NCBI RefSeq assembly: GCF_000188055.2
Contig: NZ_AEUZ02000001.1
Coordinates: forward strand, 510,001 to 574,000
DNA: 64,000 nucleotides
Direction: 5' to 3'
Source of the DNA: Streptococcus urinalis 2285-97
GTDB lineage: Bacteria; Bacillota; Bacilli; Lactobacillales; Streptococcaceae
Under the pieces are notes generated by a model. That model was not told the DNA's origin and searched no databases. It saw only the letters and a list, made by a program, of their open reading frames with translations. This document shows positions 1 to 64,000 of this stretch, piece by piece (within the stretch, counting starts at the first letter, position 1; each line of letters begins with the position of its first letter). A program made the translations under genes and the position numbers.

Positions 1-35
1 GCGTGAGGTCGGTGGTTCGAGTCCACTCGTGCCCA
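1..35 (+). tRNA. 3' part of a tRNA, probably tRNA-Ile
   Basis: The window opens inside a tRNA. The 3' side of an anticodon stem, a five-base variable loop, a TTCGAGT T-loop with GTGG/CCAC stem and the acceptor strand ending GTGCCC plus discriminator A are visible. The anticodon lies outside the window. The stem and variable-loop sequence resembles streptococcal tRNA-Ile(GAT), so the amino acid is an inference. It lies 13 bases before tRNA-Glu, so this is the end of a tRNA cluster. Confidence 0.7.
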
Positions 36-48
36 TTTTTATTGATAT

Positions 49-120
49 GGTCCGTTGGTCAAGGGGTTAAGACACCGCCTTTTCACGGCGGTAACACGGG
101 TTCGAATCCCGTACGGACTA
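49..120 (+). tRNA. tRNA-Glu (anticodon TTC)
   Basis: This is a complete 72-base cloverleaf. The acceptor strands GGTCCGT and ACGGACT pair with the G1-U72 pair typical of tRNA-Glu. The anticodon stem CCGCC/GGCGG carries the loop TTTTCAC (anticodon TTC), and the T-loop is TTCGAAT. CCA is not encoded. It is the last tRNA of the cluster and is followed by a terminator. Confidence 0.95.
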
Positions 121-123
121 TAG

Positions 124-160
124 TATAAAAAAAGGAAAGTGGCAATTTTCCTTTTTTTAT
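124..160 (+). terminator. Terminator after the tRNA cluster
   Basis: An A-rich arm with GGAAA pairs with TTTCC followed by a run of seven T, a rho-independent terminator for the tRNA cluster. The A-rich left side lets it also serve the convergent minus-strand gene that ends at 160. Confidence 0.75.
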
Positions 161-471
161 TATTCAATTTCTTCAGGTAAAAGAATTGTTTCCTTACCTT
201 TATTATCCAAAACTTTTATTTGTTTAGGGAATTGTGGATTAAAATCGTAATTATAGTCAAATTCTATCACAAAATCTTTTTTCAAATCAATATATTGTAG
301 AGAAACCTTATCTTTTTTATTTACGATTAAGAATGTTAGTACCTGAGGTAAAGGAAAAACATGCTTTAAGTTATTATCTATAATTTCCCAGAATAGATCT
401 ATGATTTGATATGGTAATAGAGTTGCAACTGCAAAACTGGCATATCTTTCTTTAGTATTTTCAATTGACAT
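160..471 (-). CDS. DUF960 family protein
   Basis: A 103-aa protein matching the DUF960 family of streptococci and staphylococci (N-terminal block ENTKERYASFAVATLLP). Its function is unknown. An upstream in-frame ATG at 504 exists, but the start at 471 is preferred because GGGAG sits just before it. It has no signal peptide or membrane segment and is acidic at the C terminus. It ends against the tRNA terminator and lies downstream of the DUF402 gene on the same strand. Confidence 0.8.
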   Translation of the reverse strand: MSIENTKERYASFAVATLLPYQIIDLFWEIIDNNLKHVFPLPQVLTFLIVNKKDKVSLQYIDLKKDFVIEFDYNYDFNPQFPKQIKVLDNKGKETILLPEEIE

Positions 472-527
472 TAAATTTTCTCCCTTAAAATAGCAATTAA
501 GCACCCTCTCGGGTGCTTGACAACTCT

Positions 528-1060
528 TTAACGATTCTTCAGTTCAAGATAACGTTTGTACCAAATATCGATGTAACTTTTAGAAAATGGTCCTTTGGAA
601 TTATTAATCCAATCGACTAATATCTTAACATTTTCTTTTAAAATAAAGTCAATTTGCGATGAATAATTCATCTTTTTTTGTGAACTTCGTATTCATCTAC
701 ATCAAGAAGCTTTTTTTCACCATCTGCAAACACTTTTACATCTAGATCATAGTCTATATACTTGAGTGCTTCTTCATCCATTATATAAGGACTTGCGAGA
801 TTACAGTAGTAAGAGACGCCATTATCTCTTATCATAGCTATAATATTGAACCAATATTTTTTATGAAAGTAAACAATAGCAGGTTCTCTAGTAACCCATC
901 GTCTACCATCACTTTCGGTTACTAGTGTGTGATCATTAACTCCAATTACAGCATTTTCAGTTGTCTTTAGTACCATAGTATCACGCCAAGTGCGGTGTAA
1001 ACTACCATCATGCTTATAACTTTGAATTGTAATAAAGTCGCCTTCTTTAGGTAACTTCAT
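528..1060 (-). pseudogene. DUF402 nucleoside tri-/diphosphate phosphatase, frameshifted
   Basis: The first part (1060 to 668) encodes the DUF402 core ([23 protein letters not shown]), the Ntdp family of nucleoside tri-/diphosphate phosphatases. That frame stops with TGA at 668-670. The missing C-terminal 47 residues ([12 protein letters not shown] to KRYLELKNR) are encoded from 671 to 528 in another frame, joined by an ATGA overlap. Intact streptococcal homologues are about 177 aa with exactly this tail. The shift lies in a run of seven A (673-679 on the plus strand); eight would restore one protein reading HKKKM across the join. The start at 1060 was chosen from family alignment. Whether this is real damage, slippage or a read error is open. 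Confidence 0.8.
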
Positions 1061-1139
1061 GTTTTTCCAACTTTCTACAATTAAACTTATCTTTAATAGC
1101 ATATCATAATTTTCTGAAAAAATCACTTACTTATCTTTT

Positions 1140-1919
1140 TTATTCAAAAAAGTCTTTATATCTTGATTTTATATCATCATAACCGAACCCTTTTCGAAAT
1201 AATGATTGAATTAATCGTTGCTTCAATTCATAGCCTTGGTACTTTTTACTATATTTACGATATTGTTTTTCTAATTCTTTATCCAAAAGATTTTTTTCTT
1301 GAGTCTCATCTTTTTCCAATGGTAACTTTTTTAGACTAATAGTTATCATTTCTGTTGAGAATCCCTTTTGAGCTAAAAATGTTTTTATTTTTAGTTTTAA
1401 TTGGTTAAGTGGGTATTTCTTATAGTATTTTTTAAAAGCTTTATTTGCGATACGATCTGAAACATTTTGAAAATCATAATTTTCTAATAGTTTATCGATT
1501 CTCGTTAGGGTTATACCTTTTTGAAAAAGTTTTTGTTTAATTTGTTTAGGACCTTTATCGCCATGATTTAAGTTTGATTCTATAGTGCTTTTGATAAATA
1601 AGTCATCATCTATCCATTTTTTCTCTTTTAAATGACTTACTACTTTGATTATGATTGGTTCAGTTATGTCATGTTTTTTTAGATATTGTTGGATTTCATT
1701 TTCTGTACGTGCTTGAAAGGAAATGTAATAGAGAGCTAAATCTTTGGCATAGGATTCTTGTGCAAAGGTTTCAATATCAACAAGTTCATTTTCAGTTAGG
1801 GACTTTCCTTTTGTGAGCATAAAGCGAACAATCGTGTCTTCAGTCACATATATTTTTTTCAAATTATCAAATTCAAGAAGGTAAAGGCGTTTTTTCTTTT
1901 CAATTTTGGTTATTTTCAT
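1140..1919 (-). CDS. recX: Regulatory protein RecX
   Basis: A 259-aa RecX-family protein, the usual size in streptococci. RecX binds RecA filaments and modulates recombinase activity. Three-helix repeats are visible (for example ALYYISFQARTENEIQQYLK and KGPKQIKQKLFQKGI), each a helical bundle typical of the family. It is highly basic. It is transcribed divergently from the rRNA methyltransferase gene with about 80 bases between the starts, an arrangement common in streptococci. Confidence 0.92.
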   Translation of the reverse strand: MKITKIEKKKRLYLLEFDNLKKIYVTEDTIVRFMLTKGKSLTENELVDIETFAQESYAKDLALYYISFQARTENEIQQYLKKHDITEPIIIKVVSHLKEKKWIDDDLFIKSTIESNLNHGDKGPKQIKQKLFQKGITLTRIDKLLENYDFQNVSDRIANKAFKKYYKKYPLNQLKLKIKTFLAQKGFSTEMITISLKKLPLEKDETQEKNLLDKELEKQYRKYSKKYQGYELKQRLIQSLFRKGFGYDDIKSRYKDFFE

Positions 1920-1999
1920 ATTAATAATTATATCAAAAATGTTAGAATATTATAGAGGCTATCAATGATAGTTTGAAACCAGTTTAAGTAGGTATTTGA

Positions 2000-3352
2000 A
2001 TGTTATTAAAAGAAAGACAAACTTTTTCTCTCAAAATAAAACGCATGGGAATTAACGGTGAAGGAATTGGATTTTATAAAAAGACATTAGTCTTTGTTCC
2101 AGGCGCATTAAAGGGAGAAGAAGTTATTTGTAGAGTTACTTCTGTTAAACCAAGGTTTATCTTGGCTCAGTTAGTTTCAATAAAAAAAGCTTCTAAGTAT
2201 CGTGTTATCCCTGAATGTCCTATTTACGAAGAATGTGGTGGCTGTCAAATCATGCATTTGAGGTATGATAAGCAACTGGATTTTAAAGATGATTTAATTA
2301 AGCAGTCGTTGAAAAAATTTAAACCCAAAAATTATGAATCAATTGAAGTTCGTCATACTAAAGGAATGGAAGTTCCAAAGCATTACAGGGCTAAACTCCA
2401 ATTTCAAACTAGAATGATTTCGGGTTCAGTTAAGGCAGGGCTTTTTAAAGAGGGCAGTCACCATTTGGTTTCAATTAAAGATTGCTTAGTACAAGATAGT
2501 ACAACTCAAAAAATAATTAACGAAATCGTTAGATTATTGGATAAATACAAAGTACCAATTTATAACGAACGTAAAATTCAAGGGATAAGAACTGTAATGA
2601 TTAGGCGTGCTAAAGCAAGTGATGATGTTCAAATTATCTTTATCTCTAGTAAAGAAGTTAGATTGACACCAGTTATCAAAGAACTTGTAAATCAGTATGA
2701 TAATCTTAAAACAATTGCTATAAATCTAAACAATTCTAAAAAAAGTGATATTTATGGTCAAGATACTGAAATTATTTGGGGCCAAGATAATATTACTGAA
2801 GAGGTATTAGATTATCAATTTGCATTATCTCCTAGAGCCTTTTACCAATTAAATCCTAGCCAGACTAATGTACTTTATCAGCAAGTGGTAGATGCCTTAG
2901 AAGTTAACGAAAATGATGATATTATTGATGCTTATTGTGGTGTTGGCACAATTGGCTTTGCTTTTGCAAATAAAGTCAAAAGTATTAGAGGAATGGATAT
3001 TATTCCTGACGCTATAAAGGATGCAAAGAAAAATGCCTCTTTTATGGGATTTAAGAATACCTCTTATTTTGTTGGGAAAGCCGAAGAATTGATCCCAAAA
3101 TGGTATAAAGAAGGTTACCGAGCGGATGCTTTAATTGTTGATCCTCCTAGAACGGGTTTGGATGATAAATTGCTAAAGACCATAATTCAATACCCTCCTA
3201 AAAAAATGGTTTATGTATCTTGTAATGCCTCTACATTAGCAAGAGACTTAGTGACCTTATCAAAACTTTATCAAATTGATTATATTCAGTCTGTCGATAT
3301 GTTTCCACAAACAGCTAGGACTGAAGCGGTAGTGAAATTAAAACGAAAATAA
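2000..3352 (+). CDS. rlmD: 23S rRNA (uracil-5-)-methyltransferase, RlmD/RlmCD family
   Basis: A 450-aa SAM-dependent m5U methyltransferase. An N-terminal TRAM domain (about residues 1-60) is followed by an iron-sulfur cysteine cluster ([14 protein letters not shown] near residues 74-88 with a later Cys), an RNA-recognition region, and the methyltransferase core. The core has the SAM motif [21 protein letters not shown] and the catalytic cysteine in [12 protein letters not shown]. It would methylate 23S rRNA uridines (747/1939 in Firmicutes, by family knowledge). It has no frameshift and is monocistronic or co-transcribed with the downstream acetyltransferase. Confidence 0.93.
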
Positions 3353-3394
3353 GACTAGAATGTTTAATGAATCATATAAAAAGTGAGGTTAATA

Positions 3395-3970
3395 ATGAGT
3401 ATTTTAGTAAGATTTGCAAGTCTAAAAGATGCACAATCACTTTTATCTATTTACAAGCCCTATGTCGAAAAAACAGCCATAACTTTTGAATATGAAGTTC
3501 CTAGCTTAGAAGAATTTGAAAATAGAATCAGTCAGATTCAATCGTTTTATCCCTATTTAGTTGCCGAGGAGAACGGTCGCATTATTGGTTATGCTTATGC
3601 AAGTCCGTTTAAAGATAGAGCAGCTTATGATTGGTCGGTTGAAGTTTCAGTTTATTTAGATCATCAATCACGAGGACAGGGTGTTGGTACCATTCTTTAT
3701 GAAAAATTAGAAATCATTCTTGAGGAAATGGGAATATTAAATACCAATGCCTGTATAGCCTATGCTTATGATGATACGCCATATTTAACAAATGCCAGTC
3801 AAGCATTTCATAAAAAATTAGGCTATCAAATTGTTGGTCATTTTCATCAATCTGGTTACAAATTTCAACACTGGTTTGACATGATTTGGATGGAGAAGCT
3901 AATTGGTGATCATACTTCAAAACCAAAACCAGTAAAATCAGTAAATGATATTAAGATTAGTTTATACTAA
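3395..3970 (+). CDS. GNAT N-acetyltransferase, phosphinothricin acetyltransferase-like
   Basis: A 191-aa GNAT enzyme. The region YAYASPFKDRAAYDWSVEVSVYL and the acetyl-CoA loop RGQGVGTILYEKL are diagnostic of the Pat subfamily, whose members acetylate small amines. The physiological substrate is unknown. ATG at 3395 with AGTGAGG upstream is preferred over a GTG four codons earlier. The C-terminal tail (KPKPVKSVNDIK) extends beyond the usual domain. Confidence 0.85.
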   Translation: MSILVRFASLKDAQSLLSIYKPYVEKTAITFEYEVPSLEEFENRISQIQSFYPYLVAEENGRIIGYAYASPFKDRAAYDWSVEVSVYLDHQSRGQGVGTILYEKLEIILEEMGILNTNACIAYAYDDTPYLTNASQAFHKKLGYQIVGHFHQSGYKFQHWFDMIWMEKLIGDHTSKPKPVKSVNDIKISLY

Positions 3971-4033
3971 TCTTTTTATTTTTACCTATAATTAAATTGC
4001 AATAAAAACATAATTAAGTTAAACTATTTAAGT

Positions 4034-4065
4034 ATAACCGTTCGTGATAATAAAATAACCATTGA
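4034..4065 (+). promoter_or_regulatory. Pair of direct repeats, likely LytTR regulator binding site
   Basis: Two imperfect direct repeats, ATAACCGTTCG (4034) and ATAACCATTGA (4055), start exactly 21 bp apart, two helical turns. LytTR-type regulators (ComE, BlpR, SilA families) bind pairs of about 9-bp repeats with this period just upstream of -35. It lies 60-90 bp before the LytTR-regulator-kinase genes. A related pair with the same period precedes the exporter gene at 9032-9063. Confidence 0.6.
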
Positions 4066-4124
4066 TGATGTTTTAGCAGTTCTTGATTATCTTACTTGCT
4101 AAAATAAATGAAAAAGGAGACTGC

Positions 4125-4454
4125 ATGAAGTATTTTATTGTCGAAAAAAATAACCAACTCTATCACATCAATCAACACGATGTCTACTATGTTTATACTA
4201 AAAATGATGCACCTCATTTGGTTTTTTATTGCACTGAAGATGGTGAATTTTATAATAGAACCACATTAAAAGCACTTCTTGAACAAAAAAGTTATCTTTT
4301 TAAGAGATGTCATCGAAGTGTCATTATTAATTTAGAAAAAGTAAAGTCATTAGATCCTCAGAAAAGGTTGATTTCATTCAGTCGTAGTATCCAAAGCGTT
4401 GTGGCTTCGAGACGTTATTTTAAGACTATTTTGGAAGAATTCAAGGCAGGTTAA
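4125..4454 (+). CDS. Stand-alone LytTR DNA-binding protein
   Basis: A 109-aa protein consisting only of a LytTR DNA-binding domain (NQHDVYYVYTKNDAPHLVF to CHRSVIINLEKVKSLD). It has no receiver domain. The start at 4125 follows AAAAGGAGA; an in-frame ATG at 4083 lacks a ribosome site. The response-regulator gene begins five bases after its stop, so the two are co-transcribed. It could assist or antagonise the full regulator at the 21-bp repeats (inference). It resembles the LytTR half of the next gene. Confidence 0.75.
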   Translation: MKYFIVEKNNQLYHINQHDVYYVYTKNDAPHLVFYCTEDGEFYNRTTLKALLEQKSYLFKRCHRSVIINLEKVKSLDPQKRLISFSRSIQSVVASRRYFKTILEEFKAG

Positions 4455-4459
4455 TTGAA

Positions 4460-5207
4460 ATGTTTAATATTTTTGTATTAGAGGATAACTTTCTTCAGCA
4501 AACCAGATTAGAAGAATTACTTTTATCTATTGCCAAAGAAAAAGCAATTACTTATAAATCATTATCACTGTTTGGGAAACCCCAAAGCCTAATTGAAGCA
4601 ATAAAAGAAAAAGGATCTCATCAACTCTTTTTTTTTAGATATTGAGATAAAAGATGAAGCTATGAAGGGATTGGAAGTTGCTAAGTTTATAAGACAAAAA
4701 GACCCTCATGCTATTATTATTTTTGTGACAACACATTCTGAATTTATGCCCTTAACATTTCAATACCAAGTTTCTGCTTTAGATTTTATTGATAAGACTG
4801 GGTCAGATAAAGAGATAAAAGCTCGTCTTGAGGCAGCCATTGATTATGCTCAGGATAAATTAGATTACCCTGAGCAAGACAGTTTTTTGTATAAGTCAAA
4901 TCACACTCAAGTTCAAGTGCCTTTTAAAGATATTTTGTTCTTTGAAACGTCACCCAGCGTTCATAAAGTGATTTTGTATACTGAAAGAGATCGTGTGGAA
5001 TTTTATGCTAAAATTTCAGAAATAGCAAAGTTAGATAAACGTTTGTTTCAATGTCATCGCTCATTTGTACTAAATCCTGCAAAGATTGTTAGGATTGATA
5101 AGGAAAATAGGATAGCATACTTTAGAGATGGTTCATTTTGTTTGGTTTCTAGAATGAAAATGAAAGGTTTAATCGAAGTTATGGAAAAACTTCAGTGTAG
5201 ACATTAG
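4460..5207 (+). pseudogene. LytTR response regulator of ComE/BlpR/SilA type, frameshifted
   Basis: A receiver plus LytTR regulator of about 248 aa split by one frameshift. The first part (4460-4645) has the acidic pocket (FVLEDN) and ends after HQLFFF. The second continues from about 4637 with the phosphoacceptor region LDIEIKDEAMKGLEVAKFIR, receiver motif FVTTHSEF, and the LytTR domain (FLYKSNHTQVQVPFKDILFFETS to CHRSFVLNPAKI). A run of nine T at 4628-4636 causes the shift; eight T would give LFFLDIEIKDE with the phosphorylated Asp. It would activate pheromone-dependent promoters. It may be restored by slippage or be a read error. Confidence 0.8.
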
Positions 5208-5209
5208 AA

Positions 5210-6581
5210 ATGAGAAACATGAATTTATTATTTTGGCAAATCGGTATCGTATTATTATTTGAAATGATAGATATTTTTTTACTACTTTGTTTTTTTAACT
5301 TTGTTAGTGATTCTAGACTACCTAGACGACAAATAGTGATACTTTCAGCTATTATTTGCGTTTGTAAAGCTATTATTAGTATTATTTCTGTCAATTTTTT
5401 ACATTTGGATATTACCTTTATCTTTTTAATTTTTTTCTTTCTCAGTTTACCAATGATCTTAGATCATTATTCTGGATTAAGCATAAAACTCTTTTTTGGT
5501 ATTTTTTCAATGGTAGTTGTCAATATTTTTTTGAGATTTATGACTTTTTTTATTTGCCCACTTTTTAATATTGATACAAAAGAAGTAAATAACAATTATT
5601 TAAGTCTTTACTTTTTTGATTATCTTAGTATTATAGTTAGCTTTTATTTTGTCAAATTATTTAGCTATGATTTTAACAGTTGGAAAGTAAACCTAGATAG
5701 TAAAGTGGGTAAGTTATTATTAAATACCATAAATATTTCAATGATTATCTATTTTGTCATTATTCAACTTTTGACAATGGTTCAATTTTCAAATATTAAT
5801 ATTGATACGAGTAATCCTAGAAAAATAATAGTTCTTTTTTATTTATTTTTATTTTTTTCCTTACTTGCTATTATAGATCGAAATGTTAAAAATAATTTAT
5901 ATCAAGAAATACTAAGTCAAAAAGAAAAACAGTTAATTGATTTATCTAATTATAGTCGACAAATTGAAAAAATTATATAATGACATTCGAAGTTTTAGAC
6001 ATGATTACGCTAATATTCTAACTAGTTTAAAGATCGGGATTGATTCACAGGATATTGAGGTCATATCTACTATTTATGAAACAGTTCTTAAAGACTCAAA
6101 TAAAAGTTTAAATAAAGGGAATTTTTCATTGGGGTGACTATCAAATTTAAATAATGATGCTATAAAAAGCATGCTTCCTGCAAAAGTCTTAGAAGCTCAA
6201 AACCTTTGTTTAAAAGTAAATGTTGAAATTCCCAAACCAATTGATTTAAGACATATTGATACTTTAGATTTTATTCGGATTATGACGATTCTATTAGACA
6301 ATGCTATCGAAGCTGCTATTGAATCTCGTGACAAAGAAGTCTCATTAGCATTTCTTGATGAAAAAGATAAAGTGGTTATTGTCATAAAAAATACCACAAA
6401 GCAAAAAAGAGTAAGTTATCAAAATATCTTTAATAAAGGTATTTCATCAAAAGGTTATGGTAGAGGTATCGGTTTATCCAGTGTCAGTGAAATTTTGGAT
6501 CGCTATAGTTATATTACGATAACAACAACGTCTTACAACTTTTCATTTACACAAATAATAGAAATAAAAAAACTAGGATAA
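5210..6581 (+). pseudogene. HPK10 pheromone-sensing histidine kinase (ComD/BlpH/SilB type), broken twice
   Basis: The N-terminal 250 residues form six to seven hydrophobic segments, as in peptide-pheromone sensors, followed by a coiled stretch (LYQEILSQKEKQLIDL). The catalytic part is intact in sequence: H-box FRHDYANIL, N-box LLDNAIEAAIE and G-box GYGRGIGLSS. Two lesions separate them. A run of six A at 5967-5972 (five expected) shifts the frame just before the H-box. An in-frame TGA at 6135-6137 stands where relatives have Arg in LGRLSN, a probable CGA to TGA change. The second lesion is not a run-length change, so this gene looks truly inactive. It follows the regulator by two bases. Confidence 0.82.
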
Positions 6582-6594
6582 TTCCTAGTTTTTT
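6567..6594. terminator. Bidirectional terminator between kinase and pheromone genes
   Basis: AAACTAGGA pairs with TCCTAGTTT across a short loop, flanked by A on the left and T on the right. It can end the kinase operon on the plus strand and the pheromone transcript on the minus strand. Confidence 0.75.
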
Positions 6595-6595
6595 A

Positions 6596-6721
6596 CTAAA
6601 CACGTCTTAGTATAACAAATCTTTCTGCGACACCTTTTAAGAAACGTAAACTACCGTTAATTTGAGTCATTTCTTCTTTAGTTAGTACTTTATACTGTTT
6701 GACTGATTTATTATTGTTCAT
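6596..6721 (-). CDS. ComC/SilCR-like 41-aa prepheromone
   Basis: A small gene on the minus strand, convergent with the kinase. It has a start ATG at 6719-6721, AAAGGGG eight to ten bases upstream, and a stop TAG at 6596-6598. The leader is 24 residues beginning MNNNKSVKQYKVL, with TKEEMTQINGS matching the double-glycine processing consensus except that the last residue is Ser. The mature peptide would be LRFLKGVAERFVILRRV, 17 residues with net charge about +4 and amphipathic. The 24+17 architecture is identical to ComC and SilCR precursors, and the MNN(N/K)K opening resembles SilCR. It lies between the kinase and the C39 exporter, as expected for the cognate pheromone. Gly-Ser instead of Gly-Gly may slow cleavage. 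Confidence 0.8.
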   Translation of the reverse strand: MNNNKSVKQYKVLTKEEMTQINGSLRFLKGVAERFVILRRV

Positions 6722-6825
6722 AAGACACACCCCTTTGTTTTAATAACTGTATTGTAATCTTTTTTGTTCTCAAAAGGTTAGGATGTCATAAATGGTAATA
6801 ATTTAGTAGTAAATAGTCATAAAAA

Positions 6826-8971
6826 TTACGTATTTAAGGTATACAACTGACTGTAAACGCCTTTTTGCGATAGGAGTTCTTGATGATTACCATACTCAAC
6901 GATCTTACCTTTATCAAGCACTAAAATACAGTCTGTTTTCTTAGCAACAGATAGCCTGTGTGCAATAAAAATGATGGTTTTATCTTGAATAGACATGAGG
7001 TTTTGAATCACACTATTTTCAGTTTTTAAGTCAAGTGCACTCGTAGCCTCGTCCAAAATAATTATTGGTGATTGCCTTAGTAATGCGCGTGCTATTGCAA
7101 GTCGTTGTTTTTGTCCTCCAGATAAACCTGATGTATTGGAAATATGGGTATCAAATCCGAAAATCATTTGATTGATATCTTCCATTATATTAACTGTTTG
7201 GCAAACATCAATTAGTTCTTGGTCGGTCACCTCTTGAGAAAGTCCCAAGGTTAGGTTTGAACGTATGGTTCCCTCAAAAAGAAATGATTCTTGTGGAATA
7301 TAGCTTATCATAGACCGTAAAAGAGTTGGATTGATCGTGTCAATATTGGTTTGATTAATTTTTATGATACCTTGTTGAGGTTTTATGAAAGAAACGAGTA
7401 ATTTAGCAACTGTTGATTTTCCCGAACCAGAACTCCCTAATACCGTTATTTTTTGACCAAATGGTATTTTTAAATTGAGCTTTTCTATTGCATTTTGTGG
7501 ATATTGGTATTGATAGCTGACGTTTTGAAGCGTAATCTCAGGATCCTTTTGAGAAAATTTTTGAGAAAGCTGTTGATTTTCAGTTTTTAAGTACAAAACA
7601 TCATTTAAGCGAGAAGTTGCAACTTTTGCTTTTTGAATTTTTTCTTGAAGATTAATAATATTTTCAAGAGGATTCAAAAAAAGATCAGTAGCATATTAAA
7701 AGTAATAAGTTGTCCAATGGATAACCTTCCTTCTTCAATCATGGAAGCGCCAAACCATAAAATTACTATGGATAAAAATAATTGAGTCAGCTGTTTTAGG
7801 GCATTTTGAAGAAAATGTAATTTGGAAAGTTGAAATGATTCTCGCAAATAATCATTTAGTTCTAGCTTTATTTTTTCTTTGAAAAACAGTTCTTCACATA
7901 GTGATTTGATGGTTTCTATACCATTAATTGAATCAATCAGAGTAGCATTTAGTTTGGTGTTTTTTGCCATAATCTGTTGATTTTTTTCTCAAAAAGAGGG
8001 ATAAACAATAAGATAAAAAAACAGTAAAAAGGAATTGATAAACAGACAAAAATAAATAAATGGGGACTTTGGCCTATCAAATAAAGTCCTATGAGAATAA
8101 TCATTGTCAAATCCAGGAATAGAGAAATGACAATATTTGATAAGGCCTCAATAATATGGTTAGCATCTGTGAATCTTGTTAGTACATCACCAGCTTGTCG
8201 GTTGTAGAAAAACGACATTGATAGTTTAAAAAGATGGTTGATATATTTGAATAGAATCATGAACGTTAATTTTTGACTAAATTTCTCAAGAATTAATTCT
8301 TTTTGAACATAAAGAAATTGTTGAAAAAGATAAGCAATACCAAGTGTGATAAAGACAAGAGATAAGTCGTGTACTTTTGAATTTGGGATGTACTTATCAA
8401 GTGTCTTTTGAATGACATAAGAGCTAGATAAATTAATGATTGTGATAATCATGCTAAATAAGACACCAAAAATGATTTTTGATTTTGATTTTAATAACTC
8501 TTGTAAAAATGATTTTAAGTTGGATTGAGATTTCTTTTGGTCTATAAATGTTGTTCCTGGTGTCAATAAGATTGTATTACCAGTCCATTGCTTTAGAAAT
8601 AGTTTGATATCAATCCAATGTTTTCCAAAGGCAGGATCAGGATCAGCAATCAGTAATTTGTTATTTTTTATATGATAAATTACTACAAAATGAGGCATAT
8701 TGTCGTCTCTTAAGATATGCGCGATAAATGGATAGGTAAGATCGTGAGCATTAAATAACTCTTTATCAGCTTCAATACATAAGGTATCAAAATTTAGTTG
8801 GTGGGCAGCTTCGACGATACCTAAGATATTTGTACCACACTGGTTCGTTTTAGCTAATTCTCTAAGGTAATTTAGAGAATAAGTAGTTCCATAGTATTGT
8901 GCAATAGTTGCTAATGCTGCAACACCACAATCACCAGCATCATTCTGATATATGATTGGAAAATGTTTCAA
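6826..8971 (-). pseudogene. C39-peptidase ABC exporter (ComA/BlpA/SilE type), two frameshifts
   Basis: About 715 aa in three frames. It starts at TTG 8971 with AGAAAGG eight bases upstream. An N-terminal C39 peptidase domain (catalytic Cys in NDAGDCGVAALATIAQYYG, His in MPHFVVIYH) is followed by six membrane segments and an ATPase with Walker A GSSGSGKST, signature LSGGQKQR, Walker B IIILDEA and AHR. Frame break 1 lies at 7970-7972 (one A missing in TTAATG). Break 2 lies in a run of seven T (7676-7682 on the plus strand, eight expected: IFFLNPLENI). It would export the pheromone while removing its leader. The partner accessory subunit gene was not found nearby. Confidence 0.85.
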
Positions 8972-9031
8972 TTGTTTAACCTTTCTAAGTTATACTTATT
9001 ATTTTAAGTTATATTGATTGGAGAAAATTAA

Positions 9032-9063
9032 CTGTTTATGATACTTAAGCAGCCGTTTATGAT
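9032..9063 (-). promoter_or_regulatory. Second pair of 21-bp-spaced direct repeats, exporter promoter
   Basis: Read on the minus strand, ATCATAAACGG (9063-9053) and ATCATAAACAG (9042-9032) repeat with a 21-bp period, about 60-90 bp upstream of the exporter start. They share ATAA(A/C)C(A/G) with the repeats at 4034-4065. This suggests both transcription units answer to the same LytTR regulator. The site also lies upstream of the divergent small gene at 9131. Confidence 0.55.
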
Positions 9064-9130
9064 TTAGTTCTTTAAAACTTTCCATTTACGTTAAACTTCT
9101 AAAAATAAAGAGTTTATAGAGAGCTTAGAA

Positions 9131-9346
9131 ATGTTTCCAAAACAATACTATAAAGAAGTGATTAGATTGCTTATTTTTTTATGCCTGTTCTACATTGTTA
9201 TGCAATTTTTATTCTTTTTGATGTGTGACTTTGAATATTTAACAAAACGATTTAGAATCATCTTTAGCTTATTTTCTGTTTATTGTTTGATAGTAAAATG
9301 TCGTCATCTTAGATTAAGAAGAAATAAAAAAAGAAGGTATGAATAA
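9131..9346 (+). CDS. Small basic membrane protein, unrecognised
   Basis: 71 aa with two hydrophobic segments (about residues 12-32 and 43-55) and a strongly basic tail (RHLRLRRNKKRR). A weak ribosome site (AGAG) precedes ATG at 9131. It is divergent from the C39 exporter and shares its repeat-bearing upstream region. It could be an immunity or accessory protein of the peptide system, but no family was recognised. It could also be a chance frame. Confidence 0.4.
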   Translation: MFPKQYYKEVIRLLIFLCLFYIVMQFLFFLMCDFEYLTKRFRIIFSLFSVYCLIVKCRHLRLRRNKKRRYE

Positions 9347-9672
9347 ATAGCTACTAATAATCATGCACTTAATTGTATCATGTCAATATATAATAAAACT
9401 ATTATTATAATTTAATTTTATTTAAATTATTATGAAAACTTGTAAAGAATTTAGTTGCCAAATGTTGAATTACCTGTAACCGATTTCTAAAATTTTTCTT
9501 TATCATCTTTTTTATATGAATTTTATAAGGAAAATGGTTTATATTAATTCGATAATTCCGTTTATTTATCTATTTTTTATTAAAAGCATTAATGTTTTAT
9601 AAATTGATAGAATTATGGTATATTATAATTGATATTAAAACACTATTATAGAAATAAGTGAAAGGAGACGAT
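9347..9672. other. A+T-rich non-coding stretch
   Basis: About 325 bases of very A+T-rich sequence with no convincing gene. A 28-codon frame begins at the ATG near 9517 (MNFIRKMVYIN) but has no family match. A TATAAT at 9624-9629 with TTGATA at 9604 may form part of the promoter for the following gene, although the 14-bp spacing is short. Confidence 0.5.
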
Positions 9673-10290
9673 ATGGTTCAAAAATATCTTTTGTCGATTT
9701 GGCATTTTTTTCAACTGACAGTCATTTTTCATCTTCTATCATTTAGTGGCATTCTTTTTTTTGGTATTGGACCTGCTTGGCAAACAATACTGACACTTTA
9801 CTTGATACATCAAAAAGAACCTTATCGTTATTCACTAAGAGAAGCATTTCATATTTGGAAACATAATTTTAAAAGAGCCAATCTCTATTTCTGGATGATG
9901 ACACCTCTCTTTTTAGCTCTAATTTTTAACTTGAATTTAAGTATGCAAGGAAATGGAGTATTCTGGTACCTACTGACTTTTTTGATCTTTGTATTAATTA
10001 TCATAGGTATGCTCTTTTATGTCTATCTGGCATTTTATGAATCTACTTATGAATTATCCATATGGGATAATTATAAATTGGCTGGGATTAGCTTAATGAT
10101 TGACATCAGACGAACGCTAATATTGACTATAGCAATGATGTTGATGTTTATCGTGACTTGGTATTGTCCTGTTTTCTACCTTTTTTTAACTTTTGGTATT
10201 AATGTGTTTCTCTTTGATAAATTGACAAAACCTGTACGAAAAATTATTGATGACTTATTTATTATTAAACCAACGCGTCTGATTGACTAA
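9673..10290 (+). CDS. DUF624 / YesL family membrane protein
   Basis: A 205-aa protein with five hydrophobic segments. The opening (YLLSIWHFFQLTVIFHLLSF ... GIGPAWQTILTLYL) matches the YesL/DUF624 family, in other Firmicutes often beside carbohydrate transport genes, with function not established. ATG at 9673 follows AAAGGAGA. A GTG at 9658 in the same frame is rejected because the ribosome site lies after it. It ends in a strong terminator. Confidence 0.75.
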   Translation: MVQKYLLSIWHFFQLTVIFHLLSFSGILFFGIGPAWQTILTLYLIHQKEPYRYSLREAFHIWKHNFKRANLYFWMMTPLFLALIFNLNLSMQGNGVFWYLLTFLIFVLIIIGMLFYVYLAFYESTYELSIWDNYKLAGISLMIDIRRTLILTIAMMLMFIVTWYCPVFYLFLTFGINVFLFDKLTKPVRKIIDDLFIIKPTRLID

Positions 10291-10318
10291 AAAGTACTCT
10301 GCAGAGTACTTTTTTTGT
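10289..10318 (+). terminator. Terminator after the YesL-like gene
   Basis: AAAGTACTCT/GCAGAGTACTTT forms a perfect palindrome followed by seven T. Confidence 0.9.
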
Positions 10319-10348
10319 TATACTAATAAAAGAGAAGAGAGGTTAAAA

Positions 10349-11257
10349 ATGATAGACATTTTAATTAAGTCAATGGGATTTATCCTCATTATTTGTTTAG
10401 GTTATTTATTAAAAGTAAAGCGCTTTCTTAGTCTAGAAGATGGGAAAGCTATTTCACGTTTAGTTATTAATGTAACCTTACCTTGTGCTCTAATATTATC
10501 CACTAGAGAAATCAATGTTTCCGCAGAATTGTTTATTCTATTATTTGTTGGATTTTTTTCAAATTGTCTCTTGTTATTTCTTGGTTATATGCAAGGTAGA
10601 CATTTTGATTCCATTTTAAAAGGTCAAAGTATTATTCAATTAGCTGGGTTTAACGTTGGTAACTTTGCTTTTCCTTTCGTTCAAAGTTTCTTTCCAATTC
10701 AGTATGGTGTATCTGTTATTTTATTTGATATAGGTAATGCGATCATGGTTTTTGGGGGTAATTATGCTTTATCCTCTTCAATTTCTGGAATTGGTGAAAA
10801 ACTCAGTTTTAGAGGTTTGATAAAAACCCTATTACATTCAGTACCATTTTGTACCTATCTTGTTTGTTTTATTTTATCTCTTCTAAAATGGACGATACCA
10901 GATTCGATTGTAAGTGTTATTAAGCTCGGAGCTGATGCGAATCCTTTCTTAGCCATGTTGAGTTTAGGTACTATGGTCGATTTATCTATCAATAAAAGCC
11001 AAATTAAAGAACTCTTTCAGCTATTGGCAAGTCGCCTTTTACTAACTTTTCTTATTATTGCAATACTTAACCTCTTACCAATATCATCTATAGCAAAAGA
11101 AATGGTGACAATTTGCTTACTTGCGCCAATTGCTGTTGTGACACCAATTTTTGCACAAAAACTAGGCAGTAGCAGTTCTACCCCAGCAAATGTCAGCACA
11201 CTTAGCATCTTTTCAAGTATTCTTTTAATGATGATTGCTATTTTAGTTTTTCACTGA
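10349..11257 (+). CDS. AEC family transporter (auxin efflux carrier / malate permease-like)
   Basis: 302 aa with about ten hydrophobic segments and the AEC-type N terminus (GYLLKVKRFLSLEDGKAISRLVINVTLPCALI). The family exports or takes up small organic acids; the substrate here is unknown. The start at 10349 follows AGAAGAGAGG. An in-frame start at 10283 lies inside the preceding gene and terminator and is rejected. About 60 bases separate it from the nucleoside phosphorylase. Confidence 0.85.
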   Translation: MIDILIKSMGFILIICLGYLLKVKRFLSLEDGKAISRLVINVTLPCALILSTREINVSAELFILLFVGFFSNCLLLFLGYMQGRHFDSILKGQSIIQLAGFNVGNFAFPFVQSFFPIQYGVSVILFDIGNAIMVFGGNYALSSSISGIGEKLSFRGLIKTLLHSVPFCTYLVCFILSLLKWTIPDSIVSVIKLGADANPFLAMLSLGTMVDLSINKSQIKELFQLLASRLLLTFLIIAILNLLPISSIAKEMVTICLLAPIAVVTPIFAQKLGSSSSTPANVSTLSIFSSILLMMIAILVFH

Positions 11258-11323
11258 TTTCTATGTTATTTTTTTCGATCTTTAGTTATAATGAATTAAT
11301 ATTTGTGAAAGGTAAGTCTATCA

Positions 11324-12094
11324 ATGATACTAGAAGAATTTGATTCAACTAAAACAGCTATTATCAACCCTTGTGACATTATTGCACCAATTGTTTCATT
11401 TCCAGATACTGTGATTACATGCTTTGCAAGAGAAACATTTAAACGTTTATTGCAGGAATTCCCACATCGACAGATTGCAAAAACCAGTGTCGCCAATTTA
11501 GACATACCTATTTATGAATTAACTTATCATCATCAGAGATTTGCTTTTTTTAATAGCTATGTTGGTGCTTCAGGTTGTGTTGCCGTTTTAGAAGATTTGG
11601 TCGCTATGGGGATGAAGAATCTTTTGGTTTTTGGGACCTGTGGTGTCTTAAAATCAGATATTCAAGAGATATCTATTATCATTCCAACAAGTGCTATTAG
11701 AGATGAGGGAACAAGTTATCATTATCTTGAGGCTAGTCCAGAAGTTAGTGTAAATAGAGCTTTTCTTAAGGATTTAGAAAGTTTTTTGACAAAATCAAAA
11801 GTTCATTATCAAACTGGAAAAGTCTGGACTACTGATGGTATTTACCGTGAAACGATAGAAAAAATGCGTCAACGAAAAGCTCAAGGTGCTATCTGTGTTG
11901 ACATGGAATGCTCTGCAATAGCTGCATTTTCACAATTTCGAGAGATTAACCATATTCAATTTTTTTATTCTGCAGATAATTTAGATGCAGAAGTTTGGCA
12001 AGCAAGAACCTTAACTAATGAAAGTGACCTAGAAACTAAAGATACCATTGCTTTGCTGTCTCTTGAAATAGCTAGTCATATCTTTAACCATTAA
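11324..12094 (+). CDS. Nucleoside phosphorylase (uridine phosphorylase-like)
   Basis: 256 aa of the PNP/UDP phosphorylase family. Visible motifs are NSYVGASGCVAVLEDL, FGTCGVLKSD (phosphate loop region), TSAIRDEGTSYHY, the nucleoside-binding block VDMECSAIAAFSQF and the late Asp in FYSADNLD. It would cleave a nucleoside with phosphate in salvage. Uridine is favoured by overall similarity, but specificity is uncertain. It is followed by a terminator. Confidence 0.82.
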   Translation: MILEEFDSTKTAIINPCDIIAPIVSFPDTVITCFARETFKRLLQEFPHRQIAKTSVANLDIPIYELTYHHQRFAFFNSYVGASGCVAVLEDLVAMGMKNLLVFGTCGVLKSDIQEISIIIPTSAIRDEGTSYHYLEASPEVSVNRAFLKDLESFLTKSKVHYQTGKVWTTDGIYRETIEKMRQRKAQGAICVDMECSAIAAFSQFREINHIQFFYSADNLDAEVWQARTLTNESDLETKDTIALLSLEIASHIFNH

Positions 12095-12123
12095 GAGAAA
12101 CTCTATAGAGGGTTTCTTTTTTT
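12095..12123 (+). terminator. Terminator after the nucleoside phosphorylase gene
   Basis: AGAAAC(T)CTC and GAG(G)GTTTCT pair around TATA, followed by a run of seven T. Confidence 0.85.
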
Positions 12124-12128
12124 AGTTA

Positions 12129-12149
12129 TTTGATGTAAAATAGTGAACA
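12129..12149 (+). repeat. 21-base intergenic repeat, copy 1
   Basis: TTTGATGTAAAATAGTGAAC plus one A occurs here and again, identical over 21 bases, at 63484-63504. Both copies directly follow a terminator T-run and precede a gene on the same strand. TGTAAAAT inside could be a -10 element, which would place transcription starts about 25 bases before the thiolase ATG here. Confidence 0.6.
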
Positions 12150-12174
12150 CAAAAATAAATATAGGCTAACTAAT

Positions 12175-13296
12175 ATGCAACATTCATATTCTTTAAGATC
12201 AGTTTTCATACACAGTGGCTACCGTACACCAATAGGTGTTTTTAAAAAGCAATATTCTCACACTAGACCTGAACTACTAGGGGCAATATTTTTAAATCAA
12301 TTAAAGAATGAATTACCCAATCAAAACTTAGATGCCTTTATATGTGGCAATGCCATTGGAACTGGTGGAAATATCGGAAGGTTGTGTCTTTTGTATTCTC
12401 ATTTTGATGAGAGGATACCAGCACAAACAGTTGACCTTTAATGTGCTTCAGCAAGCGCAGCAATTGGCATAGGGTATTTAAAAATAAAAACAGGACAAGC
12501 TAATTGTGTCATTGCTGGAGGTATTGAAAGTAGTTCTCTACAACCTAAAAGGATTTATGCTGAGAATGATGAAAGATTGGGTGCCTATCAAGTTGCACAG
12601 TTTTCTCCAGATAGTGTTAGCCAATCAGTTATGATAGAAGCTGCAGAAAATATTTGTCTTGATTATTCTTTTCAAAAAAACTATTTGAATCATTATGCCT
12701 TAAAGAGTCATCAAAAAGCCGTACACGCTAAGGAGACTAAATTATTAGATGAACTTATTTTTCCAATTAAAGACTTTGAAGATCAAGGTATCAAAGATAC
12801 GTTAACGCTAAAATTATTGGACCGACTACCAGCTATTTTAGGAAAAAACAAACAAATTACAGTGGGAAATGCCTGTCTAACACATGATGGTGCTGCTTTT
12901 GTGACACTTAGTCAAAGAGAATCACCTTTTGAAATGATTGATTATACTGAGGTAGCAGGTGATCCTAAAAGGTGTCCAGAATTGGTTGTGAAAGCTACTA
13001 AAGCTATATTAGAAAGAAATGAGTTAACAATGTCTTGCATTGATGCTGTTGAATGGAATGAAGCTTTTGCTGTTACTGATGCTTTATTTGATTATTATTT
13101 TTCTGGTTTTAGAGACATTTACAATATTTTTGGAGGAGCATTAGCTTATGGACATCCTTATGGTGCTTCAGGAGCCATCAATTTATTACATCTGATGCAA
13201 GCACTAAAATTAAAAAAAGGAAAATTAGGAGTTACCGCAATAGCTGCTGCTGGAGGTGTTGCTATAGCAATATTAGTTTCTTATAAAGGAGAATAA
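12175..13296 (+). pseudogene. Thiolase (acetyl-CoA acetyltransferase-like) with nonsense codon at the active site
   Basis: A thiolase-fold protein of 373 codons in one frame, interrupted by TAA at 12439-12441 immediately before the nucleophile Cys in CASASAAIGIGYLKI. A CAA to TAA change would explain it. Downstream motifs NEAFAVTDALF and GGALAYGHPYGASGA match thiolases. The usual C-terminal catalytic Cys of CxGGG is absent (AIAAAGGVAIAIL), so the ancestor may not have been a standard thiolase. It is followed after one base by an AMP-ligase remnant. The pair resembles a vraB/vraA-like acyl-CoA unit. No function is expected as it stands. Confidence 0.85.
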
Positions 13297-13297
13297 A

Positions 13298-13991
13298 GTG
13301 ATTAATAAGCTTAAAGAATGGGTATCTATTTTTCCAGATAAAATTGCCATCACCTATCAAGATCAAACTATAACCTATGGTGAATTGTTTAATCAGATTT
13401 CAGAGACTGAAAAACAAAATCCAATTATTTTTGAAAAAAATCCTATGCAACAATTGATTTGCTTTTTAAGAGGACTTTATCAGGAAGTCTGTCCTATCTT
13501 ATGTCATCCTTCTTTAGAAGCTACTGATATTGTGAAAAACCAATTACAATGTCAATCTAGACCTGAAATTGCGGATTTTGGCATACTAACATCAGGAACG
13601 TCATATCATGCAAGGATCATTTGGAGAACTTTAGGATCATGGAAAGATTTTTTTGAAGAGCAAGCTAGGAAATTTAAATTGACTGCTGATAGTCATTTAT
13701 TTTGCTTAGGATCACTAAGTTTTTCAGGAAATTTGAATATGGCATTATGTCAGTTGTTTCTGTGTAAAGGATGCCTATGCTTTAAAAACCAATGATCAGA
13801 CTAAAGAGACTTATGATTTAATAATTACTTTGAAAGAAAAAAATGAGCTAGATAAAGTAATGAAAAAAGTTAGAAAGTCTTCATTTCTACAACCCAAACA
13901 GATACATTTGTTAGATGAAATACCACGAAATGATTCAGGCAAAATTGCTATTAATAAGCTTAGACAGATTATTTTAAGTCAGGATGTTTAA
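13298..13991 (+). pseudogene. Acyl-CoA ligase (AMP-forming), internally deleted
   Basis: The N terminus (WVSIFPDKIAITYQDQTITYGELF) and the ligase core (FGILTSGTSYHARIIWRT, the damaged P-loop region) read to stop at 13795. The C-terminal domain continues in another frame (about 13770-13991) with IPRNDSGKIAINKL, the conserved region holding the catalytic Lys. About 200 residues expected between SGNLNMALCQL and KDAYALK are missing. This is a deletion with a frame change, not a run-length error. It starts one base after the thiolase and was presumably in its operon. Confidence 0.8.
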
Positions 13992-14040
13992 GTTTTGTTT
14001 AAGTTAATAGTCCTAGAATGAGTCGTCATATGAATTGAAG

Positions 14041-14157
14041 TGATTATTTTAGGATGTGTTCATTGAAAAAAATGCTATAGCTAAGTTGTTTTCAATATTT
14101 TGTGAGCTTCAAAAATAAAAATGACTGAACAGCTTAGAATCATCCTATAAACAATCA
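14041..14157. repeat. Imperfect inverted repeat, possible large hairpin or small element
   Basis: TGATTATTTTAGGATG (14041-14056) and the reverse complement of 14141-14157 (TGATTGTTTATAGGATG) match at nearly all positions. Inner TGTTCA (14057) and TGAACA (14126) extend the symmetry. It lies in a 238-base gap without genes between the ligase remnant and the DUF1003 gene. No target duplication was recognised. Confidence 0.4.
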
Positions 14158-14229
14158 TCTTTTGGTTACAATAATGACAAAATTGGTTTTATTATTTGGA
14201 ATAAAAAGACCAAAAGGGGGAGGAAACTA

Positions 14230-14943
14230 ATGGTTTGTGTAGATTTCATTGATCAAAATACTTATGAAGAGTCTGAAGGGTTTTACGTTTCAGATTTAGA
14301 TTTGGGCATTAAAGCTATGGTCAAAACACGCTATCCATCACTGATGGAAAATGATTTTATTTCTTATGGTAATTTAAGCCATTATTGTATGACTTACATT
14401 GATGAGATTGTTTTACGAGCCAAGCAGAAAAATGAGACGATAAAAGATAACGTCACTGGATTGATGAAAGATGAAGAAAAACCGTTCAACGTTGAAGAAA
14501 GATTGAATAAACAAGCAACATTTGGTCAACGTATTGCGGATAATGTCGCTAGATTTGGTGGTTCTTGGACTTTTATTCTTATTTTTGTGTTTGCGATGGC
14601 AATTTGGATGCTAATCAATGTCTTTAAACCTTTTGGGATTCAATTTGATCCTTATCCGTTTATATTATTGAATCTTGCTTTATCAACCATTGCAGCTATT
14701 CAAGCACCATTAATCATGATGAGTCAAAATAGAGCTGCGGATTATGATCGTCTTCAGGCTAGAAATGACTTTAATGTTAATAAAACTTCTGAAGTTGAAA
14801 TCCGCTTATTGCATGAAAAAATTGATCACATGGTGCAACAAGATCAAACCGAATTGCTTGAAATTCAGAAATTACAAACTGAGATGTTAGTGTCATTGAC
14901 AAATCAATTAGCACAATTAAAACAAGAACAAAAATTGAAATGA
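14230..14943 (+). CDS. DUF1003 family membrane protein
   Basis: 237 aa. The DUF1003 core is clear: VEERLNKQATFGQRIADNVARFGGSWTFI, two membrane helices (about residues 110-130 and 145-165), LSTIAAIQAPLIMMSQNRAADYDRLQARNDFNVN, then a coiled-coil Gln-rich tail. The soluble first 75 residues are not recognised. The family's function is unknown. A strong ribosome site GGGGGAGG lies before ATG. A terminator follows immediately. Confidence 0.85.
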   Translation: MVCVDFIDQNTYEESEGFYVSDLDLGIKAMVKTRYPSLMENDFISYGNLSHYCMTYIDEIVLRAKQKNETIKDNVTGLMKDEEKPFNVEERLNKQATFGQRIADNVARFGGSWTFILIFVFAMAIWMLINVFKPFGIQFDPYPFILLNLALSTIAAIQAPLIMMSQNRAADYDRLQARNDFNVNKTSEVEIRLLHEKIDHMVQQDQTELLEIQKLQTEMLVSLTNQLAQLKQEQKLK

Positions 14944-14945
14944 CA

Positions 14946-14978
14946 TTAAAAAAGCCAACTTTAAAGTTGGCTTTTTTT
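14946..14978. terminator. Bidirectional terminator
   Basis: AAAAAAGCCAACTTT and AAAGTTGGCTTTTTTT form a perfect stem with A and T flanks between convergent genes, so it serves both the DUF1003 and the lipoprotein genes. Confidence 0.92.
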
Positions 14979-15486
14979 ATTTACTTGTATCCAGTCTTTT
15001 AAATTGACCATTTTTAACAACTTTAAAACCATTGTTTAAAAGTAATTTTTTAGATTGTTTGTAGCTGATATAGCTAATTTTTTTACCATTAGAGTTAATG
15101 GAAACACCATTAATTTTTGAAAGCTCATCCAAATCACCTTTAGTATAATCAACTGAAACTTTTTCTACTAGATAAGTATCTTTATAATCAATAGATTCAC
15201 TTAATCCTTTAACACCTTGGTATTGTTTAGTTGATGAGGCTAATTTTGCTTTAGCTTCGTCTTTATTTGTTGCACCAATAGCAGAATACTTAATAGTATT
15301 AGTTGCCGTTTGTTTGGTAACTTTATCACCTTTATAATAGTAAACCATACGAATGTCTTTGACATTGTCAATTTGTTGGAAATTAGTGTGTTTAACTGGC
15401 GTGCTAGTTGTCTTAGAGCCACATGCTGCGAGAACAACCAAGAAGAAGGCTGACAAAGTCACTAATAGATAACGTTTTACTTTCAT
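14977..15486 (-). CDS. YehR-like lipoprotein (DUF1307)
   Basis: 169 aa from ATG 15486, which follows AAAGGAGAG; upstream in-frame starts are rejected. A lipoprotein signal peptide is clear: KVKRYLLVTLSAFFLVVLAACGS, with lipobox LAAC at about residues 19-22. The mature part is Lys/Ser rich and matches the DUF1307/YehR type (SIDYKDTYLVEKVSVDYTKGDLDEL). Its role is unknown, on the outer face of the membrane. Confidence 0.82.
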   Translation of the reverse strand: MKVKRYLLVTLSAFFLVVLAACGSKTTSTPVKHTNFQQIDNVKDIRMVYYYKGDKVTKQTATNTIKYSAIGATNKDEAKAKLASSTKQYQGVKGLSESIDYKDTYLVEKVSVDYTKGDLDELSKINGVSINSNGKKISYISYKQSKKLLLNNGFKVVKNGQFKRLDTSK

Positions 15487-15579
15487 AATCTCTCCTTTAT
15501 TAAGTTTGTTATCGGATACAAATTTATTATAACACATGATTTTAATTTTTTTTATTTAAGGTTTTTAATTATTAAAAAC

Positions 15580-15608
15580 AAAAAAATCCTTCAAAATGAA
15601 GGATTTTA
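15580..15608 (-). terminator. Terminator after tRNA-Thr
   Basis: Read on the minus strand, AAATCCTTCATTTTGAAGGATTTTTTTG is a stem CCTTC/GAAGG with a following T run directly after the tRNA 3' end. Confidence 0.85.
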
Positions 15609-15679
15609 TGCCACCACCGAGAATTGAACTCGGAACTGAGCATTACCATTGCTCTATTATACCATTTAACTATAGCGGC
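15609..15679 (-). tRNA. tRNA-Thr (anticodon GGT)
   Basis: A 71-base cloverleaf on the minus strand. The acceptor is GCCGCTA/TGGTGGC with two G-U pairs. The anticodon stem GAGCA/TGCTC has loop ATGGTAA (anticodon GGT), and the T-loop TTCAATT has stem CCGAG/CTCGG. It stands alone, with its own terminator. CCA is not encoded. Confidence 0.88.
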
Positions 15680-15730
15680 TACCTTTCTATGATACTATAA
15701 GTTATATAGTGAAGCAAGATTTATTTTTCG

Positions 15731-16186
15731 TTATTTTGAATTATTAAGACCTTTGATAGGACATTTTTGTCTCCCGTCTAATAATTCATGTAGAAGGTCA
15801 GCTAAAAGTTGCGATTGTTCTGAATCAAGATTTTTTGTAAAGGTATTATTAATTTCTTGACTTATTCGTTCAAAGTTTAGCTTTTGGTCTTTTAATTTTT
15901 GACTAAGAATAATCACTTTACTGCGTTTATCTTCTGGATTTGGAAGTCGCTTGATATATTCTTTTTTTTCCAAATTTTGAAGGATTCCAGTGACAGTGGG
16001 ATTTGACATGTTAAAGGTATGTTCAATATCGATTTGCCTGATCTTTTTTTCTTTAAAGTGATTAACATACCTAAGAATCTTAAACTGACTAGGTGTCAAA
16101 TCATAATGTTTTAATATTGTTGCTGCGTCTTTTTCAAATTCCACACTTGCCATTTTGATTAAGATACCAATTTTATGTGTTTCCAT
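15731..16186 (-). CDS. MarR family transcriptional regulator
   Basis: 151 aa. The winged helix is visible: LTPSQFKILRYVNHFKEKKIRQIDIE, recognition region NMSNPTVTGILQNLEKKEYIKR and wing PNPEDKRSKVIILS. MarR proteins bind palindromic operators as dimers, usually released by small ligands. It is divergent from the DUF1912 gene with about 145 bases between, so it may regulate itself or that gene. The target is unknown. It is not the fatty-acid regulator by context. Confidence 0.85.
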   Translation of the reverse strand: METHKIGILIKMASVEFEKDAATILKHYDLTPSQFKILRYVNHFKEKKIRQIDIEHTFNMSNPTVTGILQNLEKKEYIKRLPNPEDKRSKVIILSQKLKDQKLNFERISQEINNTFTKNLDSEQSQLLADLLHELLDGRQKCPIKGLNNSK

Positions 16187-16331
16187 AATTCTCTCTTTTT
16201 AAGTATTTCTCAAATAAATTTATCTTATCACAGTCAAAAATTGGTGTCAAACCCTAATTAGAAGGTTTTGATAGCACTTTCTTTTTTCATATGATATAAT
16301 GAAAACACCAAATGAAAAGAGGGTCAAATAG

Positions 16332-16586
16332 ATGACTTATGAGCAAGAATTTTTGCATGATTTTGAGGAATGGATCAATTCGCAAATCATGATCAATAAT
16401 CTAGCAATGGAAGAAAGCCGTCGAATTGCTGAGGAAGACAAGGACGAAAGAGCTGCTGATGCTTATATTCGTTACGAAAGTAAACTTGATGCCTATCAAT
16501 TTATTAAAGGTAAATTTGAAAATTATCAAGCTGGAAAATCCTTTCATGATTTACCGGACAATTTATTTGGTGAAAGACATTATTAA
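16332..16586 (+). CDS. DUF1912 family protein
   Basis: An 84-aa acidic protein (MTYEQEFLHDFEEWINSQIM start) matching the streptococcal DUF1912 family at its usual length. Its function is unknown. An extended -10 element TGATATAAT ends at 16300 upstream, and GAGGGT precedes ATG. It is followed after 24 bases by the next small gene. Confidence 0.8.
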   Translation: MTYEQEFLHDFEEWINSQIMINNLAMEESRRIAEEDKDERAADAYIRYESKLDAYQFIKGKFENYQAGKSFHDLPDNLFGERHY

Positions 16587-16610
16587 CATAAAAGAAAGTA
16601 GGAAATCACT

Positions 16611-16964
16611 ATGGCATCACAAAAAAATCGTAAAAAAGAACTAAAATTAGGTCTTAAACGTCAAGGTATTATTGGTCAAGAAAATCCAAAAGTTGTTACT
16701 ATCGATAATAATGCTGACGTTACATCTCTTCAAAAAGATTCAGCAACTGTTTCAATCAGTGAAAAATAAAGCTTAAAAGAATTTTCTAATTCACCAGAAC
16801 TTGAAGGATTACGTTCTGATGTTATTGAAAATATCTATGAAGAAGGTGTTACTTCAACAGATGAATTAAAAGACATGTCAGAAGAAGATTTGTTAGATGT
16901 TAAAGGTGTTGGGCCAGCAACCGTTGAAAAATTAGCTGAAAATGGTGTAACATTCAAAAAATAA
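16611..16964 (+). pseudogene. Small basic protein with helix-hairpin-helix tail, split by in-frame stop
   Basis: ATG at 16611 follows AGAAAGTAGG. The first 52 codons (MASQKNRKKELKLGLKRQG...) end at TAA 16767-16769. The same frame then stays open for 64 codons to 16964, encoding ELEGLRSDVIENIYEEGVTS and a helix-hairpin-helix motif VKGVGPATVEKL. One stop separates two well-formed halves in one frame, so a nonsense change of Lys, Gln or Glu is likely. The second half has no start of its own. The alternative is that the 52-aa product is the real gene and the rest a relic. Confidence 0.55.
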
Positions 16965-16978
16965 TCTTTTGGAAGCAA

Positions 16979-17007
16979 TTGCTAAATCAATTAGCAATTG
17001 ATATAAT
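16979..17007 (+). promoter_or_regulatory. Promoter of the Val T-box transcript
   Basis: TTGCTA (16979-16984) and a perfect TATAAT (17002-17007) are separated by 17 bp, just ahead of the T-box leader. Confidence 0.7.
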
Positions 17008-17009
17008 AA

Positions 17010-17206
17010 TGACATTCAGAGGTAATTTGACAAGAACTTTTCACAGAAAGCGGTGTTGATGAGAAATCCGTAAAAGTTGCAGATGAGTTGCTGAATGCTT
17101 AATTAAATAGTAAAGTTGCGAATGAAATCATTCGAAACAGTGGTGGTACCGCGGAAATCAAACATGAAATTCGTCCCTGTCTAGTCAATCTAGACGGGTT
17201 TTTTAG
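17010..17206 (+). promoter_or_regulatory. T-box leader, probably Val-specific
   Basis: Stem I appears closed by ATTCAG/CTGAAT. The AG-bulge region reads GTTGATGAGAA. The T-box AACAGTGGTGGTACCGCGG (17137-17155) is near-consensus. A terminator stem GTCTAG/CTAGAC with CCC/GGG and a T run ends at about 17206. A GTT at 17076-17078 in the expected specifier position fits valine. Uncharged tRNA-Val would favour readthrough into the acetyltransferase and valS. Confidence 0.9.
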
Positions 17207-17226
17207 TCTAAAAAGAGGAGGCCAAT

Positions 17227-17757
17227 ATGGTAAAACGTCAATACACTAGTTTTGGGAATCCAGAATTATTTGAAGAAGCAATTGCTGTAACGATGGACAT
17301 AAATAGTCATTATCATGAACCTAAAGAATTACGTGAGTTGATGAGTCAATTGATTGGTAAAAAAGTTCCTGATAGTTTTAGATTATTTCCACCATTCTAT
17401 GCTGATTTTGGAAAAAATATTACTTTTGAAGAAGATGTTTTTGTTAATTCTGGATGTCATTTTCAAGATCAAGGTGGTATTGAGATAGGTCAAGGAAGCC
17501 TTATAGGACATAATGTTGTTTTGGCTACTGTCAACCATGCTTTAGAGCCAAGTCAAAATCGCAAAAACACATATAATGGTATCACAATTGGAAATCATGT
17601 TTGGATTGGTTCCAATGCCACCATTTTACCAGGTGTTAGAGTGGGAGATTGGGCTGTTATTGCTGCTGGAGCAGTTGTTTCTAAAGACGTTGAGCCATAC
17701 ACTATTGTGGGTGGTGTACCTGCAAAAGTCATCAAAACAATTGATCCAAATAGTTAA
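17227..17757 (+). CDS. Sugar O-acetyltransferase, maltose/galactoside acetyltransferase-like (left-handed beta-helix)
   Basis: 176 aa. An N-terminal Mac-type domain precedes hexapeptide repeats ([57 protein letters not shown]). The catalytic His is in ATVNHALEP and the C-terminal block is [10 protein letters not shown]. It transfers acetyl from acetyl-CoA to a sugar or similar hydroxyl; the substrate is unknown. It lies directly behind the T-box and 188 bases before valS, so it seems to be controlled by tRNA charging together with valS. It has AGAGGAGG before ATG. Confidence 0.85.
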
Positions 17758-17837
17758 TAATTAGTAATGATATGTTATCAAAAGAAAAAGCCAACCAAAG
17801 TGGTTGACTTTCTCGGGGAGATTTATGAAAAAGAAAT

Positions 17838-17872
17838 TGTTCACCTAAATGAACATACCAACACTGTTGGTA
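17838..17872 (+). promoter_or_regulatory. Tandem inverted repeats upstream of valS
   Basis: TGTTCA-N6-TGAACA (17838-17855) is followed directly by TACCAACACTGTTGGTA (17856-17872), a perfect 8+1+8 palindrome. A very short frame MKKKLFT begins at 17825 with GGGGAG before it and runs into the first repeat. The block could be an operator, an RNA stem or a leader-peptide region for valS. No known regulator site was recognised. Confidence 0.45.
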
Positions 17873-17945
17873 AGATTTTAGGATGTCTATAGTATAAGAT
17901 GTCCCACTTAAAGAAGACTTAAAATATAATGAAAGGTAAACAGTA

Positions 17946-20591
17946 ATGTCAAAAGAACTATCACCAAAATATAATCCAGCTGAAGTAGAAGCTGGACGTT
18001 ATAAAAAATGGCTTGAGGAGGATGTTTTTAAACCATCTGGCGATAAAAAAGTAAAGCCCTACTCAATCGTTATTCCACCTCCAAATGTTACTGGTAAACT
18101 CCATCTCGGACATGCTTGGGATACGACACTCCAAGATATCATTATCCGTCAAAAAAGAATGCAAGGTTTTGATACTTTGTGGTTACCAGGTATGGACCAT
18201 GCAGGGATAGCAACTCAAGCAAAAGTTGAAGAACGTTTGCGGCAACAAGGTATTTCACGCTACGATCTTGGACGTGAAAAATTCTTGGATAAAGTATGGG
18301 AATGGAAAGATGAGTACGCATCAACCATCAAGTCTCAATGGGGGAAAATGGGTATCTCTGTGGATTATTCAAGAGAGCGATTTACTTTAGATGATGGTTT
18401 GTCTAAAGCAGTTCGTAAAGTTTTTGTTGACTTGTACAATAAAGGATGGATTTATCGTGGTGAATTTATCATCAACTGGGACCCTGCAGCAAGAACAGCA
18501 CTATCTGATATTGAAGTTATCCACAAAGATGTGGAAGGTGCTTTTTACCACATGAATTACTGGCTTGAAGATGGCTCAAGAGCTTTAGAAGTTGCTACAA
18601 CCCGTCCTGAAACCATGTTCGGAGATGTGGCAGTGGCAGTTAATCCAGAAGATTCACGTTACAAAGATTTGATTGGTCAAAATGTAATCTTACCAATTGT
18701 TAATAAAGCTATTCCAATTGTTGCTGATGAACATTCTGATCCTGAGTTTGGAACTGGTGTTGTTAAAATTACACCAGCTCACGATCCAAATGACTTTGCT
18801 GTTGGACAAAGACATGGATTACCACAAGTGAATGTCATGAATGAAGATGGTACTATGAATGAACTTGCTGGTGAATTTAATGGTATGGATCGTTTTGAAG
18901 CCCGTAAAGCAACTGTTGCAAAATTAGAAGAAATAGGCAACTTGGTTAAAGTAGAAAAAATGACTCATTCAGTAGGTCATTCAGAACGTACTGGTGTAGT
19001 TGTTGAACCTCGCTTGTCAACACAATGGTTTGTCAAGATGGATCAATTGGCAAAAAATGCCATTGCAAATCAAGACACGGATGATCGTGTTGAATTCTTC
19101 CCTCCACGATTTAATGATACTTTTAATCAATGGATGGAAAATGTGCATGACTGGGTTATTTCTCGTCAATTGTGGTGGGGACATCAGATTCCAGCTTGGT
19201 ACAATGCTGCTGGAGACATTTATGTTGGAGAAGAAGCACCTCAAGGTGATGGTTGGACACAAGATGAAGATGTCTTAGACACATGGTTCTCATCTGCATT
19301 ATGGCCATTTTCAACAATGGGTTGGCCAGATACTGAGTCTGAAGATTATAAACGTTATTTCCCTACATCCACCTTAGTCACAGGTTATGATATTATCTTC
19401 TTCTGGGTTTCTCGTATGATTTTCCAATCATTAGAATTTACTGGAAGACGTCCATTTAAAAATGTATTAATGCATGGTCTGATTCGTGATGAAGAAGGTC
19501 GCAAAATGTCTAAATCACTTGGAAATGGTATTGATCCAATGGATGTTATTGATAAATATGGTGCAGACGCTCTTCGTTGGTTCTTATCAAATGGTTCTGC
19601 TCCAGGTCAAGATGTGCGTTTTTCATACGAAAAAATGGATGCCTCATGGAACTTCATCAATAAGATTTGGAATATCTCACGTTATATACTTATGAATAAC
19701 GAAGGATTAACCTTGGATCAAGCCAAACTAAATGTGGGTAAAGTTGTTAGTGGTCAAGCTGGAAATGTGACTGACCGCTGGATTCTTCACAATCTTAATG
19801 AAACAATCGCTAAAGTAACTGAAAACTTTGATAAATTTGAATTTGGTATTGCTGGTCATATCCTTTATAACTTTATTTGGGAAGAATTTGCCAACTGGTA
19901 TGTGGAATTGACTAAGGAAGTGCTGTACAGCGACAATGAAGATGAAAAAGGAATCACACGCTCTGTTTTGCTTTATACTTTAGACAAAATTTTACGACTT
20001 CTCCATCCAATTATGCCATTTGTGACAGAAGAAATTTTTGGTCAGTATGTGGAAGGGTCAATTGTAACTGCAAGTTATCCACAAGTAAATGAAGCATTTG
20101 AAAATACATCTGCTCATAAAGGTGTTGAAAGCTTAAAAGATTTGATTCGTTCCGTTAGAAATGCGCGTGCAGAAGTTAACGTTGCACCATCTAAACCAAT
20201 TACCATTTTGGTGAAGACAAATGATTCTGAGCTAGAAAGTTTCTTCAAAGCAAACAGTAACTATATTAGACGTTTCACAAACCCTGAGTTATTAGAAATT
20301 AGTTCGGACATCACTACTCCAGATTTAGCCATGTCAGCAATTATTACAGGTGCAGAAATTTTCCTACCATTAGCTGATTTATTAAATGTTGACGAAGAAT
20401 TATCCCGTCTTGAAAAAGAACTCGCTAAATGGCAAAAAGAATTAGACTTAGTTGCTAAAAAACTTGGGAATGAACGATTTGTGGCTAACGCCAAGCCAGA
20501 AGTCGTTCAAAAAGAACGTGATAAACAAACCGACTACCAAGCTAAATTTGATGCAACTAAAGAGCGCATTGGAGAAATGAAGAGATTATGA
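17946..20591 (+). CDS. valS: Valyl-tRNA synthetase
   Basis: An 881-aa class I synthetase of normal length. HIGH motif region [16 protein letters not shown] (residues 41-56), editing domain with [11 protein letters not shown], class signature region and KMSKS in [14 protein letters not shown] are all present. The C-terminal coiled coil ([25 protein letters not shown]) binds tRNA. It charges tRNA-Val in the cytoplasm. It is expected to be controlled by the upstream T-box, though 188 bases of intervening sequence could hold another control. The stop overlaps the next start (ATGA). Confidence 0.97.
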
Positions 20592-21567
20592 ATCAAATTT
20601 CTAATATGATTGATAGACTGAAGGAGTACAATGTTCAGCATGAGAAGCTAATGAGTTGGCTAGTTTTTCCTATAGTAGTAGGATTGATTTTAAAAATTTT
20701 TCCAACGGTATGTAGTAATGTACGGAAATATTTTGGAAAAATAGATATAACTAAAGAAAGCTTCATAAATTGGTTTTAACTGATGTAGTCGTTGAGTCAT
20801 ACCAATATGTTGATTTAGTTATTCAAAATGGATTTGATAATACTTCTCAGACAGTAAGTTTTTACAGATTTAATAATGGAACCCAGAAGAGTAATATAAA
20901 AAAATATAATGTTGACATAAAATATCATAATTCAACCAATAATACAACGAATATTATTGAAAATAGGACTATAGATGGCCAATCATTAAAAAGTGGTGAA
21001 ATTGAAATATTGTTAAAAATTAAGTTATCAGATCCAAAAATAAAAAGCTATTTTAAAGATTCGATACCCGATTACAAGCAGAATATCGAGATTGTAATAT
21101 ATTCTAAACATGAAAAATGTAAGATAGACATCCCATATTTAAGTTCAATAAGAAAATTTAATAGAAGTCTTGGAGGAAATGGGGTACCAATTGATAAGCC
21201 TATTGTACCTGTACTTGAATTGATAGATCCATATAAACGAGATTATAGTTTTATTATTGATCAAACTTTAATGGAGGGAAATAATTATTTTAAATTTAAT
21301 ATTTTAGTTGATAAAGCAAGTTTAATAACATATAAACTCAGCCTTACTGACGATAAAGGAAAGATTATTTTGAGTAAACAACAAAAAGTACCTATTCAGA
21401 TAAGATTTCCCCAATACAAACTATTTTCCCCTTATAAAGATGATATTTATCATTATATGATAAACAATAAACTGAAAGAGAGTAACATAGACGAAGTTAA
21501 ATTTCGTAAACCGGACTTAGTAAATAGTATTAATAAAACAAAGGTAGAATATAACTTTCAAAAATAG
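20588..21567 (+). CDS. Unrecognised membrane-anchored protein, probably one gene with a frameshift
   Basis: ATG at 20588 overlaps the valS stop. The first 63 codons encode a short amphipathic start, one membrane helix ([16 protein letters not shown]) and a stop at 20779. From 20770 a second frame runs 265 codons beginning [15 protein letters not shown] to 21567 and contains beta-rich sequence. One missing T near 20770 (AATTTGGTT expected) would join them into a protein of about 325 aa: a membrane anchor and a soluble domain. Alternatively the second gene starts at TTG 20770 without a clear ribosome site. It is Asn/Lys/Ile rich, unlike valS, suggesting acquired DNA. No family was recognised. 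Confidence 0.55.
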
Positions 21568-21638
21568 TGAATTTATCTAAATAGCTAATTTAGAAAATTT
21601 ATATATGAGTTTTATGGATTTTTTTAATAGAAATATGA

Positions 21639-21740
21639 ATTATACATAATAATTCTAGTGTTATCGGATTAGAATTTATTTGGATTGATATTGATAACCC
21701 ACCTACTGATGCAATTGGATGGGTTGCCAAACAAAATTAA
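21639..21740 (+). pseudogene. Gene remnant
   Basis: An open stretch without a start codon encodes GLEFIWIDIDNPPTDAIGWV and ends at 21740. Its composition looks protein-like, but the frame upstream is closed at 21636-21638. It is probably the 3' relic of a gene once next to the valS-coupled one. The rest of 21568-21863 shows only this relic, the terminator and the next promoter. Confidence 0.35.
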
Positions 21741-21796
21741 GTTAATTTTAATGATTATACATTATACTATCCTTATCCTAAAACTTTTCTTTTTCA

Positions 21797-21833
21797 TAAA
21801 AAGTCCAATCCAAAGTGATTAGGCTTTTTTTGT
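21797..21833 (+). terminator. Terminator upstream of the MmcQ-EVE gene
   Basis: AAAAAGTCCAATC and GATTAGGCTTTTTT pair imperfectly (G-U pairs allowed) around CAAAGT, followed by seven T. Confidence 0.65.
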
Positions 21834-21863
21834 TATAATATTAGCAATGTAAAAGGAGAAAAG

Positions 21864-22943
21864 ATGACTATTTTATCGGATTTTTTCAAAAAACAAGAAG
21901 TATGCTTTGAGAAACTTCAGCCATTTGGTTTTAAAAAAAAGCAAGATAGTTATGTCTATCAGAAGTCTTTTTTTGATCAACAGTTTTTAGCAACTTTTAT
22001 TATCACAAGTGATGGTGAGATATCTGGACAAGTTATTGACAATGATTTAGGTGAAGTTTACCAAGCAATAGAAGTGGAATCTCAACAAGGTTCTTTTGTG
22101 AGGCAAGTTCGTAAGCACTATCTTGATTTGTTATCAGAGATTGCTGATGCTTGTTTTAAACCTAAATTATTTCTTTCTGATCAAGGTAATTGGTTAGCAA
22201 ATCGCATTCAACAAGATTACGAAGACCCGTATGATCATCCGTTTGAAAAACATCCACAGTATATTTCATATCGCGTACACCAAAAATGGTATGCACTTAT
22301 TTTTCCACTTGAAAAAGGAAAATTAATCCCAGATTTAAAAGGTGATGATTTTGAAGAGATTGTTGAAGTAATTAATCTTAAAGTTGAAGCCTCAAAAATG
22401 AGCCAACTCCTTAAAAAAGATGGTATTTACCCCTCTTATCACATGTCTAAAAAAACATGGATTTCGATCATTTTAGATGATAAGCTGTCAAATCATGAAT
22501 TGTACCAATTGGTAGAAGAAAGTCGTGAGCTTGTTAATCCAAAACCTTTGTCTAGTCAGGTAGGTCCTGATTATTGGGTCATTCCAGCCAATTTAAAATA
22601 CTATGATATCGATGCTGAGTTTTCTGAGGACCCAGTTGTCTTATGGACACAAAAAGCATCTATAAAAAAGAATGATTTTGTTATTATTTATATCACAGCA
22701 CCTACCAGAGCAGTTCGTTATATTTGTCAGGTGCTTGAGTCAGATATTCCAAATGAGGGCTATCGTGAAAATCCTAATATTAAAACATTAATGCGGTTAA
22801 AAATGATTGTTAAACTTAATGATGATCAGTTGACTTTTGACAAAATGAGTTCACTTGGAGTAAAAGCGGTTAGAGGACCAAGAAGAATTACGCCACAATT
22901 AATAGCCTACTTACACAAGATGTTAGCAATAAGTGACACATAA
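21864..22943 (+). CDS. MmcQ/YjbR-like protein fused to an EVE (PUA-fold) domain
   Basis: 359 aa. Residues about 1-210 resemble the MmcQ/YjbR group (FGFKKKQDSYVYQKS; FEKHPQYISYRVHQKWYALIF; KKTWISIILDDKLSNHELYQLVEESRELV). From about 230 an EVE domain is seen (YWVIPANLKYYDIDAEFSED, VLWTQKASIKKNDFVIIYITAP, VRYICQVLE). MmcQ/YjbR proteins have a CyaY-like fold and EVE domains bind modified nucleobases, so a nucleic-acid role is possible. The actual function is unknown. AAAAGGAG precedes the start. Confidence 0.75.
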   Translation: MTILSDFFKKQEVCFEKLQPFGFKKKQDSYVYQKSFFDQQFLATFIITSDGEISGQVIDNDLGEVYQAIEVESQQGSFVRQVRKHYLDLLSEIADACFKPKLFLSDQGNWLANRIQQDYEDPYDHPFEKHPQYISYRVHQKWYALIFPLEKGKLIPDLKGDDFEEIVEVINLKVEASKMSQLLKKDGIYPSYHMSKKTWISIILDDKLSNHELYQLVEESRELVNPKPLSSQVGPDYWVIPANLKYYDIDAEFSEDPVVLWTQKASIKKNDFVIIYITAPTRAVRYICQVLESDIPNEGYRENPNIKTLMRLKMIVKLNDDQLTFDKMSSLGVKAVRGPRRITPQLIAYLHKMLAISDT

Positions 22944-23061
22944 TGTTATAGAATTATCAAAATTTTTAAAAAATTACAAATTAAAGCTTTTCTTTTGATC
23001 ATATTGAGAGTATAATAATTTCATTGTTATAAAAACAAAATGTTATCAAAAAGGAGGAGCT

Positions 23062-24054
23062 ATGAAAAAAAGTTTTATTCATCAACAAGAGGAGATTTCC
23101 TTTGTCAAGAATACATTCACAAAATACTTAATTGATAAATTAGACGTTGTTGAAGTGCAAGGACCCATTTTAAGTCGTGTCGGGGATGGTATCCAAGATA
23201 ATCTAAATGGTATTGAACATCCAGTTTCTGTACGTGTTTTGAAAATCCCTGATTACAATTTTGAAGTTGTCCATTCCCTTGCAAAATGGAAACGTCACAC
23301 ACTTGCGCGTTTTGGTTTCAATGAAGGAGAAGGCCTTGTTGTTAATATGAAAGCCCTCCGACCTGATGAAGATTCGTTAGACGAAACACACTCGGTTTAT
23401 GTTGACCAATGGGATTGGGAAAAAGTGATTCCAGAAGGTCGTCGTAATTTAGATTACTTAAAAGAAACAGTTGAAACTATATATAAGGTTATTCGCCTCA
23501 CAGAACTTGCCGTTGAAGCACGTTATGATATTGAAGCTGTTCTACCAAAGAAAATTACCTTTATTCATACAGAAGACTTGGTAAAGAAATACCCTGATTT
23601 ATCACCAAAAGAACGTGAAAATGCTATTACAAAAGAATACGGTGCTGTTTTCTTGATTGGTATTGGTGGTGAACTACCTGATGGTAAACCACATGATGGT
23701 CGTGCGCCAGACTATGATGATTGGACAAGTGAATCTGAGCCGGGATATCATGGTTTAAATGGTGATATTCTTGTTTGGAATGAACAGCTTTGTTCAGCCT
23801 TTGAGTTATCGTCAATGGGAATTCGTGTAGATCAAGAAGCCTTAAAACGTCAAGTTGAGATTACAGGTGATACTGATCGTTTACAATTTGACTGGCATAA
23901 GTCATTGCTTGATGGATTATTTCCTCTTACAATCGGCGGTGGTATTGGTCAATCTCGCATGGCAATGTTTTTACTTCGTAAAAAGCATATTGGAGAAGTA
24001 CAAACATCTGTTTGGCCTAGTGAAGTCCGTGAAACATTTGAAAATATATTATAA
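23062..24054 (+). CDS. asnA: Aspartate-ammonia ligase (asparagine synthetase A)
   Basis: 330 aa, the normal length. It makes asparagine from aspartate, ammonia and ATP and is related to class II synthetases. Motifs include [58 protein letters not shown] and the C-terminal [19 protein letters not shown] strong ribosome site AAGGAGGAG precedes ATG. TATAAT near 23011 is a likely promoter. A terminator follows. Confidence 0.97.
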
Positions 24055-24083
24055 AAAAAGTAAGATATTATCCTACTTTTTTT
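24053..24083. terminator. Bidirectional terminator between asnA and the Excalibur gene
   Basis: AAAAAAAGTA(A)G and C(C)TACTTTTTTT pair around ATATTATC between convergent genes. Confidence 0.8.
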
Positions 24084-25035
24084 ATTCACAGGCAACACCG
24101 TCATGGTCCCTATCTAGTCTTGTTGAATATCTTGGATCACCTTGGCTAACAGAAGGAATCCCTGCTTCATGCATTAATGTACAGTTAGCAAAAGAAGAGG
24201 GGCTAGCTTGATTTGAAGGCCTATCAGCAAATTGATTTTGACTCGCTTCTTGTGCAGCAGCATTTTCTGCTGCTGCTTTCTCTTCTCTTTCTTTTTGTTC
24301 ATTTTCTTTCTTGGTGATTGCTGCATCGACAGCAGAAACTCGTTTTGATAGTGCTTCTTTTTTAGATGTATCTGTTAATGCATTGACTTTAGATTGAGCA
24401 GTTGCTAGAGCATCTCGAGTTTGATTTTTTTCAAGAGTTATAACTGCGTTTTCAGCTTCTGCATTAGCTTGATCTGATTTTAGTTTTTCAAGTTCTTTTT
24501 TGACTTTTTCAATACGATTTTTTAATGTTGTTTTAAAGGAGCTTTCTTTTAAAGCGTTAACTTTTGTTTGAGCTGCTACTAAGTTATCATTTGTTTTAAC
24601 AGCTTCTAATTTTTCAACTACATTTTTAGCTTCAATAAGGGGCTTAACATTATTAATTCTTTTTTGAAATTTATCTTTGACAGATGCATTAGTTACTAAA
24701 GCAACTTTCTTTTCAGCTTCTAAGAGTAATTCATCACTTGGATTATTTTCTAATTTAAGTATCGCTTTATTGGCTTGCTTTTGTAATGATTTTTCTTTTT
24801 TTGCTCTTTTAAGACTTAATTTTCCAGCAGAAATGTAGTCTTCATTTTCTTCTTTAAAACGCTTAAATTCTTTCTTTTCAGCTTTTAATTGTTTTGAGAG
24901 TAGTTGATTAGTCTTTTGCTATTGATTTACTTTATCACGATGGTTACTGGTATTAATCATTGAACCAATTAAACCAATACTTAAACAAACAATTACAATA
25001 TTTTTCTTATTTTTGAAAAATCCTTTTAATGACAT
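24082..25035 (-). pseudogene. Coiled-coil surface protein with Excalibur domain, interrupted by amber codon 39
   Basis: A minus-strand frame of 317 codons from ATG 25035 to TAA 24082, open except for TAG at 24919-24921 (codon 39, in VNQ*QKTNQLL; CAG to TAG would explain it). The N terminus has a membrane segment (NIVIVCLSIGLIGSMI). The middle is a long Lys/Glu/Ala coiled coil with repeated units like ALTDTSKKEALSKRVSAVDA. The C terminus is an Excalibur calcium-binding motif, DRDHDGVACE. Restart after the stop is unlikely, as the next Met is near the C terminus. The protein would be anchored outside the cell. Confidence 0.75.
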
Positions 25036-25155
25036 TGTCTTTTCCTCTTTTTAATATTTGAACCACAAAAGTATTTTATCAAATAATTCTAATAAAGTAT
25101 ATATTATTTTAAAATCATTTTAAAGGAACCTTTTCAATACAGTTAGCTTGATTTT

Positions 25156-25164
25156 TGCTATAAT
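25156..25164 (+). promoter_or_regulatory. Extended -10 promoter of rsmD, near-leaderless
   Basis: TGCTATAAT is a perfect extended -10. Its last base is only seven bases before the rsmD ATG at 25172, so transcription should start at or next to the start codon. Confidence 0.6.
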
Positions 25165-25171
25165 ATCAATT

Positions 25172-25711
25172 ATGAGAATTGTATCAGGTGAATTTGGGGG
25201 ACGGCCGTTAAAAACCCTCGAAGGAAAAACAACAAGGCCAACTTCTGATAAAGTCAGAGGAGCAATGTTTAATATGATTGGCCCGTATTTTGATGGTGGC
25301 AATGTCCTTGACTTGTACGCTGGCTCAGGAGGGTTATCCATAGAGGCTGTATCGAGGGGAATGACTCAAGCTATCTTAGTTGAAAGAGATAGGCGTGCGC
25401 AGGCAATTATTCAAGAAAATATCAAAATGACGCAGTCAGAATCACAATTCAAGCTCTTAAAAATGGATGCACAAAAGGCTCTTTCGCTACTTAATCAACA
25501 ATTTAATCTCGTTTTTTTAGATCCACCTTATGCTAAAGAAGAAGTGATTAAGAATATCGAACAGTTAGATAAATCTGATTTACTAGCTGATAACGTTGTG
25601 ATTGTTTGTGAAACAGATAAATCAGTCGCTTTACCTGAAGAAATTGCTTCTTTAGGTATCTGGAAACAAAAAACATATGGAATAAGTAAGGTAACTGTTT
25701 ATGTCAAATAA
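25172..25711 (+). CDS. rsmD: 16S rRNA (guanine966-N2)-methyltransferase
   Basis: 179 aa from ATG 25172; an earlier in-frame start at 25148 lies inside the promoter. Family start MRIVSGEFGGRPLKTLEG, SAM motif VLDLYAGSGGLSIEAVSRG, and catalytic motif LDPPY are all present. It methylates 16S rRNA in the 30S subunit. The 3' end overlaps coaD by 11 bases, an arrangement typical of Firmicutes. No ribosome site is visible, consistent with a leaderless message. Confidence 0.95.
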   Translation: MRIVSGEFGGRPLKTLEGKTTRPTSDKVRGAMFNMIGPYFDGGNVLDLYAGSGGLSIEAVSRGMTQAILVERDRRAQAIIQENIKMTQSESQFKLLKMDAQKALSLLNQQFNLVFLDPPYAKEEVIKNIEQLDKSDLLADNVVIVCETDKSVALPEEIASLGIWKQKTYGISKVTVYVK

Positions 25712-26186
25712 AATTGCATTATATACAGGTTCCTTTGATCCGATTACTAATGGCCATCTTGATATTATCCAAAGAGCTAGTCAGCTATTTGATCAACTTA
25801 TTATTGGTATTTTTTTTAATCAAGAAAAAAAAGGCTATTTTGGATTAGAAGCAAGGATCAGAATGATAGAAGAAGCTATTTCAGATTTACCAAATGTAAC
25901 TGTCATTTCAGCTGAAAGTACTTTAGCTGTTGAGGTTGCCAAAAAACTTGGGGCTCAATACCTTGTTCGTGGACTTAGAAATGAAAAAGATTTTTCTTAT
26001 GAAGCGGACATGGACTTTTATAATCATGCTTTATCACCAGATATAGAGACCATTTATTTGATTGCTAATCATCATTTACAAGTTATTAGTTCAAGCCATA
26101 TGAGGGAGCTTATCTATTTTGGAGCTGATTTAAGCCCATATGTTCCTAAATCTGTCATTAAAGAAGTGGAGAATTTAAAAAAATGA
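25701..26186 (+). CDS. coaD: Phosphopantetheine adenylyltransferase
   Basis: 161 aa. Nucleotidyltransferase motif YTGSFDPITNGHLDIIQRA at the N terminus and ISSSHMRELIYFGADLS near the C terminus identify the enzyme that makes dephospho-CoA from 4'-phosphopantetheine and ATP, the penultimate step of CoA synthesis. It overlaps rsmD at the start and sepM by four bases at the end, so the three are translationally coupled. Confidence 0.97.
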   Translation: MSNKIALYTGSFDPITNGHLDIIQRASQLFDQLIIGIFFNQEKKGYFGLEARIRMIEEAISDLPNVTVISAESTLAVEVAKKLGAQYLVRGLRNEKDFSYEADMDFYNHALSPDIETIYLIANHHLQVISSSHMRELIYFGADLSPYVPKSVIKEVENLKK

Positions 26187-27223
26187 AGAAAAAAAGAAGT
26201 CTCGTCAAATGGCTGATTTTTGTGTCAGTTTTTGTCCTGTTATTATTGGCACTCTTTTTACCTTTACCTTATTACATTGAAATGCCTGGGGGTGCCTATG
26301 ATATCAGGTCAGTGTTAACTGTAGATAAAAAAACGGATAAAGAAAAAGGGTCCTATAATTTTGTTGCTGTTAGTCTGGTTAAAGCAACGCCAATAAAACT
26401 ACTTTATGCTTGGTTAACACCTTTCACAGATATCCAGTCTGAACAAGCGACTACAGGAGGCTATAGTGATTCAGACTATATGAGAATTAATCAATTTTAT
26501 ATGGAAACTTCCCAAAATAGTGCTATTTATGAGGCATTGAATCTGGCTGGGAAAAAAGTCTCTTTAGATTATATGGGTGTTTATGTCCTAGATGTTGCTA
26601 AAAATTCAACGTTCAAAGGTATTTTAAATATTGCTGATACTGTTACTGGTGTTAATGGCAAGACATTTAAAAGTTCAAAAGAATTAATCAATTATGTCTC
26701 ACATCTTTCAATTGGAGATAAAGTTACTGTTCAATTTGAATCAAATAATAAAAAACAAGAAAAATCTGGGAAAGTGATAAAACTAAAAAATGGTAAGAAT
26801 GGTATTGGTATTGGTCTAACAGACCATACTAAAGTTAATTCACCAATTTCTGTCAAATTCAGTACAGAAGGTGTTGGCGGACCTAGTGCTGGCTTAATGT
26901 TCACGCTTGATATACTAGATCAAATCAATAATGAAGATTTAAGAAAAGGTCGCAATATTGCGGGTACTGGAACTATTGACCAAGATGGCAAAGTTGGTGA
27001 TATAGGTGGTGCCGGTCTAAAAGTCGTTGCAGCAGCAAAAGAAGGAGCAAGCATTTTCTTTGTACCGAATAATCCAGTCAGTAAAGAAATGAAAAAAATT
27101 GATCCATCTGCGCAAACCAATTATTCAGAAGCAAAAGCAGAAGCTAAAAAATTAAAAACAAAGATGAAAATTGTCCCTGTTACTACGGTCCAAGAAGCTA
27201 TCAATTACTTAAAAACACATTAA
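26183..27223 (+). CDS. sepM: SepM/YlbL-type PDZ and S16 serine protease
   Basis: 346 aa. An N-terminal membrane anchor (about residues 10-28) is followed by PLPYYIEMPGGAYD, a PDZ domain (about 140-205) and a Lon-like S16 protease domain. The catalytic Ser lies in GVGGPSAGLMFTLD and Lys in GGAGLKVVAAAKEGA. In S. mutans the orthologue trims the competence pheromone outside the cell. Here it could act on peptides of the module at 6596, which is inference. It overlaps coaD by four bases and is followed by a terminator. Confidence 0.88.
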   Translation: MKKKRSLVKWLIFVSVFVLLLLALFLPLPYYIEMPGGAYDIRSVLTVDKKTDKEKGSYNFVAVSLVKATPIKLLYAWLTPFTDIQSEQATTGGYSDSDYMRINQFYMETSQNSAIYEALNLAGKKVSLDYMGVYVLDVAKNSTFKGILNIADTVTGVNGKTFKSSKELINYVSHLSIGDKVTVQFESNNKKQEKSGKVIKLKNGKNGIGIGLTDHTKVNSPISVKFSTEGVGGPSAGLMFTLDILDQINNEDLRKGRNIAGTGTIDQDGKVGDIGGAGLKVVAAAKEGASIFFVPNNPVSKEMKKIDPSAQTNYSEAKAEAKKLKTKMKIVPVTTVQEAINYLKTH

Positions 27224-27247
27224 AGCGAAAAATATTTCGCTTTTTTT
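27223..27247 (+). terminator. Terminator after sepM
   Basis: AAAGCGAAA-AATA-TTTCGCTTTTTTT forms a strong hairpin with a T run. Confidence 0.9.
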
Positions 27248-27257
27248 ATTTTAACTA

Positions 27258-27286
27258 TTGACAAAATAAAAGTAAGCGTTTACAAT
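27258..27286 (+). promoter_or_regulatory. rbs promoter overlapped by a cre-like site
   Basis: TTGACA (27258-27263), 17-bp spacer, TACAAT (27281-27286). AGTAAGCGTTTACA at 27271-27284 fits the CcpA cre consensus except for its first base and overlaps the -10, so glucose repression by CcpA is expected. Confidence 0.8.
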
Positions 27287-27297
27287 AACATTTGTGA

Positions 27298-27306
27298 GAA
27301 CGGTTC
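27298..27306 (+). promoter_or_regulatory. Candidate RbsR operator
   Basis: GAACGGTTC is a small palindrome just downstream of the expected transcription start. LacI-family regulators such as RbsR bind short palindromes in such positions. The assignment is by position only. Confidence 0.4.
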
Positions 27307-27324
27307 CATAGGAAAGGAGATGCG

Positions 27325-28308
27325 ATGGCGACAATAAAACAAGTAGCATTAGAAGCTGGTGTATCTAAATCCACAGTTTCTAGATACATCTCTCAAAATG
27401 GTTACATCAGTGAAGAAGCTAGCCAAAAGATTAAAAAAGCAATTGAAAAATTAAACTATAGTCCTAATGTTCTGGCACAGTCATTAAAAACTAAGAAAAA
27501 TCAGTTAGTTGGTTTGTTACTACCTGATATTTCAAATCCTTTTTTCCCAAGATTGGCAAGAGGAGCCGAAGAGTATCTCAAAGAAAAAGGTTTTCGTGTT
27601 ATGTTGGGTAATATTGGAAATCAAGAGACAGTTGAGGAAGAATATGTTAATGTTTTACTTCAAAGTAATGCCGCAGGGATTATTACAACACATGATTTCA
27701 CCCCAAAATACCCTGACATAACAATACCTATAGTAGTTGTTGACAGGGTTGATCAAAAAACGAAGTATGGTGTGTTTTCAGATAACAAGCTAGGAGGTCA
27801 ATTAGCTGCACAGACTATTATTGAGGCAGGTTCAAAATCAATTTTGTTGATAAAAGGTCCTCTTGATAATGCTGAAAATATTAATCAGAGGTTTGAAGCA
27901 AGTTATGCTTATTTGAAAAAAAGACAGAATCACCTTATTATTTGCGAAAGCAAAACGTTTGATTTTGAACAAATTCAACAAGAAGCAAAAGAAAATATAA
28001 GGAAACATCCTTATATTGATAGTATTATTGCGCCTTCTGATATTCATGCTATCGCATACATTCATGAATTGCTGTCTTTAGGAAAAAATATACCTGATGA
28101 TGTCCAAATTATTGGTTATGATGATATCCTGATGAGTCAATTTATATATCCATCTTTATCGACAATTCATCAATCATCGTATAGTATGGGTCAAAAAGCG
28201 GCAGAATTGGTTTATAAAATTGCGATGCAACAACCAGTTGAAGAAGAACGCATAAAGCTTCCAGTTTACTACGTGAACAGAGAAACCATAAGGAGAAAAC
28301 ATGAGTAA
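27325..28308 (+). CDS. rbsR: Ribose operon repressor, LacI family
   Basis: 327 aa. The N-terminal helix-turn-helix (ATIKQVALEAGVSKSTVSRYISQNG), hinge region (LNYSPNVLAQSLKTKKNQLVGLLLPDISNPFF) and periplasmic-binding-like sensor domain are typical of LacI regulators. It heads the rbs operon, so ribose-responsive repression of its own operon is inferred. The stop overlaps the rbsK start by eight bases. Confidence 0.9.
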   Translation: MATIKQVALEAGVSKSTVSRYISQNGYISEEASQKIKKAIEKLNYSPNVLAQSLKTKKNQLVGLLLPDISNPFFPRLARGAEEYLKEKGFRVMLGNIGNQETVEEEYVNVLLQSNAAGIITTHDFTPKYPDITIPIVVVDRVDQKTKYGVFSDNKLGGQLAAQTIIEAGSKSILLIKGPLDNAENINQRFEASYAYLKKRQNHLIICESKTFDFEQIQQEAKENIRKHPYIDSIIAPSDIHAIAYIHELLSLGKNIPDDVQIIGYDDILMSQFIYPSLSTIHQSSYSMGQKAAELVYKIAMQQPVEEERIKLPVYYVNRETIRRKHE

Positions 28309-29212
28309 AATTATCGTTATTGGTAGTATTTCAATGGATTTGGTTATGGAAACAAACCAAATACCAAATCAAGGAGAGACAGTTTTTGGAGAACAATTCT
28401 CAATGGTACCTGGTGGAAAAGGAGCTAACCAGGCTGTTGCTATTGGAAGGCTGAGCAATGAAAGAGATAAAGTCTATATGATTGGAGCTGTAGGAAAAGA
28501 TGCCTTTGCAGAGCAATTATTAATGAATCTGAAAGAAAATCAAATAGACATGTCATTTGTGGGAACGGTACCACAATCTACAGGAGTTGCCCAAATAACA
28601 CTTTATGAGAAGGATAATAGGATTATATATTGTCCTGGTGCTAATGCTAAAGTATCCACAAATGATTGGCAAGAAGAATGGGATTTGCTGAAAAATGCAG
28701 ATTTAGTCGTCTTGCAAAATGAAATTTCACACGAAACAAACTTGGCAATTGCTCAATTTTGTCATGAGCATCAAGTGAAAGTCATTTATAATCCAGCACC
28801 TGCTAGAAAGACTGATTTTGAACTTTTGGAATACGTTGATTTCATCACACCTAATGAGTATGAAAGTCAACAATTATTTGCTAATCAAAATCAAGAAGCC
28901 ATGTTAAAGGCCTATCCTAATAAATTGATTGTTACTTTAGGAGAAAAAGGCTCTGTATTTTATGATGGGAATAATATCAAACAAGTTCCTGCTATTAAGT
29001 CAGAAGTAGTTGATACAACAGGAGCTGGTGATACTTTTAATGGTGCATTAGCCTATGCTTTAGCTAATCAGTTATCAACGGAATCTGCATTAAAATTTGC
29101 AACACTGGCATCACACTTGTCAGTTCAAAAATTTGGTGCTCAAGGTGGTATGCCTACACTTGAAGAAATGAAGGAGAATAAAGCTTATGAAAAAGAATGG
29201 ACTTTTAAATAG
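28301..29212 (+). CDS. rbsK: Ribokinase
   Basis: 303 aa of the PfkB family. PfkB signature 1 is GGKGANQAVAIGRL. Signature 2 contains DTTGAGDTFNGALAYAL with the catalytic Asp. It phosphorylates ribose to ribose 5-phosphate after import. It overlaps rbsR upstream and rbsD downstream, so it is translationally coupled in the operon. Confidence 0.95.
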   Translation: MSKIIVIGSISMDLVMETNQIPNQGETVFGEQFSMVPGGKGANQAVAIGRLSNERDKVYMIGAVGKDAFAEQLLMNLKENQIDMSFVGTVPQSTGVAQITLYEKDNRIIYCPGANAKVSTNDWQEEWDLLKNADLVVLQNEISHETNLAIAQFCHEHQVKVIYNPAPARKTDFELLEYVDFITPNEYESQQLFANQNQEAMLKAYPNKLIVTLGEKGSVFYDGNNIKQVPAIKSEVVDTTGAGDTFNGALAYALANQLSTESALKFATLASHLSVQKFGAQGGMPTLEEMKENKAYEKEWTFK

Positions 29213-29585
29213 TCAATTGTCCAAGGTCGTAGATGATTTAGGGCATACAGACCTTATTGCAATAGGTGATTTAGGATTACCTGTACCTAAAGATATTAAA
29301 AAAATTGATCTTGCCTTAAAGATTGGATCGCCAAGCTTTAAGGAAGTTCTTGAAGAATACTTAACGCATGTCTTGGTGGAAAAAGTTTATTTAGCAGAAG
29401 AAATTAAAAGTCAAAATCCACAACAATTGGAAACCATAAAAGAGTTATTAGGTGACACCATTTCAATTGAGTTTATGACTCATGAAACATTAAAAGAAAA
29501 AACTAAGGAAGTAAAAGCTGTCGTTAGAACGGGTGAAGATACGGCATATTCAAATATTATTTTGCAATCAGGTGTTATCATTTAG
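29187..29585 (+). CDS. rbsD: D-ribose pyranase
   Basis: 132 aa, normal length. RbsD converts beta-pyranose to furanose ribose. Visible blocks are LSKVVDDLGHTDLIAIGDLGLPVP (catalytic His) and the C-terminal VRTGEDTAYSNIILQSGVIF-like end. It starts inside the 3' end of rbsK. Confidence 0.95.
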   Translation: MKKNGLLNSQLSKVVDDLGHTDLIAIGDLGLPVPKDIKKIDLALKIGSPSFKEVLEEYLTHVLVEKVYLAEEIKSQNPQQLETIKELLGDTISIEFMTHETLKEKTKEVKAVVRTGEDTAYSNIILQSGVII

Positions 29586-29598
29586 AAAGGTTTGGAAA

Positions 29599-31077
29599 AT
29601 GAAGATTGAAATGTTTCATATTTCTAAATCATTTGGTTCAAACAAAGTTTTAGAAGATATTAATTTAACAATTAACTCTGGACAGGTGCATGCATTAATG
29701 GGTGAAAATGGTGCCGGTAAATCGACGTTAATGAATATTTTGACAGGACTTTTTCCTGCCACAAATGGCAAAATTATGATTGACGGGGTCGAAAAGACAT
29801 TTACCAATCCACAAGAAGCAGAGCAATTTGGGATTAGCTTTATTCATCAGGAAATGAATACATGGTCAGAAATGACTGTACTTGAAAATTTATTTTTAGG
29901 ACGTGAGATTAAAACCAAACTTGGTCTTCTAGATCAAAAAGCTATGATTCGAAAAGCAAATGAAGCTTTTCAACGTTTAGGTGTTGTTATACCTCTAAAA
30001 AGACCAATCGGTGAGTTATCAATTGGTCAACAACAGATGATTGAAATAGCAAAAACGTTACTATCAGAAGTATCTGTGCTTATTATGGATGAACCAACTG
30101 CAGCCTTAACCGAACGTGAAACAGAAAATCTTTTTAAAGTCATTAATAGCTTAAAAAAAGACGGTGTCGGAATTATCTATATCTCACATCGAATGGAAGA
30201 AATTTTCAAAGTGACTGATTTAGTCACTGTTATGAGAGATGGTTGTGTTGTTGATACATGCCAAACACAAGAAACAACCTCTGAAGAACTTGTCAAAAAG
30301 ATGGTTGGACGACAACTTGAAGATTATTACCCCCAAAAAACAGCAAACATTGGTGACCTTGCTTTTCAAGTAAACAATCTGACAGGAGAGACTTTTGAAG
30401 ACATTTCTTTTTATGTCCGAAAAGGAGAAATTTTAGGATTTTCAGGTCTAATGGGTGCCGGTAGAACTGAAACGATGAGAGCCATTTTTGGAATTGATCC
30501 AATCAATTCAGGTCAAATATTAATTGATGGTAAGGAAGTTACGATAGCAAATCCTAATCAGGCCATAACTTTAGGAATTGGCTTTTTAACTGAAAATCGC
30601 AAGGATGAAGGCTTAATATTGGATTTCTCCATTAAGGATAATATGACTTTGCCAAGTACCAAAGATTTTATAAAAAGAGGTATGTTTGATGAAAAGACAA
30701 GTAATCTTTTTGTGCGACAATTAATTGATCGTCTTTACATCAAATCTGGAAAAATTGGAACTATTGTTGGTAATCTATCTGGTGGTAATCAGCAAAAAGT
30801 GGTCTTGGCTAAATGGATTGGTATTGCACCAAAAATTTTAATTTTGGATGAGCCGACAAGAGGTGTAGATGTTGGTGCAAAACGTGAAATTTATCAATTA
30901 ATGAATGAATTAGCTGAACGAGGTGTTCCTATTATATTAGTTTCTTCAGATCTACCAGAAGTCCTTGGTGTCAGTGACAGAATAATGGTTATGCACGAAG
31001 GACATATCGTAGGAGAATTGAAACAAACAGAAGCAACTCAAGAAAAAGTTATGCACCTAGCTACAGGAGGAAAATAA
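29599..31077 (+). CDS. rbsA: Ribose import ATP-binding protein
   Basis: 492 aa from ATG 29599, preceded by AGAAAGG; an earlier in-frame start lies within rbsD. It has two ATPase domains in tandem: the first with Walker A GENGAGKST and LSIGQQQM, the second with a degenerate P-loop (GLMGAGRTE) and LSGGNQQKVVLAKW, as in all RbsA proteins. It powers the RbsC permease at the membrane. Confidence 0.95.
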   Translation: MKIEMFHISKSFGSNKVLEDINLTINSGQVHALMGENGAGKSTLMNILTGLFPATNGKIMIDGVEKTFTNPQEAEQFGISFIHQEMNTWSEMTVLENLFLGREIKTKLGLLDQKAMIRKANEAFQRLGVVIPLKRPIGELSIGQQQMIEIAKTLLSEVSVLIMDEPTAALTERETENLFKVINSLKKDGVGIIYISHRMEEIFKVTDLVTVMRDGCVVDTCQTQETTSEELVKKMVGRQLEDYYPQKTANIGDLAFQVNNLTGETFEDISFYVRKGEILGFSGLMGAGRTETMRAIFGIDPINSGQILIDGKEVTIANPNQAITLGIGFLTENRKDEGLILDFSIKDNMTLPSTKDFIKRGMFDEKTSNLFVRQLIDRLYIKSGKIGTIVGNLSGGNQQKVVLAKWIGIAPKILILDEPTRGVDVGAKREIYQLMNELAERGVPIILVSSDLPEVLGVSDRIMVMHEGHIVGELKQTEATQEKVMHLATGGK

Positions 31078-31078
31078 A

Positions 31079-32023
31079 GTGAAGAAAGTTATGAAATATA
31101 TGTCAGAGCTGACAACAGTAGTTGCTCTTGTTGTATTAATGATAGTAATTACCATTATTAATTCAAATTTCTTAACACCTAATAACTTATTAAATTTATT
31201 ATTACAAGTAACTGCAAACGGTTTCATTGCTTTTGGGATGACGTTTGTTATTTTAACTGGTGGAATTGATTTATCAGTAGGATCGATATTAGCACTCTCT
31301 AGTGCAATTACAGCAGGTTTAATTGGTTCTGGATTTCCAGTAGCTATTGCAATTTTAGTAGCTGTCTTATTAGGTGGTATTTTTGGAATGTTGAATGGCT
31401 TATTTATCTCATATGGGAAATTAGCTCCATTTATTGTAACTTTGGCAACGATGACAATTTTTAGAGGATTTACTTTGGTTTATTCTAACGGAAATCCTGT
31501 TACAAAAGGTTTAAGTAATAGCTTTCTTTTCCAATTTTTAGGACAAGGATACATTCTAGGAATACCTTTTCCTGTCATTCTTATGTTTATTGTCTTTTTG
31601 ATTTTATATGTTTTGCTTCATAAAACAGCATTTGGGAAATCTGTTTACGCAATAGGAGGTAATGAGAAAGCCGCGTATATCTCAGGTGTAAAGTTAAATA
31701 AAGTGAAAATCATTATTTATACGATATCAGGTATGATGGCAGCTATCTCAGGTTTGATTATCACATCTAGGTTGAGTTCAGCCCAACCGACTGCTGGTGC
31801 AAGTTATGAAATGGATGCTATTGCGGCTGTTGTTCTTGGTGGGACCTCCCTTTCTGGTGGGAAAGGTCGCATTTTAGGAACACTAATAGGTGCTTTAATC
31901 ATCGGAGTCTTAAATAATGGTCTTAACATAATAGGTGTTTCGGCTTTTTGGCAACAAGTTGTCAAAGGGATCGTTATATTAATTGCTGTTTTACTTGATC
32001 GTTTTAAGGTTGCAAAACAATAA
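31079..32023 (+). CDS. rbsC: Ribose ABC transporter permease
   Basis: 314 aa with about eight to ten membrane segments. It begins one base after the rbsA stop with GTG. Conserved regions are GMTFVILTGGIDLSVGSILALS and the cytoplasmic loop YAIGGNEKAAYISGV. It forms the membrane channel with RbsA and RbsB. Confidence 0.95.
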   Translation: MKKVMKYMSELTTVVALVVLMIVITIINSNFLTPNNLLNLLLQVTANGFIAFGMTFVILTGGIDLSVGSILALSSAITAGLIGSGFPVAIAILVAVLLGGIFGMLNGLFISYGKLAPFIVTLATMTIFRGFTLVYSNGNPVTKGLSNSFLFQFLGQGYILGIPFPVILMFIVFLILYVLLHKTAFGKSVYAIGGNEKAAYISGVKLNKVKIIIYTISGMMAAISGLIITSRLSSAQPTAGASYEMDAIAAVVLGGTSLSGGKGRILGTLIGALIIGVLNNGLNIIGVSAFWQQVVKGIVILIAVLLDRFKVAKQ

Positions 32024-32054
32024 ATGTTTATCATTCATATAATAAGGAGAAATT

Positions 32055-33023
32055 ATGAAATCATTAAAAAAATGGTGTTTGGTTGCACTAAGTTTATCTT
32101 TAATTGTTGTATTAGGAGCTTGTGGTAAAACAGGTTTAGGAAACTCATCAGGAAATGGGTCAAAAACTGTTACAAAAAAAGATGCCAAAGATTTAAAACT
32201 TGGTGTTTCGATCTCCACAACAAACAATCCCTATTTTGTTGCTTTAAAGGGAGGATTAGAAAAGAAAGCTAAAGAAACAAAAGTTTCAATGAAAGTAGCC
32301 GATGCTCAAAATGATGCAGCTAGACAAGTAGATGATATTCAAAATTTTATCAGTCAAAATGTAGATGCAATTTTGGTTAATCCAGTTGACTCTGATGCTG
32401 TTGTACCTGCAATCAAAGCAGCAAATAATGCTAATATTCCAGTCATTCTCATGGACCGTGGTAGTAATGGTGGGAAAGCCTTAACTACTGTTGCTTCAGA
32501 TAATGTGCAAGCTGGTAAAATGGCAGCTGACTATATCGTTAAGGAACTTGGTGAAAAGGCAAAAACATTTGAATTGTCAGGTGTACCAGGAGCATCTGCG
32601 ACGGTTGATAGAGGAAATGGCTTTAAAAAAGTAGCCAAAACAAAATTAGATATCTTATCTAGTCAGTCTGCTAACTTTGATCGTGATAAAGCACTCAATA
32701 CCACTCAAAACATGATACAAAGTAATAAAGATGTTCAAGTTATTTTTGCTCAAAATGATGAAATGGCACTTGGTGCAGCTAAAGCTGTAAAATCTGCTGG
32801 TTTAAAAAATGTTATGATTGTTGGAATTGACGGACAACCAGATGCTCATGAATCAATTAAAAAAGGTGAAATGACAGCCACAATTGCACAACAACCTGCT
32901 AAAATGGGGGACATTTCTATTCAAGCAGCAATTGACCATTACAAAGGTAAAAAAGTAGCAAAAGAAACAATTTCACCTATTTATTTAGTAACTAAAGATA
33001 ATGTTGATCAACATAAATGGTAG
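32055..33023 (+). CDS. rbsB: Ribose-binding lipoprotein
   Basis: 322 aa. A lipoprotein signal with lipobox LGAC (about residues 20-23) anchors it outside the membrane. The type I periplasmic-binding fold is visible: KLGVSISTTNNPYFVALKGG, DAILVNPVDSDAV, and VIFAQNDEMALGAAKAVK. It delivers ribose to RbsAC. AAGGAG precedes the start and a terminator closes the operon. Confidence 0.95.
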   Translation: MKSLKKWCLVALSLSLIVVLGACGKTGLGNSSGNGSKTVTKKDAKDLKLGVSISTTNNPYFVALKGGLEKKAKETKVSMKVADAQNDAARQVDDIQNFISQNVDAILVNPVDSDAVVPAIKAANNANIPVILMDRGSNGGKALTTVASDNVQAGKMAADYIVKELGEKAKTFELSGVPGASATVDRGNGFKKVAKTKLDILSSQSANFDRDKALNTTQNMIQSNKDVQVIFAQNDEMALGAAKAVKSAGLKNVMIVGIDGQPDAHESIKKGEMTATIAQQPAKMGDISIQAAIDHYKGKKVAKETISPIYLVTKDNVDQHKW

Positions 33024-33024
33024 A

Positions 33025-33053
33025 AAAAAGAAGACCGATGGTCTTCTTTTTTA
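33025..33053 (+). terminator. Terminator of the rbs operon
   Basis: AAAAAAGAAGACC-GAT-GGTCTTCTTTTTT is a perfect stem followed by T. Confidence 0.95.
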
Positions 33054-33110
33054 GTGTGTGAAAAGAAGTGTTATAATGACTATTGAAGACTTCAAAGGAA
33101 AGGAAATGAA

Positions 33111-34454
33111 ATGAAAGAAAACATAAGACTTTTACATATCAATGATTTACATTCTCATTTTGAATCTTTTCCAAAACTTGAACGATTTGTTAATCAGATT
33201 AGAGCGGAAAATCAAGAGTTGATTTGTTTTGATATCGGCGATAATATCGATAAAAGCCATCCATTGTCAGATGCGACAGGTGGAAAAGCAAATATTGATT
33301 TAATGAATCAAATTGGTATTCAATATGCAACAATTGGCAATAATGAAGGAATTGGTCTCACAAAAGAAGAACTCAATCATGTTTATGATGAAGCACAGTT
33401 TGATGTGATTATAGGTAATTTAAAAGATGAAGGAAAACAACCAACTTGGGGAAAACCATATAGTATCTATAAGACAAAGCAAGGAACACAAATTGCTATT
33501 TTAGCTTACACTTTTCCATATACTTTAACTTATCATCCAAATGGATGGGAAGTTCTAGACCCTATTGTTTGTATACAAAATGATCTGGAAATATCTGAAT
33601 TGAAAAATGCTGATTTTATTATTTTAATGAGTCATCTTGGTTTACCATTTGATGAAAAAATTGCCCAATTATATCCGGAAATTGATCTAATCTTAGGAAG
33701 TCACACCCATCATTTGCTTGAAGATGGTGCTCAATTAAATGGGGTTAATTTGGCCGCTGCTGGGAAATACGGTTACTATATTGGCGATATTCAGTTAACC
33801 TTTGAAAACCATCAGAATACAGATATCCTTATCGAAACGCATGAAATGAGTCATTACCCTAGTCAAAAAACAGATTATGAGTGGACAGAACAGTTAGTTA
33901 CTAGGGGTAAAACATTACTAGCACGAGATTTTGTTTCTCAGTTTGCAACTCCACTATCATTTGAAGAAACATGTCAGAAGATCATAGATGCCATGATGTG
34001 GGAAGCTGATGCAGATTTATGTATCATTAATTCAGGACTAATTTTGGATGCTTTTCCAAGTAGGTTGACAAAAGAAACTTTACAGAGCATTTTACCCCAT
34101 CAAATGAGATTAGCTAGTCTTGAAGTTAATCGTAATGAACTAGAACAAATTTGTCATGATGTCTTTACACAAGCTGCTTTGTTAAAAAATCAATCAATCC
34201 GAGGTATGGGATTTCGTGGAAAAGAATTTGGGGAACTCTTGACTGGAGGGTTTACTTACAAAAACAAAAAAATAGTGTATAATAATAAGGTTACAGGTTT
34301 AGATAAAAAAATGAAATTAGTCATAGTAGATCAATACTTTTTTGCTTCCTATTTTGAAAGTATAAAAGAATTTGATGTGACATTGATTTTTCCTAAGCTA
34401 CTTAGAGAAGTTGTTGGATCGTATTTAAAACAATTAACAAATAAAAACAGATAG
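33111..34454 (+). CDS. Metallophosphoesterase / 5'-nucleotidase family protein (YunD-like)
   Basis: 447 aa. Calcineurin-like metal-binding motifs are present: LHINDLHSHFE (D, H), FDIGDNID, IGNNEG, MSHLG and GSHTHH. The 5'-nucleotidase C-terminal domain follows (about 260-430). There is no signal peptide, so it is cytoplasmic, unlike surface ecto-nucleotidases. It resembles YunD, and its neighbour yutD is the common partner in streptococci. The exact substrate is unknown. Confidence 0.85.
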   Translation: MKENIRLLHINDLHSHFESFPKLERFVNQIRAENQELICFDIGDNIDKSHPLSDATGGKANIDLMNQIGIQYATIGNNEGIGLTKEELNHVYDEAQFDVIIGNLKDEGKQPTWGKPYSIYKTKQGTQIAILAYTFPYTLTYHPNGWEVLDPIVCIQNDLEISELKNADFIILMSHLGLPFDEKIAQLYPEIDLILGSHTHHLLEDGAQLNGVNLAAAGKYGYYIGDIQLTFENHQNTDILIETHEMSHYPSQKTDYEWTEQLVTRGKTLLARDFVSQFATPLSFEETCQKIIDAMMWEADADLCIINSGLILDAFPSRLTKETLQSILPHQMRLASLEVNRNELEQICHDVFTQAALLKNQSIRGMGFRGKEFGELLTGGFTYKNKKIVYNNKVTGLDKKMKLVIVDQYFFASYFESIKEFDVTLIFPKLLREVVGSYLKQLTNKNR

Positions 34455-34466
34455 AAAGGAGTACTT

Positions 34467-34991
34467 GTGAGAAAAGAAATTTCACCAGAAATGTACAATT
34501 ATAATAAATTTCCTGGTCCAGAATTTGTACATTTTGATGATCTTGTCAAAAGTGAACAGGCTACTTTTAAATTACTGGAAAATTATAAAGATGCTTTTGA
34601 TGTGACAAACTTTAATCAGAGATACTCTGATATTTTACTAAAATATGACTTCATTGTTGGAGACTGGGGAAATGAACAATTACGGTTGAAAGGATTTTAT
34701 CTAGATAAGTCAGATATCAAAAAGACCAGCCGTATTTCCCGTGTGGAAGATTATATTAAAGAATACTGTAATTATGGATGTGCTTATTTTATCTTACAAA
34801 ATGAGCACCCAGTTGAAGTGACTTTTGAAGAAGAAAAATCACCACGAAAAAGACGGTCACACAAGCATCATAAATCCAAAGAGAACAGACCAAAAGTTAA
34901 CCAGACTGAACAAAATCAGTTTAAGACAAAAAAGAAAAAAGCAATTCCTGACAAGTCAAAAAACCTAGAAAAAATCAGGATAATTCAGTGA
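34467..34991 (+). CDS. yutD: YutD family protein (DUF1027), C-terminal end possibly frameshifted
   Basis: 174 aa from GTG 34467 with AGAAAGGAG before it. The conserved core is residues about 1-110 (YNYNKFPGPEFVHFDDL, YSDILLKYDFIVGDWGNEQLRLKGFY, EYCNYGCAYFILQN), then a basic low-complexity tail. A run of six A at 34969-34974 may hide a shift. With seven, the protein would continue KNQDNSVKNDNSHFVIRKKEK to 35035, four bases before rlmN. The ending FVIRKK looks more like the family than the present IRIIQ. The function is unknown. Confidence 0.8.
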   Translation: MRKEISPEMYNYNKFPGPEFVHFDDLVKSEQATFKLLENYKDAFDVTNFNQRYSDILLKYDFIVGDWGNEQLRLKGFYLDKSDIKKTSRISRVEDYIKEYCNYGCAYFILQNEHPVEVTFEEEKSPRKRRSHKHHKSKENRPKVNQTEQNQFKTKKKKAIPDKSKNLEKIRIIQ

Positions 34992-35038
34992 AAAATGATA
35001 ATTCACATTTTGTCATCAGAAAGAAGGAAAAATAAGCA

Positions 35039-36124
35039 ATGAAGCCATCTATTTATAACCTTACTAGAGATGAACTTATTGAATGGGCAGTAGAGCAGGG
35101 TCAAAAAAAGTTTAGAGCTAATCAAATCTGGGATTGGCTTTATAAGAAACGTGTCTCTTCCTTTGAAGAAATGACCAATCTTTCAAAAGATCTAATAACG
35201 ACTCTATCTGAGACATTCTGCATTAATCCACTAAAACAACGAATTGTCCAAGAGTCTTCAGACGGAACAGTCAAATACCTATTTGAACTAACTGATGGCA
35301 TGCTAATTGAAACAGTTATGATGCGTCAACATTATGGATTGTCGGTTTGTGTGACAACACAAGTTGGCTGTAATATTGGTTGTACTTTCTGTGCAAGTGG
35401 TTTAATAAAAAAACAAAGAGACTTGACTAGTGGTGAGATTACAGCTCAAATCATGCTTGTCCAAAACTATTTTGACCAACGTGCTCAAGGTGAACGGGTT
35501 AGTCATGTTGTTGTTATGGGAATTGGAGAACCTTTTGATAACTATCAAAACGTCTTGAAGTTCCTTAGAACAATTAATGATGATAATGGTTTGGCTATTG
35601 GTGCAAGACATATTACGGTATCGACTTCAGGTTTGGCACATAAGATTAAAGAATTTGCAAACGAAGGTGTCCAAGTGAACCTTGCTGTATCTTTACACGC
35701 GCCAAATAATGAGTTGCGCTCAAGCATTATGCGAATTAATCGCTCTTTTCCATTGGAAAAATTATTCGATGCTATCGAGTATTATATTGAAACGACTAAT
35801 CGCCGTGTGACATTTGAATATATTATGCTCAATGAAGTCAATGATTATCCAGAAAATGCACAGGAATTAGCAGATTTAACTAAAAAAATTAGAAAATTGT
35901 CTTATGTCAATTTGATTCCTTATAATCCTGTTTCTGAGCATGATCAATATAGTCGAAGTCCAAAAGAACGAGTAGAAGCTTTTTATCAAGTTTTGAAGAA
36001 AAATGGTGTTAACTGTGTGGTTCGTCAGGAGCACGGAACTGATATTGATGCAGCATGTGGTCAATTGCGCTCTAATACCATGAAAAAAGACCGTCAAAAG
36101 GCGATGGTTGATATCTCTAACTAA
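35039..36124 (+). CDS. rlmN: Dual-specificity RNA methyltransferase RlmN
   Basis: 361 aa radical SAM enzyme that makes C2-methyladenosine in 23S rRNA and some tRNAs. The iron-sulfur motif CNIGCTFC lies in [16 protein letters not shown]. The methyl-carrying Cys is near the C terminus in [17 protein letters not shown] is the ribosome site. Its stop overlaps the start of the next gene by one base (TAATG). Confidence 0.96.
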
Positions 36125-36609
36125 TGTTACTTAAAACTAAAAATATCAAAAATCGATTGTTAACGGTTTTCATCATTAGTTATGGTATTGCGATAGCTGT
36201 GATGTGCTTTTGGCCACAGCCTGCACTTTTTGATGGGAAAATAACACCTAATATTATCAAAATAGGTCGTCTAAGATTATTATTGATTCCTTTTAATAGT
36301 TTTGTTAGTTTGCCAGCTATTCATAGTTTGAGTCAATTGGTATGGTTATTTTTACAAAATGCTATGAATGTGTTATTGTTATATCCCTTAGGTCTAGCTT
36401 ACTTCGCTTTAAAATCAAAAAAACAAACTCATCTAAAGGTACTAATCCTAGGGTTTACAATCAGTTTTTCAATAGAAGTAACTCAGTTGATTCTTGATTT
36501 ATTACTTGATGCTAATCGTGTTTTTGAGGTTGATGATTTAATGACAAATACTTTTGGAATATATTTGGCATATCAAACCATCAAAAAACTTGGACTCTTA
36601 AAAGAATGA
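36124..36609 (+). CDS. VanZ-like family membrane protein
   Basis: 161 aa with about four membrane segments. The VanZ-like signature includes LIPFNSFV, NVLLLYPLGLAYFALK and the conserved SFSIEVTQLILDLLLDANRVFEVDDLMTNTFG. The family function is uncertain (VanZ gives teicoplanin resistance by an unknown mechanism). It is translationally coupled to rlmN. Confidence 0.88.
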   Translation: MLLKTKNIKNRLLTVFIISYGIAIAVMCFWPQPALFDGKITPNIIKIGRLRLLLIPFNSFVSLPAIHSLSQLVWLFLQNAMNVLLLYPLGLAYFALKSKKQTHLKVLILGFTISFSIEVTQLILDLLLDANRVFEVDDLMTNTFGIYLAYQTIKKLGLLKE

Positions 36610-36634
36610 TTCTCTCATATGAGAGAATTTTTAT
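36606..36634 (+). terminator. Terminator after the rlmN-VanZ unit
   Basis: ATTCTCTCATATGAGAGAAT is a perfect palindrome followed by five T. Confidence 0.88.
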
Positions 36635-36701
36635 TGGGTTTATAAAATGAAAAATTATGACAATTAAAATATTAATTAAGAAATAATAGGAAAGGAAATT
36701 T

Positions 36702-37735
36702 ATGTCCATCATCAAAAATCTCTGGTGGTTTTTCAAACAAGAGAAAAAAAGATATCTAATCGGGATATTTTCACTGAGTTTAGTAGCAGTGCTCAATCTG
36801 ATTCCACCTAAAATAATGGGTTATGTTATTGATAAGGTTACTAAGGGTAACTTAAGTCATACTGAGCTCCTTTAATTGAAGTAACTCAGAATTTTTCAAC
36901 CTTACAAACATCAATGGTTTCCGCAGGACGTGTTTTTGATTTAATTGATGAGAATGGATATGAACCTAAACAAGAATCAAAGGGAATGACTATCAGTGAT
37001 GGTAATATTGCCTTTAAAAATGTCTCTTTTTCTTATGATGGCGAACATAAAATTCTAGATGATATATCTTTTGAAGTAAATCATGGAGAAACCATAGCTT
37101 TTGTTGGTCCGACAGGGTCAGGAAAGTCGTCTATTATTAATGTTTTCATGCGCTTTTATGAATTTCAAACTGGACAAGTATTGTTGGATGGTATCGATTT
37201 AAGACAATATTCACAAGAAGAATTACGTGAAAATATTGGACTTGTTCTTCAGGATCCCTTTTTATACCATGGCACTATTAAATCAAATATTGCAATGTAT
37301 CGTGACTTAAGTGATGAGGCTATTAAGGCTGCTGCAGAATTTGTTGATGTTGATCAATTTATTCAAAAATTACCTCAAACTTATGATTCTCCAGTTTCTG
37401 AGAGAGGGTCTATTTTTTCAACAGGACAAAGGCAGCTATTAGCATTTGCAAGAACTGTTGCTAGTCAACCAAAGGTCTTAATTCTTGATGAAGCGACAGC
37501 AAATATTGATTCTGAAACAGAACAAATTGTCCAACATTCCCTTGAAAAAATGAGACGTGGAAGAACTACTATTGCAATTGCTCACAGATTATCTACTATT
37601 CAAGATGCAAATTGTATTTATGTTTTAGAAAAAGGAAAAATTATTGAAAGTGGAACACATGATGAGCTCCTTGCAAGAAAAGGCACTTATTATAGAATGT
37701 ATCAACTACAAGCAGGAATGCTAGGTAGTGAATAA
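36702..37735 (+). pseudogene. Multidrug-type ABC exporter, half-transporter with most of its membrane domain deleted
   Basis: ATG 36702 (AGGAAAGGA upstream) opens with SIIKNLWWFFKQEKKRYLIG and the first membrane helix, then stops at about 36873 after LSHTELL. The other frame resumes at PLIEVTQNFSTLQTSMVSAGRVFDLI and continues through a complete ATPase (Walker A GPTGSGKSS, Walker B VLILDEA, AHR; the signature is degenerate, FSTGQRQLL). About 230 residues (five helices) are missing at the join. Heterodimeric exporters normally have a partner gene upstream, which is absent here. This looks like real deletion. Confidence 0.85.
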
Positions 37736-37743
37736 ACAGAACA

Positions 37744-37775
37744 AATAGAGTTAGCGTATGCTAATTCTATTTTTG
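37744..37775 (+). terminator. Terminator after the ABC exporter remnant
   Basis: AATAGAGTTAGC-GTAT-GCTAATTCTATT forms a stem with one G-U pair, followed by T. Confidence 0.8.
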
Positions 37776-37829
37776 TATTGTGTTATAATGTTAGAAAATA
37801 TCATTTTTGATTTTGTTTTAGGAGATTAA

Positions 37830-40163
37830 ATGTTAGAACTTGTTAATGTAAAAAAATTTTACCAAGCTGGTGAGACTGAAATTAGAGCACTTGATAGTGT
37901 TTCAATTCGTTTTCGTCAAAATGAATTTGTAGCCATTTTAGGTCCTTCAGGATCAGGTAAAACAACTATGTTGAATGTAATTGGTGGCTTAGATACTTAT
38001 GATTCTGGAGATATGCTAATAAATGGGAAATCAACTAAAGATTTCAAAGAACAGGATTGGGATGCTTATCGAAATAATGCTATTGGCTTTGTTTTCCAAA
38101 GTTATAACTTAATTGGACACCTTGATATACTAACCAATGTTGAAATGGGAATGACATTATCAGGCGTTGATAAAAAAGTAAAAAAACAAAAAGCTGAAAA
38201 AGCCTTAGAAAGAGTTGGTTTAAAAGCTCATATTCATAAAAAACCAAGTCAGCTCTCTGGTGGGCAGATGCAAAGAGTTGCTATTGCAAGAGCAATTGCT
38301 AATGATCCTGAAATTCTCTTGTGTGATGAACCAACTGGTGCATTAGACTCAGAAACAAGTTTACAGATTATGGAACTGATCAAGGAACTTTCAAACGAAA
38401 AATTGCTTATTATGGTAACACATAATGCCGAGCTGGCTCATCAGTATGCTAATCGAATCGTTTCATTTGAAGATGGGAAAATCTTTGATGATACAATGCC
38501 ATTTGTAAATGACCACTATCAGAATGGCTTTGATTTAGTAAAAACGCATATGAGCTTTTGGACAGCACTTAAATTATCTTTTAATAATATTCGGACTAAG
38601 AAGTTTAGAACATTTTTAACAGCTTTTGCTTCAAGTATTGGCATCATCAGTATAGGGATAGTACTAGCTTTATCGAATGGCTTTCAAAAGCAAATTAAAG
38701 AGAGCCAAACCAAAACAATGTCCCAATTTCCGATTACGATTGCTCCTTTAGCAACTAATTATTCAGCTTCAATTCAAAGTAGACAAAAACCAACATTTTC
38801 AAATAAAAAAGTATTGCTTCCTGAAAAGAGTTCGGATGAAAAAGTGCAGCATACGAATGTTATCACTCAGAAATATGTTGATTATATTGAAAATATCAAT
38901 CCTAATTACAGTAACAATATTAGCTTTTCAAGATCAACTCAGTTAAATTTAGTTCGTAAAAAAGGTAATGATATCATACCAGTGACATTTTCAAATCAAG
39001 ATACTAATTCAACATCTACTTCAACAGAGAGTCAGAGAGCTTCTATGACAGGTATAGGTGTATCAACTTTCCCAATTGCGCTAGATAAATCTAAAACCAA
39101 TTTTTTGAAAGATAATTATAAACTTTTATCAGGTTCCTTTCCAAATAAATCAACTGATGTAGTAGTGGTCTTAGATGGAAACAATGAGACTAATATTCAT
39201 GCCCTTGAAAATCTTGGATTTGACGTCAAAGAAGGAAAAGCAGTTGATTTTTCAAAATTTGTAGGTACAGAAATACAAGCTATTTCGAACAATGATTATT
39301 ATAAAAAACTACCTACTGGGACCTATATTCCAACGACTTCCTATAAGCAACTTTGGAACAAAACGGATAATGAATCATTGAAAATTGTAGGGATTATCAG
39401 AGTTAAAAAAAATGCATCTATGGATCTATTGGCTCCAGGTATAGCATATAGTGATTTATTTGTTCAAAATATGATTGCCAAAAATAAGGTATCTCAAATT
39501 GTAAAAGATCAAAAATCAAGTAAAACAAATATCTTAACTGGTGCAAATTTAAAAGCATCAGAAAAGACTCAACTTATTTCATATTTAGGAGGATCTTTGC
39601 TACCTTCTAATATAATGATTTATCCAAATAGTTTTAAAACAAAAGAAAAAGTATTAGACTATTTGGATAACTATAATAAAGGTAAAACTAATAACGAAAA
39701 AATAGTATATACTGATCTTGCAAGTACGATGACTTCTCTAACAGGAGGAATTATGGATGCTATAACTTATGTGTTGATTGCTTTTGCAGCAATTTCACTC
39801 ATTACAAGTATGATAATGATTGCAATCATTATCTACACATCTGTGTTAGAAAGGACAAAAGAAATTGGTGTTTTAAAAGCTTTAGGTGCCAGAAAGAAAG
39901 ATGTTACTAGAGTTTTTGATGCTGAAACATTTTTATTAGGTCTTGGTTCAGGCATACTAGGTATTGGAATTGCCTGGTTAAGCACATTTCCTATAAATCA
40001 CATATTGTATAAAATGACAGAATTAAAAAATGTATCGCAATTAAACCCAATTCACGCCATCATTTTAATTGCTATTTCCACTATTTTAACAATGCTAGGT
40101 GGGCATATCCCAGCTAAGATGGCTGCAAAAAAAGATGCTGCCACAGCATTGAGAGCAGATTAG
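37830..40163 (+). CDS. ABC transporter, fused ATPase and FtsX-like permease (MacB-type)
   Basis: 777 aa. Residues 1-225 form a LolD/MacB-type ATPase (Walker A GPSGSGKTT, signature LSGGQMQRVAIARA, Walker B ILLCDEPTGALDSE). Then come a membrane helix at about 260, a large extracellular domain (about 285-640) and three helices in the C-terminal FtsX domain (ITYVLIAFAAISLITSMIMI, RTKEIGVLKALGARKKDV). This layout occurs in exporters of peptides or lipoproteins; the substrate is unknown. An extended -10 TGTTATAAT at 37781-37789 is its likely promoter. Confidence 0.88.
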   Translation: MLELVNVKKFYQAGETEIRALDSVSIRFRQNEFVAILGPSGSGKTTMLNVIGGLDTYDSGDMLINGKSTKDFKEQDWDAYRNNAIGFVFQSYNLIGHLDILTNVEMGMTLSGVDKKVKKQKAEKALERVGLKAHIHKKPSQLSGGQMQRVAIARAIANDPEILLCDEPTGALDSETSLQIMELIKELSNEKLLIMVTHNAELAHQYANRIVSFEDGKIFDDTMPFVNDHYQNGFDLVKTHMSFWTALKLSFNNIRTKKFRTFLTAFASSIGIISIGIVLALSNGFQKQIKESQTKTMSQFPITIAPLATNYSASIQSRQKPTFSNKKVLLPEKSSDEKVQHTNVITQKYVDYIENINPNYSNNISFSRSTQLNLVRKKGNDIIPVTFSNQDTNSTSTSTESQRASMTGIGVSTFPIALDKSKTNFLKDNYKLLSGSFPNKSTDVVVVLDGNNETNIHALENLGFDVKEGKAVDFSKFVGTEIQAISNNDYYKKLPTGTYIPTTSYKQLWNKTDNESLKIVGIIRVKKNASMDLLAPGIAYSDLFVQNMIAKNKVSQIVKDQKSSKTNILTGANLKASEKTQLISYLGGSLLPSNIMIYPNSFKTKEKVLDYLDNYNKGKTNNEKIVYTDLASTMTSLTGGIMDAITYVLIAFAAISLITSMIMIAIIIYTSVLERTKEIGVLKALGARKKDVTRVFDAETFLLGLGSGILGIGIAWLSTFPINHILYKMTELKNVSQLNPIHAIILIAISTILTMLGGHIPAKMAAKKDAATALRAD

Positions 40164-40189
40164 GAGACTAAAGATAGTCTCTTTTTTGA
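40162..40189 (+). terminator. Terminator after the MacB-type gene
   Basis: AGGAGACTA-AAGA-TAGTCTCTTTTTT forms a stem followed by six T. Confidence 0.85.
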
Positions 40190-40216
40190 TTTTTTAGAGA
40201 CACTTCTTATTTCGAA

Positions 40217-40699
40217 TTACTGTAAATAGCTTTGAAAGAGTTGAAAAATGAGATAAGCAATTGTTAAGAAGGGAATAAATGGAAGTTCCTTCTTCTTTTG
40301 TATCCCAAAATAAACTAACCCTAAAAAAGAAGCAATTTGAATCGGCCATAATAATACATTGAGTGAATGATTGAAAGAAAAAAGTGATAAAAATAAGAAG
40401 TCACCACTGCCAATATGGAGTGATTTTAGGTGACATAATAATCCTAAGAGAAGTAAAATGATATTGAGGCTATTTATAGGATATAGAAATGCCAAAATTA
40501 AATATGCTATTAGCCACAAAGAAATAGGATAGGAATGGTATTTAATATCAAAAATACTTAGAAGAAAACCATAGAATAAAAGCAACTCTTTTGCAAGTGG
40601 AAATAAACCAGAACAAAAATGAAGAAAGCAGAATAATAAAGCAAATGATATGATTTTTAGGGACTTAAGATAATAAAAATAATTAACGAAAGACTTCAT
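40217..40699 (-). CDS. Type IV prepilin peptidase (A24), N-terminally truncated
   Basis: 160 aa with several hydrophobic helices. Both catalytic Asp regions are present (IFDIKYHSYP and HIGSGDFLFL). Streptococcal ComC/CilC peptidases are about 220 aa and start with a membrane helix and a CxxC-containing methyltransferase domain. That first 50-60 residues is missing here, and upstream sequence shows no trace of CxxC motifs. No ribosome site precedes ATG 40699. It would process pseudopilins for DNA uptake. It may be a non-functional relic or a peptidase-only form. Confidence 0.7.
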   Translation of the reverse strand: MKSFVNYFYYLKSLKIISFALLFCFLHFCSGLFPLAKELLLFYGFLLSIFDIKYHSYPISLWLIAYLILAFLYPINSLNIILLLLGLLCHLKSLHIGSGDFLFLSLFSFNHSLNVLLWPIQIASFLGLVYFGIQKKKELPFIPFLTIAYLIFQLFQSYLQ

Positions 40700-40771
40700 A
40701 ACTATTTATTCGTAATAAGAGATTAAAAACTTGAAATTATGATTTTAAAAGAGTAAAATAAAATTAAATAA

Positions 40772-40786
40772 TAAGAATGATTCTAA
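40772..40786 (+). promoter_or_regulatory. PerR/Fur-type box upstream of dpr
   Basis: TAAGAATGATTCTAA is a near-perfect 15-base palindrome fitting the per box consensus and lying about 50 bp before dpr, which is PerR-regulated in streptococci by family knowledge. Confidence 0.75.
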
Positions 40787-40833
40787 TTAAGAATATTTTA
40801 TTATGACGTTTTAAGGTTGAAAGGAGATAAAAA

Positions 40834-41364
40834 ATGACAGATACATTAGTTGAAAGCATTTATGCAACAATTACACATAAACTTCCCAAAAAATCAAATA
40901 GTTCAAATGAAAAAACAAAAGCAGTATTAAATCAAGCTGTTGCTGATTTATCAAAAGCCGCTTCAATTGTCCATCAAACACATTGGTATATGCGAGGACC
41001 TGGTTTCTTATACTTACATCCACAAATGGATGACTATATGGATTCCTTAAATGAACATTTGGACGTTATAAGTGAACGTTTAATTACCATTGGAGGTCAA
41101 CCTTATTCTACTTTGAAAGAATTTGATGAACAATCTAAATTGAAAGAAGAAAAAGGTAGTTATGACGTTTCAATGTCTGATCGTTTAACAAAATTAGTTG
41201 AAGTATATCGCTACCTTTCAAGTCTTTACCAAGTTGGTTTAGATGTGACTGCTGAAGAAAATGATGATGTTACTAACGATATCTTTGTTGCAGCAAAAAC
41301 AGAAGCAGACAAAACAGTGTGGATGTTGCAAGGAGAATTAGGAAATTCATCAGAACTTAATTAA
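40834..41364 (+). CDS. dpr: Dps-like peroxide resistance protein Dpr
   Basis: 176 aa ferritin-like protein. The ferroxidase region [38 protein letters not shown] carries the His, Asp and Glu residues of Dps ferroxidase sites. It assembles a dodecamer that stores iron and prevents Fenton chemistry. AAAGGAG precedes ATG. A PerR-type box lies upstream and a terminator downstream. Confidence 0.95.
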
Positions 41365-41365
41365 T

Positions 41366-41397
41366 AAAAAAAGACTAACAATTGTTAGTCTTTTTTT
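41366..41397 (+). terminator. Terminator after dpr
   Basis: AAAAAAAGACTAACA-AT-TGTTAGTCTTTTTTT is a perfect stem with T run. Confidence 0.95.
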
Positions 41398-41399
41398 AT

Positions 41400-41450
41400 G
41401 GAAACCGATTGCACAGATTTCTTGAAAATTAAATGGTTTTCTGATAAAAT
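41400..41450 (+). promoter_or_regulatory. yqgQ-glcK promoter with cre-like site
   Basis: GGAAACCGATTGCA (41400-41413) fits the cre consensus except for its first base. TTGAAA (41422-41427), a 17-bp spacer and TGATAAAAT (extended -10, ending 41450) form a strong promoter. The start codon at 41459 is only eight bases after the -10, so the message is leaderless or nearly so. Confidence 0.6.
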
Positions 41451-41458
41451 CTTTTTAT

Positions 41459-41674
41459 ATGAAAACACTATTTGATGTTCAACAATTATTAAAAAACTTC
41501 GGTATTTTTGTATATATAGGAAAGCGACTTTATGATATTGAAGTTATGAAAATTGAGTTAAAAAAATTATATGATAATGAGCTTATTTCGAAGGATGATT
41601 ATTTAAAAGCAGAATTAATTTTAAGACAAGAACATCGTATAGAATTGGAAAAAGAAGGACGTAGTCATGGCTAA
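41459..41674 (+). CDS. yqgQ: YqgQ family protein (DUF910)
   Basis: 71 aa. MKTLFDVQQLLKNFGIFVYIGKRLYDIEVM matches the YqgQ family at its usual start. It is a small three-helix protein of unknown function, regularly upstream of glucokinase in streptococci. There is no ribosome site, and the promoter is so close that the mRNA is probably leaderless. It overlaps glcK by eight bases. Confidence 0.88.
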   Translation: MKTLFDVQQLLKNFGIFVYIGKRLYDIEVMKIELKKLYDNELISKDDYLKAELILRQEHRIELEKEGRSHG

Positions 41675-42635
41675 AAAATTACTTGGAATCGATTTAGGTG
41701 GAACAACTGTTAAATTTGGAATTTTAACTCAAGAGGGTGAAGTACAAGAAAAATGGGCTATCGAAACCAATATCCTTGAAAATGGGAAACACATTGTTCC
41801 AGATATCATTGCTTCCATTAAACATCGTTTAGAACTTTATGGTCTTTCTAAAGAAGATTTTATTGGAATGGGAATGGGATCTCCTGGAGCTGTAGACCGT
41901 GAAAAAAATACGGTAACGGGTGCATTTAATTTAAACTGGAAAGACACACAAGAAGTAGGCTCCCTTATCGAAAAAGAACTGGGTATTCCATTTGCTATTG
42001 ATAATGACGCTAATGTGGCAGCACTCGGTGAGAGATGGGTCGGTGCTGGTGAAAATAATCCAGATGTTGTCTTTATGACATTAGGTACAGGTGTTGGTGG
42101 CGGTATTATCGCTGATGGAAACCTTATTCATGGTTTTGGTGGTGCAGCTGGTGAAATTGGGCACATGATTGTTGAGCCTGAAAATGGTTTTGCGTGTACT
42201 TGTGGAAATAATGGCTGTTTAGAAACTGTCGCCTCAGCAACAGGTGTCGTCAAGGTTGCTAGACTCTTAGCTGAAGAATATGAAGGAAACTCACATATAA
42301 AGGCAGCAATTGATAATGGTGAATCTGTAACAAGTAAAGATATCTTTGTTGCTGCAGAATCAGGTGATCAATTTGCAGACTCTGTCGTTGAAAAAGTAGG
42401 AAACTATTTAGGTTTGGCATCTGCAAATATTTCAAATATTTTAAATCCAGATTCAGTTGTTGTTGGTGGTGGTGTGTCAGCCGCGGGTGAATTTTTAAGA
42501 GAGCGTATTGAAAAGTACTTTATGACTTATACATTTCCACAAGTTAGAAAAACGACTAAAATTAAAATTGCTGAGTTAGGAAATGATGCAGGTATTATTG
42601 GTGCTGCAAGCTTAGCTTCGCAATTTGCTAGATAA
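41667..42635 (+). CDS. glcK: Glucokinase, ROK family
   Basis: 322 aa. The ATP-binding motif LGIDLGGTTVKFGIL is at the N terminus. The catalytic Asp is in IDNDANVAALGE. The ROK zinc motif CTCGNNGCLE follows, with His in GEIGHM. It phosphorylates glucose released from sugars taken up by non-PTS routes. It is co-transcribed and overlapping with yqgQ, followed after 12 bases by a rhodanese gene. Confidence 0.95.
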   Translation: MAKKLLGIDLGGTTVKFGILTQEGEVQEKWAIETNILENGKHIVPDIIASIKHRLELYGLSKEDFIGMGMGSPGAVDREKNTVTGAFNLNWKDTQEVGSLIEKELGIPFAIDNDANVAALGERWVGAGENNPDVVFMTLGTGVGGGIIADGNLIHGFGGAAGEIGHMIVEPENGFACTCGNNGCLETVASATGVVKVARLLAEEYEGNSHIKAAIDNGESVTSKDIFVAAESGDQFADSVVEKVGNYLGLASANISNILNPDSVVVGGGVSAAGEFLRERIEKYFMTYTFPQVRKTTKIKIAELGNDAGIIGAASLASQFAR

Positions 42636-42647
42636 GAAGGTGTAACA

Positions 42648-43034
42648 ATGTCAGTTGGAGTTATTATTTTATGGATTATCTTACTTGGTATAATTGCTTA
42701 TTTTGCTTGGAATTATTATTCTTTGAGAAAAACAGCAAACTTTATTGATAATGATGAATTTAAACATTTAGCAAAATCTGGACAAGTCATTGATGTTAGA
42801 GAACCTAGTTCTTTCCAAAATAAACACATTCTAGGTGCTAGAAACTTTCCACCTGCACAATTCAAAGCATCACTAACGGCTTTGCGAAAGGATAAACCAG
42901 TACTTCTTTATGATAATCTTAGAGGTCAAAATATTGCGAGATCAATCAGAATCTTAAAAAAAGAAGGCTTTAAGTCTATTTACGTTTTACAAGATGGCTT
43001 AGATCATTGGAATGGTAAAATCAAAGAAAAATAA
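42648..43034 (+). CDS. Membrane-anchored rhodanese-like protein
   Basis: 128 aa. An N-terminal membrane helix (VIILWIILLGIIAYFAWNYY) precedes a rhodanese domain (GQVIDVREPSSFQNKHILGARNFP ... GLDHWNGKIK). The active-site Cys is absent: the loop reads LLYDNLRGQNIA, with Asp in its place, so sulfurtransferase activity is unlikely and a binding role is more probable. This form is common downstream of glcK in streptococci. Confidence 0.87.
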   Translation: MSVGVIILWIILLGIIAYFAWNYYSLRKTANFIDNDEFKHLAKSGQVIDVREPSSFQNKHILGARNFPPAQFKASLTALRKDKPVLLYDNLRGQNIARSIRILKKEGFKSIYVLQDGLDHWNGKIKEK

Positions 43035-43060
43035 GAGACATACCTAAGTCTCTTTTTTTA
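43034..43060 (+). terminator. Terminator after the rhodanese gene
   Basis: AGAGACATACCTAAGTCTCTTTTTTT: stem AGAGAC/GTCTCT with T run. Confidence 0.8.
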
Positions 43061-43170
43061 TATTGAGAGTTTGTAAATAGCTGAAAACATTTACAATGTG
43101 TGAAATTCTGATTTTTAATCTTTTTTGTGATATACTTGTTTAGTTAAAATATAATATTATAGAGGAAATC

Positions 43171-45012
43171 ATGACTAATTTAAGAGAAGATATCCGTAAC
43201 GTCGCTATCATTGCCCACGTTGACCACGGAAAAACAACACTCGTTGATGAGTTATTAAAACAATCACACACACTTGATGAACGCAAAGAGCTTCAAGAAA
43301 GAGCGATGGATTCAAATGACCTTGAAAAAGAACGCGGAATTACAATCCTAGCAAAAAACACTGCTGTTGCCTATAATGATGTACGTATCAATATTATGGA
43401 TACACCAGGTCACGCGGACTTTGGTGGAGAAGTTGAACGTATCATGAAAATGGTAGATGGGGTTGTTTTAGTTGTTGATGCTTATGAAGGTACAATGCCA
43501 CAAACTCGTTTTGTGTTGAAAAAAGCGCTAGAACAAAATTTAACTCCAATTGTTGTTGTTAACAAAATTGATAAGCCATCTGCACGTCCACAAGAAGTTG
43601 TTGATGAAGTTCTAGAGCTATTCATTGAGTTAGGTGCAGATGATGATCAACTAGAATTTCCGGTTGTTTACGCGTCAGCTATTAACGGAACTTCTTCATT
43701 ATCAGATGATCCTGCTGATCAAGAAAAAACAATGGCGCCTATTTTTGATACAATCATCGATCACATCCCAGCACCAGTAGATAATTCAGATGAACCATTA
43801 CAATTCCAAGTGTCATTACTTGATTATAATGACTTTGTTGGACGTATCGGTATTGGTCGTGTATTCCGCGGTTCTGTAAAAGTTGGTGACCAAGTTACTC
43901 TTTCAAAACTAGATGGCACAACTAAAAACTTCCGTGTAACAAAATTATTTGGTTTCTTTGGATTAGAACGTCGTGAAATCCAAGAAGCAAAAGCTGGAGA
44001 TTTGATTGCTGTTTCAGGAATGGAAGATATCTTCGTCGGTGAAACAGTGACACCTACTGATGCGATTGAGCCATTACCAATTTTACGAATTGATGAACCA
44101 ACACTTCAAATGACATTCTTAGCAAATAACTCACCTTTTGCTGGACGTGAAGGAAAACATGTGACTTCTCGTAAGGTTGAAGAAAGACTACTTGCTGAGT
44201 TACAAACTGACGTTTCTTTACGTGTTGATCCTACTGATTCTCCTGATAAATGGATTGTTTCAGGACGTGGTGAACTTCATTTATCTATTCTAATTGAAAC
44301 AATGCGTCGTGAAGGATATGAACTTCAAGTATCAAAACCAGAAGTAATTATCAAAGAAGTTGATGGTGTTAAATGTGAACCTTTTGAACGTGTTCAAATT
44401 GATACTCCAGAAGAATATCAAGGGTCAATAATCCAAGCACTTTCTGAACGTAAAGGTGATATGTTGGATATGCAAATGGTAGGAAATGGCCAAACACGTT
44501 TAATCTTTATGGTACCTGCGCGTGGATTAATTGGATTCTCAACTGAATTTTTATCAATGACTCGTGGATATGGTATTATGAATCATACCTTTGACCAATA
44601 CATGCCATATGTAAATGCTGAAATTGGTGGTCGTCATCGTGGAGCGCTTGTATCCATCGATACAGGTAAAGCTACGACTTATTCAATCATGCGTATTGAA
44701 GAACGTGGAACTATCTTTGTAAATCCAGGGACAGAAGTTTATGAAGGCATGATTGTTGGTGAAAATGCACGTGAAAATGATTTAGGAGTAAATATTACAA
44801 CTGCTAAACAAATGACCAACGTTCGTTCTGCAACTAAAGACCAAACTGCTGTTATCAAAACACCACGTATCTTAACACTTGAAGAATCTATAGAGTTTCT
44901 TGACTACGACGAATATATGGAAATCACACCAGAATCAATTCGTTTACGTAAACAAATTCTAAATAAAGCTGAACGTGAAAAAGCACGTAAGAAGAAAAAA
45001 TCGGCAGAATAA
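43171..45012 (+). CDS. typA: GTP-binding protein TypA/BipA
   Basis: 613 aa translational GTPase. G1 is AHVDHGKTT, G2 region RGITI, G3 DTPGH, and G4 NKID. EF-G-like domains and the BipA C-terminal domain follow, ending in a Lys-rich tail. It acts on ribosome assembly and stress adaptation by family knowledge. The promoter is probably TGTGATATACT near 43125. It is followed by a small membrane protein gene. Confidence 0.97.
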   Translation: MTNLREDIRNVAIIAHVDHGKTTLVDELLKQSHTLDERKELQERAMDSNDLEKERGITILAKNTAVAYNDVRINIMDTPGHADFGGEVERIMKMVDGVVLVVDAYEGTMPQTRFVLKKALEQNLTPIVVVNKIDKPSARPQEVVDEVLELFIELGADDDQLEFPVVYASAINGTSSLSDDPADQEKTMAPIFDTIIDHIPAPVDNSDEPLQFQVSLLDYNDFVGRIGIGRVFRGSVKVGDQVTLSKLDGTTKNFRVTKLFGFFGLERREIQEAKAGDLIAVSGMEDIFVGETVTPTDAIEPLPILRIDEPTLQMTFLANNSPFAGREGKHVTSRKVEERLLAELQTDVSLRVDPTDSPDKWIVSGRGELHLSILIETMRREGYELQVSKPEVIIKEVDGVKCEPFERVQIDTPEEYQGSIIQALSERKGDMLDMQMVGNGQTRLIFMVPARGLIGFSTEFLSMTRGYGIMNHTFDQYMPYVNAEIGGRHRGALVSIDTGKATTYSIMRIEERGTIFVNPGTEVYEGMIVGENARENDLGVNITTAKQMTNVRSATKDQTAVIKTPRILTLEESIEFLDYDEYMEITPESIRLRKQILNKAEREKARKKKKSAE

Positions 45013-45031
45013 GATAAGCTGAGGAAGTGCT

Positions 45032-45280
45032 ATGTTTTATCTCATTATAGCTATATTAATAGTGTCTTATTACTTTTTTTTGGCTCCTAAAACAGTTAGA
45101 AACACTTTAAATATGATTGGATTAGTAGCAATAGTTGCATTACTTATTGTACTTGCTGGGATGAGTTTTATTAAGCTAATTCAATCACCTCCAGAATTAT
45201 TCATTGGTTTAGCAATGATTGTACTAACTTATTTTGCTATCAAGGATATTTTAACCTTATCTGATAAAGACGAAAAATAA
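45032..45280 (+). CDS. DUF3165 family membrane protein
   Basis: 82 aa with three hydrophobic stretches (about 1-18, 26-45, 55-72). It matches the small streptococcal family DUF3165 often found between typA and murD. The function is unknown. AGGAAGTG precedes ATG. It is probably co-transcribed with typA and ends at a terminator. Confidence 0.8.
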   Translation: MFYLIIAILIVSYYFFLAPKTVRNTLNMIGLVAIVALLIVLAGMSFIKLIQSPPELFIGLAMIVLTYFAIKDILTLSDKDEK

Positions 45281-45306
45281 AGTAGACTTTAGTCTACTTT
45301 ATTTTT
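45281..45306 (+). terminator. Terminator before the division cluster
   Basis: AAAGTAGACT-TT-AGTCTACTTT is a perfect stem followed by A and T-rich tail. Confidence 0.85.
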
Positions 45307-45424
45307 AATGTGATATGATTGGCAATTGAAGATTCATGGAACTTAGATTAATATTTTCAAAATCTTGAAAAAGACCATAAATAAGGGTAGAATAGTTTAG
45401 GAACACGCAATGATAGGTGGCAAT

Positions 45425-46774
45425 ATGAAAACAATTAATACATTTGAAAATAAAAAAGTCTTAGTTTTAGGGCTAGCAAAATCTGGTCAAGCAGCAGCGC
45501 AACTGTTAGCAAAATTAGGAGCCATTGTTACGGTTAATGATGGAAAACCTTTTGAAGAAAATCCAACAGCACAAGCATTATTAGCAGAAGGTATTAAAGT
45601 TATCTGTGGCTCCCATCCAGTTGAGTTATTGGATGAAGATTTTGAACTAATGGTGAAAAATCCAGGAATTCCTTATAATAATGTTATGATAAAAAAAGCT
45701 ATTGAAAAAGGTATTCCAGTCATTACTGAGGTGGAGTTGGCTTATTTAATCTCTGAATCTCCAATTATTGGAATAACAGGATCAAACGGGAAAACAACTG
45801 TAACAACTATGATTTCAACTGTCTTAAATGCAGGTGGGCAATCAGCTCTTTTGGCAGGTAATATTGGCTTTCCAGCCTCACAAGTGGCACAAACGTCAAC
45901 CCAAAATGATACTTTGGTAATGGAACTTTCTTCCTTCCAATTAATGGGTGTATCACAATTTCATCCTCATATTGCAGTTATAACTAATTTAATGCCAACT
46001 CATATTGATTATCATGGTTCTTTTGAAGAATATGTCAAAGCAAAATGGCATATTCAAGATAAAATGACCGAAACTGATTACATTGTTTTGAATGCTGGAC
46101 AAACTATTTCTCATCAATTAGCCGAAAAAACCAAAGCACAAGTTCTTTACTTTTCATTAAACGAAAAAGTAAATGGTGCATACTTATATGATGGAAAACT
46201 TTTCTATCAAGATGACTATATCATGGATGCCAATCAAATTGGAGTACCTGGAAGTCATAATATAGAAAATGCTTTGGCAACCATTATTGTCGCAAAACTT
46301 CGTGGTATTGAAAATTCTTATATTAAAGAAGCCCTCATGACTTTTAGTGGGGTTAAACATCGTCTTCAATCACTAGGTCAAATTGAAGGTGTTTCTTTCT
46401 ATAATGATAGTAAGTCGACTAATATATTGGCTACTCAAAAAGCACTTTCTGGTTTTAACAGTAAAAACCTAATCTTAATTGCAGGTGGACTTGATAGGGG
46501 AAATGAATTTGATGAATTAGTCGATGATATCAAAGGTATTAAGTTAATGGTTATCATAGGTCAATCAGCACCTAAAATGATTAAAGCAGCTGAAAAAGCA
46601 CAGGTTAATTGGATTGAAGCTGAAGATGTAAAAGCTGCCACTTTGAAAGCATATCAACAAGCACAAGAAGGTGATACTATTCTTTTAAGTCCTGCCAATG
46701 CAAGTTGGGATATGTACAAAAATTTTGAAGTTCGTGGTGATGAGTTTATTGAAACCTTCGAAAATTTAAAGTAA
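45425..46774 (+). CDS. murD: UDP-N-acetylmuramoylalanine-D-glutamate ligase
   Basis: 449 aa from ATG 45425 (AGGTGG upstream; an earlier in-frame ATG at 45410 lacks a site). Mur ligase motifs are present: ATP loop [31 protein letters not shown], central [12 protein letters not shown], and FYNDSKSTN. It adds D-glutamate to UDP-MurNAc-L-Ala in peptidoglycan synthesis and is first in the division and wall cluster. Confidence 0.97.
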
Positions 46775-46806
46775 AAGAAAGGTAAAGAAGTCTAGTATCG
46801 ATTTTT

Positions 46807-46820
46807 AGTATTGCAATACT
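46807..46820 (+). promoter_or_regulatory. Palindrome in the murD-murG gap
   Basis: AGTATTGCAATACT is a perfect 14-base palindrome in the 62-base gap before murG. A good ribosome site (AAGAAAGG) lies just before it, too far from the murG start unless the stem folds. No T run follows, so it is not a standard terminator. Confidence 0.4.
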
Positions 46821-46836
46821 AGTATTCATAAAAATA

Positions 46837-47907
46837 ATGATGAAATCTAAAAAGATTGTCTTTACAGGCGGTGGGACAGTAGGTCATGTAACATTAAATT
46901 TAATCTTAATTCCAAAATTCATTGAAGATGGTTATGAAGTTCATTATATTGGTTCTAAAAATGGAATTGAATATCAGGAAATAAAGAAATTAAACCTTCC
47001 AATCACTTTTCATTCTATAGCTACGGGTAAATTAAGACGTTATTTTTCTTGGCAAAACCTAAAAGATATTTTTAAAGTAGCCTGGGGAATCATTCAATCT
47101 TTAGTAATTATTGCTAAATTGAGACCAAGTGCACTCTTTTCAAAAGGGGGATTTGTGTCAGTTCCTCCTGTTATTGCTGCGAAAACGTTAGGTGTCCCAG
47201 TTTTTGTACATGAATCTGACTTATCAATGGGGTTGGCTAATAAGATTGCTTATCGCTTCGCAACAAAAATGTATACCACATTTGATCAAAGTAACTCTTC
47301 TTCAAAAATGAAACATGTCGGAGCAATCACAAAAATTTCAGATGATAAGGCCGATTTTTCATTGATCGCTGATATTTTAGACTATTTCGATCCAAATTTA
47401 CCAACATTATTATTTGTTGGTGGTTCAGCTGGTGCTAAAATATTCAATGACTTTGTTACCAAAAATAAAGAACAGTTAAAATCCTATAACGTTATCAATA
47501 TCTCTGGAGATTCATCATTGAATGAATTAGAACATCAACTTTATCGGGTTGATTATGTGACCAAAACCTATCAATCTTTGGTAAGTAAAGCGGATGTTGT
47601 TGTGACAAGAGGAGGGTCTAATACTATCTTTGAATTGTTAGCAATGGCAAAACCACATATCATTGTTCCTTTGGGACGTGAAGCAAGTCGTGGCGATCAG
47701 ATAGAAAATGCTGCTTATTTTGTTAAAAAAGGCTATGCAAAAGCAATATCTGAATCTGATTTTAACTTTGATAATCTTGATAAGAATATCAAGGATTTAT
47801 TAATACATAAAAATGACTATATCAAAAACATGAAAGCAACACAGGAAATTAAGTCTCAGCAAGATTTTTATCAAATGCTTTTAGAAGATATGTCTAACCA
47901 AAAATGA
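46837..47907 (+). CDS. murG: UDP-N-acetylglucosamine-N-acetylmuramyl-(pentapeptide) pyrophosphoryl-undecaprenol GlcNAc transferase
   Basis: 356 aa. GT28 motifs [44 protein letters not shown], the [11 protein letters not shown] loop and [23 protein letters not shown] are visible. It converts lipid I to lipid II on the inner membrane face. The start may be either of two adjacent ATG codons. It lies between murD and divIB as in other streptococci. Confidence 0.96.
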
Positions 47908-47917
47908 GGAACTTCAA

Positions 47918-49078
47918 ATGCCAAAAAAGAAAAATGATCCTCCTAAAGAGCAACCAGAATTAACGGAGTGGCAAAAACGTAATATAGAATTTTTACAAAA
48001 AAAGAAACAGCAAGCTGAAGAAGAAAGAGTTTTAAGAGAAAAACTTAGAATTGAGAAAAAAGCCCAATTCCAACCAGATTTAATTGAAAAAGATAATAAT
48101 GAAAAATCTGAAGATGGCGAAAATGTCAAAAAAGAAAAATCTTTCAAAAAGTCTTTTGGTAAACTCAGTCTTAAATCAAAGAGAAAAAAAGAAAAGAAGC
48201 CAAAAACAAAAGAACAAAGAGCTAGGAAGCAAGCAATGCCTATTTTTCTATTAGCTTCATTAGCTATATTGATTTCTTTATTTTTAATATCACCATTTTC
48301 AAAGCAAAAAGATATAACAGTTTCAGGGAATAAAAATAGTCAAACTCAAGAGTTGATTCAGGCTTTACAAGTTAAACAAACTGATTATTTTTTCACCTTG
48401 ATAACGTATAATCAACATTATATAAACAATGTTCTGAAATCTGTTCCATGGGTAAAAACTGCACGGTTAGATTATCAATTTCCGACTCATTTTAATTTGA
48501 CTGTTACAGAACATCGCATCATTGCTTATACTGAAAAAAATGGTGTTTATCAACCTATTTTAGAAAATGGTAAACGCATTGATACTGTTCAAAAATCAGC
48601 ACTTCCAAAGAATTACATTATTATTAATTTGGATAAGGAAAAAGACATACAAACTCTTATTAGTGCTTTAGCCAAATTTGATAAAACGTTAGCGAAAAAT
48701 ATTCATTCGATTTCACTTGCAAATTCAAATTCCACAGCTGATTTATTAAAAATAGAGATGCAAGATGGAAATCTCGTTCGAGTACCCCTATCAGAAATTG
48801 AGAAAAAATTACCATATTATGATAAAATAAAAAGTAAGTTAAGTGAAGATAGTATTGTTGATATGGAAGTTGGTATTTACACAACAACTGAAGCTAATGA
48901 GACAGAAACAAGTGATTCAAGTCAGACTGATGTTTCAAGTACTACTGCTGACAATTCTCAAGAACAAAGTGAAACACAAGCTAATAGTAGTGAAACGAAT
49001 CAAACAGAAAATACGAACAATCAACAAATTGAACAGAATCAGTCTCAAACAACCAATCAAGAGCAAGCTGGTCAATGA
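47918..49078 (+). CDS. divIB: Cell division protein DivIB/FtsQ
   Basis: 386 aa. A charged Lys/Glu-rich cytoplasmic tail (1-105) is followed by one membrane helix (PIFLLASLAILISLFLI), a POTRA domain (DITVSGNKNSQTQELIQAL) and beta domain (WVKTARLDYQFPTHFNLTVTEH). The C-terminal 60 residues are Ser/Thr/Gln/Asn low-complexity. It bridges FtsL/DivIC in the septal complex. It ends shortly before a terminator. Confidence 0.94.
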   Translation: MPKKKNDPPKEQPELTEWQKRNIEFLQKKKQQAEEERVLREKLRIEKKAQFQPDLIEKDNNEKSEDGENVKKEKSFKKSFGKLSLKSKRKKEKKPKTKEQRARKQAMPIFLLASLAILISLFLISPFSKQKDITVSGNKNSQTQELIQALQVKQTDYFFTLITYNQHYINNVLKSVPWVKTARLDYQFPTHFNLTVTEHRIIAYTEKNGVYQPILENGKRIDTVQKSALPKNYIIINLDKEKDIQTLISALAKFDKTLAKNIHSISLANSNSTADLLKIEMQDGNLVRVPLSEIEKKLPYYDKIKSKLSEDSIVDMEVGIYTTTEANETETSDSSQTDVSSTTADNSQEQSETQANSSETNQTENTNNQQIEQNQSQTTNQEQAGQ

Positions 49079-49102
49079 AAAAAATCGTTAAGATTGTATA
49101 AC

Positions 49103-49138
49103 AAAAAACGTAAAATGGTAACATTTTACGTTTTTTTA
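49103..49138 (+). terminator. Terminator between divIB and ftsA
   Basis: AAAAAACGTAAAATG-GTAA-CATTTTACGTTTTTTT is a long perfect stem with T run. Confidence 0.95.
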
Positions 49139-49147
49139 TGTTATAAT
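49139..49147 (+). promoter_or_regulatory. Extended -10 promoter for ftsA-ftsZ
   Basis: TGTTATAAT right after the terminator is a perfect extended -10, leaving about 65 bases of leader before ftsA. It gives ftsAZ their own transcript. Confidence 0.7.
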
Positions 49148-49219
49148 ATTTTCTGAATAATTCTGTTTTATACAGTAGTTAGAATAGCAAAAGTTTGGAA
49201 AGATAGTGAGGTCGAGTGA

Positions 49220-50593
49220 ATGGCTAGAAATGGCTTTTTTACTGGTTTGGATATAGGAACAAGCTCGATAAAAGTTTTGGTGGCAGAATTTATATCAGGT
49301 GAAATGAATGTTATCGGTGTAAGTAATGTTCCTAGTACCGGCGTAAAAGATGGAATAATTATTGATATTGAAGCAGCAGCTGCTGCAATTAAAAAAGCAG
49401 TAGAGCAGGCTGAAGAAAAAGCCGGAATGACTATAGAAAAAATCAATGTAGGTCTTCCAGCAAATTTACTTCAAATTGAACCAACTCAAGGGATGATTCC
49501 TGTTCCGAGTGAATCAAAAGAAATAAAAGATGAAGATGTTGAAAGTGTTGTTAAGTCAGCTCTTACAAAAAGCATCACTCCTGAACGTGAAGTCATTTCT
49601 TTAGTTCCTGAAGAATTCATTGTTGATGGTTTCCAAGGTATCAGAGATCCAAGAGGAATGATGGGAATTCGTCTTGAGATGCGTGGTTTGATTTACACTG
49701 GACCAACAACAATTTTGCATAATCTTAGAAAAACTGTTGAGCGTGCAGGAATTCAAGTCGAAAATATTATTATTTCACCACTAGCGATGGCTAAATCAGT
49801 TCTAAATGAAGGTGAAAGAGAGTTTGGTGCTACTGTTATTGACATGGGTGGTGGACAAACAACTGTTGCTTCAATGAGAGCACAAGAGTTACAATATACC
49901 AACATTTATGCTGAAGGTGGCGAATATATTACAAAAGATATTTCAAAAGTACTAAAAACGTCACATCAAATTGCAGAAGCACTTAAATTTAATTTTGGAC
50001 AATCAAATGTTCAAGAAGCTAGCTTGACTGAAACTGTCAAAGTTGATGTTGTGGGAAGTGATAAACCAGTAGATGTAACTGAACGTTACTTAGCTGAAAT
50101 TATTTCTGCAAGAATTAAACATATATTAGATCGTGTTAAACAAGATTTAGAACGCGGCAGACTTCTTGATTTACCAGGCGGTATAATTCTAATTGGCGGT
50201 GGTGCTATTATGCCTGGCGCGGTTGATGTCGCTGAAGAAATCTTTGGAGTGACTGTTAAATTACATGTTCCAAATCAAGTTGGTATCCGAAACCCAATGT
50301 TTGCAAATGTTATTAGTTTGGTAGAGTATGTTGGGACGATGTCTGAAGTTGATGTGATTTCACAAAATGCGGTTTCTGGTGAAGAATTACTTCGTCGTAA
50401 ACCAATTGATTTTACTGAAGAAGAACGTTTTGGTATTCCAGTTTACAATGAACAACCCGTTGAAAATAGAGTACCAGTTCAACCACAGAATCAATCTGCA
50501 CCTCAACCTCGATATTCGGATGAAAAGCCAAGTGAACCTAAACCAGGTCTTGGTGATCGTGTTCGTGGTATTTTTGGAAGTATGTTTGATTAA
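49220..50593 (+). CDS. ftsA: Cell division protein FtsA
   Basis: 457 aa actin-like ATPase. Phosphate loops FTGLDIGTSSIKVLVAEF and ATVIDMGGGQTTVASM, the SHS2 insertion and the ISPLAMAKSVL block are clear. The C-terminal linker ends in an amphipathic helix (GDRVRGIFGSMFD) that tethers FtsZ filaments to the membrane. It lies 23 bases upstream of ftsZ. Confidence 0.97.
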   Translation: MARNGFFTGLDIGTSSIKVLVAEFISGEMNVIGVSNVPSTGVKDGIIIDIEAAAAAIKKAVEQAEEKAGMTIEKINVGLPANLLQIEPTQGMIPVPSESKEIKDEDVESVVKSALTKSITPEREVISLVPEEFIVDGFQGIRDPRGMMGIRLEMRGLIYTGPTTILHNLRKTVERAGIQVENIIISPLAMAKSVLNEGEREFGATVIDMGGGQTTVASMRAQELQYTNIYAEGGEYITKDISKVLKTSHQIAEALKFNFGQSNVQEASLTETVKVDVVGSDKPVDVTERYLAEIISARIKHILDRVKQDLERGRLLDLPGGIILIGGGAIMPGAVDVAEEIFGVTVKLHVPNQVGIRNPMFANVISLVEYVGTMSEVDVISQNAVSGEELLRRKPIDFTEEERFGIPVYNEQPVENRVPVQPQNQSAPQPRYSDEKPSEPKPGLGDRVRGIFGSMFD

Positions 50594-50607
50594 TAGTTAT
50601 AAAGTGA

Positions 50608-51935
<1,328 letters not shown>

Positions 51936-51936
<1 letters not shown>

Positions 51937-52610
51937 TGATGGATTTACAAGAAAATAAAAATCTCGTTTTTGAAAATGTTAAAAAGGCTGCTCGTTCGGT
52001 CAATCGTTTGGACAGTGACATTAATATTGTTGCTGTTACAAAAACGGTTGATAGTGAAACTGCAGCTTTACTTATAGATACTGGAGTTCAGCATATTGCT
52101 GAAAATAGAGTTGATAAGTTTTTAGATAAATACCAAGCTTTACATAAAAGACCGGTAAAATGGCATCTTATTGGAACTCTTCAAAGAAGAAAAGTTAAAG
52201 ATGTTATCAATTTTGTTGATTATTTTCATGCTTTGGATTCAGTAAAGTTAGCTGCTGAAATTCAAAAAAGAGCTGAGAAACCTATCAATTGTTTTTTGCA
52301 GGTTAATATTTCAGAAGAAGAATCTAAACATGGTTTTAAGATTGATGAAGTTGAAGATGCATTAGATCAAATGACAGCTTTTGATAAAGTTATTATTACT
52401 GGATTAATGACAATGGCACCTTTAGATGCGACTTCTGAGGAAATTAATGCTATATTTAATAAAACGAATCTATTAAGACAACGTTTAGAAAATCAAAAAC
52501 GTCTACACATGCCACTAAAAAACTTAAGTATGGGAATGAGTAATGATTATCAAATCGCTATTCAAAATGGCTCTACTTTTGTTAGAATTGGTACATCATT
52601 CTTTAAGTAA
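51936..52610 (+). CDS. ylmE: YggS/YlmE family PLP-binding protein
   Basis: 224 aa. The alanine-racemase-like barrel has the PLP Lys in [17 protein letters not shown] and the block [15 protein letters not shown]. The C terminus [26 protein letters not shown] binds phosphate. It controls pyridoxal phosphate homeostasis. It starts within the ftsZ stop (TAATG) with a choice of two adjacent ATG codons. Confidence 0.95.
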
Positions 52611-52624
52611 ATGGAGAAGAAACT

Positions 52625-53272
52625 ATGGGAATTAGAGATAGTTTTGATAAAATAATTTCATACTTTGATACTGAAGATATCAGTGACGTGGAAGAAACAA
52701 AAGAATCAACTGAGAGTGCTCAAGATGCTTATCAAAGAAGGACACAACAGACAGGACAAGAGTCGAAAAGACAAGAACCTAGACAACAGCAATCTGTACG
52801 TCAAAGTCAAGAAAGACCTAATCAACAAACGACTCCTCAAAAGCCAGTACAACAGCAACAACGTACTCAAAGATCTGAAAGCTATTCTTCTGCTCAAGTG
52901 AGTCAAGTGAATACACCCTCTAGTAGATACCAACAACAAACAAAACGCGAACAAGTTCAATCAGTTAATCATGAAAAGACAACTATAGCAATTAAATATC
53001 CTCGTAAATATGAAGATGCTCAAGAGATTGTTGACTTATTAATTGAAAATGAGTGTGTTCTTATTGATTTTCAATACATGCTGGATGCTCAAGCAAGACG
53101 ATGTCTTGACTTTATTGATGGAGCAAGTAAAGTTTTGTATGGTAAACTTCAAAAGGTTGGAACTTCTATGTTTTTATTGACACCGTCTAATGTTTACGTT
53201 GATATTGAAGACATGAATATCCCACATAATGGTCAAGAAGTAAGTTTTGACTTTGATATGAAGAGACGTTAA
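52625..53272 (+). CDS. sepF: Cell division protein SepF
   Basis: 215 aa. A short N-terminal membrane-targeting helix ([13 protein letters not shown]) is followed by a long Gln/Arg-rich linker (about 30-115) and the SepF dimer domain ([47 protein letters not shown]). It bundles FtsZ filaments and anchors them to membrane. It is part of the ylm operon downstream of ftsZ. Confidence 0.95.
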
Positions 53273-53275
53273 TTT

Positions 53276-53533
53276 ATGGGAATTTTTATTATTATTGTTA
53301 TTCTAAAAGTAATAAGATTTTACTCTTACTTACTATTCGCATATGCATTACTTTCATGGTTTCCTGGAGCTTCACAATCTACAATTGGGAGACTAATAGG
53401 AGAGTTAACAGAACCTATTATTAAGCCATTTCGAAGATTTAATTTACAAATTGGTGGTTTAGATTTTACCATTTTTGCTGTTATGATTGCCTTAAATCTT
53501 TTGAGTGAAGTATTGATTAGACTATTTTCATAA
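53276..53533 (+). CDS. ylmG: YggT family membrane protein
   Basis: 85 aa with two hydrophobic helices. YAYALLSWFPGASQSTIGRLIGELTEPIIKPFRRF is the YggT signature. It is a small division-cluster protein with a possible role in septal organisation. It starts three bases after sepF and is followed after two bases by ylmH. Confidence 0.93.
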   Translation: MGIFIIIVILKVIRFYSYLLFAYALLSWFPGASQSTIGRLIGELTEPIIKPFRRFNLQIGGLDFTIFAVMIALNLLSEVLIRLFS

Positions 53534-53535
53534 AA

Positions 53536-54324
53536 ATGAAGCAAGAAACTGTATATCAGCATTATCATCCTGATGAGAGATTTCTAATTGATAGATATCT
53601 GGACATTATCAATAGAGTAGATGCGACTTATTCACTCTATGTTAGTGAATTTTTGAACCCTAGACAGGTACAGATTTTTAGTAATCTAGTGTCATCTACT
53701 GATTTGTTATTTTTTACAAGTTCAAGAATTATAGATTCTGAATACATTAAAGTTATTATTGCCCCTCAGTATTATCAATTAGAAAATAAAGATTTTAATT
53801 TGGCCTTAATTGAGATTAGCTATAATGCTAAATTTAATCATTTAAAACATGGTCAAATATTAGGGACATTAATTAACGAACTTGGAATTAAGCGTGAAAA
53901 AATAGGCGATATTTATGTTCATGATGGATTTGCACAAGTTTTGGTAGATTGTTCGATTGTTGCTTTACTAAAGCAATCCATAACTAGGATTGCTAGAGCT
54001 AAGGTTTCAGTTAAAGAAATTTCATATAATCAATTTGTTAGACCGGAAATAGCAAATCAAACCATTGAACTCTTGCTTTCTAGCATGAGATTAGATAAAA
54101 TAGTGGCAAGTACTTTTAAACTTTCTAGAAATCAAGCCATTTCATTAATTGAATCTGACAGAGTAAAAGTCAATTATCGTCCAAAAAATAAAATTTCTGA
54201 ACAACTAACTATTGACGATTTAATTAGTGTCAGAGGTTTTGGACGTATTTACCTAAAAGAAGATCATGGACTTTCGAAAAGTGGTAAACATAAAGTAGTT
54301 GTTGAAAAAACGGCGCATAAATAA
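53536..54324 (+). CDS. ylmH: S4-domain RNA-binding protein YlmH
   Basis: 262 aa. The C-terminal S4 domain (MRLDKIVASTFKLSRNQAISLIESDRVKVNYRP) is clear. The N-terminal region has the YlmH fold. It belongs to the division cluster, and in related bacteria YlmH helps rescue stalled ribosomal complexes. It is followed nine bases later by divIVA. Confidence 0.93.
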   Translation: MKQETVYQHYHPDERFLIDRYLDIINRVDATYSLYVSEFLNPRQVQIFSNLVSSTDLLFFTSSRIIDSEYIKVIIAPQYYQLENKDFNLALIEISYNAKFNHLKHGQILGTLINELGIKREKIGDIYVHDGFAQVLVDCSIVALLKQSITRIARAKVSVKEISYNQFVRPEIANQTIELLLSSMRLDKIVASTFKLSRNQAISLIESDRVKVNYRPKNKISEQLTIDDLISVRGFGRIYLKEDHGLSKSGKHKVVVEKTAHK

Positions 54325-54333
54325 GGAGATATC

Positions 54334-55107
54334 ATGGCACTTACTGCACTTGAAATTAAAGACAAAACGTTTAAAACAAAACTTAGAGGTTACAGTGAAG
54401 AAGAAGTAAATGAATTTCTTGACATTGTAGTTGATGATTATGAAGCACTTGTTAGACAAAATAGAGAACAAGAAGCTCGAATTCGTGATTTAGAAGAAAA
54501 ATTATCTTATTTCGATGAGATGAAAGAATCACTTAGCCAATCTGTTATTCTTGCACAAGAAACAGCAGAAAAGGTTAAAGCCTCAGCAAATACTGAAGCT
54601 TCTAATCTTGTCAGCAAAGCAAATTATGATGCTCAATTACTTTTGGATGAATCTAAATCAAAAGCAAATCAAATATTAAGAGATGCTACAGATGAAGCAA
54701 AACGTGTTGCAATTGATACTGAAGAATTGAAACGTAAAACAAGAGTTTTCCATCAACGTCTTATTTCAGCAGTTGAATCACAATTAAGTTTAGCCAATTC
54801 ACCAGAATGGTCAGAGTTATTACAACCAACTGCTGTTTATTTGCAAAATTCAGATTCTGTATTTAGAGAAGTTGTTGAAAAAGTTTTAGATGAAGAAGTT
54901 CCAGAAAGTTCAGATTCTGCATCATTTGATGCAACGCGTCAATTTTCACCAGAAGAAATGGAAGAGCTACAAAGACGTGTTGAAGAAAGCAATAAACAAT
55001 TAGAAGCAGAACAAGCTAAACATGAAGAATCAACTTCAGCTGAAGTTGAACATTCTGAAATTAATCTTAATGAAACACAAACATTTAAATTAAATATTGA
55101 AGACTAA
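54334..55107 (+). CDS. divIVA: Cell division protein DivIVA
   Basis: 257 aa. The N-terminal membrane-curvature domain (LTALEIKDKTFKTKLRGYSEEEVNEFLDIVVDDYE) is followed by long coiled coils and an acidic C-terminal tail. It marks poles and septum. AAGGAG precedes ATG. The Ile T-box begins within 15 bases after its stop. Confidence 0.96.
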   Translation: MALTALEIKDKTFKTKLRGYSEEEVNEFLDIVVDDYEALVRQNREQEARIRDLEEKLSYFDEMKESLSQSVILAQETAEKVKASANTEASNLVSKANYDAQLLLDESKSKANQILRDATDEAKRVAIDTEELKRKTRVFHQRLISAVESQLSLANSPEWSELLQPTAVYLQNSDSVFREVVEKVLDEEVPESSDSASFDATRQFSPEEMEELQRRVEESNKQLEAEQAKHEESTSAEVEHSEINLNETQTFKLNIED

Positions 55108-55119
55108 GAAAAACAAGAT

Positions 55120-55325
55120 TCTATTACTCAAATTTACAGCAAGTGAGTGTTGATGAGAGACTTACAATCCCTGGGTAAATGAATTATCATTTTCTGTTAT
55201 TCTAACTGAACAGAGTAAGTTAGGAGGGATGCTCACCTTACGAGCACTGAGGGAATAGTCAATGACTATTCTGAATTAAGGTGGTACCACGAGCATTCGT
55301 CCTTTTGTGACGGGTGTTTTTTATT
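55120..55325 (+). promoter_or_regulatory. Ile-specific T-box leader of ileS
   Basis: AG-bulge region GTTGATGAGAG, T-box AAGGTGGTACCACGAGC (55279-55295), and a terminator TTCGTCC/GACGGGT with T run are visible. An ATC at 55186-55188 is a plausible specifier. It controls ileS by readthrough when tRNA-Ile is uncharged. Confidence 0.92.
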
Positions 55326-55346
55326 TTGATAAGGAGAAATTATTTC

Positions 55347-58139
55347 ATGAAATTGAAGGAAACGTTAAACCTTGGGAAAACAGCTTTTCCAATGCGAGCT
55401 GGACTTCCAAACAAAGAACCAATTTGGCAAACGGAATGGGAACAAGCTGAAATTTATAAAAAAAGACAAGCTTTAAATGAAGGTAAACCATCATTTAATT
55501 TACACGATGGCCCTCCATATGCTAATGGTAATATTCACGTTGGTCATGCTTTAAATAAGATTTCTAAAGATATTATTGTTCGTTCAAAATCAATGTCTGG
55601 TTACAATGCTCCTTATATTCCTGGTTGGGATACACATGGATTACCAATCGAACAAGTTCTTGCTAAAAAAGGTGTAAAACGCAAAGAAATTGATTTAGTT
55701 GAATATTTAGCAATGTGTAAAGAATATGCTTTAAGTCAAGTTGATAAGCAACGTGATGATTTTAAACGATTGGGTGTTTCAGCTGATTGGGAAAATCCTT
55801 ATATTACTTTAAAACCTGAATACGAAGCTGAACAAATCCGTGTCTTTGGTGCAATGGCGGACAAAGGGTATATCTACCGTGGTGCAAAACCTGTTTATTG
55901 GTCTTGGTCATCAGAGTCTGCTCTTGCTGAGGCAGAAATCGAATACCATGATATTGATTCAACATCTCTTTATTATGCTAACAAAGTTAAAGATGGCAAA
56001 GGTATTTTGACAAATAACACATATATTGTTGTTTGGACAACGACTCCTTTCACAATCACAGCTTCACGTGGTTTAACCGTTGGTCCTGATATGGATTATG
56101 TTGTTGTAAAACCTGAAAATGATACACGTCAATTTTTAGTCGCTGAGGGACTTCTTGATCAATTAGTAGATAAATTTGGTTGGGAAAATGTTAGTGTTGT
56201 TGAAAAACATAAAGGTTATGAATTAGAAATGATAGTTGTTGAGCACCCATGGGATAAGAAAGTTGATGAACTCGTTATTCTTGGTGATCATGTTACTCTT
56301 GATTCTGGTACTGGTGTTGTCCACACAGCGCCAGGATTTGGTGAAGACGACTATAATGTTGGGGTAAAATACAAGCTAGAAGTTATGGTAACCGTTGATG
56401 AGCGTGGTATCATGATGGAAAATGCAGGTCCTGATTTCCAAGGTCAATTTTATGACAAAGTAACACCTTTAGTTCAAGACAAATTAGGTGACTTACTCTT
56501 AGCAAGTGAAGTTATTAATCACTCATATCCATTTGATTGGCGTACAAAAAAACCAATAATATGGCGTGCAGTACCACAATGGTTTGCATCTGTATCAGAT
56601 TTTCGTCAAGATATTTTGGATGAAATTGATAAAACGATCTTTAGTCCATCTTGGGGTAAAACACGACTTTATAATATGATTCGTGACCGTGGTGACTGGG
56701 TAATTTCGCGTCAACGTGCTTGGGGAGTTCCGCTACCAATTTTTTATGCTGAAGATGGAACACCAATTATGACTAAAGAAGTAACTGACCATATTGCTGA
56801 CTTATTTGAAGAAAATGGTTCTATTATTTGGTGGCAAAAAGAAGCTAAAGACTTATTGCCAGAAGGCTTTACACATCCAGGTTCTCCAAATGGACAATTT
56901 ACAAAAGAAACTGATATTATGGATGTTTGGTTTGACTCAGGTTCATCATGGAATGGTGTCATGAATGCTCGAGAAGGTCTTGAATATCCTGCAGATTTAT
57001 ATTTGGAAGGATCTGATCAATACCGTGGCTGGTTCAACTCATCATTGATTACATCAGTCGCAGTAAATGGACATGCACCATATAAACAAGTATTGTCACA
57101 AGGTTTTGTTTTAGATGGTAAAGGTGAAAAAATGTCTAAATCTTTAGGCAACACAATCTTACCTTCAGATGTTGAAAAACAATTTGGTGCTGAAATTCTT
57201 CGACTTTGGGTAACAAGTGTTGATTCAAGTAATGATGTTCGTATTTCTATGGATATCTTGAAACAAACTTCTGAAACTTATCGTAAAATCAGAAATACAC
57301 TTCGTTTCTTGATTGCAAATACTTCAGACTTTGTTCCTGCTGAACATACGGTTTCTTATGAAGATTTACGTCCAGTTGATAAATACATGACAATTAAATT
57401 TAATCGTCTTGTGAATACAATTAACAAAGCTTATGAGTCATTTGATTTTATGGCTATTTATAAAGCTGTCGTTAACTTTATCACGATTGATTTATCAGCC
57501 TTTTACTTAGATTTTGCAAAAGATGTTGTTTATATTGAAGCAGCAGACAGTCTTCCAAGACGTCAAATGCAGACAGTATTTTATGATGTTTTGGTGAATA
57601 TTACTAAATTATTAACACCTATTTTACCGCATACAGCTGAAGAAATTTGGTCATATCTTGAACATGAAGAGGCCGAATATGTTCAATTAACTGAAATGCC
57701 ACTAGCAAAAACATTTGATGGTCAAGATAGCATTTTAGAAGTTTGGGAAAGCTTTATGAGCTTCCGTACACAAGCTCAAAAAGCCTTAGAAGAAGCTCGT
57801 AATGCTAAAGTAATTGGTAAATCTCTAGAAGCTCATTTAACGGTATATCCGTCTGAAGAAGTTAAAACATTGTTGACTGCTTTAGATAGTGATATTGCAC
57901 AACTACTAATTGTTTCACAATTAACCATTAGTGATGAACAAGCACCTGAAGGAGCTGTCACTTTTGATGATGTCGCATTTAGCGTTGAAAGAGCAGAAGG
58001 TGAAGTTTGTGAACGATCACGTCGCATTGATCCAACCGTAAAAATGCGTTCCTATAATGTTAAAGTCTCAGATCACTCCGCTGCAATCATTGAAGCTAAC
58101 TTCCCTGAAGCAGTAAAAGAAGGTTTTGAAGTAGACTAA
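55347..58139 (+). CDS. ileS: Isoleucyl-tRNA synthetase
   Basis: 930 aa from ATG 55347 (AAGGAG upstream). HIGH region [18 protein letters not shown], editing domain ([16 protein letters not shown]), and KMSKS in [10 protein letters not shown] are present. Near the C terminus, where many homologues have a zinc finger of four Cys, this protein reads [10 protein letters not shown] and VSDHSAAI, so three of four Cys positions are Ser. Zinc binding is probably lost, while the rest is intact. It charges tRNA-Ile under T-box control. Confidence 0.97.
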
Positions 58140-58140
58140 A

Positions 58141-58169
58141 AAAGACTGGCAATTGCCAGTTTTTTTTAT
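58141..58169 (+). terminator. Terminator after ileS
   Basis: AAAGACTGGCA-AT-TGCCAGTTTTTTTT forms a stem with eight T. Confidence 0.9.
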
Positions 58170-58171
58170 AA

Positions 58172-58203
58172 AAAAAAAGCAAGACGTAAGAACTTGCTTT
58201 TTA
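58172..58203 (-). terminator. Terminator after the DUF1827 gene
   Basis: On the minus strand, AAAAAGCAAGTTCTTACGTCTTGCTTTTTTTT pairs AAGCAAG with CTTGCTT and ends in a T run. Confidence 0.8.
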
Positions 58204-58500
58204 TTTAGTCGGAAATGACATTTCAATTAAATTATTTGTGTGTATCGTTTTTAGTTGATCATGTAGGACAATTTTAGAATCAATTTTACGTTTTAAGAAA
58301 AATTCGCGAATAGTTTCTAATTCACTCTCTTTTATCGCACGGTATTTATTTGAAATGAGCAATTCATAATGTTTTGGAGCTTGAGAAAAGACGACATCAG
58401 TATTTCCAGCTGAGTAAACTTCAACAAGGTGAGCATCAGTATTTCGTAACTGGTTTCGAACAAGTTCTGGGTGACTACTAGTAGTGTTGATTAATCTCAT
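58201..58500 (-). CDS. DUF1827 family protein
   Basis: 99 aa matching DUF1827 of streptococci and relatives (MRLINTTSSHPELVRNQLRNTDAHLVEVYSAGNTDVVFSQAP). Function is unknown. Its family is commonly next to the NUDIX or clpE genes. AGGAGGATC precedes the start. Confidence 0.85.
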   Translation of the reverse strand: MRLINTTSSHPELVRNQLRNTDAHLVEVYSAGNTDVVFSQAPKHYELLISNKYRAIKESELETIREFFLKRKIDSKIVLHDQLKTIHTNNLIEMSFPTK

Positions 58501-58549
58501 AATGATCCTCCTAAATATTCCTTATCTCATTATAACACTTATTCTAGAA

Positions 58550-59005
58550 TTAGGTTCTTTTAATGGAGTCTTTTTTCCAAATATCAATGCCCCATTTATG
58601 ACTTCCACGTTTAAGTTTTTCAATGGCTAAATCAACGGGAAACCAAGCAATATGATTGAAGTCTTCTAATGGTTCTCCAGCCTTTTGATAATCGGAAACT
58701 TCATAAATATAAGCTGGATTGTAAAAATAGGTATCTCTATGACTAGAATAGAAATACTCATCAGCTTGTCCTAAATAGTCGCCTAAGTTGGCTTCATATC
58801 CTAATTCTTCAATGAGTTCTCGTTTTAATGCCTGAGCGTGATCCTCATTTTTTTCAATTTCTCCTCCTGGTAAAAACCATGCCCCATTTGGAGCTTGAAC
58901 TAGGACAATATTTTCTTTTTCTTTATCGGCAATAACGGTATAGACACCATATCGTGATTGATATTCAACATTTTCTTTTTTTACACCAAATGTGGGATTA
59001 GTCAT
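58550..59005 (-). CDS. NUDIX hydrolase
   Basis: 151 aa from ATG 59005 with AAAAGGAG upstream; an earlier in-frame ATG at 59053 is not supported. The Nudix box is GGEIEKNEDHAQALKRELIEELGYEA, close to the GX5EX7REUXEEXGU consensus. It hydrolyses a nucleoside diphosphate derivative of unknown identity. It lies between clpE and DUF1827 on the same strand. A cre-like site at 59089-59102 lies upstream. Confidence 0.88.
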   Translation of the reverse strand: MTNPTFGVKKENVEYQSRYGVYTVIADKEKENIVLVQAPNGAWFLPGGEIEKNEDHAQALKRELIEELGYEANLGDYLGQADEYFYSSHRDTYFYNPAYIYEVSDYQKAGEPLEDFNHIAWFPVDLAIEKLKRGSHKWGIDIWKKDSIKRT

Positions 59006-59112
59006 AATAAACTCCTTTTTATTATTATACAAAATTTCACTTAAAAAGGACACGAATAGTATTAGAATTTTTATTATTATCGAAAAATAGAAACCGATTT
59101 CAACATGAAATA

Positions 59113-59141
59113 AAAAAAGAGCTAAAATAATAGCTCTTTTT
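59113..59141 (-). terminator. Terminator after clpE
   Basis: On the minus strand, AAAAGAGCTA-TTATTTTAGCTCTTTTTTT pairs AAGAGCTA with TAGCTCTT and continues into T. Confidence 0.85.
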
Positions 59142-61401
59142 AGTCACTTTTTTCAGCTGTTTGTATAGTTTTAATATTAATCTTACCATTACTTGTCATG
59201 ACAGCTTTTAGTTCTTTATCGTTTGGATGTTCTAAATAGTAGTCTGTAATGGCATCTTCAATATGATCTTGAATGGTACGACGAAGTGGACGAGCTCCCA
59301 TTTTAGGATCATAACCTAAGTCAACAAGTTTTTCTTTAACTTTTTCTGTGACATCTAGGTGAATATTATTATTAGCTAGACGATGATTCACATCTTCTAA
59401 CATTAGGCTAACGATTTCAAGAAGATTTTCCTTGGATAATGATTTAAATTCAATGATACCATCAAAACGATTCATGAATTCTGGACTAAAGAAATTAGAT
59501 AATTCACCTAAAACAGAATTTGTACGGCCTTCACGAGCAGCTCCAAAACCAACTGAAGCTTCAGCTTTACCTGTTCCCGCATTTGAAGTCATGATAATTA
59601 TAGTATCTTTGAAACTGACTGTTCTACCTTGTCCGTCTGTAAGGCGACCATCATCAAGGACTTGTAAAAACATATGCATAACATCTGGATGTGCTTTTTC
59701 AATTTCATCAAGTAAAATGAGTGAGTATGGGTTACGTCTTACTTTTTCAGTTAACTGGCCAGCTTCTTCATAGCCAACATATCCTGGAGGAGCACCAACT
59801 AATTTGGCAACAGCATGTTTTTCCATATATTCTGACATGTCAAAACGAATCATACTATCTTCTGAACCAAATAACTCAATAGCCAATTGTTTTGACAGTT
59901 CAGTTTTACCAACACCTGTTGGCCCAACAAATAGGAAACTTCCTATTGGACGATTTGGTGTCCCAAGCCCAACACGATTACGACGAATTGCTTTAGCAAT
60001 TTTATCAACAGCATCATCTTGACCAATAACATGAGACTTAAGGTCTTCTGCTAAATTAATCAATTGTGATTGTTCTTTTTCTTTCAAATCACCAACTGGA
60101 ATATTGGTTTTTTGTTCAATGATTTCTTCAATATTTTTTTCAGTGATGACTGGCGTATCTTGGTCATCGATTTTTTGTTTTTGCATTTCTTTATATTTTA
60201 GAATTTGATCTCTAAAATAAGCAGCTCTTTCATAATCTTCATCTCTAGTTGCTTGTGCTTTGAGATTTTCTGCTTCAATTAATCGTTGATCAATCTCTTT
60301 AGGGTCAACAAAATTTAAAGTAAGATTCATTTTTGAACCTGACTCATCAAGCAAATCAATAGCTTTATCAGGTAAGAAGCGATCCTGAATATAACGATTT
60401 GAAAGAATTGCGGCTGCTTCAATAGCATCATCACTATACTTCACATGGTGATAATCTTCGTATTTTGGTTGGATACCTTTTAAGATAGTAATTGTTTCTT
60501 CTACTGATGGCTCATCTACTTTGACAGGTTGCATACGTCTTTCAAGCGCAGCATCTTTTTCAATGATACGATATTCATTTAAAGTAGTAGCGCCGACAAG
60601 TTGTAGTTCACCTCGTGCTAAAGCAGGTTTTAAGATATTACCAGCATCCATATTACCATCACCAGCATTACCAGCACCTACAATTTCGTGGATTTCATCA
60701 ATGAATAAAATAACGTCTTGACGATTACGAATTTCTTCCATTAATTTTTGCATTCGTTCTTCAAATTGACCTCGGATGCCAGTTCCTTGAACAAGACTAA
60801 CAACATCTAAACGAATAACTTGTTTACCTTGTAATTTTTGTGGAACATCACCATCTACAATTTTTTGGGCAAGTCCTTCAACAACTGCAGTTTTACCAAC
60901 ACCAGGTTCCCCAATAAGAACAGGATTATTTTTGGTACGACGATTGAGGATTTCAATGACACGCTTGATCTCTTCATCACGACCAATAACTGGGTCAATG
61001 CTTCCTTGTCTTGCTAGTTCAGTCACGTTTATTCCAAATTCTTCTAGAAGACCTTTTTGTTTTTGCTGGCTATTAGCTGTTGTAGGACCTTGTCTGAAAC
61101 GACCATTATTGCCATTTCCATTTCCACCTTGTCCGCCAGCTTGTGTTGGTGGTGTATTTGGAAGATCACCACTGAATGATCTGAAATTATTTAAGTCGCC
61201 AAAGAAATCATCAAAAAGAGGATTTAGACTATCTTCTTGAGTTTTTTTACTTTGACTTAGACTACCTAAAATATTATGACTTGTATCAGTTTTCATAATT
61301 TGATAGCAATTTTGACATAAATCAATTTGTTGTTGTTTTCCATTTACATTCGTGTACAAATGAATAGTTGCTTCATTTAACTTACAATTTTGACAGAGCA
61401 T
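59140..61401 (-). CDS. clpE: ATP-dependent Clp protease ATP-binding subunit ClpE
   Basis: 753 aa. An N-terminal zinc finger ([15 protein letters not shown] ... LCQNCYQ) precedes a Gly/Asn linker, AAA1 (Walker [14 protein letters not shown]), a UVR-like middle ([25 protein letters not shown]) and AAA2 ([17 protein letters not shown]). It unfolds proteins for ClpP under heat and is controlled by CtsR. The operator lies about 80 bases upstream. Confidence 0.97.
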
Positions 61402-61467
61402 TATTAACCTCCGTTACTCTTTTTCCTTTAATAAAAAGAGCTTCTTTCTACACTAAATTAACTATCT

Positions 61468-61493
61468 TTGACTATTAGTCAAAAATGGTCAAA
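61468..61493 (-). promoter_or_regulatory. CtsR operator upstream of clpE
   Basis: AGTCAAA-AAT-GGTCAAA (61477-61493) is a perfect tandem CtsR heptamer pair. A third, inverted TTTGACT begins at 61468. Read on the minus strand the heptamers supply TTGAC -35 elements, so CtsR would block the clpE promoter. Confidence 0.9.
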
Positions 61494-61692
61494 CTTTATA
61501 ATTTCATTATAGCACCAGATATAGATTTTTCAAGTAAAAAGATTATAACATTAGCACTGTCGTATAAAGAGTGTTAAATTTGCTTGATTTTAAAGAAATG
61601 CTATAAAAAGCCTAAATTCAGTACTTTTCTTGTCGCTTTTATTATTTTTGTGATAAAATAAATAGGACAACAAAAGTAATAGGAGAAATAAA

Positions 61693-61923
61693 ATGGAATC
61701 ACATTTAGTGAGAATTATTAATCGCCTTGAATTAATGGCAACAGATGGTGGTAACTTAAAACGTAATTTTGAACGTGAAGGAGTCGTTGTTGCGGAAGTT
61801 TCATTTAGCAATGATCCAGAAAATGGTCCAGTATTCACATTAAGAGATGTTGAAGCACGTGAGTCATATTCATTTGATAGTATCGACTTAATTGCAATGG
61901 AAATTTATGATTTATTGTATTAA
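61693..61923 (+). CDS. DUF1797 family protein
   Basis: 76 aa matching the DUF1797 family (MESHLVRIINRLELMATDGGNLKRNFEREGVVVAEV; ENGPVFTLRDVEARESYSFDSIDLIAMEIYDLL). It is a small conserved streptococcal protein of unknown function. AGGAGAAAT precedes ATG. It is divergent from clpE with about 290 bases between, which hold the CtsR site. Confidence 0.9.
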   Translation: MESHLVRIINRLELMATDGGNLKRNFEREGVVVAEVSFSNDPENGPVFTLRDVEARESYSFDSIDLIAMEIYDLLY

Positions 61924-61928
61924 TAAAC

Positions 61929-61955
61929 ACAACCTACTTTGAGTAGGTTTTTTAT
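61929..61955 (+). terminator. Terminator after the DUF1797 gene
   Basis: AACCTACT-TTG-AGTAGGTTTTTTATTTT: perfect stem with T run. Confidence 0.92.
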
Positions 61956-62040
61956 TTTTATTAAAAATTGAATTATTATTGTATTTTTATTCATAAAGTG
62001 CCATAATCTTTTTTATTATTATAAATTAGGAGTTAATCAT

Positions 62041-62724
62041 GGACTTATCTTTTTTGCCAAAATATTGGGCTTACTTTAACTACGGTGTTGTGGTAACCTT
62101 GTTAATATCAGCTAGTGTTGTTTTTTTGGTACCATTATCGGCGTTTTAGTCACATTGTTGAAACGTAGTCACATCAAAGTTTTTGAATGGTTTGTGACTA
62201 TCTGTGTATGGATATTCAGAGGAACACCAATGGTTGTTCAGATCATGATTGCTTTTGCATGGATGCACTTTAATAGTATGCCAACAATAGGTTTTGGAGT
62301 GCTTGACTTAGATTTCTCAAGATTATTACCAGGTATAATTATTATTTCATTGAATAGTGGGGCTTATGTTTCTGAAATTGTCAGAGCTGGTATTGAAGCA
62401 GTTCCAAAAGGACAAGTAGAAGCCGCTTATTCTCTTGGAATAAGACCTAAAAATACGATGAGATACGTTGTGCTTCCTCAAGCCTTTAAGAATATTTTAC
62501 CTGCATTAGGTAATGAATTTATTACCATTATAAAAGATAGTTCACTTCTTCAAACTATTGGTGTTATGGAATTATGGAATGGAGCACAATCAGTTGTAAC
62601 GGCAACTTACTTACCGATTTCACCATTATTATTTGCGGCCTTTTATTATTTTATTTTAACGACTATTTTATCTGCATTACTAAAGAAAATGGAATTAAAA
62701 CTAAGTCAAGGAGGAAGGGTATAA
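62041..62724 (+). pseudogene. Polar amino-acid ABC transporter permease (GlnP-type), frameshifted
   Basis: About 227 aa. ATG 62041 opens MDLSFLPKYWAYFNYGVVVT; the frame then stops near 62148. The permease continues in another frame from GTIIGVLVTLLKRSHIKVFEWF, with the conserved loop EIVRAGIEAVPKGQVEAAYSLGI and C-terminal helix. A run of seven T at 62121-62127 (eight expected) is the break. Everything else is intact. It forms a pair with the ATPase gene, which starts within its stop. Confidence 0.85.
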
Positions 62725-63457
62725 TGGCTACTGAGCTTATTTCAATTTTAGATTTACATAAACGTTTTGGAGATAATCATGTTTTGAAGGGAATTAACCT
62801 AAATATTCATCAAGGTGAAGTTGTAGTTGTCATCGGTCCTTCTGGTTCGGGAAAATCGACACTCCTTAGAAGTATGAATCTTCTTGAAGTACCTACAAAA
62901 GGAAAGATTTTATTTGAAAATATTGATATTACTGATAAAAAAATGACATATTTAAAATGCGTGAAAAAATGGGAATGGTTTTTCAGCAATTTAATCTTTT
63001 TCCAAATATGACTGTTGAAGAAAATATTACACTTTCACCCTTAAAAACAAAAAAAATAAACAAAAGCGAGGCGCAAGCCATTGCTGTCAAACTTTTAAAA
63101 AAAGTTGGTCTTGAAGATAAAAAGAATGCCTATCCACAAAGTTTATCAGGAGGACAACAACAGCGTATTGCTATTACAAGAGGTCTTGCTATGGATCCTG
63201 ATGTTATGCTATTTGATGAGCCTACTTCTGCCTTAGATCCAGAAATGGTAGGAGAAGTTCTCTCTGTTATGCAAGATCTTGCAAAAACCGGGATGACAAT
63301 GGTTATTGTGACTCATGAGATGGGGTTTGCGCGTGAAGTTGCAGATCGTGTTATTTTTATGGATCAAGGACAGATTATTGAAGAAGGAAGTCCTGAAGAA
63401 ATCTTTGCAGCAGCAAAAGAAGATAGAACCAAAGACTTTCTCAGTAAAGTGCTGTAA
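62724..63457 (+). pseudogene. Polar amino-acid ABC transporter ATPase (GlnQ-type), frameshifted
   Basis: About 245 aa. Walker A IGPSGSGKSTLLRSMNLLE lies in the first frame. The second frame begins with [20 protein letters not shown] and contains signature [35 protein letters not shown] and [14 protein letters not shown]. The break is a run of seven A at 62937-62943; eight would restore [17 protein letters not shown]. The permease upstream has a matching one-base loss in a run of eight, so the pair may share a read artefact. Confidence 0.85.
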
Positions 63458-63486
63458 AAAAAGATTGTAGTAACAATCTTTTTTTT
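63455..63486 (+). terminator. Terminator after the amino-acid transporter
   Basis: AAAAAAAGATTGT-AGTA-ACAATCTTTTTTTT: perfect stem followed by eight T. Confidence 0.93.
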
Positions 63487-63504
63487 GATGTAAAATAGTG
63501 AACA
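63484..63504 (+). repeat. 21-base intergenic repeat, copy 2
   Basis: Identical over 21 bases to 12129-12149. It overlaps the T run of the preceding terminator and lies about 60 bases before folD. Its TGTAAAAT could be a second -10 element. Confidence 0.6.
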
Positions 63505-63566
63505 AAAGATATAAAAAATTAGTTAATAATTTGTTATAATGGTAGAAAATCTTATGGGAGAAAAAT

Positions 63567-64000
63567 ATGGTAAAAATAATTGATGGGAAAGCTTTAGCAC
63601 AGAAAAAACAAATCGCGTTAGCAAAAAAAGTAGAAGCTTTAAAATCCAGTAGTCATATTGTCCCAGGATTAGTTGTTATTTTAGTTGGTGATGATCCAGC
63701 AAGTCAAGTTTATGTAAAAAATAAAGAAAAAGCTGCATTAAAAGCTGGATTTAAAAGTGAGACTGTCAGATTGTCTTCAGATATTTCAGAAGATGAATTA
63801 GTCTCTATTGTAGAAGAGTATAACAGAGATGATAGTATACATGGCATTTTAGTGCAACTACCTCTACCAAAACACATTAATGATAAAAGAATCATTTTGA
63901 CAATTGATCCTCATAAAGATGTTGATGGTTTCCATCCAATGAATACAGGTCACTTATGGTCTGGCCGCCCTATAATGGTGCCATGTACACCTGCTGGAAT
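63567..64000 (+). CDS. folD: FolD, methylene-tetrahydrofolate dehydrogenase/cyclohydrolase (5' part)
   Basis: The first 144 codons are visible; the gene runs out of the window. [44 protein letters not shown] (catalytic Lys region), [14 protein letters not shown] and [18 protein letters not shown] are FolD signatures. The enzyme interconverts one-carbon folates. GGGAG precedes ATG 63567, and an extended -10 TGTTATAAT ends at 63540. Confidence 0.95.

What the first reader, a model, noticed from the sequence alone, without database searches (positions are those of the whole stretch)
6596..6721. Overlooked SilCR/ComC-like prepheromone gene with a Gly-Ser processing site
A 41-codon minus-strand gene has a proper ribosome site, a 24-residue leader of the double-glycine type and a basic 17-residue peptide LRFLKGVAERFVILRRV. 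The 24+17 length equals ComC and SilCR. The position between a HPK10 kinase and a C39 exporter fits a cognate signal. The leader ends NGS instead of NGG. The mature sequence matches no pheromone I can name, so it could be a new pherotype.
Basis: partly seen in the sequence, partly recalled or inferred. Interest (0 to 1): 0.85.

Follow-up and report, generated by a model that had tools for sequence, protein, structure and literature searches.

The report
Bacterial signal gene in decayed locus
This small gene is very probably a real precursor of a chemical signal of a well-known streptococcal type, but the regulator, receptor and exporter genes around it are broken, so it is most likely a leftover of a dead signalling system rather than a working new signal.

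Summary
The 41-codon minus-strand ORF at 6596-6721 is real and very probably a prepheromone gene. Its leader resembles leaders of prepheromones beside HPK10 kinases (best match: 0 of 20,000 shuffles as good). It is convergent with the kinase and has a LytTR-type direct repeat (period 21) ending 65 nt before its ATG; 10 of 11 hand-picked relatives have the same. The layout (LytTR-only protein, regulator, kinase, convergent peptide, exporter) is that of blp/sil, not comCDE. The 17-mer resembles none of five published pheromones tested. (1) The one database relative reads NGG where this strain reads NGS: Gly-Ser is an allele. (2) The partners are broken: regulator (one frameshift), kinase (one frameshift, one stop), exporter (two frameshifts). 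No accessory protein was found, and the broken exporter holds the genome's only C39 match. Regulator and kinase breaks recur in another assembly. Best reading: a new pherotype sequence left in a dead blp/sil locus; such decay has precedents. Organism unnamed; low G+C suggests Streptococcus urinalis (inference).

The parts
6596..6721 (-). prepheromone ORF, 41 aa; leader codons 6650-6721, 17-residue part 6599-6649, stop 6596-6598
6730..6736 (-). ribosome-binding site AAAGGGG, 8 nt before the ATG
   Evidence: sequence
6787..6817 (-). LytTR-type direct repeat, period 21, upstream of the prepheromone gene
6567..6594 (.). terminator-like palindrome between the tails of the kinase and the prepheromone gene
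   Evidence: 2 such sites found in the region against 1.5 expected in shuffles, so the count itself is no evidence
4037..4067 (+). LytTR-type direct repeat before the LytTR-only gene
4125..4454 (+). LytTR-only protein, 109 aa, open frame, in the blpS position
4460..5207 (+). response regulator, broken: frameshift near 4630
   Evidence: same 181-aa fragment stored from 17 contigs
5210..6581 (+). HPK10-type kinase, broken: frameshift near 5961-5974 and in-frame stop at 6135-6137
   Evidence: same 253-aa fragment stored from 7 contigs
6826..8971 (-). C39 peptidase ABC exporter, broken: frameshifts near 7983 and near 7680-7695
9031..9061 (+). LytTR-type direct repeat before the 71-aa ORF
9131..9346 (+). 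71-aa ORF of unknown kind behind the third repeat; possibly a small membrane or immunity-like protein (inference)
   Evidence: no family, no relative

Best explanation
The ORF is the prepheromone gene (silCR/blpC position) of a Sil/Blp-type quorum-sensing locus. In a working locus the 41-aa precursor would be cut after its double glycine by the neighbouring C39 exporter, the 17-mer would be sensed by the HPK10 kinase, and the LytTR regulator would bind the 21-bp-period repeats and switch on the prepheromone and other genes (inferred from homologous systems, not shown here). In this genome regulator, kinase and exporter are broken and no accessory protein was found, so the precursor can neither leave the cell by this route nor be sensed. 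The gene is an open-frame relic with a new pherotype sequence; its Gly-Ser site is most likely a derived allele that arose under relaxed selection (inferred).
For: Leader homology: 10 of 22 identities to the L021/L029 leaders, 0 of 20,000 shuffles as good; 11 of 14 leaders had at most 24 of 20,000. Top hits of the NGG allele in 284 genomes after the own one are kinase-adjacent prepheromones of G075 and G079. Convergent GG peptide downstream of the kinase in 14 of 26 intact-kinase loci and in 11 of 11 hand-picked wider regions. Direct repeat 65 nt before the ATG, 63-70 nt in 10 of 11 relatives; 3 of the genome's 6 repeat matches lie in this locus, reversed-pattern control 1. Breaks located in regulator, kinase and exporter; the only PF03412 match of the genome is the broken exporter; no TIGR01000; no PF10439 bacteriocin over cut-off. 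Regulator and kinase fragments stored with the same ends from 17 and 7 contigs, longest about 2.144 Mb, not this 2,130,431-base assembly. No intact regulator of this kind among the 120 of 879 hits listed, next best 59% identical.
Against: The prepheromone frame, ribosome site, repeat and the LytTR-only gene are still intact, which a long-dead locus need not keep. Gly-Ser is named in reviews as a rarer accepted processing motif (PMC7595303, PMC7018657, PMC9638458), so the allele alone does not show inactivity. An intact kinase allele (about 453 aa) would have been outside the 448-aa limit, and the exporter was not searched in other strains, so intact alleles elsewhere are not excluded. Two other full-length LytTR regulators exist in the genome. 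12 of 26 loci showed no convergent peptide by my pattern, and three of 14 leaders did not stand out. That Gly-Gly is ancestral rests on one relative and on outgroups.
Confidence: 0.85

Rival explanations
1. A working new pheromone with a Gly-Ser processing site; the breaks in its partners are sequencing errors or switch on and off at homopolymers.
For: Frame, ribosome site and repeat are intact. The regulator break is at a T tract, a place prone to errors and slippage. Gly-Ser is a known rarer motif (PMC7595303).
Against: Five lesions in three genes. The regulator and kinase fragments recur with the same ends in another assembly. No accessory protein found and no second C39 peptidase. The only relative has Gly-Gly.
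Confidence: 0.06
2. The partners are lost but the remnant still works in part: the LytTR-only protein or another LytTR regulator uses the three repeats to control the prepheromone ORF and the 71-aa ORF, for example to keep protection against relatives' bacteriocins.
For: The LytTR-only gene and three repeats are intact; two other full-length LytTR regulators exist; a review notes that strains with incomplete sil can still make immunity proteins (PMC8308785, passage).
Against: The 71-aa ORF has no relative in the 11 regions beyond one E = 0.26 match and no family. The same review passage requires an intact SilAB, which is broken here.
Confidence: 0.06
3. A small bacteriocin precursor or a chance ORF rather than a prepheromone.
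For: It is short and basic; TIGR01847 also covers bacteriocin leaders; the loose leader pattern is no rarer than chance.
Against: Position, orientation, repeat spacing and leader match kinase-adjacent prepheromones; no bacteriocin family model reaches its cut-off; another allele differs at the site residue only.
Confidence: 0.03

Closest known systems
blp locus (blpSRH, blpC, blpAB), BlpC prepheromone
   Same: Order and orientation: LytTR-only protein, regulator, kinase, convergent prepheromone, C39 exporter (PMC9638458 passages); 24-residue leader with L13, E17 and G23; direct-repeat promoters.
   Different: Y10, M18 and S24 in place of F10, L18 and G24; new 17-mer; regulator, kinase and exporter broken; no accessory protein or bacteriocin family found.
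sil locus (silAB, silCR, silDE) of S. pyogenes, S. dysgalactiae and the anginosus group
   Same: Same gene order and two 10-bp repeats separated by 11 bp (PMC2766830, PMC5222867); comparators L012/L013 carry exactly the published SilCR SAG-B sequence.
   Different: 17-mer unrelated to SilCR SAG-A and SAG-B; the S. pyogenes SilCR was not compared; no silE-like gene found.
comCDE, ComC/CSP
   Same: 17-residue basic peptide, as CSP1 and CSP2 are (PMC9346555).
   Different: Gene order and orientation differ (PMC9638458); similarity to CSP1 and CSP2 is not beyond shuffles.
Intact BlpC beside broken BlpH and BlpR in S. infantarius CJ18
   Same: The peptide gene outlives its receptor and regulator (PMC9638458 section 7).
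   Different: There the authors could not exclude sequencing artefacts and saw no conserved lesions; here regulator and kinase lesions recur in another assembly.

Membership tests
BlpRH/BlpC (sil-type) locus | Kinase gene directly downstream of regulator gene | tested here: met
   As remnants
BlpRH/BlpC (sil-type) locus | Prepheromone gene downstream of the kinase gene in opposite orientation | tested here: met
   definition PMC9638458
BlpRH/BlpC (sil-type) locus | BlpS-like LytTR-only gene upstream of the regulator (only in some species) | tested here: met
   (PF04397); 7 of 11 comparators have one
BlpRH/BlpC (sil-type) locus | Leader residues F10, L13, E17, L18, G23, G24 | tested here: inconclusive
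   3 of 6 identical (L13, E17, G23), 4 of 6 in P0002; Y10 and M18 are conservative
BlpRH/BlpC (sil-type) locus | Paired repeats with period 21 upstream of the prepheromone gene | tested here: met
BlpRH/BlpC (sil-type) locus | Intact kinase, regulator and exporter (a working system) | tested here: not met
BlpRH/BlpC (sil-type) locus | Accessory protein BlpB/SilE | tested here: not met
   TIGR01000 0 matches at E <= 0.001 in the genome
BlpRH/BlpC (sil-type) locus | Peptide induces the locus | not testable with these tools
   needs experiment
comCDE | comC upstream of comD and in the same direction | tested here: not met
   the ORF is convergent with the kinase; definition PMC9638458
TIGR01847 GG-leader model | Score over the curated cut-off of 15.7 bits | tested here: not met
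   15.3 bits for the window's allele; 19.1 for P0002, which passes

The most novel reading that the evidence does not exclude
The prepheromone frame, its repeat and the LytTR-only gene are kept while receptor, regulator and exporter are lost because the remnant still does something: for example a LytTR protein bound to the three repeats keeps a small protective gene set (9131 ORF) going, or the unexported precursor acts inside the cell.
Probability: 0.05. Interest if true: 0.5.

Novelty: new member of a known kind. Interest (0 to 1): 0.27.

Why it matters
It adds one pherotype sequence that no held paper contains and an example of a blp/sil locus dead in more than one assembly, with the signal gene still open. 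It also warns against reading an intact prepheromone ORF, or an unusual processing site in one strain, as a live signal before its neighbours and other strains are checked.

Tried and rejected
Exporter piece against genome contigs: 111 pattern matches, none confirmed. The neighbouring RNA methyltransferase against genome contigs: 80 named loci kept of 97 confirmed, but it did not settle the species, since many pyogenic species are absent from the list. P0001 in 59 relatives: own hit plus seven at E 0.23-0.69, none convincing. S. parauberis was considered from assembly sizes and set aside because the window's G+C is 32.6% against 35.6-35.7% there (PMC9933689); S. urinalis at 33.79% (PMC4076318, one passage) fits better; neither was tested. 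The 17-mer against CSP1, CSP2, a S. gallolyticus pheromone and two anginosus-group SilCRs: 1554 to 2888 of 5000 shuffles as good, so no similarity. The repeat finder gave only weak families. Promoter scan: 44 sites against 34.3 (sd 6.0) in shuffles, not used as evidence. The repeat match at genome position 213085 lies between two long ORFs that look like housekeeping genes and was taken as chance; the two others outside the locus were not followed up.

Full report
Observation. The own genome (2,130,431 bases, one contig) holds it once.

Is it a prepheromone? Four lines agree. (1) Leader homology. Aligned at the processing site, the leader of the NGG allele matches the L021 and L029 leaders (identical to each other) at 10 of 22 positions, with 0 of 20,000 shuffles as good. 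Of 14 leaders compared, 11 had at most 24 of 20,000 shuffles as good and three did not stand out (L025 1122, L028 3945, L036 520). Searching 284 Streptococcus genomes with the NGG allele, 68 genomes have a match at E <= 1; after the own hit the two best are the kinase-adjacent prepheromones of G075 and G079 (E 4.2e-4 and 8.4e-4 for one genome). Uncorrected for 284 genomes these are modest; their position makes them telling. An earlier search of 59 relatives, which did not include those two, gave nothing convincing. (2) Layout. Of the 30 loci fetched with the kinase's sensor half (L009-L038; one search found a match in 171 of 284 genomes), 4 including the window's own had no intact kinase frame over the centre. 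Of the other 26, 14 had a GG-type peptide by my pattern convergent with the kinase in the roughly 0.9 kb held, and 12 did not. I then took 11 wider regions, chosen by hand, nine of them from the 14 positives: all 11 have such a convergent peptide, 8 of 11 have the C39 exporter beyond it in the same direction (not L151, L152, L159), and 7 of 11 have a LytTR-only protein before the regulator. (3) Repeat. ACCRTTYATG-N11-ACCRTTYATG with up to 3 mismatches occurs 6 times in the genome, and the reversed control pattern once; 3 of the 6 lie in this 5 kb, before the LytTR-only gene, the prepheromone gene and the 71-aa ORF. The prepheromone's repeat ends 65 nt before its ATG; in 10 of 11 relatives a repeat with at most 5 mismatches ends 63-70 nt before theirs (L153 fails, 8 mismatches), while 0 to 4 of 500 random positions per region did as well. 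(4) Leader model: TIGR01847 15.3 bits against a cut-off of 15.7, and 19.1 for the NGG allele.

The Gly-Ser site. The protein database holds one relative, P0002, identical except for Gly in place of Ser at position 24, listed with one contig of 1585 bases. All 14 convergent peptides found by a pattern that also allowed Gly-Ala and Gly-Ser have Gly-Gly. Gly-Ser is most simply a derived allele of this strain (inference). It does not prove inactivity: Gly-Ser is named as a rarer accepted motif (passages of PMC7595303 and PMC7018657; PMC9638458 section 11).

The neighbours are broken. tblastn with relatives' intact proteins places the regulator in two frames (break near 4630, at a T tract), the kinase in two frames (near 5961-5974) and the exporter in three frames (near 7983 and near 7680-7695); the kinase also has an in-frame stop at 6135-6137. 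The space between prepheromone and exporter is about 0.1 kb, against 1.44-1.49 kb in seven of the eight comparators with that order and 3.2 kb in the eighth, where an accessory gene would lie (inferred). The accessory-protein model TIGR01000 finds nothing in the genome at E <= 0.001. PF03412 finds only this broken exporter, so the rescue known from pneumococcus, where ComAB exports BlpC when BlpAB is broken (PMC7595303, PMC9638458), has no candidate here. PF14501's only strong match is this kinase (65.5 bits); four others score 22.4-26.5 bits against a cut-off of 22 and were not examined. LytTR has five places, two in this locus, two in full-length frames elsewhere and one in a 135-aa frame, so another regulator using these repeats is not excluded. 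PF10439 gives no bacteriocin over its cut-off (one match, 14.6 bits, with a stop inside; this model also exceeded its cut-off in none of the 14 control genomes, so it is a weak test).

Not an error of this assembly. The 181-aa regulator fragment is stored as a cluster of 2 sequences from 17 contigs, and the 253-aa kinase fragment as a cluster of 3 sequences from 7 contigs, both 100% identical to the window and both with a longest contig of about 2.144 Mb, which is not this assembly. For the regulator an intact allele would have been within the length limit; among the 120 of 879 hits listed the next best is 59% identical, that is, another species. For the kinase an intact allele of about 453 aa would exceed the 448-aa limit, so its absence was not tested; exporter alleles were not searched at all.

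What it is called. PMC9638458 (abstract, passages, sections 7 and 11 read) defines the blp layout as regulator, kinase, peptide gene in opposite orientation, sometimes with blpS first, and comCDE by another order. The window has the blp layout with an open LytTR-only gene in the blpS position. sil has the same layout (PMC2766830 passages; PMC5222867 Results part 1), and comparators L012/L013 carry the published SilCR SAG-B. Of the BlpC leader residues named there, L13, E17 and G23 are present, Y10 and M18 are conservative, and S24 is G24 in P0002. The 17-mer shows no similarity beyond shuffles to CSP1, CSP2 and a S. gallolyticus pheromone (PMC9346555 passages) or to two anginosus-group SilCRs, and no held paper contains it. 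So as far as tested the pherotype is new; the S. pyogenes SilCR was not compared.

How it works. Shown: the gene, its signals and the breaks. Inferred: that it was once exported, cleaved and sensed as in sil/blp, and that in this strain it is now neither exported nor sensed. Not shown: transcription, translation, or loss of function at the bench.

Precedent. Loss of function in such loci is well documented: a silCR start-codon mutation and truncated silD (PMC2766830 passages); a sil locus in 16% of clinical S. pyogenes isolates but apparently functional in only 9% (PMC8308785 passage); a blpA frameshift in about 60% of pneumococci (PMC7595303); intact BlpC beside broken BlpH and BlpR in S. infantarius CJ18 (PMC9638458 section 7). 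Hence a new member of a known kind, in a decayed state, and a low score.

Organism. The tools gave no name beyond the genus Streptococcus. The window's G+C is 32.6%; PMC4076318 (one passage) gives S. urinalis as the lowest of the genus at 33.79%, so S. urinalis is my guess, untested. 'urinalis' occurs 0 times in the main text of PMC9638458, and none of the 8 papers listed of 174 holds that species name.

Noticed in passing
window 12175-13296 and 13298-13991 (+): What look like a thiolase-like and an acyl-CoA-ligase-like gene are also split over several ORFs, so decay in this stretch may not be confined to the signalling locus.
   Followed up: no
window 4620-4640 and protein P0052: The regulator breaks at a T tract that codes for the conserved FFFLDIE-type stretch; P0052, a 198-aa relative from elsewhere, departs from its relatives just before the same stretch. 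Perhaps a recurrent slippage site.
   Followed up: partly
window 9031-9346 (+): A 71-aa ORF with hydrophobic stretches and a basic tail behind a LytTR-type repeat; no Pfam or NCBIfam match and no relative in 11 comparator regions beyond one E = 0.26 match.
   Followed up: partly
L160: One relative has two regulator-kinase pairs in tandem beside one prepheromone gene, and its exporter match is split into two pieces.
   Followed up: no
L010 (G069): The closest match to the kinase's sensor half (31% identity) also has a stop inside, so another species may carry a decayed copy.
   Followed up: no
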